This document shows positions 1 through 35,035 of a stretch of 35,035 bases of DNA, piece by piece; the first letter of the stretch is position 1, and each line of letters starts with the position of its first letter. Location: positions 1 to 35,035 of the forward strand of contig JAJHQN010000004.1 in the NCBI GenBank assembly GCA_020833325.1. The letters run 5' to 3'. The stretch is from Desulfurococcaceae archaeon. GTDB lineage: Archaea; Thermoproteota; Thermoprotei_A; Sulfolobales; Acidilobaceae. The position numbers and the translations under genes were made by a program. Below the pieces are notes generated by a model. It ran no database searches, had not been told where the DNA came from, and saw only the letters and a list, made by a program, of their open reading frames with translations.

Positions 1-15
1 ACTTTTGCTTATAGT

Positions 16-1191
16 TTAACTAGCGTGGATCTCCACCACATCCCCATCTTCTAGTATGTGCTCCGCTCCAACTCTCTGACCTGGATATTTAACGCTTCTA
101 CCCCAGATTTTTGCGTATTTAAAGCCTTTTGCTAGCCTAACATGCACCATCTCAGCAACTTCTATCACCGTCGTACCTCTTTTAACTACTAGAGGATTGG
201 GATCTGGCTCCTTGTTTGGACTTTTAGTGTATACTCTTATCAAATCTAGTTTCTTAAATAAGATATCACCTAAAACTTTGAGGCCTAAGCTTTTCTCAGC
301 TGATACGGGGATTACGGGGACGTCTGCTGGAATTAGGTGTGATACCTTCTCTACGAGTTCTCCGGGCTCCTCTGCTAAGTCTATCTTGTTAACCAGGACT
401 ATGGTTGGTTTGTAAACCTTAGACGTTATTATCGCTGATTCTACATCGTCTAGTGTTACATCCCCTTCCACCTCAACTATAGCGTTGAAGATTCTATAGC
501 TGGCTAGGAGTTTTGCTAATTCATCCTCGGTAAAACCAAGGAGCCTCCCAGACCCTACGACCTTAACCCCCTCGACACCCCTACTCTTCTTAATCCTCAC
601 AACACCCTTAAGTCGTGTAACCACTATACCTCTATCCTCAAGTAGGCTCAGACTCCTTTTAACAACCTCCTCTAGCTCCCCGCAGTCAACACTAAAAACC
701 AGGATTATGGCGTCAGCGTTCCTAGCTAAGCCTAAAACCCTATTATTTAAACTACTATCAATATCAACTAGGTTTAAAGGTGGTGTGTCAACAAGCTGTA
801 TCTGTACATCCTCGTAGACAAGCATGCCGGGGACGGGGGTTTTAGTTGTATAAGGATAGGGGGAGATCTCGGGCTTCGCATTAGTAAGCTTTGCTAAGAT
901 ACTACTTTTACCAACATTAGGAGGTCCTAGTATGACAACCTGAGCTACGCCAGCCTTCTCGACGAAAAACTGTAAACCACCTCCACCAACCCTCTTCCTC
1001 TTCCTAAGCTCCAACTCCTCGCGGAGCTCCGCAAGCCTTCTCCTAGCCCATAGCATGATGTTCTCAGTACCCTTATGCTTAGGAACGCTACTAATGAACT
1101 CTTCGAGAGCTCTAATCTTCTCCTCAATAGTCCTAGCCTCACTATACTTAGCAAGCTTAGCCTTAGCCTCAGCAGGTAGGTTAGCCGGCAT
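16..1191 (-). CDS. DRG-family GTP-binding protein with TGS domain
   Basis: This 391-residue protein belongs to the DRG branch of the Obg GTPases, which associate with translating ribosomes. Visible motifs are a basic helical N-terminus (residues 1-70), G1 GPPNVGKSS near residue 88, the G3 motif DTPPL, G4 NKIDLAEE and a G5-like SAEK. The last 75 residues form a TGS domain ending in EDGDVVEIHAS. The length fits the family's usual 360-400 residues and the ATG start lies just before the conserved N-terminal helix. It is the last gene of a minus-strand run, 22 bases after the unknown gene at 1214-1798, so co-transcription is likely. The family assignment is firm; the exact ribosomal role in archaea is family knowledge only. 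Confidence 0.95.
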   Translation of the reverse strand: MPANLPAEAKAKLAKYSEARTIEEKIRALEEFISSVPKHKGTENIMLWARRRLAELREELELRKRKRVGGGGLQFFVEKAGVAQVVILGPPNVGKSSILAKLTNAKPEISPYPYTTKTPVPGMLVYEDVQIQLVDTPPLNLVDIDSSLNNRVLGLARNADAIILVFSVDCGELEEVVKRSLSLLEDRGIVVTRLKGVVRIKKSRGVEGVKVVGSGRLLGFTEDELAKLLASYRIFNAIVEVEGDVTLDDVESAIITSKVYKPTIVLVNKIDLAEEPGELVEKVSHLIPADVPVIPVSAEKSLGLKVLGDILFKKLDLIRVYTKSPNKEPDPNPLVVKRGTTVIEVAEMVHVRLAKGFKYAKIWGRSVKYPGQRVGAEHILEDGDVVEIHAS

Positions 1192-1213
1192 TAGGCTTAA
1201 GCCCCACTACTCT

Positions 1214-1798
1214 CTATTCACCCAAGCCCTTAAATGAAATCCCACACCTCCTAACAACCTCTACTAGGCTAGATGAGAACATACTATCGGCTCTAGAGAG
1301 GTAACCCAAAACCCTATCCTCTATAAATCCCCCCTTAAACCTAACATTTAACCACATACGCTCACCTAGGGGTTTAAGAGAGCCTATTCCTAACAACCCT
1401 CTAGCTATGATCTTAGCTATCTCAACCTCATCTACAACCATAGAGTTTACACGAGACTCCCAGGCTTTCTCCACAACCCTATAAGGTACTATTAACGATG
1501 CCACCCTTAATAGCGAGAGGGGGACACCCCTCCTGCTCTCACCTAGAGGAGCTACTATGTTAGCGATCTCAGCCAGCTCTCTAACTTGATCTTCAACGTT
1601 AACTTCGAAGTTAAGCGTACAACCTGTAGGTTCTCTACTAAGATCTCTAGCATTCCTAATTAGTAAAACTCTCCTATAGGGGGTACTAAGCTTGTTCCAG
1701 AAGTAAGCATCTAGCCCGAGTAGCTTTCCTGAAGCTTCTACTAGGTTATATGGTATGGAGAGCTCCACTTCCATAGACTGAGACCTCGCGTCCCCCAT
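1214..1798 (-). CDS. Hypothetical protein, 194 aa
   Basis: I do not recognise this family. The protein is soluble in appearance, with no signal peptide or membrane segment, and is rich in alternating hydrophobic and charged residues typical of a compact alpha/beta fold. It starts with ATG only 5 bases after the stop of the DUF1028 gene upstream and ends 22 bases before the DRG GTPase, so it sits inside a tight minus-strand operon. Sandwiching beside a translation GTPase hints at a housekeeping role, but that is inference from position. The base usage matches its neighbours, arguing against recent transfer. Confidence 0.75.
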   Translation of the reverse strand: MGDARSQSMEVELSIPYNLVEASGKLLGLDAYFWNKLSTPYRRVLLIRNARDLSREPTGCTLNFEVNVEDQVRELAEIANIVAPLGESRRGVPLSLLRVASLIVPYRVVEKAWESRVNSMVVDEVEIAKIIARGLLGIGSLKPLGERMWLNVRFKGGFIEDRVLGYLSRADSMFSSSLVEVVRRCGISFKGLGE

Positions 1799-1803
1799 TC
1801 TGG

Positions 1804-2682
1804 CTATTGATGCGTGCTCTCCCTAGCTTGTTCTAAGAGGAACCTATATACTGTACCCCATAGCTTCCCATCTCTCCTAATCTTATTCTCAAAGTTGTTT
1901 ACAGCCATCCAGGCCTCTAAGGCCTCTGTGGTTTCAGGGTTTAATACTCCCGTCACGGGCCCCTTATAATATCCTAGTTTTGCTAGCGCTTTTTGCACCT
2001 CCTCAGCTACGTCTGAGAGTTCAACCACATCGTTGGGGTCCTCTCTTGTTAACACAGATATCTCCCATATCCTGAAGAGCCTCTCAAGCTCCCTTACCGG
2101 GTCTGGGTGGTCGTCAACCCTTAGATCCACGTATTTACCAACCCCCTCCTCGCAACCTCCATAGCCTCCACAGGGTCTAACCACTATTACTGCTGCACTC
2201 TGCTTACCCCTCCTATCCCCCCCAGCTCTATCGCCAGCTATGAGCGATGCTAGGATCTTATCCACAAGCTCCCCCTTAGTGTTCTCAAAAGCTCTAGACA
2301 TCTCCTCTAAGACCTGAGGACCGGCTAGGATGTTACCTAGGACTACATAGCCTTCGCCCACTATATGTCCAGCAAAACCTATACACTCCCTCCCTGTAAA
2401 CGCGTAAGCCTCACCTCTAGCGTTAACAACACCAACCTGCCTTAACTCCCTCCTAGGATCGCCTTGGAGCACAGCGTCCACAGCCCTCCTAGGGCTGAAA
2501 CCATGCTCTAGCAAACTCAATATCAAAGGCCCAAACTTAACATTAGCCCAGGATTGCGTAACAACACCGCCGACGCCAAGCTTAACCCAGGGAACTATAC
2601 TGCCAGCCGCGATAAACTTAGATGCAACACCAACACCAATATCCCCCCTCTCGACATCAACAGCTACAATAGAGTAGGTCAA
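1804..2682 (-). CDS. DUF1028 protein (Ntn-hydrolase-like) with C-terminal peptidoglycan-binding-like domain
   Basis: Residues 1-215 match the DUF1028 family: an N-terminal TYSIVAVD strand, GVGVASKF, and the signature VVTQSWAN near residue 42. The family is predicted to share the Ntn-hydrolase fold and has no established reaction. Residues 225-290 (LAKLGYYKGPVTG, then ALEAW) look like the small putative peptidoglycan-binding domain that often follows DUF1028, odd in an archaeon without peptidoglycan, so it may bind another polymer or simply be structural. The start is TTG at 2682; a TATA-like minus-strand element (TTTTTAAGCTTTAGG) lies about 30-40 bases upstream. It heads the 16-2682 operon. 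Confidence 0.9.
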   Translation of the reverse strand: MTYSIVAVDVERGDIGVGVASKFIAAGSIVPWVKLGVGGVVTQSWANVKFGPLILSLLEHGFSPRRAVDAVLQGDPRRELRQVGVVNARGEAYAFTGRECIGFAGHIVGEGYVVLGNILAGPQVLEEMSRAFENTKGELVDKILASLIAGDRAGGDRRGKQSAAVIVVRPCGGYGGCEEGVGKYVDLRVDDHPDPVRELERLFRIWEISVLTREDPNDVVELSDVAEEVQKALAKLGYYKGPVTGVLNPETTEALEAWMAVNNFENKIRRDGKLWGTVYRFLLEQARESTHQ

Positions 2683-2856
2683 CCGAGAAGCACCACTTAG
2701 GAGTCCAAATCCTAAAGCTTAAAAATAACACAATCTAAAACCAGAACATACCTGAAGCTCCAAAGCTTAACACCCATACACTAACTTAAAGATAATCACA
2801 TCCAATCATAGATATCTAAATTCAATCATAAAACTGCAACAGCCTAGGGATATGCG

Positions 2857-2910
2857 GTGCTCGTAGAAGGGGGCTAAACCCCGAGCGGGTTTGAATCCCG
2901 CAATCTCCAA
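2857..2910 (+). other. Structured RNA-like segment with a T-arm look-alike
   Basis: Two adjacent inverted repeats lie here. The first is GCTC...GAGC enclosing GGGG-CTAAA-CCCC with an asymmetric bulge. The second is GCGGG-TTTGAAT-CCCGC, which has the layout of a tRNA T-arm except that the near-invariant C56 is T. No matching 7-bp acceptor strand or 5+7+5 anticodon arm can be drawn, so it is not a normal tRNA. It sits 8-30 bases upstream of a solo transposon-end hairpin on the same strand and may be part of that element's RNA scaffold, a decayed tRNA, or a split-tRNA 3' half. Confidence 0.4.
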
Positions 2911-2918
2911 GTCCTTGA

Positions 2919-2961
2919 TATTCAAGCTTAGCAAAGCTCGCCTTTAAAGGCAGGGAGGGGT
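2919..2961 (+). repeat. Solo hairpin element, copy 1 (IS200/IS605-type right-end-like)
   Basis: The element begins TATTCAAGCTTAGCAAA, followed by CTCG and the perfect palindrome GCCTTTAAAGGC (2940-2951), then AGGGAGGGGTC. Over 33 bases (2919-2951) it differs at only two positions from the minus-strand copy near 10322-10354. The layout of a CTCGCC...GGC(G)GGG hairpin ending in GGTC is typical of archaeal IS200/IS605 right ends and TnpB guide-RNA 3' ends; no transposase gene lies beside it. Confidence 0.6.
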
Positions 2962-3044
2962 CGTTTCAATTAAGCCTCATCACAGCTCCATCTTATAACA
3001 TGCTCCCTAGGATTTAGAACCTAACGCTCCAAATATCATGTGAT

Positions 3045-3085
3045 ACCCTCAACCGCCCTCTTGGAAGGCGTGGTTTACTAAACTA
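3045..3085 (-). repeat. Solo hairpin element, diverged copy 2
   Basis: On the minus strand this reads TTTAGTAAACCACGCCTT, a 5-base loop, then AGGGCGG and GAGGGTATCA. It aligns along its length with copies 1 and 3 (CTTAGCAAACCTCGCCTT, then GGCGGGG) but with several changes. The 6-bp hairpin at 3054-3070 begins about 10 bases past the stop of the minus-strand gene at 3078, and could also act as a 3' end structure for that gene. Confidence 0.4.
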
Positions 3086-3458
3086 TATCATCTGGTATGA
3101 AGGGGGGCTTTGACTCTAGGTTAACTAGTGGAACTCCTATCCAGCCAGGTTTAGTTCTATCTGTAATCTCCACCTTCTCCCCCATCTCGTCAACCTTAAT
3201 TAACAAATACTTAGCCTTTGAAGCCTCCAATCCGTCGTCCTCCGAGACGTGGTAGTAGATAACCGGGATTCCGTAAAGCTTGTAGAAGTCCTTGTATATT
3301 GTTTGAATAGCGTAGACAACCTTACCCCTATACCTAAACCTGTAGATGGGCATAACAACCATCATGTGAGCAGCGCTCGAAGCAAGCCTAGCAAGATCCC
3401 CTAAACTTGAAACTCTCACAGCAACAGCCACTTCAGCCTCGCCCGACACGTTAATCAA
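3078..3458 (-). CDS. Hypothetical protein, 126 aa
   Basis: I do not recognise the family. The protein has no signal peptide; residues 33-60 (YRFRYRGKVVYAIQTIYKDF) suggest a beta-rich, Tyr-rich core, and the C-terminus is Pro-rich. The ATG start at 3458 is about 27-30 bases from a TTTTAAAG box on the minus strand (3484-3491), the normal distance for a leaderless crenarchaeal transcript. That box is shared with the divergent tRNA-Leu gene. Its stop codon lies inside a diverged copy of the dispersed hairpin family. Coding is likely from the promoter spacing and regular base use, but function is unknown. Confidence 0.7.
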   Translation of the reverse strand: MINVSGEAEVAVAVRVSSLGDLARLASSAAHMMVVMPIYRFRYRGKVVYAIQTIYKDFYKLYGIPVIYYHVSEDDGLEASKAKYLLIKVDEMGEKVEITDRTKPGWIGVPLVNLESKPPFIPDDIV

Positions 3459-3483
3459 CCTACCCTAAGGTATGAAAGGAGAG

Positions 3484-3491
3484 CTTTAAAA
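3484..3491. promoter_or_regulatory. TATA box apparently shared by tRNA-Leu and the divergent hypothetical gene
   Basis: The sequence CTTTAAAA reads as a TATA box on both strands. It lies about 35 bases before the tRNA 5' end (3523) on the plus strand and about 28 bases before the ATG at 3458 on the minus strand. Both distances fit archaeal TBP/TFB promoters. No other AT-rich box is available in this short gap, so one box may serve both directions. Confidence 0.5.
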
Positions 3492-3522
3492 CCCCCCATC
3501 ACAAATACATAGGTTAAGTGGA

Positions 3523-3610
3523 GCGGGGGTGCCCGAGCCTGGTCAAAGGGGTCGGGCTGAGGACCCGATGGCGTAGGCCTGCGTGGGTTCAAATCCCACC
3601 CCCCGCACCA
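3523..3610 (+). tRNA. tRNA-Leu (GAG anticodon), CCA encoded
   Basis: A complete class II cloverleaf can be drawn: acceptor GCGGGGG pairing with CCCCCGC, discriminator A at 3607 and encoded CCA at 3608-3610; D-stem CCC/GGG; anticodon stem TCGGG/CCCGA with loop CTGAGGA, giving anticodon GAG; a long variable arm; and T-arm GTGGG-TTCAAAT-CCCAC. The long variable arm and GAG anticodon identify leucine. There is no intron. The gene is followed by a 1.15 kb gene-free region and two genes of unknown function, so the tRNA could have served as an integration site, although no 3'-end duplicate was found. Confidence 0.95.
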
Positions 3611-4765
3611 AACACCACTCCCAGCTAGGCCACCATCAAACCCGAGTTACCAGCTGGCACTAACCTTAGAAATTCTAATGTAGGGTTGACGACTCAAAAT
3701 AATCATTGAGTATCACGAGGGACCCTAAACCTCAAGAGCTTCAAACCATAGCTAAAAACCCTCGATGTTAGAGCTCCAAAGACTGTTAGCCATGTTGAGG
3801 GGTTACTATGAGCTTAGATAGCGGGGGTTACTTTAGCCTATCTAGCTCTAAAACCCCCACTCCAACGGCTTGACTTCACCCTCTAAACACGTTGTAGCTT
3901 TAGAAGGTTGAGCTAGGAGCTCCTGAAACCAGCAATACACGGTTTTGAAGTTTAGAGCTTGCTAGGGGTTACCTCTATGGTAGCGGTAGCTCTTATCACT
4001 CCAGCCTACCTAGTAGAACCCTTATAATCCTCAAGAGTCTAAGGGAGGATGCTAGGTTAGAGGTGGCTTTTTACTATTGGAATCCTTCGATTAGAGTTTA
4101 CAAACCCCATAACAGCCAGCCAAGGCCTTTGTCAATGCCTAAGGTAACATGAAGGCCTCCCTTGGAATCTCTAAAGGTAACCTCCAACCAATGACCGCAC
4201 GCCATTCCATGAGCTCTAGGCAACCTTGCGAGGGAAGCCCCTAAGCTAGTGTGCTCTAAAGCTTAAAACATGGACGTGAGGGTTACTTAAAACAATATGG
4301 GCTTAAGGGCTAGCAGGCTAGGGTAACCTCCATGCCGGAGCTCCTATTAGCGTGCCTAAGACTCTAAGACGTGTTGCTAGGTACCTTGTCATGCTATTAA
4401 AGTAACCCTCACCATTGAGGTTGAGGCTAGAGCTCTAGAGATTAGAAGGACTGGGAGCTTAAACTGGGAGCTCCGAGGCAGAGCTGAGCAAGCTCCAAGT
4501 GGAAACCCTAGAGCTCGTATCCTTGATGCTCAGGGCTGGTTAAGTTGAGCTATGCATGTTCCCTGCAAGCGTATGGAGGCTTTTAGTAGAGAACACTGGG
4601 GAAACTAAGAGAGCTGAGGGAGATGATTTAAGGAAGCCTTGAAGCTCTCCACCTCCTAAATCTCCAAACCTTGGCTTCTAACACTTAAACACGGCTAAGT
4701 CTTCCCATTGAAAATCTAACGTTTATAAGCTACAAGTGTCGGAGTAGGGTCTGTGGGTGTAGTTC
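3611..4765. other. 1.15 kb gene-free region with a repeated GRGGGTTACYT motif
   Basis: No convincing coding frame exists on either strand; stops are frequent in all six frames. At least seven copies of a motif close to GRGGGTTACYT occur within 616 bases, in both orientations: 3797-3807(+), 3823-3834(+), 3963-3974(+), 4173-4185(-), 4276-4288(+), 4320-4331(-) and 4399-4412(-). The 4276 and 4399 copies share the 13-mer GTGAGGGTTACTT. Copy 2 sits in the loop of an 11-bp inverted repeat (AGCTTAGATAG with CTATCTAGCT, 3811-3851). A 10-bp direct repeat ACTGGGAGCT occurs at 4450 and 4463. Function is unknown; an origin, protein-binding array or unrecognised RNA are options. Confidence 0.7.
4722..4729 (+). 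promoter_or_regulatory. TATA box of the 4766 gene
   Basis: TTTATAAG lies about 40 bases before the ATG at 4766. It is the clearest TATA element in the right part of the gene-free region and implies a leader of roughly 12-18 bases. Confidence 0.5.
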
Positions 4766-5569
4766 ATGCCTTCACACGATGTCCATAGGATCTGTGGTTC
4801 TTCAATAGGCCTTCCCAATCATGTTATTGGATTCATTGATAAGCTTATTGATGATGAGAGGAGATGCGGTGTTCACGATATTGGGCTGGAGGTTCTATCT
4901 GTGATGTTGAGCAAGAGGCTTAATATAGGGGTCGCTCTTGATCATGGACTTTCAGCTTTCATGGAATGCCTTAAAGATTACGGGGCGCTCGACGAGATTC
5001 ACCTGAATGCTGCTGCACTACACTTCCTTCTAGACTGTGTGGATAGGAACATGCCTTATTTTGGAACACAAAGGGCAAGAGAGGAGCCGGAGGCATTCCT
5101 ATACTATTGTGCCGAAAAGCTTGAGGAGAAGTGGAGGACGCAGATGTACAGGTACTTTTATTTCAATGCTGAGATGGTTGAGCCGTATATAGAGGATATG
5201 GTCAGGCGGATTAGATCCCTCATAGAAAAACATAAGGGTGTACTCGCGGAGTGCGTCGACATGGTAGCATACGAGAGAGGGGTGAAAGCTAGAATAGGAG
5301 GTGGCGTGGAAGCATTGAAATGGGTTGAAAGAGGGTGGGGTAGCATAGTTGAGATGCTTAAACAGCTGTGCGTGAAAAGGAACGTAAAGCAGGTACTCTA
5401 CGTAAACTGGCAACCTCTACCAGTTGTAGCAGCCGCTAGAAAGGTTGAAAGCCTGCTAAGGAAGGGTGAAACAGTAACCATAATGACCGAGGATGGAGGA
5501 GTTGTGATAACAGCGGGTAGCCTTGAGGAGCTTAGAAATAAGATTACCCAGCTCTTAGACAAAGGTTGA
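4766..5569 (+). CDS. Hypothetical protein, 267 aa, with His/Asp-rich N-terminal region
   Basis: I do not recognise the family with confidence. The N-terminal 125 residues are helical and carry spaced His/Asp pairs (SHDVHR at 3-8, GVHDIG near 37, ALDHG near 57, ALHFLLD near 87), an arrangement resembling metal-binding HD-type phosphohydrolase folds. The C-terminal 60 residues look beta-rich (VKQVLYVNW, TVTIMTEDGG). An in-frame stop directly upstream (4760) fixes the ATG start, and a TATA box lies 40 bases upstream. It is isolated between the gene-free region and a convergent membrane-protein gene, 21 bases apart. Base use is less purine-biased than in neighbouring operons, consistent with an accessory gene. 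The HD reading is inference only. Confidence 0.7.
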   Translation: MPSHDVHRICGSSIGLPNHVIGFIDKLIDDERRCGVHDIGLEVLSVMLSKRLNIGVALDHGLSAFMECLKDYGALDEIHLNAAALHFLLDCVDRNMPYFGTQRAREEPEAFLYYCAEKLEEKWRTQMYRYFYFNAEMVEPYIEDMVRRIRSLIEKHKGVLAECVDMVAYERGVKARIGGGVEALKWVERGWGSIVEMLKQLCVKRNVKQVLYVNWQPLPVVAAARKVESLLRKGETVTIMTEDGGVVITAGSLEELRNKITQLLDKG

Positions 5570-5590
5570 GCCTACAGGCCTATGGAGCCT

Positions 5591-6199
5591 CTAAGCTATC
5601 AAGTCACTTTCTAAAGTGTGATGGATACCCCACACCCTCTTAATGGCTTCAACGAACTCCATAGCCGGCTTCATACCGTAGAAGTACGTGCACACAGTAT
5701 TAGATGGACTCTTAACACAAACTATAAAGATAGCCAATCTTTCAAATTTAACGAACCTTAGGGTAACTCTTGTCACTTCATGCCTGGTAATTCTGCGATC
5801 TCCACCGGCAAGAGGCCCTCCTCTAACAACCAACATGTCCTCATATAATAAGACCTCTATGGGGCCCCTAAGGGTTATTAGGAGAAACACCAATACGGGG
5901 ATCAATGGCACCAAGGGGATAAGGATTGTCTCCTCACCGCACTCTACACTAACACCCCCTGCTGAAGCCTTACAGGATAGCAAAGACATATTACAACGTG
6001 CGTACTCTAGCTTGCATAACTCCTCGCATTCCCTCCAACAATCCACACGCGCATAGTAGTAGAAGGAAAATGCTATTGGAAGGAATATGATCGAGGATAG
6101 TATTAGGCCAACCAGGTTAGCTGTAAACGTAGACCTATCAGAGTATATGGGGGGCCCATAGGCGATCCTAGAGCTCAACCAGCACCCCCAGGTCTCCAA
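5591..6199 (-). CDS. Two-helix membrane protein with Cys-rich loop and cytoplasmic beta domain
   Basis: The protein has two clear membrane segments (about residues 27-48 and 91-109). Between them is a loop with about seven cysteines (CWRECEELC, RCNMSLLSCK), probably outside the cell and disulfide-linked. Residues 115-195 form a beta-rich region (VLLYEDMLVVRGG, VTRVTLRFV) reminiscent of bacterial PH-like domains, then a helix. The marked TTG at 6199 lies very close to the TATA box (minus-strand CATTTATAAAGG, near 6215-6225); the in-frame TTG at 6178 would give a more normal leader. A decayed copy of its 3' half lies directly upstream (6287-6545), so the gene family was once duplicated here. 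Function unknown. Confidence 0.7.
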   Translation of the reverse strand: METWGCWLSSRIAYGPPIYSDRSTFTANLVGLILSSIIFLPIAFSFYYYARVDCWRECEELCKLEYARCNMSLLSCKASAGGVSVECGEETILIPLVPLIPVLVFLLITLRGPIEVLLYEDMLVVRGGPLAGGDRRITRHEVTRVTLRFVKFERLAIFIVCVKSPSNTVCTYFYGMKPAMEFVEAIKRVWGIHHTLESDLIA

Positions 6200-6286
6200 C
6201 TCTCCGCTATGAACCTTTATAAATGCATTGTATCAACCCAGCACATCTACGTCTTAAACCCAGCTCCTACACGAAATCTACAAGGG

Positions 6287-6545
6287 TTACATCTCGTAGC
6301 CACCTAGCATGTAGGATTTAGGTGTACCCCACGTCCTCTCAATAGCATCTGCGAGCTTCCCCGCTCCCTTCCTAACATAGAATGCGCACGTGCTCCTAGA
6401 GGGCCCCTCAACGCAAACCTTATATCCTGAGGTGTATGTGCACGCCCCCCATTATGCAATGGTTATAACGGCTAGTGGAGTCTTGGCAACCTACTTCACT
6501 ATAACCATAACAGCTTACACCCTGCTACCTTCTACCTGTCTTCCG
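6287..6545 (-). pseudogene. Decayed paralogue of the 5591-6199 membrane protein
   Basis: Minus-strand translation ending at TAA (6287-6289) gives VCVEGPSRSTCAFYV, then LADAIERTWGTPKSY. This parallels the end of the intact neighbour: VCVKSPSNTVCTYFYG, then FVEAIKRVWGIHHTL. Upstream in the same frame are stops at 6452-6454, 6491-6493 and 6515-6517, and no start codon precedes the conserved part. The segment 6455-6545 (for example AVMVIVK and LAVITIA) still resembles the strands before that region, with an insertion relative to the intact gene. The N-terminal membrane helices are not recognisable. Confidence 0.75.
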
Positions 6546-6592
6546 AGCTCTTTTAGGGTTTTAGGTTTAGCCGGAGCTGGTATGCGGGGTGT

Positions 6593-7033
6593 GTGGTTTT
6601 GGTTCACGAGGAGGATTTCGAGTTTTTCGAGGAGGGTATTCCTGGTCATGGTAGTGTTGGTGGCCCGTTGAGGGTTTTACAGAGGTTTTTAAGGGATAAT
6701 GGTTTCTCTTTCGAGGCTGAGGGTGATGTTACGAGGGTTCATGTTGGTGGTGCTCTGGTTGAGGTTAGGGACGAGCCTAGTGTTGGTTTAGCTGTTCTGG
6801 CTAGCCTTCCTCTACCCTATGGTTCTAGTGATGTGGGTTTCCATGTGAGAGCTGCTATCGCGTTTTCATCCATAGTTGCTATGTTGGGGAGGCCTGTAGG
6901 CTACGAGGTTGATTCCAGTATTGAAGGGTACCCTATTCTAAGAGCTCGTATAGTGTTCAACGATGTCGAGGACCTGGTTTCAAGCCTGGTGAGGGCCCTC
7001 TCGGAGTCTAGGAGGTTGTTTGGAGAGTTTTGA
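6593..7033 (+). CDS. Hypothetical protein, 146 aa
   Basis: A small acidic protein with no membrane segment. The N-terminus (VHEEDFEFFEEG) is strongly acidic. The middle and C-terminal parts alternate strands and helices, ending in a helix VEDLVSSLVRALSESRR. I do not recognise a family. Translation probably begins at GTG 6593, with a TTTTAGGTTT box about 30 bases upstream; a TTG two codons later is an alternative. It precedes the malic enzyme gene by 57 bases on the same strand and may be co-transcribed. Its codon usage is purine-rich like the neighbouring housekeeping genes, supporting real coding. Confidence 0.7.
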   Translation: MVLVHEEDFEFFEEGIPGHGSVGGPLRVLQRFLRDNGFSFEAEGDVTRVHVGGALVEVRDEPSVGLAVLASLPLPYGSSDVGFHVRAAIAFSSIVAMLGRPVGYEVDSSIEGYPILRARIVFNDVEDLVSSLVRALSESRRLFGEF

Positions 7034-7090
7034 TCCCACAGTTAACAATCTATACAGTCTTCATGCTAATTAATTAATCTCGGTTAACAC

Positions 7091-8452
7091 ATGTTACAGA
7101 GGCTGGTGGGTTGTGTGAGCTCTAGGAGGGATTGGTTTAAGTTATCCCTTGAGCTACATAGGCATTATAAGGGGAAGCTTGAGGTCGTCCCTAAGGTCCC
7201 TATTAGGGGGATGGAGGATTTCTCCATATGGTATACACCTGGGGTTGCAGAACCTTCTAGGGCTATAGCTAGGGATCCAGATCTAAGCTTTGAGCTCACG
7301 TATAGATGGAATACCGTAGCCGTTGTTAGTGATGGTACTAGGGTTCTAGGCCTGGGTAACATCGGCCCTGAGGGGGCGCTCCCCGTTATGGAGGGTAAGG
7401 CTCTCCTCTTCAAGTTCCTCGGTGGCGTTGATGCCATACCTTTAGTTCATAGAGCTAGGAGCCTTGAATCCTTCCTAACGTTCCTTGAGTGGATAGAGCC
7501 TAGCTTTGGGGGGGTTAACCTAGAGGATGTTGAGAGCCCTAAGTGCTTCATACTACTTGAGGAGGCTCAGAAGAAGCTCAGGATACCTGTATGGCACGAC
7601 GATCAACAGGGTACTGTTACAGCAGTCCTAGCGGGCCTAGTTAACGCTGCGAAGCTCGTGGGTAAGAGCTTGAAGAGTAGCAGGATAGTGCTCTTCGGGG
7701 CTGGAGCTTCAAATATACCATTGTATAGGATATTAAGGAAACTAGGGGTTCCAGCTGATAACATAGCTGTTCTAGATAGCAAGGGAGTGCTACACCCTGA
7801 TAGAGATGACATTGATAGGCTCTTCCTATCCCATGCGTGGAAGTACAGGATAGCTGTTGAAACTAAAGGCGGGGGGTTGAAGCCTGGAGCCGGCCCCGAC
7901 GAGGCCCTTAAAGGAGCCGATATACTAGTTGCAGCCAGCACCCCAGGACCGGGTGTTATAAAGAAGGAGTGGGTGGCTCAGATGAACAGAGATGCTATAG
8001 TATTCGCTATAGCCAACCCGGTACCCGAGATATGGCCGTGGGAGGCTAGAGAAGCTGGGGCTAGGATAACTGCTACTGGTAGGAGTGATTTCCCCAACCA
8101 GGTAAACAATAGCCTTGTCTTCCCAGCAGTGTTTAGAGGGGCCTTAGATGTAGCCGCTAGAGCTATAACTGATGAGATGCTAATAGCGGCTGCCTTCGAG
8201 CTAGCAAGGTACGCTGAGGAGAGGGGGCTTAGAGAGGATTACATAATCCCTACTATGGAGGAGTGGGAGGCTTACGCTAGAGAGGCTGCAGCCGTAGCTG
8301 TTAAAGCTGTGGAGCTCGGGCTAGCTAGGAGAACTACAACCTATAAGGAGGAGTTTGAAAGAGCATCAACCATAATAAGGGTGGCTAGGGAGAAGTGGGC
8401 TAAGCTATGGGAGGCTGGCCTCATAGTTAAGCCTCCTGAGGTGGTAGCATAA
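7091..8452 (+). CDS. Malic enzyme (oxaloacetate-decarboxylating malate dehydrogenase)
   Basis: This 453-residue protein oxidatively decarboxylates malate to pyruvate with reduction of NAD(P). Motifs are the N-terminal [12 protein letters not shown], the catalytic and metal-binding [27 protein letters not shown], the nucleotide-binding loop GAGASNIPL (GAGAAG-like, with Ser and Asn changes), ANPVPEIWP and [11 protein letters not shown]. It is the short bacterial/archaeal form without a phosphotransacetylase extension. The ATG start follows an AT-rich stretch (TTAATTAATC). Its stop overlaps the ATG of the next gene by one base, so it is translationally coupled to two GNAT acetyltransferases. Cofactor preference cannot be decided by eye. 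Confidence 0.95.
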
Positions 8453-8925
8453 TGTTCGAACCCAGGCTTGTGATTAGGAGGGCTACGGAAGCCGATGTGG
8501 AGAGCTTAGCAACACTAATGAGGAGGTTCTATACGTTCAACGAGGAGTTCGACCCAGCAATGGAGGTTACAGGTGATATAAAGAGGGCGGCCTTAGAGGT
8601 GGCACGAGCTAGGATTACTAGTAGTGATATAATCCTGGTAGCGTCGTACGAAGGCAGGCTTGTAGGCTACGTGTACGGCTCCATACTAGAGAACCCCCTC
8701 CTAGCAAGGAGGAAAGTGGGGGTTCTTAAAGAGCTATACGTTTCCCCTGAGGAGAGAGGACGTGGTGTAGCAACAGCCCTAATAGAATCCGCTATGAACG
8801 AGCTAGCGAAGATGGGAATACACTACATGGCAGTAGAGTTCCCCTCAAGGAACGTGGTTGCACAAAAGTTCTACGAGAAGCTGGGATTCAGACCTTACAT
8901 GAGCGTATACCTTAAAGAGGTGTAG
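8452..8925 (+). CDS. GNAT-family N-acetyltransferase (first of a tandem pair)
   Basis: A 157-residue GNAT fold protein: the beta strand YVYGSI, motif A with the acetyl-CoA loop ERGRGVATALIESA near residue 104, and motif B NVVAQKFYEKLGFRPY. This is the RimI-like architecture, but the acceptor substrate (protein N-terminus, lysine or small amine) cannot be told. The ATG overlaps the malic enzyme stop by one base, implying one operon. It is followed after 4 bases by a divergent paralogue of the same length. Acetylation control of the upstream metabolic enzyme is possible but purely inferred from position. Confidence 0.9.
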   Translation: MFEPRLVIRRATEADVESLATLMRRFYTFNEEFDPAMEVTGDIKRAALEVARARITSSDIILVASYEGRLVGYVYGSILENPLLARRKVGVLKELYVSPEERGRGVATALIESAMNELAKMGIHYMAVEFPSRNVVAQKFYEKLGFRPYMSVYLKEV

Positions 8926-8929
8926 GAGA

Positions 8930-9403
8930 GTGCACATAGAGGTTAGGTATGTTAAGGAAGATGATGTAGAGGTAGTAGCTGATATGATAGCGAGGCTTAA
9001 AACCCTAAACGAGGAGCTAGACCCCCACTTCAAGGTTGTAGATAACCTAGAGGATGAAACGAGAAACTATGTAAGAGAGTCCCTTGGTAGCAGCAATGTG
9101 GTAATGCTCCTAGCATATAATGCTAGCACAGGGGAGCCGGTTGGGGTCGTAAGGTTGGAGATTGTCGATAGAATCTTCTACAAGCCCAGAGTAAAAGCCG
9201 TTATAACGGACATCTATGTTAAACCAAGGTATAGGAGGAGGAGGATCGCAACAGTACTCCTAGAAAAGGCTAAGGAAGAGGCTAGGAAGAGGGGGGCGGG
9301 GATAATAGTTGCAGTATACCCGGCTAACAACGTTATAGCCGAGGCTTTCTACGAGAGGGAGGGCTTCAAAACACTGCAAGTTGAAAAATATCTACCTCTA
9401 TAA
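8930..9403 (+). CDS. GNAT-family N-acetyltransferase (second of a tandem pair)
   Basis: This 157-residue protein has the same layout as its upstream neighbour (shared TLNEELDPHFKV/FNEEFDPAMEV segment, YVxP strand, FYEREGF end) but low overall identity, so the pair is an old duplication. The acetyl-CoA loop is unusual: RYRRRRIATVLLEKA, where the normal R-x-x-G-x-A glycine is replaced by arginine. Many GNATs tolerate changes here, but weaker or altered cofactor binding is possible. The start is GTG at 8930, 4 bases after the previous stop. A T-run (CTCTTTTTAAAA, about 9430) downstream may end the operon. Confidence 0.88.
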   Translation: MHIEVRYVKEDDVEVVADMIARLKTLNEELDPHFKVVDNLEDETRNYVRESLGSSNVVMLLAYNASTGEPVGVVRLEIVDRIFYKPRVKAVITDIYVKPRYRRRRIATVLLEKAKEEARKRGAGIIVAVYPANNVIAEAFYEREGFKTLQVEKYLPL

Positions 9404-9544
9404 CTTCAAGGCCTAGCTCAACTCCAACATCTCTTTTTAAAAGGCCTACCTAACCTCCTATAGCTTGGATGCTATGAGGAGTGTGGTGGACACAGAAGGT
9501 TAGATGAAGAGTAGGAGCCCTCCGAGCATCCCTTCCCAGTGCTA

Positions 9545-10252
9545 TCATATTATAACCCCTTTCTCGGTGAGCTGAGCTAAAGCCTCCCTCTCATCTCTCC
9601 ACCCATACTCCCCTATTAGCGGTACGAATACAACCTCCAGGTCCCTTCTAACCTCTATGGATCCATCCTCCTTCTTATCCACAACGAGCAGGACCTGGAA
9701 TGGTAGAGGGCCTACCGGTGCTACCAGCCTACCTCCAGGCTTTAACTGCTCTATCAAAGGCTCCGGTATTCTCGGTGCAGCCGCTGTAACCATTATTCTA
9801 TCATATGGTGCTTCAGGCTTATAGCCTAAGCTACCATCACCAACTACCACCCTAACCCTACCTAGGTATCCTGTCCTCCCTAGGTTTCTCATAGCTAGCT
9901 CTGCTAACTCCGGGATCCTCTCAATGCTCCATACACATCCCTCCGGCCCCACTATCTCTGCTAAGATTGCAGCTTGGTATCCTGAACCAGTCCCGATCTC
10001 CAAAACTTTATCCCCAGGTTTAGGATCTAGAAGCTCTGTCATATGAGCTACGATACTAGGAGCACTTATAGTCTGGCCGTAGCCGATGGGGAGCGGTCTA
10101 TCGTCATAGGCGTACTCCCTAACATCGTCTGGGACGAAAAGCTCCCTGGGAACGGCTAGCATGGCCCTCTCAACTTTAAAACTCCTAATATAGCCGAGCT
10201 CCTTAAGCATATCTACAAGCTTAGACCTCCTCACGCTAAAGTCTATAGACAC
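9545..10252 (-). CDS. pcm: Protein-L-isoaspartate O-methyltransferase
   Basis: Pcm transfers a methyl group from S-adenosylmethionine to L-isoaspartyl residues, starting the repair of aged proteins, a need in hot cells. The sequence shows the family N-terminus (AMLAVPRELFVPDDVREYAYDD), PLPIGYGQTISAPSIVAHM, SAM motif I VLEIGTGSGYQAAILAE near residue 83, and GRLVAPVGP near residue 180. Length (235) is slightly above the usual 210-220, mostly at the C-terminus. It is a single gene, divergent from the M28-like peptidase gene; a solo hairpin element lies in the shared upstream gap. Confidence 0.95.
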   Translation of the reverse strand: MSIDFSVRRSKLVDMLKELGYIRSFKVERAMLAVPRELFVPDDVREYAYDDRPLPIGYGQTISAPSIVAHMTELLDPKPGDKVLEIGTGSGYQAAILAEIVGPEGCVWSIERIPELAELAMRNLGRTGYLGRVRVVVGDGSLGYKPEAPYDRIMVTAAAPRIPEPLIEQLKPGGRLVAPVGPLPFQVLLVVDKKEDGSIEVRRDLEVVFVPLIGEYGWRDEREALAQLTEKGVII

Positions 10253-10316
10253 AGCTTAAACCCTGTTGACAAGCGTGCGGAGGAGGACTAATATAACTCG
10301 CATCAGCCCTAGCTCT

Positions 10317-10356
10317 ACCCCGCCTTGAAAGGCGAGGTTTGCTAAGCTTGAATACT
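10317..10356 (-). repeat. Solo hairpin element, copy 3 (IS200/IS605-type right-end-like)
   Basis: Read on the minus strand: TATTCAAGCTTAGCAAA, CCTCG, the hairpin CGCCTTTCAAGGCG (10321-10334), then GGGTAGAGCTA. It matches copy 1 at 31 of 33 bases. It lies in the 198-base gap between divergent pcm and the M28-like gene. No transposase or decayed tnpB sequence is visible beside it. Confidence 0.6.
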
Positions 10357-10462
10357 TATCATAGAAACTCGAGCTCCAGTACTAAGTGGCATGCCCTAGT
10401 TCCCGGGCTATGAAAAGGCTAAGGTTAAAGGGTCTCGTTGGATCTAAGGTTTGGGAGAGGCT

Positions 10463-12043
10463 ATGATTGTAGAACCGAGTGTTATTAGAGAGGATGTTGT
10501 GAGGCTCTCTAAGGAGCTTTACAACGGTGTGGAGGTTGTAGCCGGGTCTTTCGACGAGATTAGGGAGGTGGAGAGGTTAAAGGGGGTTATAGAGTCTTAC
10601 GTTGAGGGCAGAGTGAGGGTTGTAGATGTGCCGTTGCTATCTTGGAGGTTGAAGGGTTTAACCTTAGATCCCAATCCCGAAGTCCTAGCTATAGCGCCAT
10701 ACGTTGAATCCGCCTCTGTTAAAGCTCCTTGGTTTAGAGTTGAGGGGGATCCTACTAGACATGTTTCGTGGAGAGGGTTCCCTGAGGGTAGGGTTGCTAT
10801 TGCTAGAGAGCCTGCTAACCCGGATGATATTAAGGTTGCAGCTCTTCACGCTTCAGAGGCTGGTGCTCTGGCTTTAATAGTAGAGTCTCCAAGCGCTCCT
10901 AGGAAGATCGTTACTAACGGGTATTGGGGTTATAATTACCGTGTCGGAGCCCCCACACCAATACCAGTTCTCGTAGTAGAGGAGGGTTATAGTTCTAAGC
11001 TTAGCTCTCACACTCTTGTAAGCGTTGAGGTTGAAGCTACTACAATTGAGTCTACAGGGTACACGTTACAATTAGATCTTCCCGGTTCAAGTGAGGAGAT
11101 TGTTATAGTCGGAGCTCACCACGATAGATGGTATGGCGGGTTTCTAGATGATATAATGGGGATAGCTCAAGCAACGGTAGCAGCTAGGATCTTACATGGT
11201 TTAGGGTTCACCACAAGGTTGGCTGTGTTCACAGCTGAGGAGCATGGAGCCCCAGGTTACGCATCATGGTACTGGGCTTGGGGTAGTAGGTTTTACGTAG
11301 ACCAGCTTCACATGTCCGGGTTGGTAGAGAACATAAGGTTGTTCGTGAACTTCGATATGGCTGCTATAGAGCCTCTCAAGGTGTCGGGGAGTCCTCAGTA
11401 CAGCTTGCTAGCTGAGGGCGTGGATAATAGGTGTTGTGAGTGTCCTGAATGCGACAGCTTCTCCTTAGCAGTTAGGGGCGTCCCTACAATATGCATACAT
11501 AGCCTTTGGAGCCGGGATGTTAGAGCTTTATACCATACACCCCGGGATACGCCTGACGTCGCGAACCTAGATGTAGCGGTTAAAGCTGTAAATCTAGCTA
11601 TAGAGAGTGCTGTGAAAGGCCCCTCCTGGAGTCACCTAGAACACCTGTTAACCCAGATACTGGGGGGAGGACCTTTAGAGGCTAGGAGAGCTCTCTACAC
11701 AATAAACGCTATAGCTAGGAGAGCTGGGTGGGATAGACTGTATAGAAGTCTAGCTAGGATAGCGTTGAAGCCCGTACACTACGGATCATACAGGCTTGAT
11801 GAGGCCGAGCTGGAAGCTTTATGGTTCCCCGAGGTTCAGGTATACCTGAGGCTTTTGAAGGATGTTGATGCGGGTAGAGCTCCTCACGAAGCCTGGATAG
11901 CGGGGGATGAGAGGATACTCTATGTTATAAAAGGAGCTGGAGGTAGGATGGTGTCAAGGGTAGAGCTAGCTAGACAGTTCAAATATAATATGGACACCCT
12001 ATGGGATCAAATAGAGGAGATTCAAAGAGAGCTCCTAAGATAA
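10463..12043 (+). CDS. M28-like zinc peptidase with Cys cluster and C-terminal extension
   Basis: Residues about 200-375 carry the M28 aminopeptidase metal and catalytic set: VGAHHDRWYGG (His), FLDDIMG (bridging Asp), TAEEHGAPGYA (Glu pair), NFDMAA (Asp) and YHTPRDTPD (final His). The 190 residues before may include the inserted protease-associated segment. A Cys cluster RCCECPECDSFSL sits just before GVPTICIH, unusual for the family. A 150-residue helical tail follows. The ATG at 10463 has GGGAGAGG just upstream and a GGTTAAAG box about 36 bases upstream; a TTG at 10451 in frame would lie before the predicted transcript start. No signal peptide, so it is probably cytoplasmic. Confidence 0.88.
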   Translation: MIVEPSVIREDVVRLSKELYNGVEVVAGSFDEIREVERLKGVIESYVEGRVRVVDVPLLSWRLKGLTLDPNPEVLAIAPYVESASVKAPWFRVEGDPTRHVSWRGFPEGRVAIAREPANPDDIKVAALHASEAGALALIVESPSAPRKIVTNGYWGYNYRVGAPTPIPVLVVEEGYSSKLSSHTLVSVEVEATTIESTGYTLQLDLPGSSEEIVIVGAHHDRWYGGFLDDIMGIAQATVAARILHGLGFTTRLAVFTAEEHGAPGYASWYWAWGSRFYVDQLHMSGLVENIRLFVNFDMAAIEPLKVSGSPQYSLLAEGVDNRCCECPECDSFSLAVRGVPTICIHSLWSRDVRALYHTPRDTPDVANLDVAVKAVNLAIESAVKGPSWSHLEHLLTQILGGGPLEARRALYTINAIARRAGWDRLYRSLARIALKPVHYGSYRLDEAELEALWFPEVQVYLRLLKDVDAGRAPHEAWIAGDERILYVIKGAGGRMVSRVELARQFKYNMDTLWDQIEEIQRELLR

Positions 12044-12069
12044 CCATCAACTTTAAGAGGGGAGGGTGA

Positions 12070-12582
12070 ATGCAATTAAGTAAACCACGTCTAAGGAAGC
12101 TCTTGGAACGAGAGGCTAAGATCCTAGAGGCGTTCGCACTCGAACGCGGTTTAAAGCTAGCTGATATAGCGTCTAACCCTATGGCCCTCCAAGTACCTGA
12201 AGCTAAATACATCGACATCTTCGACGTGCCCAGGGATTTAGTAGAGGTGCTAGAACAGCTGGAAAGCCATTACGCCTCAGGCATGTACTTAGGCTACATA
12301 GAAGATGACAAGTTCAAACCAAGCCTTCCTCTAGCTAGGAAACTCTCAAAACTATGCGGTGAGAAACTATGCTGCGCAACCCTAGACTGGGAGGGGGAAA
12401 AGAGATTCCTCTACGGAAGAACGGTAAGAGGGGATCATATAGTAGAATGGTGCGAGGGGCTAACAATAGTAGTAAACCCCCTAGGAGAGCCTCTAGGATG
12501 GGGGTTAGGAGTGGTGATGGAGGGGAAGAGGTTAGTGAAACCTGTATGGGATCTAGGATGGTATTTAAGGAGAGGAGGCTAG
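12070..12582 (+). CDS. NIP7-like PUA-domain ribosome biogenesis protein
   Basis: This 170-residue protein matches the NIP7 architecture: an N-terminal alpha/beta region, GMYLGYIEDDKFKPSLPLAR (compare the eukaryotic GKF...F-x-L stretch), FLYGRTV followed by a hydrophobic helix-strand, and a C-terminal PUA domain with NPLGEPLGWGLGVV and the closing DLGWYLRRGG. NIP7 binds U-rich RNA and takes part in large-subunit rRNA maturation in eukaryotes; the archaeal role is less defined. GAGGGTGA just before the ATG is a good Shine-Dalgarno sequence. It follows the M28-like peptidase by 26 bases, so they are probably co-transcribed. Confidence 0.8.
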   Translation: MQLSKPRLRKLLEREAKILEAFALERGLKLADIASNPMALQVPEAKYIDIFDVPRDLVEVLEQLESHYASGMYLGYIEDDKFKPSLPLARKLSKLCGEKLCCATLDWEGEKRFLYGRTVRGDHIVEWCEGLTIVVNPLGEPLGWGLGVVMEGKRLVKPVWDLGWYLRRGG

Positions 12583-12682
12583 ACCACTCATCTTAAAACC
12601 CTTCTAAGGTAACCCCCTTACACTAGGTGATTTACGCTAAAATCCCTAGAACCCCTCTAGATACCCGTGTGGCATGTTCATG

Positions 12683-13705
12683 TCATCTTATGTAAGGTGA
12701 GAGTCTTTGGAGAGCGTTTTCTAGGTGTGCTAGTGTTACGTTAACCGATAACCTGGCTACCGCTATGTTCTCATGCCCTCCTTTATCCTCTATTAGACCT
12801 AGTGTGTGTAGCATCTCCACTATCCTCCCAGCTTCTCCTCTCGACGATCTTATTATGACTATTACCACCCCATCCGTCCTCTCAACAAGTAGTACTACAG
12901 GTTCTCCAACGATCTTGTGTATGGCAGACGCTAGGGCTGAAGCTCCTCTACTACCCCATCTACCTCTAGCATCAACAAGCCTTACATAGCCTACCCTTTT
13001 AGCTGACATTGCTAGCTTTGTTGCTACATCCTTTAGCTCTTCATCTGCCTCCTTTGACGCTTTCAAACTTTCGTTTATTAAACTTGGTATCTCCCTCCCC
13101 AACTGTAACTCTATATCGTCAAAGGGTATGGGGTCCGCGAGCCACCTAACATACTTACACCAAACCCCTGGATCCTTAGTTCTATTAAGGCGTTTTGATA
13201 TAGCAGCTACTATCCCGATAATCTTATCATTAGCCTGGCTTAAACCCCGACCGCCCCCCTCTATCACTGAAACAGCTTCTACGAAGAGTTTAAGCCTAGG
13301 CGTGATCCTAATACCGTGTTTCTCCAGGAAATTCCTAACTATAACGGATGTAGAGGAGCCCCCGGTAACCACTAAGCCCCCGTAAGCTCTCTCTACGTAA
13401 CCTACGCTCTCAACCGTACTCTTATGATGGTCGAAGTAGTAGAGTTTAAACCTACAACCACCTCTAAGTATAGAGCTTAAGCCTTCATCCACATCGCTTG
13501 TAAACGGTATATCGACTACTAGCATGTGACTCCAACATCTACCCTGAACCTTCTCCCTAAACCCCCTGGGACCTGAGGGGATTAAATCTACGGCAACCCT
13601 AGATCTTACAGGGAATACACCTAGCATCTCTTGAACGTAGACTAGCTGTGCTGATGCCACAACACCATCAGCATCCCAATCACCTATAACAACGACATTA
13701 GACAA
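12683..13705 (-). CDS. DHH/DHHA1-family phosphoesterase (RecJ/NrnA-like)
   Basis: The protein begins with motif I VVVIGDWDADGVVAS, followed by motif II VDIP near residue 67, and motif III YYFDHHKST near residue 95, which coordinate two metal ions in DHH enzymes. The C-terminus has a DHHA1-like part with ARGRWGSRGASALAS and KGGHENIAVARL (the GG-H substrate-binding loop). At 340 residues it is short, as in archaeal nanoRNase/RecJ-like exonucleases. It may degrade short nucleic acids or cyclic dinucleotides; the substrate cannot be assigned. The start is TTG at 13705 with GGTGGA upstream. A 250-base gap separates it from trm5 upstream. Confidence 0.88.
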   Translation of the reverse strand: MSNVVVIGDWDADGVVASAQLVYVQEMLGVFPVRSRVAVDLIPSGPRGFREKVQGRCWSHMLVVDIPFTSDVDEGLSSILRGGCRFKLYYFDHHKSTVESVGYVERAYGGLVVTGGSSTSVIVRNFLEKHGIRITPRLKLFVEAVSVIEGGGRGLSQANDKIIGIVAAISKRLNRTKDPGVWCKYVRWLADPIPFDDIELQLGREIPSLINESLKASKEADEELKDVATKLAMSAKRVGYVRLVDARGRWGSRGASALASAIHKIVGEPVVLLVERTDGVVIVIIRSSRGEAGRIVEMLHTLGLIEDKGGHENIAVARLSVNVTLAHLENALQRLSPYIR

Positions 13706-13957
13706 TACAGTCCACCAGGTAGCGCGATACTCTAGCTACAGGCCGAACCTTGATATTATATTATCAGCGTCAAACCTTAAAAGCAATACCAAGTGTTCAG
13801 AAGAAGCCTAACGTTTAGCTGAATCCTTGAAAGGTGATACCTTAAAGCTAAAGAGTTAACTTCCACCCGCATAGATCTACAGGTGTGAAGCAGTAGTGGG
13901 GAGAGGCTCGTAGGAGAAGATTACCTATATACTTAGCCTTGATGAAGGCAGCGCCCG
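13706..13957. other. 252-base intergenic region with a nested hairpin
   Basis: Between trm5 and the DHH gene, both minus strand. Two features stand out. TTTAGCT (13813-13819) pairs with AGCTAAA (13845-13851) around an inner hairpin AAGGT-GAT-ACCTT (13830-13842), with a bulge on one side. Nearer the DHH gene, TGATATTATATTATCA (about 13753-13768) is a 16-base near-palindrome, 14 of 16 positions symmetric, that could hold the DHH promoter. No tRNA, box C/D or coding frame was seen. Confidence 0.4.
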
Positions 13958-14986
13958 CTACCCTCCGGGGTTCTTGAGTATTTTAAACGTGACATTGTAT
14001 ATCGCTTGTGTGGGGCTATACTCTAGAACGCTCCTACAGTTTATCACTTCTAGTTCTCTACAACAGGAGCTCGCCCTCTCCACGACTTCCATCTCAGCCT
14101 CCCTACAATTTATGGTTTTAGTGTAGTAGTGGATTACTGCTTGACGACCAGCTAATCTACAGGCCTCGCCTAGATAGTATTTTGATGCCGTGGGGTGGTT
14201 CATGATTATCCTTGTGAACACAGGTTTAAGCACTAGTGGTAGTAATGCTGCGTCGGCTCTCAACACTGTAACCCTCCCCTTCAACCTCCTCCTATTCTCA
14301 ACCACGTTTAATGCTGTTAGAGCTGCAGCTACAGGGTTTAAGTCTACGGATACCACCCTACTATTCCTAAGACTGGCTATGTGCACACTAAATCCACCTA
14401 CCCCCGAGAACATGTCTAACACCATCTCGCCATCAACAGACTCCTCGGCAACCCTCCTATGCTCTGTTGCAAGCCTAGGGTTGAAATAAACCCTGGCAAT
14501 GTCAACATGGAATGAGAGGCCATACTCTTTATGGACAGTCCTAGTCCTATTCTCTCCAGCAAGATGTAAGAGTCTTTGAACCCTAAACTCCCCAAAAGTA
14601 TCCTGTTTAAGAAAGGCAACTTTAATCCTAGGCTGCTCACCCATAAGGTGGAGTGCGGCCCTCCTATAAACATCGACATCAGGCACCTCAGATCTCCAGT
14701 TAAAGACAACAATATCACCTATAACACTATAGCTACTCAAACCCTCGAAAACCCCACCTAAACCCCTAGGCCTAGAAGGCCTAGACTCGAGATCGAGCTC
14801 TAAAACCTCGAAGCCCACCAAACCGCTCAAGGAGCTTGAAGCAACCTCCACATCCCTAACAGGTATGCATATGAAATCACCGAGCCTACCAAACCTAAAC
14901 CTATCATCGAGAACACCAACCCTAGATAGAATGGATAGGGCTCTCTCAACATCAACTCTGTAAACCTTAACACAGGGGACAGGCAA
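13958..14986 (-). CDS. trm5: tRNA (guanine-37-N1) methyltransferase Trm5 family
   Basis: Class I SAM methyltransferase of the Trm5/Taw2 group, which methylates G37 of tRNA or feeds wyosine synthesis. The conserved block is visible: RTVHKEYGLSFHVDIARVYF, NPRLATEHRRVAEE, then SAM motif LDMFSGVGGFSVHIA near residue 192 (usually DMFAGVGPF), VVSVDLNPVAA, and NHPTASKYY near residue 265 in place of the usual NLP/NPP motif. Residues 1-100 correspond to the D1 tRNA-recognition region. The start is TTG at 14986, directly after CTAGGGGGTTACCC. Trm5a, Trm5b and Taw2 cannot be told apart by eye. Confidence 0.88.
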   Translation of the reverse strand: MPVPCVKVYRVDVERALSILSRVGVLDDRFRFGRLGDFICIPVRDVEVASSSLSGLVGFEVLELDLESRPSRPRGLGGVFEGLSSYSVIGDIVVFNWRSEVPDVDVYRRAALHLMGEQPRIKVAFLKQDTFGEFRVQRLLHLAGENRTRTVHKEYGLSFHVDIARVYFNPRLATEHRRVAEESVDGEMVLDMFSGVGGFSVHIASLRNSRVVSVDLNPVAAALTALNVVENRRRLKGRVTVLRADAALLPLVLKPVFTRIIMNHPTASKYYLGEACRLAGRQAVIHYYTKTINCREAEMEVVERASSCCRELEVINCRSVLEYSPTQAIYNVTFKILKNPGG

Positions 14987-15098
14987 AAGGGTAACCCCCT
15001 AGATCCATGTACTATTGCTCAAAGTAGATATGCTATCAACCTCCCCCACATGCCATCCCATCGTCTAATAACGAAGGGTAGGAGCTCGGGATACAGGT

Positions 15099-15106
15099 GA
15101 AAAAAC
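15099..15106 (-). terminator. T-run after the surface-protein gene
   Basis: On the minus strand a run of six T (CATGTTTTTTCACC) lies about 28-35 bases past the stop of the 15134-16780 gene. Archaeal RNA polymerase and FttA terminate at such U-rich tracts. There is no strong hairpin beside it. Confidence 0.4.
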
Positions 15107-15133
15107 ATGTAATATGTGAAAGCCGGTTCTAGC

Positions 15134-16780
15134 CTAAGATCTCCTCAGTAGGAGGCGGGATACAATTAGTGCTATAAGTAACCCTGCTATGAAGGCGGCT
15201 ATCGTGACATCAGCTCTAAGAGTCTCCTCTTTAATTGTTTTAACTAGTGTCTCAAAGCTGGTTACCGTGGAGGTTAACGTCTGAACTTCTCTCACTGTTT
15301 CCCTGACTGTTGTAACCTCTGTTCTAGTCTCTGTCACTCTCAGGGTTTCCCTCACAACCTCTCTCACGGTCGTGGTGAGAAATTGTGTTGCTGTGGTGGT
15401 TTGCGTTATTGTTCTCTCAACTGTTTGAGTCAGCGTTCTTACCTCAGTGGTCGTCGTCGTGATAGTTTGAGTCAATGTTACTGTTACCGGCCTGACCATG
15501 GTGGTTGTAACTGTTGTCGTCTGCGTTACTGTTGTTGTAAGGGTTACTGTTACAGTCTCCGTTACCGTAACCGTGGGGGGTACTGGTGTTGGTGGCGGAG
15601 GTGGTGGGGGCTGTAGTCTCACAACGTATAACACCCACTGTAAATCCCCAGGCTCCCGGTCAAACCCAGCTATGTACGCTACATCGCCTACCAATAGGAT
15701 CCCGTAGGCGTAGGAGTCGTAGGCTTTCTCATCTAGATGCCTTTTAACCAGCATGTTTAGATCTCTATCTAGCACGTAGATAGTGCTCCTCACGTAACCA
15801 CCATACTCCTCGCCTACAGCCACAAGGTACCCTTGCGTGTAGGCAACATCTCTTATGACTGTGATAGTATCATTAAACCTTGCTACCTTCAATATCGAGC
15901 CATCGCTACTAAGCTTAACAACAGCACTCCCCACAAAACCGGTTTGAAGCCGTGTTAATCCAACGACATAAGCGTTACCTTCACCATCAAAGGCTATGGA
16001 TGAAGCAGAGCCCTCAACATCCAAGGTGAGGTTTTTAACGGAGCTCATATCACGTGGATCCACTATACTTATAAACCACCTTAATGCTAAAGAGCTGAGG
16101 TCAATCTTAGCCCCTACAATCCAAAGGTAGCCCTTGGTAGGCTCTAAACCCAACCCTCCCAGCTGTATAGCATATCCTGGTTCAACCTTTGGTCTAAACA
16201 CTACAACTCTATTAAAGTCTCTATCAAACTTATCCACTCTCGCTGTAATCTCCAGAGGTCTAATCTCGATTCCACCAACGTATAGGTACTCGCCATCTGT
16301 TATGGCTGAGCTCGGATTACCTTGAACCCATTCTAAATCCCTGATGGTATAGTTGCTGAGATCCAGTTTAGAGATCATGAGCTTTGCTTTTAAATCTGCT
16401 AGGAGACCTGTAAGGGTTATGTTGGTGAAGGGGATTACGAGGTGTGAGCTGAATATAGCACAGCCGCTTGGATGACCGTCAATGTTAATATGGCTCTTTA
16501 ACTCCACCCCATTAAGCCATGCCTCCACCCTACCTCTAGCCGTTTGAAAATCCCTCGTGATGTTTATGAAGCCCACCAAGTACACCATGCCGTTGTTCTC
16601 ACATACCCACATCGCTTGATCATCATTCCTGGTAGGATTGCTCTTGGTGATGTGTAACACCTCTAACACGAAACCCTCCTGGCTTTGAATGATACCCCCA
16701 GGGTGTGCTTGAGGATATGCTTGTACAAGCAATGCTACTATGGCTATGGAGGCTATTACTGTGATAACATGTTTGCCCAC
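15134..16780 (-). CDS. Membrane-anchored cell-surface protein with Thr/Val-rich stalk
   Basis: A 548-residue exported protein. Residues 1-22 are a signal peptide (VITVIASIAIVALLVQAYP). Residues 40-390 form a beta-rich domain with repeated units (YLYVGGIEI, NAYVVGLT, YLVAVGEEY, DVAYIAGFD), suggesting a beta-propeller. A hinge LQPPPPPPPTPVPP follows, then about 125 residues dominated by Thr, Val, Glu and Arg (TVTETVTVTLTTTVTQTTT), and a C-terminal membrane helix IAAFIAGLLIALIVSRLLL with a basic end. Such a stalk plus anchor is typical of crenarchaeal S-layer-associated proteins; the Thr residues are likely glycosylated. The ligand or enzymatic role is unknown. The ATG start is preceded by GAGGGTGAGGG. 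Confidence 0.85.
   Translation of the reverse strand: MGKHVITVIASIAIVALLVQAYPQAHPGGIIQSQEGFVLEVLHITKSNPTRNDDQAMWVCENNGMVYLVGFINITRDFQTARGRVEAWLNGVELKSHINIDGHPSGCAIFSSHLVIPFTNITLTGLLADLKAKLMISKLDLSNYTIRDLEWVQGNPSSAITDGEYLYVGGIEIRPLEITARVDKFDRDFNRVVVFRPKVEPGYAIQLGGLGLEPTKGYLWIVGAKIDLSSLALRWFISIVDPRDMSSVKNLTLDVEGSASSIAFDGEGNAYVVGLTRLQTGFVGSAVVKLSSDGSILKVARFNDTITVIRDVAYTQGYLVAVGEEYGGYVRSTIYVLDRDLNMLVKRHLDEKAYDSYAYGILLVGDVAYIAGFDREPGDLQWVLYVVRLQPPPPPPPTPVPPTVTVTETVTVTLTTTVTQTTTVTTTMVRPVTVTLTQTITTTTTEVRTLTQTVERTITQTTTATQFLTTTVREVVRETLRVTETRTEVTTVRETVREVQTLTSTVTSFETLVKTIKEETLRADVTIAAFIAGLLIALIVSRLLLRRS
15230..15620 (-). repeat. Low-complexity stalk-encoding tract
   Basis: This internal part of the surface-protein gene repeats near-identical short units coding for TVT, TQT, TTV and TVRE blocks after a seven-proline run. 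The repetition makes slippage and length variation likely, and creates long open frames on the opposite strand that are not genes. Confidence 0.75.
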
Positions 16781-16815
16781 TCGCCCTCACCCTCGTCTGG
16801 GTGTTGATAGCTTAG

Positions 16816-16827
16816 GTATTTAAAGCT
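16816..16827. promoter_or_regulatory. TATA element between psmB and the surface-protein gene
   Basis: GTATTTAAAGCTT reads as a TATA box in both directions (TTTAAAG or CTTTAAATA). It is about 38 bases before the psmB ATG and about 40 bases before the divergent ATG at 16780. The 80-base gap has no other AT-rich box, so both genes probably share this core. Confidence 0.45.
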
Positions 16828-16860
16828 TAGGTGATACTAGTGGAGCGTGGTGGCTCCTAG

Positions 16861-17481
16861 ATGGATTACCGTTTGAAGATGCTAGCTAGTGGGACCACCA
16901 CTGTTGGTCTAGTGGCTGGTGACTATGTGGTGTTAGCTGCTGATAAGAGGGCTACTGCTGGTTTTATGATTGCTAGTAGGAGGGTTAAGAAGATTGTTAA
17001 GCTCACAGACTACGCTGTAATGACTATGGCTGGGCTTGTTGCTGATGCTCAGATGCTAGCTGATATTCTTAGGAGTGAGGCTAAGTTATACGAGTTAGAC
17101 ACGGGGTCTAGGATGAGTGTTAGGGGCATAGCAGTACTCCTATCTAACATACTATTCTCCTATAAAGCTCTGCCCTTCATAGTCCAGGTTTTAGTGGGGG
17201 GTTACGATGTTAAACCAAGGCTATACCTCCTAGATCTCTTCGGTAGCATAACTGAGGAGAAGCTTGCTGCAACAGGCTCCGGCTCTCCGGTAGCCTATGG
17301 AGTTCTAGAGCAACACTACAGGGAGGATTTAAGCTTAGACGAGGCGGTTAAGATAGCAACTGCAGCTATAAGAGCATCAACGCTAAGAGATGCAGCGTCA
17401 GGCGATGGCGTGGATATAGCAATTGTGGGTAGAGGGTTTATCGAGGAAAAATTTATACCCTTCACCTCTATAACTGTATAA
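16861..17481 (+). CDS. psmB: 20S proteasome beta subunit, catalytic
   Basis: The beta subunit lines the central chamber of the archaeal 20S proteasome. A short propeptide of 11 residues precedes the mature N-terminus at Thr12 (SG/TTTVGLV), so autoprocessing at Gly-Thr is expected. Counting from that threonine, Asp17 (LAADKRA) and Lys33 (RVKKIV) are in the catalytic positions, and GSGSPVAYG and RDAASGDGVD supply the remaining conserved serines and aspartate. It therefore looks active, unlike the second inactive beta subunit found in many Thermoproteota. It precedes the FttA gene on the same strand by 100 bases. Confidence 0.97.
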   Translation: MDYRLKMLASGTTTVGLVAGDYVVLAADKRATAGFMIASRRVKKIVKLTDYAVMTMAGLVADAQMLADILRSEAKLYELDTGSRMSVRGIAVLLSNILFSYKALPFIVQVLVGGYDVKPRLYLLDLFGSITEEKLAATGSGSPVAYGVLEQHYREDLSLDEAVKIATAAIRASTLRDAASGDGVDIAIVGRGFIEEKFIPFTSITV

Positions 17482-17581
17482 CAGGCTTCTAAGCATACCG
17501 GTGGGTTATCTTAGGAGGTTAACCCTAACACAAGGATACCCGGGCTATCGACGGGGCTAGCGTTAGAGGTGTTATGATAAG

Positions 17582-19582
17582 GTGGTGGAGGAGGTACCTG
17601 AGTATGGGAGAGAGTTTAGGGTTAGAGCGGTTCAGGAGATAACAAGGTTCCTGGAGGGAGCGGATGTCTCCAACATAGAGTTTGAAGGGCCCGAAATAGC
17701 TGTATATATTAGAAACCCGAGGTTCATATCAGAGAACGAGGATAGGATTAAGGAGCTAGCTAAGCTTCTAAGGAAGAGGGTTGTTGTTAGAACGGATCCT
17801 AGGGTTCGTAAGTCTAAGGAGGCTACTATAGAGTATATCCTGAGTCTCGTGCCGAGCGATGTAAACGTCTCTCCTGAGGATATACAGTTCGACGATATAC
17901 TGGGGGAGGTTAGGGTTTTAGCAGATAAACCTGGAAAGCTTATGGGTAAAGGTGCAGCCCTAAGATACCAGGTTTTAGCTGAGACTGGCTGGAGGCTTGA
18001 GGTTTACAGGAAGCCGCCTATGGCCAGCCGTGTCCTAGACTCTATAATGAGGCATCTAGCTGTGGCATCTGCTGAGAGGAGGAAGGCTCTCAGGGAGATA
18101 GGGGATAGGATATACAGGGATATAACTGTGGGTACTAGGTATATTAGAGTTATAGGTCTTGGGAGTTTCTGCGAGGTTGGAAGAAGCGCTATACTAGTTG
18201 ATACAGGTGAGAGTAAGGTATTACTGGATTCCGGGATCTCGCCTTCATCCAACGGTGTCGACGCACTACCATACTTTAACACACCAGAGTTTAGGCTTGA
18301 GGATCTAGATGCTATCATAATAAGCCATGCTCACGTAGATCATATGGCTGCTGTACCCCTACTATTCAAGTTCGGCTACAGAGGGCCTGTCTTCGTTACA
18401 CCCCCCACAAGGGATTTAATGTTGTTGATGCTAACAGATTTCATCGAACTTACGAAAGGCGAGGGTAGAGAGCCTCTATTCACTATGAAGGAGGTGGCAT
18501 TGATGATGACAAGGGTTGTACCTGTTAACTACAATATTGTAGTTGATGTAGCTCCAGATGTGAAGCTAACGTTCACCAACGCAGGCCATATACTAGGTTC
18601 TAGCCTAGTACACCTTCACATAGGACAGGGTTTGTTTAACCTACTCTACACAGGGGATCTGAAGTATTATAGGATTAAGGGTGATAGGGGGACTAGGCTA
18701 CTGCCACCTGCTAATGAGGAGTTCCACAGGGTGGAGGCGTTGATAATAGAGGGTACCTATGGTTCTAAGGAGCCGCAGCCGAGGGATAAGGCTGAGGCGG
18801 ATCTCATAGCCCTAGTGAATAAGATTAAGGAAACGGGGGGTAAGCTGTTGATCCCAGTTATGGCTGTGGGTAGGGGCCAGGACATACTGTATGTATTGAA
18901 TACGGCGTTGAAGGAGAAGAAGATCCCGGAGGTTCCAGTGTACGTTGATGGGATGATATATGAGGTGACAGCCTTATACACAGAGTATCCGGAGCTCCTA
19001 GCAAAGCCTGTGAGGGACGCAATGTTATATCAGGGCGAGAACCCCTTCATAGGATCTAACATAGTCTATGTTAATGACGAGTCTAAGAGGCAGGAGGCTA
19101 CATACAGTCAGGGTCCTGCGGTGATAGTGAGCACAAGCGGTATGATGACGGGAGGCCCTATCATAGAGTACTTCAAGAACCTAGCTGAGGATGAGAGGAA
19201 TATACTGGGGTTTGTTAGCTACCAAGCCCCAGGGACTCTAGCTAGGAGGCTTGCTGATGGAGAGAGGGAGGTTGAGGTTAGGGATGATTCGAGCGTGAGG
19301 AAGGTTAAGGTTAGGATGGACGTTGTGTCAATAGAAGGTTTCACAGGCCACTCTACTAGAAGTGAGCTAATACAGTTCCTGAGATATCTTAGACCTAAAC
19401 CTAAAACAATTATACTCAACCATGGGGAGCCCTCAGCGCTTCTCAGCCTAGCTCAGAGCGTTAAGGAGTCGTGGGATAAACTAGGGTTTGAAGCCCCCCC
19501 AGAGCTCCTGATACCAGAGAACCTTGAATCGGTCAAGCTTTACCCTAGAAGCTCTAAGGTTAGAGTAATGCTATCTTATTAA
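17582..19582 (+). CDS. fttA: Transcription termination nuclease FttA (aCPSF1), KH + metallo-beta-lactamase + beta-CASP
   Basis: FttA cleaves RNA at U-rich 3' ends and terminates transcription in archaea; it is the homologue of CPSF73. Residues 1-145 hold two KH-like RNA-binding domains. The metallo-beta-lactamase part includes GSFCEVGRSAILVDTG and the metal motif SHAHVDHMAA (usually HAHLDHSG) near residue 247, AGHILGSS near residue 336 and YTGDLKYY. The beta-CASP part has EGTYG, GMMTGGP, GFTGHSTRSE and NHGEPSA. GTG start at 17582; the length (666) is slightly above the usual 630-640. The stop lies within a 12-base tail-to-tail overlap with the convergent PUA gene. Confidence 0.96.
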   Translation: MVEEVPEYGREFRVRAVQEITRFLEGADVSNIEFEGPEIAVYIRNPRFISENEDRIKELAKLLRKRVVVRTDPRVRKSKEATIEYILSLVPSDVNVSPEDIQFDDILGEVRVLADKPGKLMGKGAALRYQVLAETGWRLEVYRKPPMASRVLDSIMRHLAVASAERRKALREIGDRIYRDITVGTRYIRVIGLGSFCEVGRSAILVDTGESKVLLDSGISPSSNGVDALPYFNTPEFRLEDLDAIIISHAHVDHMAAVPLLFKFGYRGPVFVTPPTRDLMLLMLTDFIELTKGEGREPLFTMKEVALMMTRVVPVNYNIVVDVAPDVKLTFTNAGHILGSSLVHLHIGQGLFNLLYTGDLKYYRIKGDRGTRLLPPANEEFHRVEALIIEGTYGSKEPQPRDKAEADLIALVNKIKETGGKLLIPVMAVGRGQDILYVLNTALKEKKIPEVPVYVDGMIYEVTALYTEYPELLAKPVRDAMLYQGENPFIGSNIVYVNDESKRQEATYSQGPAVIVSTSGMMTGGPIIEYFKNLAEDERNILGFVSYQAPGTLARRLADGEREVEVRDDSSVRKVKVRMDVVSIEGFTGHSTRSELIQFLRYLRPKPKTIILNHGEPSALLSLAQSVKESWDKLGFEAPPELLIPENLESVKLYPRSSKVRVMLSY

Positions 19583-20089
19583 CGCAACCGCATTCCACAG
19601 CCTATCACCAACATGGTGTAGGTTTCTAAAAGCCTTCCCCCTACCACCTCCAGCAACACTCTCAGATAAGCTCCTAGAATCGACGAGAGCCTCCCCTACA
19701 GCAACGGGAGATTTGGACTCCTCATCAACTATAACCACGATAGATCCAATACCAAAATCCCCGGAGATCCTCCTAACACCTGGAACCATGAGATCAGCCC
19801 CCCTGACCATAGCCCTAGCAGCACCCCTATCAACATAAACCTGAGGAAGCCAACCGTAACCTATGTCGAGAAGCAAACTCAAAGCCGGGATCAGCGTACT
19901 CCCAACCCTAAAGAAAGCCGCCTTACCGTCGAACATGTAGAGTGTGAAACCCTCGAACTCCGCAACCTCAACCAACTTAGCATCACGCATCGGAAACGAA
20001 GGGTAACGTTTCACGAGCTCCTCCAAAAGCTCCCTAACAAACCGCTTCTGCAAAGGATGCCTTCTAACAGGCTTGATCGCGCCATCCAT
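19571..20089 (-). CDS. MCT-1/Tma20-like PUA-domain protein
   Basis: The protein pairs an N-terminal DUF1947-type domain (RFVRELLEELVKRYP, FTLYMFDGKAAFFRVG, PALSLLLD) with a PUA domain (YVDRGAARAMVRGADLMVPGV, SPVAVGEALV, KAFRNLHHVGDRLWN, written here in pieces). That order is that of eukaryotic MCTS1/Tma20, which acts in translation initiation and ribosome recycling. A longer frame runs to TTG 20197, but the TATA-like AGTTTTTAAGGG around 20131 on the minus strand points to the ATG at 20089, giving 172 residues, close to the 181 of human MCTS1. It overlaps the end of the FttA gene by 12 bases and is divergent from LSm. Confidence 0.85.
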   Translation of the reverse strand: MDGAIKPVRRHPLQKRFVRELLEELVKRYPSFPMRDAKLVEVAEFEGFTLYMFDGKAAFFRVGSTLIPALSLLLDIGYGWLPQVYVDRGAARAMVRGADLMVPGVRRISGDFGIGSIVVIVDEESKSPVAVGEALVDSRSLSESVAGGGRGKAFRNLHHVGDRLWNAVALIR

Positions 20090-20323
20090 AACCCTGCTAC
20101 CGAGCAGGAACTCCACTACTCTACCCTTAAAAACTATAACCCAAACTAGAGCGATTAAGTTAAGTTCGGGGACTTTAACCGAAGACGGGGTGTTCAATTG
20201 TAATCCTCTTCCGCACCTCCACTAAAGCTGAGAGCTCTCTAAATCCTTTGTGGCTCCGACTATTGGACTATTGGGAGGAATGTATAAGAGTTTTGGTTTA
20301 AAGAATGTGTTGTGGTGCTTGAG

Positions 20324-20557
20324 ATGAGCCAGTTGAGCCCCTCTACGTTTAGGGAGCTTAAGAACTATGTTGGTAGTAGTGTGCTTATAAAACTTAAGGG
20401 TGGGAAGGGTATTAAGGGTGTGTTGAAGAGCTACGATCAACATCTTAACCTTATAGTTGAGAATGCCGAGGAGGTTGATAGTGAGTCTTCGAGGATGCTG
20501 GGTTTAGTCTTGATTAGAGGGGATAACGTTATACTGATAAGCCCGGCGCCTAAGTAA
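20324..20557 (+). CDS. Archaeal LSm (Sm-like) RNA-binding protein
   Basis: A 78-residue Sm fold: Sm1 motif (SVLIKLKGGKGIKGVLKSYD, HLNLIVENAEEV) and Sm2 motif (LGLVLIRGDNVILISP) ending at a short tail. LSm proteins form heptameric rings that bind U-rich RNA. Two GTG codons at 20312 and 20315 extend the frame, but the TATA box GTTTAAAG (20296-20303) is only about 13 bases from them and about 25 from the ATG at 20324, the usual leaderless distance, so ATG is preferred. It is followed after 20 bases by L37e, a neighbour pair conserved in many archaea. Confidence 0.96.
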   Translation: MSQLSPSTFRELKNYVGSSVLIKLKGGKGIKGVLKSYDQHLNLIVENAEEVDSESSRMLGLVLIRGDNVILISPAPK

Positions 20558-20577
20558 CTCTTTGATGGTGTGGGGTT

Positions 20578-20766
20578 TTGGTTAAGGGGACTACGTCTTT
20601 TGGGAAGCATGGTAGGAGTAAGAGCCACATTGTTTGTAGGAGGTGTGGTAGGAGATCATATAATGTAGCTAAAGGCTATTGCGCAGCTTGTGGTTTCGGG
20701 AGGAGTAGGAGGCTCCGTAGCTATAGTTGGCAGAATAAGAAGGTTAACAGGGTTAGGGTTGTATGA
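20578..20766 (+). CDS. rpl37e: Large-subunit ribosomal protein L37e
   Basis: A basic 62-residue protein of the 50S subunit. It begins [16 protein letters not shown], has a zinc ribbon [20 protein letters not shown] with four cysteines in CxxC pairs, and ends in the family's RSYSWQNKK tail. The start is TTG at 20578. It lies between LSm (20 bases upstream) and the M24 peptidase, whose ATG overlaps the L37e stop by four bases (ATGA), indicating translational coupling in one operon. Confidence 0.97.
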
Positions 20767-21908
20767 GCTTGGAGGCCCGTTTAGGATCCTTTGATTCTAA
20801 CAGGCTTAAGCTTAAAAGCTACATGGAAGCTAGGGGTTTAGAGGTACTGGTACTCCTAGGTAAGGGTAACATTGTCTACGCTACAGGCTTGAGAGAGCCT
20901 AGTGGAGCTCTAATCCTTTCAAGGGAATGCGGAGATGTAATGCTAGTGCCCCTCCTAGACTATCACAGGGCCTCTGCTAGCTCCCCGCGCGACGTGGAGG
21001 TTAAGGCTTTCTACAGAGCTGGAGAGGAGGCTATTAAAGGCGATGTACCCAGTAGGGATTTGATAGTAGGGGGGCTGCAGGATGCTGTAGTTAAGATTGT
21101 TGAAGAGTGTAGAAGGAGTTCCCACACTGTAGGTGTTGATTTAAACTGGGCTCCTAGCAGTATAATTAGAGCCCTTGAGGTTAAGATTCAGCTAGTGGAT
21201 TCTAGTGGTGATGTAGCTAAGATTAGGAGTGTTAAGAGCGACTGGGAGGTTGAAGCCATAGAAGCATCGCTTAGAATAGCTGAGGATACTATGAGGAGGG
21301 TTCTTGGAGAGGCTAGGGAGGGGGTTACAGAGCTTGAGCTCTCAGGGCACGCCAGCCTTAACATGAGAAGGCTTGGTGCGTGGGGAGAGGCTTTCCCAAC
21401 TATAACAGCATTCTACGAGAACACAGCATACCCCCATCATACACCTACCCAGATGAAGCTAACACTACCAGGACCCCTACTAGTAGATCTAGGGGCGGTA
21501 CTAGCAGGCTATCACAGCGACCTAACAAGGACACTGTGGTGGGGGGCGGGAGGGGCTGAGTTCAGGAAGAAGATAGAGATGGTCGTAGAGGCGCAGGAGT
21601 CAGCTATAGATACCATAGCACCCGGTGTTGAAGCATGGGAGCCTGATAGATCGGCTAGGCTCGTTCTAGAGAAAGGAGGAATGTCTTCGTATTTCATCCA
21701 CGGTTTAGGCCACGGTGTTGGTGTTGAGATACACGAGGAACCCTACCTAAGACCTGCCTCGAAGACTGTACTAGAGAAGGGTATGGTTGTAACAGTGGAA
21801 CCGGGGATATACATACCAGGGCTTCACGGGGTAAGAGTAGAGGATTTAGTATTAGTAACAGCTAGAGGTAGAAGGGTTCTAACGAGAATATCGAAGATCC
21901 TAGGTTAA
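20763..21908 (+). CDS. M24-family Xaa-Pro peptidase
   Basis: A 381-residue metallopeptidase with an N-terminal creatinase-like domain (about 1-145) and a pita-bread catalytic domain. Metal ligands can be read: two Asp in [20 protein letters not shown], His in [17 protein letters not shown] and two Glu in [10 protein letters not shown] and VRVEDLVLV. Such enzymes cleave the bond before proline in small peptides; Xaa-Pro dipeptidase (prolidase) or aminopeptidase activity cannot be separated by eye. The ATG overlaps the L37e stop. No downstream gene on this strand; the next gene is convergent with a 38-base gap. Confidence 0.92.
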
Positions 21909-21946
21909 CTTGCAATAACCGGTGGGTTTAAAGCCTCAGAGACAAG

Positions 21947-22660
21947 CTACTGCGGGGTCTTTAAAATCCACATCCCCTTATCTTCATCGTACACAGCCAT
22001 CCCAGCCTTCGCCATCTTCCTTAAGAGTCTCCCCGCCGCCTCCCCTAATGCGACCTCCAGTAAGCCTACAGCTTCTTCTAGATCACCTACACTTATCTTA
22101 CCTACTTCATCCTCAAACCTCGCCCAGAAGTCCGGGTCTAGAGCTACCCTCTCCCCGCCAATGCTAACCACCATAGCCCCCTCCTTCTTCAATTTTTCAA
22201 AGAACCTCTCAGGGGATTTCATCCACTGCACATCCTCCTGGAACACAGCCCCTTGCTCCTTCAACCTCTCGATAGCTGTTGGCGGAGCTCTCTTAACCTC
22301 CTTAAGCCTCTCCCTCGAAACCTCTCTGGGCTTCTCAACCTCGCTCTTCTCCACCAACTCTACTAAGTCTGCTAGCCTCCTAGCTATCTCATCTATCTTA
22401 CCAGTGTAGGGGTTTAACAGGTCTACCATAATCCTTTCAAGTCTCCTAGCCAGAGCCTCGGCCTGCTCCCCCTCGCCAGCACTCCTACCAACCCTCCCCT
22501 CTATCACATCCCTAGCAAGCCCCCTAAGATAGTCTGATACCAAATTATAACCCTCCCTCCTAGCAATAGCCTTTAGAGCCTCATACTCACCTCTAGAAAG
22601 TTCAATCTTCACTAAAACCTTATCCTCACGCCCCCCACTAGGCTCCCCCAAAAGATCCAC
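21947..22660 (-). CDS. Ribbon-helix-helix-like protein with C-terminal helical domain
   Basis: Residues 13-55 (KVLVKIELSRGEYEALKAIA, then NLVSDYLRGLARDVIEG) have the beta-helix-helix pattern of ribbon-helix-helix DNA-binding domains. A charged helical linker with coiled-coil character (65-130) leads to a C-terminal region of 100 residues that is helical with a strand pair (GAMVVSIGGERVALDP) and ends AVYDEDKGMWILKTP. I take it to be a conserved crenarchaeal DNA-binding or regulatory protein; the target is unknown. GTG at 22660 is about 25-30 bases from the minus-strand box ATGTTTAAACA, consistent with a leaderless transcript. Confidence 0.7.
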   Translation of the reverse strand: MDLLGEPSGGREDKVLVKIELSRGEYEALKAIARREGYNLVSDYLRGLARDVIEGRVGRSAGEGEQAEALARRLERIMVDLLNPYTGKIDEIARRLADLVELVEKSEVEKPREVSRERLKEVKRAPPTAIERLKEQGAVFQEDVQWMKSPERFFEKLKKEGAMVVSIGGERVALDPDFWARFEDEVGKISVGDLEEAVGLLEVALGEAAGRLLRKMAKAGMAVYDEDKGMWILKTPQ

Positions 22661-22777
22661 CCCCTAGTGGCTAGTATTGTTTAAACATAATATCCTATTA
22701 TCCTCTCTAAGCCCTAGCGTAGAGCCTGACCTGGGTGGTCTACTTGAAGGTTTGAAGGTTTAAGTGTAATGTAAAGG

Positions 22778-23506
22778 CTATATGTTAGCGTAAGCTATGA
22801 TCCTCCTATCTCTTGCAAGCCTGAGGTCGTGGAGTGCTCTAGCCGCTAGTCTTAGTGCTTCCCTAGCTGTCTTTGATACCCCTATGCCAGCCTTCAGGTC
22901 ACCCTCCTCTACGAGCCTCTCAGCTAAGCTTATGTAGTTTAGAGGTGGTAGTATTACTAGTATGTTGTCCCCTCCTAGGTACTGCGCTATACCTCCCCCA
23001 CTCTCAGCTACCGTTGCGAGTCTTCCTAGGAGGCTTAAGATCCTGTGGTATGATCTTGTAACACCTTCATAGGCTGTCGCTCCAGTTATGTTATTTAAAT
23101 CTAGGTGAGCTATTGCTACTACCTCTTCTCCAGGGCAACTTGTATAAGTTAGGCCTCCAATCTCGGTTTTAGCTAGTAATTTGAACGCCCTAGCCTCAGC
23201 GTCTACAGGGTTTAGGTCGCAGGAGCTCGCCATCCTAACCCCTACTTTGGAGTAGCTCCTAGCAACATCTAGCATCTCAACAAGCGCTTCGTATCCCACG
23301 TTTGACGAGAGTATTAGCATGTAGTCGTACCTAGTAGGCATGGAGAAAGCTCCATGCTTTGTAGCCACATCCTGTAACGCTAGGTACAACTCCGCCTGAA
23401 CCCTCTGTATAAGCCACTCCCTATCACTCCCGAGACCCTCAGTCCACTCCCTATAGCCAATCTGCTCCAACACTGTTATACGAGTGTTGAAAGCCCTAGA
23501 CTCCAA
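22778..23506 (-). CDS. gch3: GTP cyclohydrolase III
   Basis: GCH III (MJ0145 type) opens the GTP imidazole ring to give a formamidopyrimidine, the entry step to archaeal riboflavin and F420 synthesis. Recognisable features are the N-terminal GYREWTEGLGSDREWLIQR, MPTRYDYMLILSSNVG, an AHLDLNNITG segment, and LGGDNILVILPP with GIGVSKTAREAL later, reflecting two ferredoxin-like/GGDEF-like domains. The length of 242 fits the family. ATG at 23506 is 12 bases after the ribH stop, so the two genes of this pathway are co-transcribed. Confidence 0.9.
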   Translation of the reverse strand: MESRAFNTRITVLEQIGYREWTEGLGSDREWLIQRVQAELYLALQDVATKHGAFSMPTRYDYMLILSSNVGYEALVEMLDVARSYSKVGVRMASSCDLNPVDAEARAFKLLAKTEIGGLTYTSCPGEEVVAIAHLDLNNITGATAYEGVTRSYHRILSLLGRLATVAESGGGIAQYLGGDNILVILPPLNYISLAERLVEEGDLKAGIGVSKTAREALRLAARALHDLRLARDRRIIAYANI

Positions 23507-23518
23507 GATCTAAGCACC

Positions 23519-23980
23519 TCACTCAACAATTATAGTCTTCCCCTCATACCTAGCAGACTCTACAACCTTCCTCCTCCTAGCTAGCTTAACAGCGGATTCA
23601 ACAGCCCTTCTAGCATACTCCTCAGCCCTCTCAAGAGCTTGAACCCTAGAAGCCCCAGGTCCTATAACGCCTAGGGTAACAGGCTTACCGTACTGAACCC
23701 CTAAATCTAAGAGCTTTCTAGCAGCCTGATGGGCTACAACCTCATCATGTTTAGTCTCACCCTGAATAACAGCTCCCAGAACTACAACAGCATCGACATA
23801 GTCAAGCCTAATAACCTCCATAACACCATAGGGTGTATCATATGTACCTGGAACCTTGTAGACAATAGTAACCTCGGCATCGAGGAACTTAGCATGGTCT
23901 AAAGCCTTCTCAAGCATAATCCTGGTAACATCGAAGTTGAACTCTGAAACCACAACAGCCAACCTAACCCTACCGGGCAT
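23519..23980 (-). CDS. ribH: 6,7-dimethyl-8-ribityllumazine synthase
   Basis: RibH condenses the ribityl-pyrimidine with 3,4-dihydroxy-2-butanone 4-phosphate in the penultimate step of riboflavin synthesis, usually as an icosahedral or pentameric assembly. Motifs: [50 protein letters not shown] with the catalytic His, and [19 protein letters not shown] (usually GVLT-like). A longer frame reaches 24028, but ATG 23980 begins at the family N-terminus, with a GGTTTTTAAGG box (24016-24025) about 40 bases upstream. The palindromic repeats at 24031-24052 sit directly before this box. Confidence 0.93.
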
Positions 23981-24030
23981 ACAAACTCCCAAAGGGATAC
24001 TTAAAGGGGAGCACACCTTAAAAACCATAG

Positions 24031-24052
24031 CACTATACAGTCACTATACAGT
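24031..24052 (-). promoter_or_regulatory. Tandem imperfect palindrome upstream of ribH (operator candidate)
   Basis: The 11-base unit CACTATACAGT occurs twice head to tail with no spacer. Within it, ACTATACAGT is palindromic at 8 of 10 positions. The 11-base period equals about one helical turn, so two dimers would bind on the same face. It lies just upstream of the ribH TATA box. A related CTATACAGTC occurs once before the malic enzyme gene (7050-7059). Confidence 0.5.
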
Positions 24053-24060
24053 CCACAACT

Positions 24061-24097
24061 CGAAGCCTCGCCTTCTCAAGGCGGGAAGCCGTCAGCT
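24061..24097 (+). repeat. Solo hairpin element, copy 4
   Basis: GAAGCCTCGCCTT-CTC-AAGGCGGGAAGCC followed by GTCAG. The core hairpin CGCCTT/AAGGCG (24069-24083) is of the same type as the other copies, and the GGAAGCCGTCAG end resembles archaeal IS200/IS605 right ends. It lies between ribH and hyuB, about 25 bases from the hyuB stop. It shares the hairpin but not the TATTCAAGCTTAGC leader of copies 1 and 3. Confidence 0.5.
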
Positions 24098-24119
24098 TAC
24101 ACGTGAGGGAGAACTCCGT

Positions 24120-25673
24120 CTAAACCCCCCAGCCTCCTCCTCCTGGAGTCTCTATTATAACCTCATCTCCGGACTCCAGGTCTGTTGTAAACTTGCTGGG
24201 CATTAAATCCTCCAACCCATTGCTCCTCCTTACGATTACCCTAGCTGGTTTCCCGGGTTCACCGCCCCATAGGCCGTATGGTTTATGTTTAAACCTCTCA
24301 GCTAGGATTGATAGTCTTGCTGGTTTTAGTGCCTTGAAGGCTCTTATTATCCCATCACCCCCTCTATACCTCCCCTTGCCTCCACTACCCTCTCTTATCC
24401 TATAAGCTGTGTATAGTATAGGGTACGATCTCTCGGCTACCTCTATTGGCGTGTTCAGAGTATTCGTCATGTTAACGTGGACCCCGCTAACCCCATCTTT
24501 GCCAGGTCTCCCTCCCGTCCCCCCACCAATGGTTTCATAGTACGCCCAGTACCCTCTCTCCTCATCGTAGCCGCCTAGCATTACATTCATCATCGTACCA
24601 GACCCGGCTGCTGGGATCCTGTCTGGTACGGCTTCAGCTAGAGCTCTTAAAACTACATCTGCTATCCTCTGGCTGGTCTCCACGTTACCACCAGCTACAG
24701 GAGCGGGTTTCCTAGGATTGACTATAGAGCCTTCAGGTGCTACAACGTCTACGAGGCTGTAGAAGCCCTCGTTAACCGGTATATCTTCTTTAACAGCAAC
24801 TCTTACAGCATAAGTTGTCGCAGAGAATGTTACACCATACACAGCATTCAAGGGAGCCTGAACCTGCTCCGATGACCCTGTGAAGTCCACCCTAACACCA
24901 TCACCTTTAATCTCAAGGGTGCATTTCAACACGAGATCCCTATCTGGGAGCTCAAGGTAGTCGATGGACTCGTACACGCCACGCCTCCAGGAGGTCATAC
25001 CATTTAATGTAAGCCTACGAGCATAGTCTACAGCTCTCCTCCAACCCTCCACTACAGCTTCTAAACCATACCTGCCGATAAGCTCTGAAACCCTCCTAGA
25101 GCCGACCCTATTAGCTGCAATCTGTGCATTCAAATCGCCTACGGCAACCCTGGGGGTTTTACTGTTCTCCACTATAAGCCTTAACAAATCCCTATCCACA
25201 AACCCCCTCCTCACCATCTTAACTGGAGGTACTATTAATCCCTCCTCGTATATGGTCCTAGCGTTGGGGTTCATACTACCCGGTATAGGGCCCCCTACAT
25301 CCACGTGGTGAGCTTTATTAACAACATATGCCACCAGCCTTCCACCTACGTAGACGGGGGCTAGCACCATTACATCGTTTAGATGCGTTCCAGACATGTA
25401 TGGGTCGTTTAACACCACCATATCACCGTCCTCCAGCTCAACACCCTCCCTCTCAAGCCACCTTAGCGTATTGAGTACACCTACCCTGAACGACCCTAGA
25501 TGTACTGGTATGTGCTCAGCCTGAGCTACAATCCTACCCTCACTATCAAGTACAGCACAGCTATGGTCCATCCTCTCCCTGATGTTAGGGGAGAACGCTG
25601 ACCTCTTTAGGGCAACGCCCATCTCCTCAGCTATGAATATTGTAGCCTTGTGTATGAGCTCCCAGGATACCAT
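24120..25673 (-). CDS. hyuB: Hydantoinase/oxoprolinase family, HyuB-type subunit
   Basis: The B subunit of the ATP-dependent hydantoinase, 5-oxoprolinase and acetone/acetophenone carboxylase-like enzymes. Family features are KRSAFSPNIRERMDHSCAVL near the N-terminus, HIPVHLGSF, NDPYMSGTHLNDVM, VNKAHHVDVGGPIPGSMNP, YYETIGGGTGGRPG, NTLNTPIEVAERSYPI and a C-terminal ETPGGGGWG loop. The ATG directly abuts the HyuA stop with no gap, as expected for obligate partners. The length of 517 is normal. Which of the ring-opening or carboxylating reactions it performs cannot be inferred from sequence reading alone. Confidence 0.94.
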   Translation of the reverse strand: MVSWELIHKATIFIAEEMGVALKRSAFSPNIRERMDHSCAVLDSEGRIVAQAEHIPVHLGSFRVGVLNTLRWLEREGVELEDGDMVVLNDPYMSGTHLNDVMVLAPVYVGGRLVAYVVNKAHHVDVGGPIPGSMNPNARTIYEEGLIVPPVKMVRRGFVDRDLLRLIVENSKTPRVAVGDLNAQIAANRVGSRRVSELIGRYGLEAVVEGWRRAVDYARRLTLNGMTSWRRGVYESIDYLELPDRDLVLKCTLEIKGDGVRVDFTGSSEQVQAPLNAVYGVTFSATTYAVRVAVKEDIPVNEGFYSLVDVVAPEGSIVNPRKPAPVAGGNVETSQRIADVVLRALAEAVPDRIPAAGSGTMMNVMLGGYDEERGYWAYYETIGGGTGGRPGKDGVSGVHVNMTNTLNTPIEVAERSYPILYTAYRIREGSGGKGRYRGGDGIIRAFKALKPARLSILAERFKHKPYGLWGGEPGKPARVIVRRSNGLEDLMPSKFTTDLESGDEVIIETPGGGGWGV

Positions 25674-27644
25674 TTAAACCACCCCGATCCTAAGCTCCCC
25701 GTGACCCCCTACAACTGCAACCCAGCCTGGTGGTATGACCGTTGTTGAATCGTACTCCTCAACTATAGCAGGCCCCTCAATCTTGTAGCCTACCGGTAGG
25801 TCGTCCCTCCAGTAGACCGGGGTGTTAACCCAGCCGTCCTTGAAGTAAACCTTCCTAACAACCTTCACCCTAGGCTCTCCTAGAGCTCTAGGCTTCGGGA
25901 GGCCCGGCTTAACCCTTCTTATCACCGCGAAAACCCTAGCTAAGACAACCTCCACACTCCTATCCTCAAGGGTGAAACCATATGTTGCTAGGTGCTTCTC
26001 CTCAAAAGCCCTCCTAACATCATCGAGCCTAGCCGGCCTACCGACTGGCACCGTTAGCTCCCACCCTTGACCCTCATACCTTACATCAGCATATCTAACG
26101 AAGTAATCAACCCTCCCAAGCCTTCCTAGGAGCTCCCCTTCAAGCTTCAAGTAGGCCTCCTCCAGGTCTACTGGGTAAGCTACCCTAGCTTCAAACCTCC
26201 AATCAGCTAGGAGTAGCCCTAGTGCACTAAATAAACCCGGGTGTGGTGGCACCACAACACTTCTAACCCCTAGCTCCTCTGCAATCTCAACCGCGTGCTG
26301 AGGCCCAGCTCCACCGAAGGCTACTAGGGTGAAGTCAGCTGGGTCCAAGCCCCTCTCGACAGTCACAAGCCTTATAGCCCTGGCCATCTCAAGGTTAGCT
26401 ATGCTAATAGCCTCCCATGCTACAACCTCTGGATCCCCTAGGGCTTGGAGTGCCTTGATGGAAGCACTCATATCAAGCTTCATAGCACCGCCCAGCATGT
26501 AATCCCCTATCCTTCCGAGGGCTAGGTTTGCATCTGTTATCGTAGGCCTAACACCACCCCTCCCGTAGCACACGGGGCCCGGGTCTGCACCAGCACTTAT
26601 AGGACCTACCCTGAGGGCTCCAACCTCATCCCTCCATATAATGCTACCCCCTCCGGCTGAGACCTCAGCTAGGTCTACGAAGGGAAATCTGATGGGGTAG
26701 CCTGAGCCCTTAACAATCCTACCATGGTGAGCCTCACCTCCAACCTCGTACTCGCTCGTAACCTCAACCTCGAAATCAACAACAGTACCGGCCTTAGCAG
26801 TGGTACCACCCATATCAAAGCTTATAGCCCTAGAGATGCCTAGCATCCTTGAGAGCTCAGCTGTAGCGATAACCCCTGCTGCAGGCCCACTTTCGACAAT
26901 CTGAACAGGTCTAACCATGGCCTCCTCAACAGTTATAAGACCACCGGAGCTAGACATTATGCTAAGCTCCATAACCCCAAGCTCCCTCAAGCCCTTGATA
27001 AGCCTCTCAAGGTAACTGGACACTATGGGCATCAAGGTTGCGTTAACAACCGTGGTCGAGGTCCTCTCATACTCCCTAGGCTCAGGGGCCACCTTATAGG
27101 ATGGAGACACGTACCCAACGTGCTTGGATAAAACACTCTCAGCTAGAACCTCGTGAACAGGGTTAGCGTAGGAGTGTAGGAATATGATAGCAGCACTCTC
27201 AACACCAAGAGCTCCGAGCCTAGAGCCGAGAGACTCCAACTCTCTAACATCAAGGGGCTTCAGGATAGAACCTCTAAAGTCAACCCTCTCGTCAACCTCA
27301 AACCTAAGATCCCTAGGGACTAGAGGCCTGGGCTTCTCAAAGAGGGGGTCGTAGAGCCTAGGCCTATTCTGCCTACCAATCTCAACAACATCCCTAAACC
27401 CCCTAGTAGTAACAAGAGCAACCCTCGGGAGCTCCAAGCCAACCTGACCCCTCAAAGCATTAGTAGCAATAGTGGTAGCGTGGACAACAAAACTAGCACC
27501 ACCGAGGACACGCAAACCCTCTAAAACAGCAACCTCAGGGCTACGAGGGGTGGAGAGAGCCTTATAGAAACCAAGAGAACCATCCCCCCTAACGTACACG
27601 AAGTCAGTAAAGGTCCCACCAATATCAACAGCTACAATCAACAT
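25674..27644 (-). CDS. hyuA: Hydantoinase/oxoprolinase family, HyuA-type subunit
   Basis: The A subunit, 656 residues, of the ATP-dependent hydantoinase/oxoprolinase group. It opens with the actin-like ATPase strand [15 protein letters not shown], has [14 protein letters not shown] near residue 55, [26 protein letters not shown] near residue 275, [22 protein letters not shown] and [17 protein letters not shown], and a C-terminal domain with [18 protein letters not shown]. All fit the family. The ATG at 27644 lies close to the divergent transporter unit, separated by 70 bases containing the promoters. Together with HyuB it probably handles a cyclic amide or related substrate brought in by that transporter. 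Confidence 0.95.
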
Positions 27645-27714
27645 AAGCCACCGCAGTTACTTACTGTTAGAAAAGCTTAAATACCCCTTAGACGTTACAC
27701 TAGACGCGGTCGAG

Positions 27715-27945
27715 GTGGTCCATGTGAGCTTAGAGGAGGAGCTTAGAGCATCATTCAAGGAGCCTCTCTCCCTGCTCCTCGCAGCAATCACCGTTATAGT
27801 CTATGTGGGCCTCCTACTCGTATACCTCTTCAACAGATCTGACGCAACCTTGTTTAACATGAGCCCTCCACTACTCTACACGTTAACCCTATGGGTGGCG
27901 TTGATGGTAGTAGTGTTCGTGGCCGCCTGGAGGGTTTGGAGGTGA
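27715..27945 (+). CDS. Small two-helix membrane protein upstream of the symporter
   Basis: A 76-residue protein with a charged N-terminus (SLEEELRASFKEP) and two membrane helices (about 18-40 and 51-72) ending in WRVWR. Small subunits of this kind precede solute:sodium symporters in several lineages. GTG 27715 is about 35 bases from the box GCTTAAATAC (27675-27684); GTG 27724 in frame is an alternative. Its stop is 3 bases before the symporter start, so the two are translationally linked. The protein family was not identified. Confidence 0.75.
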   Translation: MVHVSLEEELRASFKEPLSLLLAAITVIVYVGLLLVYLFNRSDATLFNMSPPLLYTLTLWVALMVVVFVAAWRVWR

Positions 27946-27948
27946 TGG

Positions 27949-29451
27949 GTGGTGGTTGAGACGTGGACTTTAGCTACGAGCATCATCATACTGTACCTTG
28001 TATTGATGGTAGGCCTCGGCTACTACGCCACGAGGGTTTTAAGAAAGACTCTTGATGACTTCTACCTTCTAAGTAGAACTGCGGGTCTCCTAGTGCTCTT
28101 CCTAGCAACTGCTTCAACATACCACTCCGCGTTTGCCTTCCTTACGAGTGTCGCTACGTTTGCAACAACAGGTGTAACCTTCTGGATTGGGGCTTTCGCC
28201 TGGACTACGCTAGCTGGTATAGTAGGCTATGTTATTGGGAAGAGGATATACCTGTTGGGTAAGGCTAGAGGCTATATCTCGCCATCAGATCTCCTAGCTG
28301 ATAGGTTTAACAGCGAGCTCCTGAGGGTCATCACGGCTATAGTGTGGGCTATCTTCATCGTAGGCTATATAACTGTACAGGCAATAGGGTTAGGGATAGT
28401 GATTAGTATAGCTAGTGGAGGCAGAATATCATATGAGGTTGGATCCCTAATACTAGTCCTGGCTACAGCACTATACGTAGCCATAGGGGGTCTTAGAGCA
28501 GCCTACTGGACCGATGTACTTCAGGGCATATGGATGTACCTAGGCGTGTGGCTAGCAGGATTACTGATACTATACAAGTTCTTCCCAGGAGGCCCTTCGG
28601 AGATGTTCGCGGCCGTGAGAGAGGTTAAGCCCGAGCTTCTAACGTTAAACTGGAAAGCCCAGCTACTCGTAGGCAACATAATAGTATTCGGAGTTGGAGT
28701 CATGATACTACCGCATCTCTGGATAAAGTTCTACGCTGCCAGAGACACTAGTACTCTTAAATGGACCTCAGCTCTAACAGCATTATACCTCTCAAGCTTC
28801 TACATACCAGCGATGCTAGTAGGGCTGACAGCCGCAGTTCTAAACGTTAAGGGAGCTCCAGGGCTTGAGCCTGGGTTTATAAAAGCTCTAACAGATAAAT
28901 ACGGATCAGCAGACGCTGTAATGGCCTACATGATATACACGTTCACCCACCCAGTAGTAGCAGGGTTCCTACTAGCTGGGGCAGCGGCAGCCGCTATGAG
29001 CACTTTAGATAGCTTTATAGGCAGTATATCTATGATCCTGACACGAGACATTTACCAGAAGATCAATCCCAGGGCTAGCGAATCCTCACTTGTATGGGTG
29101 TCCAGAGCCCTCATAATACTCTTCGGCCTGGTAGGATGGTACCTAGCAATCCAGAGACCCGGCCTCATCTTCGACATAGTAGCTATAGCTGCGGGAGGCG
29201 GATTGCAGGTGCTACCAGCACTCCTACAAGCAGTATTCCCGACGAAGAGAGTGTACATAAACAAGTACGGTGCAATCGCAGGGCTAATAGTTGGAGCAGC
29301 ACTAGTACTCATAATGAGTGTTCAAACAGCTAAGTACTTCGGAACCCCACCATCACTTAGATTCCCCGCTGGAGAAGCCTCACTCTACGCACTAATAGTC
29401 AACATAATAGTAGCCCTAATAGTCACGGCTATAACAAGGGGAAGAAGTTAA
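27949..29451 (+). CDS. Sodium:solute symporter (SSS family)
   Basis: A 500-residue transporter with about 13 membrane helices. Family marks are DDFYLLSRTAGLL after the first helix, ASTYHSAFAFLTSVATFATT in the second, an AIGGLRAAYWTDVLQG segment near residue 185 and AAAAAMSTLDSFIGSISMIL (written in part) near residue 345, the region that holds the second sodium site. Substrates of the family include amino acids, pantothenate and acetate; divergence from hyuAB suggests a hydantoin, oxoproline or similar compound, by inference only. The start is GTG at 27949. A hairpin plus T-run follows the stop. Confidence 0.93.
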   Translation: MVVETWTLATSIIILYLVLMVGLGYYATRVLRKTLDDFYLLSRTAGLLVLFLATASTYHSAFAFLTSVATFATTGVTFWIGAFAWTTLAGIVGYVIGKRIYLLGKARGYISPSDLLADRFNSELLRVITAIVWAIFIVGYITVQAIGLGIVISIASGGRISYEVGSLILVLATALYVAIGGLRAAYWTDVLQGIWMYLGVWLAGLLILYKFFPGGPSEMFAAVREVKPELLTLNWKAQLLVGNIIVFGVGVMILPHLWIKFYAARDTSTLKWTSALTALYLSSFYIPAMLVGLTAAVLNVKGAPGLEPGFIKALTDKYGSADAVMAYMIYTFTHPVVAGFLLAGAAAAAMSTLDSFIGSISMILTRDIYQKINPRASESSLVWVSRALIILFGLVGWYLAIQRPGLIFDIVAIAAGGGLQVLPALLQAVFPTKRVYINKYGAIAGLIVGAALVLIMSVQTAKYFGTPPSLRFPAGEASLYALIVNIIVALIVTAITRGRS

Positions 29452-29482
29452 ACTAAACATCGAACCCTCTCCCCTCCCACTC

Positions 29483-29504
29483 TTCCTTTTCAAGGAATCT
29501 TTTT
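29483..29504 (+). terminator. Hairpin plus T-run after the symporter
   Basis: TTCCTT-TTC-AAGGAA (6 bp, 3-base loop) is followed at once by TCTTTTT, 31 bases after the symporter stop. This has the look of a bacterial intrinsic terminator; in archaea the T-run alone would suffice. The T-run continues into TTTTTAAAAC, which might also act as a weak TATA box. Confidence 0.5.
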
Positions 29505-29574
29505 AAAACCATATTGAGAGCTAAGCAAAGACTATAAAAACTCTTTTTAACGAGAGCTTAATGGTGGTGATCTA

Positions 29575-29970
29575 GTGCTCGTTAAAGCTAGCATTGAGGT
29601 TGTAGGGTTTAGAGGTTCTAGGAAGGGTCTTGCCATTGTTGATACGGGAGCGTCTCTCACACTATTAGATGAAATTGTTGCTAGGGATATTGGTGTTAGG
29701 ATGACGGGGAGGGAGCTTAGCTTAACTGTTGCTGATGGACATGAGGTTAAGGGTTTGCTTGCTATTGTTGACAAGCTTAGAGTTGAAGATGAGGAGCTCC
29801 CAGGAGCCCATGTTGCTGTAATAAGTTTCCCTGAGAGGCTCAGGGATAGGCTTAGCATGTTGAACGTCGACAATTGGGTGATAGTGGGTCTTGCAACACT
29901 TGAGATCCTAGGTTTAACACCTAACGTTAAGACAGGGAAGCTTGAAAAAGTTGGAGCTCTAGCGTTGTGA
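29575..29970 (+). CDS. Retropepsin-like aspartyl protease family protein
   Basis: A 131-residue single-lobe protein with LAIVDTGASLTLLDEIVARD (the D-T-G-A/S catalytic motif near residue 23) and the later hydrophobic-hydrophobic-Gly motif in VIVGLATLEILG near residue 103. These define the retropepsin-like clan AA fold, active as a homodimer. Cellular archaeal and bacterial members exist but their substrates are mostly unknown. GTG start at 29575; GGTGGTGAT just upstream is a good Shine-Dalgarno match and CTTTTTAACG lies about 25-30 bases upstream. It is a single gene with 225 bases of non-coding sequence after it. Confidence 0.85.
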   Translation: MLVKASIEVVGFRGSRKGLAIVDTGASLTLLDEIVARDIGVRMTGRELSLTVADGHEVKGLLAIVDKLRVEDEELPGAHVAVISFPERLRDRLSMLNVDNWVIVGLATLEILGLTPNVKTGKLEKVGALAL

Positions 29971-30195
29971 CCTTGACTGCTCATAGTTCGACCTCCTTAA
30001 GGGGCTTTCCTAGATAGCATTAGTCCTATGCTAAAAGCTTTAGGGTCGCTACTATACCCTTAGGGCTCTTAGGTCCACGAGTCCTGGTGTAATGAGGGGT
30101 TCTAGGGTTTACGTGGTTATACTGTTTTCGAGCTTCCCTGCTTAGACTAGGGGGTCTTACAAATTTGCTTATTTACGGTTTGAGGGTTACCTTTT
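29971..30195. other. 225-base intergenic region
   Basis: No gene was recognised. It contains a 6-bp hairpin TAGCAT/ATGCTA with a 7-base loop (30015-30033), a candidate TATA box GCTTATTTAC (about 30169-30178) for the thiolase gene, and GAGGGTTACCTT (30182-30193), a perfect match to the motif clustered at 3.8-4.4 kb, directly before the GTG start. Confidence 0.5.
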
Positions 30196-31197
30196 GTGTT
30201 TTGGAGGGGTTTCCTGCTGGTTGTTTGCGATGTTTGTGGTTTGAGGGGTGCTAGGGTTTTCCAGGCTTATAGTGGTTTGAGGTTGTGTGGTGAGTGTTTT
30301 GTTGAGAGTGTTAGGTCTCGTGTTTGGGGTGAGGTTGAGAGGTGGGGTTTGATTGAGCCTGGTGACTCTGTTCTCCTAGCTGTTAGTGGTGGTAAGGATA
30401 GCTATGTTATGCTTGAATCCCTCGCCTTAAGGTATAAGGCTTCTAGGCTTATAGGCCTCTCTATTATTGAGGGTATTCCTGGCTATAATAGGGAGGATGA
30501 TGTTAGGGCTTTGGTTGACTTCGCTAAGGGCTATGGGGTTGATGTTGTGGTTGTTAGTGTTAGGGATTACGTTGGTTTGAGTGTTTACGAGATGGTTCGC
30601 GAGGCTAGATCTAGGGGTTTGGTTGAGTCTGCTTGTACTTTCTGTGGCCTCAGCAGGAGGCATATCATGGACTACTATGCTAGGATGCTTGGAGCCTCGA
30701 AGGTTGCTACTGCTCATAACCTCGATGATGAGGTTCAAACTCTTGTCATAAACATGCTTAGAGGCGATGTTATCGGCGTGGTTAAGGTGCACCCCCTAAG
30801 CCCCCACCCTGAGGGTGGCGTTAGGAGGGTTAAACCCCTTAGGAAGGTGTATGAGTGGGAGACGGCCGCCTACGCTATGCTTAGGGGCTTTAGGTTTCAG
30901 GAGACGGAGTGCATGTTCATCGAGGAGAATCCAACCTTAAGAGCTAAGGTTAGAATCGCACTCTATGACCTGGAGAGAGAGCATCCTGGATCCCTGTTAA
31001 GACTGCTAGAATACTTTGATAAAACCCTCCAGGACGCCATTAAAAAGGTTGAGCCTAAGGGGTCAACGTCCACCTGCTCTAGGTGTGGAGCTCTAACAAC
31101 ACAGGGTAGGGGTTTGTGTAAGCTGTGCGAGCTCCTAGAGAGAGCTGGTTTGACGGAGCCTAGGTATACTAGGTTAAGGTTAAGTGTTAAACGTTAA
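30196..31197 (+). CDS. TtcA/Ncs6/TtuA-type tRNA 2-thiolation enzyme
   Basis: A PP-loop ATPase that thiolates uridine in tRNA (U34 or U54), 333 residues. Order: N-terminal zinc site C11/C14 and C31/C34; PP-loop SGGKDS at 64-69; CTFC at 147-150 and C239 (TECMF), the three cysteines that hold the [4Fe-4S] cluster in TtuA/NcsA; AHNLDDEVQTLVINML; and a C-terminal zinc ribbon CSRCG...LCKLC. The GTG at 30196 is near the expected transcript start, so it may be leaderless. GGAGGGG lies inside the first codons, which raises the possibility of a start a few codons later, but no canonical codon is available there. Confidence 0.92.
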   Translation: MFWRGFLLVVCDVCGLRGARVFQAYSGLRLCGECFVESVRSRVWGEVERWGLIEPGDSVLLAVSGGKDSYVMLESLALRYKASRLIGLSIIEGIPGYNREDDVRALVDFAKGYGVDVVVVSVRDYVGLSVYEMVREARSRGLVESACTFCGLSRRHIMDYYARMLGASKVATAHNLDDEVQTLVINMLRGDVIGVVKVHPLSPHPEGGVRRVKPLRKVYEWETAAYAMLRGFRFQETECMFIEENPTLRAKVRIALYDLEREHPGSLLRLLEYFDKTLQDAIKKVEPKGSTSTCSRCGALTTQGRGLCKLCELLERAGLTEPRYTRLRLSVKR

Positions 31198-31257
31198 GGT
31201 TATTAGCTTTAAAGGAACACTAGAGGCTAGGTATGCTTGACTGGGAGGTGTTTGGTT

Positions 31258-31770
31258 TTGCCCCTGAGGCCTGCTAGGTGTTATACGCATTTCAGTGGGC
31301 CGCCCTACACTAGAAAGGAGTATATACCGGGAGTCCCACCGCCTAAGATAACGAAGTTCGAGATGGGTAATAGGGCTCTACTGGAGGAGGCTGAGGTTAA
31401 AGGGGAGCTGGTAGCCCTAGAGGCTGGAAACGTTAGACATAATGCTTTAGAGGCAGCTAGAGTCATGGTTAACAAAAGCCTAGCATCTAAGCTTGGCGAA
31501 GCCAACTTCTACTTCAGAGTAAGAGTGTACCCCCACCATGTGCTTAGAGAGAATAAGATGATGGCATTCGCTGGAGCTGATAGGCTACAAGATGGTATGA
31601 GGCTAGCCTTCGGTAAACCTGTAGGATCAGCAGCCAGAGTATACCCAGGCACCGTGATCCTAGAGGTTTGGGCTAGGAGTGGTGCTGAGGATATTGTGAA
31701 AGAAGCCCTAAATAAGGGTGCTAGCAAGCTACCAATACCATGTAAGGTGGAGATTAGGAGGTTGAAATGA
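31258..31770 (+). CDS. rpl10e: Large-subunit ribosomal protein L10e (L16 family)
   Basis: L10e sits near the peptidyl-transferase and tRNA sites of the 50S subunit. It shows [20 protein letters not shown] at the N-terminus, [48 protein letters not shown] and [17 protein letters not shown]. The frame extends to TTG 31237, but homologues begin at (M)PLRP, which points to the TTG at 31258. GGGAGGTG at 31242-31249 is a good Shine-Dalgarno sequence for that start. The stop TGA is directly followed by the fifth solo hairpin element. Confidence 0.96.
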
Positions 31771-31806
31771 CCTCCTCGCCCCTCTTTCGAAGGGCGAGTC
31801 TCCCCA
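31768..31806 (-). repeat. Solo hairpin element, copy 5
   Basis: On the minus strand: GGGGAGACTCGCCCTT, loop, GGGGCGAGGAGGTCA. The 7-bp stem CTCGCCC/GGGCGAG spans 31775-31798. GGCGAGGAGGTCA is a classic archaeal IS200/IS605 right-end ending. The last bases overlap the L10e stop codon, and on the plus strand the same hairpin may help end the L10e transcript. Confidence 0.55.
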
Positions 31807-31956
31807 CATCCCTAGGAGCGTGGGTTTAACCCCACACTCCCCCGAGCAGTACGTCGAACCTCAGCCTTGGAAGCACACTCCACATCTCTCCATCCGGCCC
31901 CCATCCCTTAGGGCATCACATTTCAAGGCCGGGAGGCCACGGCCCCGGTGTAAAAA
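31799..31956 (-). ncRNA. Candidate structured RNA or transposon-end scaffold between rpl10e and tatC
   Basis: Both strands are G/C-rich and foldable. Clear stems are GGAG-GTGGG / CCCAC-CTCC (31815-31840), CCGGG / CCCGG (31929-31948) and GGCCCCC / GGG-rich pieces between. On the minus strand the stems lead straight into solo hairpin copy 5, the order expected of the RNA encoded at the right end of a tnpB element. Minus-strand frames are open for 25-30 codons but no TnpB motif is recognisable. A T-run just past the tatC stop (about 31952-31956) may end tatC. Confidence 0.4.
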
Positions 31957-31970
31957 CACGATAGCTGGTC

Positions 31971-32756
31971 TTAGGTTCTCCTGCTCTTTAGAAACTTAGC
32001 TAGGGTTACCGCTACCACTATCAACATGTAATAAGGTATGAGGAGTAGGAGCATACCCACCCCTGAGGGGTCGGGGCTTATAAGAGCTGCTATAACCGCT
32101 GATGCTATGAGTAGGGCTCTCATAACATTACCTGTTAGCGACGGTATCTCGACGACCCCCGCATAGACTAGGATGAAGATTATTAGTGGTACTTCGAATG
32201 CAACCCCTGTAGCTAGGGTTATTAGTATGGCTGAGGACATTATATCCTCTAGGGAGGCATAAGATACAAGCCTATCTGCAGCCACCGTAGCTGATAGTAT
32301 GAACATCACCTTGTAGGTGAAGGGGAGCACTATTAACAATGCGATGGAGACCCCTAGTAGGAATAAGGCTATTGCTACAACACCTCCCAGCTTAATCCAC
32401 CTCTTCTCATGAGGGTATAAGGCTGGCTCTATGAAGGCGTAGATCTGGTAAGCTATGTAAGGGCTGGAGGTTAAGAAGCCTATGAGGATCGCTGAGTACA
32501 TAAGTATCCTAAGCCCAGCGAAGGGGCTTTCAGCTGTAAGCTTCACCTCTATTATATGACCTCCAACCTCTATGGTCTCGGGGACAACATGGTCTAGGAC
32601 CATCTTAGGGACTACGTAGAGTAGCGGTGTGTACGATGAAAGGCTTATAGGTATGAATGGTACTATGAGGGTTGCTATGGCGAACGCTATGAGAGCCCTC
32701 CTAAGCCTTATAATTAACTCCTCTAGGTGCTCCCATATAGTCGCCTCTTTACCCAA
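31971..32756 (-). CDS. tatC: Twin-arginine translocase subunit TatC
   Basis: TatC is the receptor of the Tat pathway, which exports folded, often cofactor-bearing proteins. The 261-residue sequence starts with the family's cytoplasmic segment IWEHLEELIIRLRRALIA, then six predicted membrane helices, with the signature SSPYIAYQIYAFIEPALYPHE after helix two. A larger periplasmic loop (about residues 45-75, VVPETIEVGGHIIEVKLTAE) is typical of crenarchaeal TatC. The start is TTG at 32756, with a minus-strand box CTATAAAG about 34 bases upstream. It is divergent from moeA; no tatA lies in the window. Confidence 0.95.
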   Translation of the reverse strand: MGKEATIWEHLEELIIRLRRALIAFAIATLIVPFIPISLSSYTPLLYVVPKMVLDHVVPETIEVGGHIIEVKLTAESPFAGLRILMYSAILIGFLTSSPYIAYQIYAFIEPALYPHEKRWIKLGGVVAIALFLLGVSIALLIVLPFTYKVMFILSATVAADRLVSYASLEDIMSSAILITLATGVAFEVPLIIFILVYAGVVEIPSLTGNVMRALLIASAVIAALISPDPSGVGMLLLLIPYYMLIVVAVTLAKFLKSRRT

Positions 32757-32791
32757 CTAGACACCTACCCCGATATCCACCTTACACTTTA

Positions 32792-32829
32792 TAGACTAAA
32801 GCTTTTTAAAACAAGTAGACTAAAGCTTT
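32792..32829. promoter_or_regulatory. 14-bp direct repeat in the tatC/moeA divergent promoter
   Basis: TAGACTAAAGCTTT occurs at 32792-32805 and again at 32816-32829, 24 bases apart. The first copy overlaps the upstream edge of the tatC TATA box (CTATAAAG, minus strand) and the second lies between the moeA TATA box (CTTTTTAAAAC, 32802-32812) and the moeA start. Each copy carries TAAAGCTTT, so the site could bind a dimer controlling both genes. Confidence 0.5.
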
Positions 32830-32848
32830 AACCCAGGGCGCTTCATAC

Positions 32849-34510
32849 TTGAGGTTGCTGGAGCCCGGGGAGGCTATTGAGGCGGTATACGCGGTTTTCG
32901 GGAGGAGTGTTGCTGAGAGGGTTCTCCGAGAGTCTTCCATGGTAGAGCTGGGGGATCTTCATGGGAGGCTTATAGCTGAGCCTGTTAAAGCTCGCATCCC
33001 ACTACCACCTACTGTTAGGTCTACTCTTGATGGTTTCGCTGTATCCGCTTCTAGCCTGGCTGGAGCCTCTAATAGTAACCCGGTTGCGTTAAGGATCTCC
33101 GGCTACTCGAGGATTGGGGATTCGAGGGTGCTAGATCTTGGGTACGGTGAGTGTATACAGGTAGATACAGGGGCTATCATACCTAGGGGGGCTGATGCCG
33201 TTATTCCATTAGAGGATGTAGTTGTAGATGGGGGTTACGCTTTATTCACCTACACCCCGCAACCCGGTAGCGGGCTCGCCCTCCCTGCTAGTGATGTAGC
33301 TCCAGGAGATCTAATAGCCCCTAGAGGTGCTAGGGGTTACCCGGATCTCGTGGCCGCCCTAGCATCTCAGGGTTTTAGGTTTGTTAAAGCTTCTAGACGT
33401 GTTAGGGTGGCTGTTTTTAGTAGCGGGGACGAGCTATTAGAGCCTGGATCACAGTATAGGGTTGGAGGTGTATATGAGTCTAACAGGTACTATCTCAAGA
33501 ACGTCCTAGGGGTTCTAGGTTACGATGTAGTTGATCTAGGCATTGTACCCGACGACTTTAACCTCGTTAGGGAAACATTGTACAAGGCATCAGAGCTAGC
33601 GGATATAGTTATTACAAGTGGAGGTACCAGTGTTGGGTTGAAGGATTACATCTACAGGATACTGGACTCCGAGGGTAGCGTGGTAGTGAGGGGTTTGAGG
33701 GTTAAGCCCGGCAAGCCTACCATCGTAGGGCTTCTGAAGGGGACCCCCGTGGTGGGAATCCCGGGTAATCCTAGGGCTACAGTTAACATAACCTGGAACT
33801 TTCTAATACCACTACTCGATAGACTGGGCCTCCCAGCCTTGCTAAAAGACCCTATAGTAGGAGAGGCTGTGCTAGCGACTCCCGTCACCCTTGATAGGAG
33901 GAGGAGGCTTAGCCTACCCCTCGCCACCGTTAGGTCTAAGAAGGGTTTAATAGCCTTCCCCGTAGCCGTGGAGAGTTACATGATATCAAGTCTCCCCAAG
34001 GCAGACTCGAAGGCTGAGCTTGAGGGAGGATTGGAGGTGGATGCAGGTAGTTTTATTAGAGTACTAAGCTACAGGTTTCCTGAGCAAACGCTTATAGCAT
34101 TAACGGATACTAGGCTCCTAGACCTAGGGGTTTTCGAGTCGAGGGTTGTAACATCAATAGTGGAGGATGCAGTCCCTGTAATCGAGATGCTTGAAGGCTC
34201 TAAGGTGAAAATCCTACTCTCATCTATACAGCTAGGTGGAGGAGTGGGGTTGCCTGGGAAGGTGTTGTGGAGCTCTAAGAGGAAGATTGTTAAGATAGGC
34301 ACGACTAGTTGTAGAAGGGTGGCGGTCTTCAAGCCCTACACTAAGCTCCATACTGGGGGTCTGGTTGTGGATAGAGCTGAGACTGCCCTTACGCTTCTAA
34401 ACCAAGGTTACACCCAGTGCTCTGTAATACCTGAGGATTACGCCAGAGATAGCCACACAGTTGTAGAGGAGTTGGGGTTGGAGGATGTGTTATTAGTCGA
34501 CATGGCGTAA
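32849..34510 (+). CDS. moeA: MoeA-type molybdopterin molybdenumtransferase with C-terminal extension
   Basis: MoeA inserts molybdate or tungstate into molybdopterin. Residues 1-405 show the normal domains: LPPTVRSTLDGFAVSA, QVDTGAIIPRGADAVIPLED, FSSGDELLEPGSQ, SNRYYLKNVLGVLGYDVVDL, VITSGGTSVGLKDYIY, VKPGKPTIVG and GIPGNPRATVN. Residues 406-553 form an added region of about 150 residues, beta-rich (VKILLSSIQLGG, RKIVKIGTTSC) then helical; it does not look like the periplasmic-binding-protein-like domain fused to some archaeal MoeA proteins. TTG start at 32849. It is divergent from tatC and 46 bases before a CBS protein. Confidence 0.9.
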   Translation: MRLLEPGEAIEAVYAVFGRSVAERVLRESSMVELGDLHGRLIAEPVKARIPLPPTVRSTLDGFAVSASSLAGASNSNPVALRISGYSRIGDSRVLDLGYGECIQVDTGAIIPRGADAVIPLEDVVVDGGYALFTYTPQPGSGLALPASDVAPGDLIAPRGARGYPDLVAALASQGFRFVKASRRVRVAVFSSGDELLEPGSQYRVGGVYESNRYYLKNVLGVLGYDVVDLGIVPDDFNLVRETLYKASELADIVITSGGTSVGLKDYIYRILDSEGSVVVRGLRVKPGKPTIVGLLKGTPVVGIPGNPRATVNITWNFLIPLLDRLGLPALLKDPIVGEAVLATPVTLDRRRRLSLPLATVRSKKGLIAFPVAVESYMISSLPKADSKAELEGGLEVDAGSFIRVLSYRFPEQTLIALTDTRLLDLGVFESRVVTSIVEDAVPVIEMLEGSKVKILLSSIQLGGGVGLPGKVLWSSKRKIVKIGTTSCRRVAVFKPYTKLHTGGLVVDRAETALTLLNQGYTQCSVIPEDYARDSHTVVEELGLEDVLLVDMA

Positions 34511-34556
34511 AACTATTTAACGTCAGGTTAAACGCTTAATCCTCGGTGCTCCGAGA

Positions 34557-35018
34557 TTGGATGAGGTTGTGAGGGGGGATGTGCTAGTTAGGGATGTGAT
34601 GAGCACCCCTCTAGTATACGTATACGCATTCCATAGCGTAAGGGAAGCCGCAGCTATAATGGTGGAGAAGAACGTTGGAAGCGTGGTAGTTGTAGATGAG
34701 GCTGGAAGGCTAATTGGTATAATGACGAGGACTGATATACTGAGACATGTGGTGGCAAAAGGCCTTAACCCGGATAATGTTAGGGTAAGCGATATAATGA
34801 CGAGAAACCCTCTCTACGTGCTAGCAGACACCCCAGTAGAGGAGGCGGCAAGGCTAATGGGGTCTAGAGGTGTAGGCCACCTACCGGTGCTAGATCAGAA
34901 AACATTTAAGCCAATTGGTATGATATCGAAAAGGGATATACTGAGGATAGCCCCCCACTATATAACGCTAGTGTACGCTCTAAGAGTCGAATCTGCAGGT
35001 AGCCAGGGTAGAGAGTAG
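34557..35018 (+). CDS. CBS-domain-pair protein
   Basis: A 153-residue protein made almost wholly of two CBS domains: the first from VRDVMSTPLVYVYA to IGIMTRTDILRHV, the second from VSDIMTRNPLYVLAD to IGMISKRDILRIAP. Each has the M-T/S-x-x-P start and the G-[IM]-[MI]-[TS]-x-x-D end that bind adenine nucleotides in the Bateman fold. Stand-alone pairs act as energy or nucleotide sensors for partner proteins that cannot be named here. TTG start at 34557; CTATTTAACG lies about 38 bases upstream. Confidence 0.92.
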   Translation: MDEVVRGDVLVRDVMSTPLVYVYAFHSVREAAAIMVEKNVGSVVVVDEAGRLIGIMTRTDILRHVVAKGLNPDNVRVSDIMTRNPLYVLADTPVEEAARLMGSRGVGHLPVLDQKTFKPIGMISKRDILRIAPHYITLVYALRVESAGSQGRE

Positions 35019-35035
35019 CGGCCTCCCAGCTCTAA

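Follow-up and report, generated by a model that had tools for sequence, protein, structure and literature searches.

Introduction

Several described systems place a short DNA word at many sites of one genome. SegB of Saccharolobus solfataricus has about 46 sites of 13 bp on the chromosome, which lie mostly within genes and show some clustering (PMC12284271). The SegB site is a palindrome, TCTAGASTCTAGA (core AGASTCT), and its clustering is at segAB. Replication origins of the Orc1/Cdc6-ORB type carry repeated boxes in both orientations within a gene-free stretch (PMC4010727). HIP1 of cyanobacteria is a short palindrome iterated in genic and intergenic DNA of one lineage at about one copy per kb (PMC6604393), and the DNA uptake sequences of Neisseria and Pasteurellaceae are lineage-specific words of 9-13 bp that occur on both strands, sometimes as inverted pairs, in roughly at least 1,000 copies (PMC1852404).

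The locus analysed here lies in a window of 35,035 nucleotides (contig C42 of G000, a 1.45-Mb assembly in 114 contigs) from a Desulfurococcaceae archaeon. A gene-free kilobase 3' of its tRNA-Leu(GAG) gene carries seven copies of the core of a non-palindromic word that recurs across this genome and that of a sister species (G002). We argue that docking sites for a DNA-binding protein, and not a replication origin, probably occupy this gap. The question bears on chromosome organization and segregation in crenarchaea outside the SegAB-bearing groups, and the confinement of a 13-bp word to one small lineage provides a natural comparison between two genomes that have it and four congeners that do not.

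Results

The array beside tRNA-Leu(GAG)

A word scan of the window places GGTTAC seven times within 3801-4407, four copies on the forward strand and three on the reverse, with starts at 3801, 3826, 3967, 4177(-), 4281, 4323(-) and 4402(-). The features of the locus are:

3523..3610, forward strand: tRNA-Leu(GAG) gene (ARAGORN; Rfam RF00005), with the array in its expanded 3' flank
3611..4765, no strand: gene-free stretch following tRNA-Leu(GAG), with many GGTTAC and GAGCTC/AGAGCT words and no TTTAAA
3798..3808, forward strand: motif copy AGGGGTTACTA, two mismatches to GRGGGTTACYT
3823..3833, forward strand: motif copy GGGGGTTACTT, exact GRGGGTTACYT
3964..3974, forward strand: motif copy AGGGGTTACCT, one mismatch to GRGGGTTACYT
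4175..4185, reverse strand: motif copy GGAGGTTACCT, one mismatch to GRGGGTTACYT
4278..4288, forward strand: motif copy GAGGGTTACTT, exact GRGGGTTACYT
4321..4331, reverse strand: motif copy GGAGGTTACCC, two mismatches to GRGGGTTACYT
4400..4410, reverse strand: motif copy GAGGGTTACTT, exact GRGGGTTACYT
4766..5569, forward strand: orphan gene of 267 aa adjoining the array, found among 60 genomes only in this one and the sister
5591..6199, reverse strand: orphan gene of 202 aa, found among 40 genomes only in this one and the sister

The first-pass annotation had described seven GRGGGTTACYT motifs, in both orientations, within 616 bases. All seven GGTTAC/GTAACC cores were relocated at their places; the longer motif is exact in three of them (3823, 4278, 4400-), the other four having one mismatch (3964, 4175-) or two (3798, 4321-). 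Two further claims of that annotation hold. The sequence reported as common to two copies, GTGAGGGTTACTT, is present at 4276 and inverted at 4400-4412, within a 16-nt inverted repeat that is 94% complementary, and the kilobase is indeed gene-free: no ORF of at least 80 aa lies between 3459 and 4765, the longest in 3611-4765 having 42 aa, and Rfam recognizes only the tRNA. The spacing and orientation of pairs of motif copies follow no rule that we could find.

The chance expectation given earlier for the core, 0.3 copies at even base composition, becomes 0.39-0.50 in 616 bases under intergenic Markov models, and the cluster stays above chance. GGTTAC is not equally dense in all intergenic DNA: it reaches 6.1 per kb in the gap compared with 0.75-0.92 per kb in intergenic stretches chosen without regard to the motif. 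With an intergenic background of 0.75 per kb for this genome, the probability of seven or more copies in 1155 bp is about 4e-5, which we estimate, to an order of magnitude, at about 1e-2 once corrected for some 200 kb of intergenic DNA. The gap has a GC content of 0.47 (background intergenic DNA, 0.49), is about 5-fold enriched in GAGCTC and AGAGCT, and lacks TTTAAA, the commonest intergenic word outside it, of which about 4.7 copies would be expected. Seven GAGCTC were noted in window positions 3459-4765. A second cluster, absent from the first-pass annotation, consists of six GGTTAC at 14991-15794; it is mostly coding and, falling largely in the C-terminal, Thr/Val-rich portion of gene 15134-16780, is codon-driven.

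Turnover of tRNA-Leu 3' flanks

The association with tRNA-Leu recurs in the sister species, the two sisters counting as one evolutionary event rather than two independent ones. GGGTTACY occurs seven times in 2.3 kb of tRNA-Leu 3' flanks in G000 (0.6 expected) and seven times in 2.1 kb in the sister (0.8 expected). The occupied flanks are those of GAG (1155 bp) and TAA (940 bp) in G000 and of CAA (512 bp), CAG (1040 bp) and TAG (486 bp) in the sister. The two species thus keep their arrays beside different tRNA-Leu genes, which indicates fast turnover of the flanks. The sister's tRNA-Leu(GAG) locus is unassembled, its contig ending at window position 5371, and a DNA search of relatives with the array matched the tRNA alone.

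Such turnover is what the main rival to a protein-binding array would lead one to expect, namely that the flank is a remnant left by some mobile or integrative element inserting 3' of tRNA-Leu, that the words are repeats belonging to this element (iterons or ends, for example) and that the dispersed copies are older debris. Presence or absence at tRNA genes, the pattern looked for in such an element, is observed: the sister species differ in which flanks are occupied, 17 tRNA-Leu genes of four congeners are followed by gaps of only -20 to 421 bp without a single GGTTAC, and where G000 has about 32 bp at tRNA-Leu(CAA), the sister has about 500 bp that include two motif copies. Synteny also breaks at tRNA-Leu genes, the DNA that follows CAG in G000 following TAA in the sister. 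The array is succeeded by the two orphan genes specific to the species pair, and 5371-6226, which carries two orphan genes, is 95% identical to the sister where the neighbouring DNA is 74-85% identical, a similarity that may reflect either recent exchange or strong constraint.

Several observations nonetheless count against such an element. In none of the five is the tRNA 3' end repeated at the far border (the longest shared word, 7-8 nt, is as in shuffles), the flanks resemble one another in short stretches only, and no integrase or viral gene was recognized among the orphan genes tested. The gene at 4766, whose sister copy is cut by a contig end and whose sole named relative is in Acidilobaceae archaeon RSWP17, has no match in viral contigs; orphan genes compared with Pfam and PHROG, a subset of all genes, gave no match, nor did the predicted structure of the 4766 product (pLDDT 63) yield a usable fold match. 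Debris would also be hard to reconcile with the coding copies in excess of a codon-shuffled null described below. We therefore regard mobile-element debris as somewhat unlikely; if the flanks did arise in this way, tRNA-Leu 3' flanks would still be hot spots of turnover.

Other repeats were seen in the same DNA. A family of about 200-300 bp is dispersed in both genomes (L143:3027-3324 on sister contig C47; copies in L042, L090, L091, L093, L139 and L142), with one copy inside a tRNA-Leu flank. The intergenic segment 31771-31950 of the window is probably a member of this family, having further copies in G000 and the sister that are 73-76% identical. Near-identical repeats of about 25 nt, spaced about 64 nt apart and common to both species, were seen as BLAST matches only (L128:33-1511 on G000:C35, L085:28-303 and L158:6210-6448, one of which adjoins tRNA-Ala(CGC)) and look like CRISPR arrays.

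Genome-wide excess of the word

The motif GRGGGTTACYT had been fixed beforehand from the window alone. Whole-genome counts give 43 copies in G000 and 94 in the sister, both incomplete drafts, compared with Markov expectations (order-3 to order-5) of about 11-18 and about 14-20, respectively, and 0-10 copies in 38 other relatives. This over-representation, like the second cluster, goes beyond the first-pass annotation, which had proposed the count. The longer, non-palindromic form GGGGTTACYTWRA occurs 19 times in G000 and 39 times in the sister where 1.4-2.8 are expected, an excess of 7-26-fold over order-3 to order-5 models, and 0-4 times in each of 227 other genomes of the class, its consensus having been derived from the same two genomes that were then used for counting it. 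The intergenic consensus reads gGGGGTTACYTWRA, with information confined to positions -1 to about +12, as one protein footprint would give. No extended similarity of the kind that defines REP/MITE-type repeats surrounds the core word. The genome is fragmented, and distribution across it was judged from genome counts together with sets of stretches; early sets had been picked for motif hits, and key tests were repeated on stretches picked by tRNA.

Part of the excess of the shorter words is compositional, which raises the alternative that the lineage simply favours GGTT/GTTAC-rich words and that the cluster is the tail of their distribution. The top 8-mers relative to four congeners, in stretches picked for motif hits, were GGGGTTAC, GGTTACCT and GGGTTACC. 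In tRNA-picked stretches, not chosen by word, GGGGTTAC exceeds an order-3 Markov model just 2.0-fold, and 282 of the 31,617 8-mers stand above it, placing it 283rd; 8-mer copies of the word in G000 number 213. A reversed-word control had earlier suggested an 8-mer excess of about 8-fold, which Markov models reduced to about 2-fold. Set beside the strong excess of the 13-mer, this 2.0-fold value shows that the longer site carries the sharp signal and that composition explains part of the short-word excess. The cluster, at roughly one in a hundred after whole-genome correction, would be compatible with a distribution tail. Composition alone is improbable, since it accounts neither for a 13-mer that exceeds models 7-26-fold and scarcely occurs in 227 other genomes, even with a consensus taken from the counted genomes, nor for a tRNA-Leu link that holds in each species separately.

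Coding copies and conservation

Coding copies were compared with a null in which synonymous codons are shuffled inside each gene, genes being called by a simple codon score. In tRNA-picked stretches, GGGTTACY occurs 34 times in coding DNA of G000 (17.3 +/- 3.6 after shuffling) and GGGGTTACY 18 times in that of the sister (5.9 +/- 2.2), and no excess was found in the four congeners. Among 80 coding GGGTTAC in alignable DNA, 60% are intact in the sister compared with 39% for composition-matched permutations (P about 1e-4), although 15 other permutations equal or beat the word relative to flanks. Intergenic GGGTTACY is conserved in the sister at 11 of 16 sites, which is not clearly above other words.

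These distributions bear on two further explanations. The length of the site and its intergenic enrichment would suit a transcription factor with a large regulon, but sites lie between convergent genes and within genes as often as upstream of them, and the array gap lacks TTTAAA, elsewhere the commonest intergenic word; we find this explanation quite improbable. A word marking DNA for exchange or recombination, in the manner of DNA uptake sequences or Chi, would likewise be lineage-specific, on both strands and both genic and intergenic, and motif sites do sit in slightly more similar inter-species DNA, a comparison confounded by the way stretches were picked. Copy numbers of 43 to 213 fall far below those of known uptake signals, which reach roughly 1,000 or more (PMC1852404), and no archaeal uptake word turned up in the papers searched, making this reading very unlikely.

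Candidate trans-acting factors

A ParA encoded on contig C88 (sister C123) resembles the pNOB8 ParA (5k5z, 5u1j) among others, in a cassette at G000:C88:9269-10805 (L181) and L182:6553-8083. It overlaps a 202-aa partner whose N-terminus, judged by eye, resembles a ribbon-helix-helix and whose predicted structure (pLDDT 39) gave no usable fold match. The best ParA match in G005 is far weaker than in the motif-bearing G000 and G002, the three genomes compared. No motif clustering was found around the C88/C123 cassette, the sole plausible one for partition that was recognized, and the window has no ParA gene; the link between ParA and the motif is therefore a correlation in three genomes only, and the pNOB8-like cassette, attractive as a partner, lacks a surrounding motif cluster. 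A SegAB centromere was also set aside: matches to TCTAGASTCTAGA in the window with at most three mismatches number 20 where 18.9 are expected by chance, and no segAB-type cassette lies beside the motif cluster. The array may still represent the partition or nucleoid site proposed in the first-pass annotation.

The cdc6/orc1 genes are on contigs C58 and C90, in agreement with the earlier statement that the window has none. In both species tRNA-Leu(CAA) lies two genes upstream of cdc6/orc1 (G000:C58:2735-4482; sister C61); motif-bearing DNA between this tRNA and the cdc6/orc1 operon is present in the sister only. The GGAAAC boxes that had been likened to origin recognition boxes are at chance level: a scan found one ORB-like 13-mer, with two mismatches, at 4494, and eight such in 528 kb. 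A replication origin with the motif repeats as initiator boxes, although suggested by gene-free DNA with repeats facing both ways and by that one flank of the sister two genes from cdc6/orc1, is thus extremely unlikely, given no ORB cluster, no AT-rich element at a GC content of 0.47, cdc6/orc1 genes on other contigs, the same cdc6/orc1 locus of G000 without a motif-bearing flank, and no array in the four congeners.

Discussion

The best reading of the array, and the part of the earlier proposal that endures once its origin branch is dropped, would be a set of binding sites for a sequence-specific protein common to the species and its sister, with chromosome organization or partition as the likeliest role. 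We put it forward tentatively. The sharpness of the 13-mer and its genome range fit a site of about 13 bp, and the excess across the genome, the confinement to one lineage, the footprint-like consensus, the excess and conservation of coding copies and the recurrence at tRNA-Leu all argue in its favour. Counting against it are the absence of clustering at the ParA cassette, the absence of a pair rule, intergenic conservation not clearly above other words, the mere 2-fold excess of the 8-mer and the position of arrays at different tRNA-Leu genes, which would be odd for an essential site.

On this model, a protein of the lineage would recognize the non-palindromic site of about 13 bp, gGGGGTTACYTWRA, in either orientation. 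Good sites number in the tens, are dispersed on the chromosome and are enriched in intergenic DNA; the dense arrays in some tRNA-Leu 3' flanks would load many copies of the protein. Mixed orientation and irregular spacing could then favour protein clusters and bridges to distant sites, the outcome being nucleoid bridging or a centromere-like platform that organizes or partitions the chromosome, analogous to SegB. A more specific version, in which a young lineage-specific chromosome-organizing system uses a protein unlike SegB, with a 13-bp word of its own, and centromere-like arrays that relocate among tRNA-Leu flanks and so end up at different tRNA genes in the sisters, is doubtful; were arrays to move in this way, centromere-like platforms would relocate on short evolutionary timescales. 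The 13-bp word is a ready bait for the candidate protein.

Comparison with known systems

SegB sites, DNA uptake words and REP-type repeats were each considered as a class for the word and set aside on one defining property. Like Orc1/Cdc6-ORB origins (PMC4010727), the array is a gene-free stretch with repeated boxes that face both ways; unlike them, it has no ORBs, no cdc6/orc1 nearby, no AT-rich element and no conservation. With DNA uptake sequences (PMC1852404) the word shares lineage specificity, a length within 9-13 bp, occurrence on both strands and an inverted pair, and differs in having tens to about 200 copies. As with HIP1 (PMC6604393), a short word is iterated in genic and intergenic DNA of one lineage, but HIP1 is palindromic and the word here is non-palindromic and much rarer. 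The closer HIP1 analogue in G000 is a different sequence, GGAGCTCC, which gives a crenarchaeon an iterated palindrome of the HIP1 kind: it is about 6-fold over the codon-shuffled null in coding DNA of both species (94 versus 14.6 and 76 versus 12.3, strands counted twice) and 2-3-fold over it in three of the four congeners. The likeness to SegB (PMC12284271) lies in tens of 13-bp sites dispersed over a crenarchaeal chromosome; where the SegB site is a palindrome clustered at segAB, the word described here is non-palindromic, unrelated in sequence and clustered at tRNA-Leu flanks.
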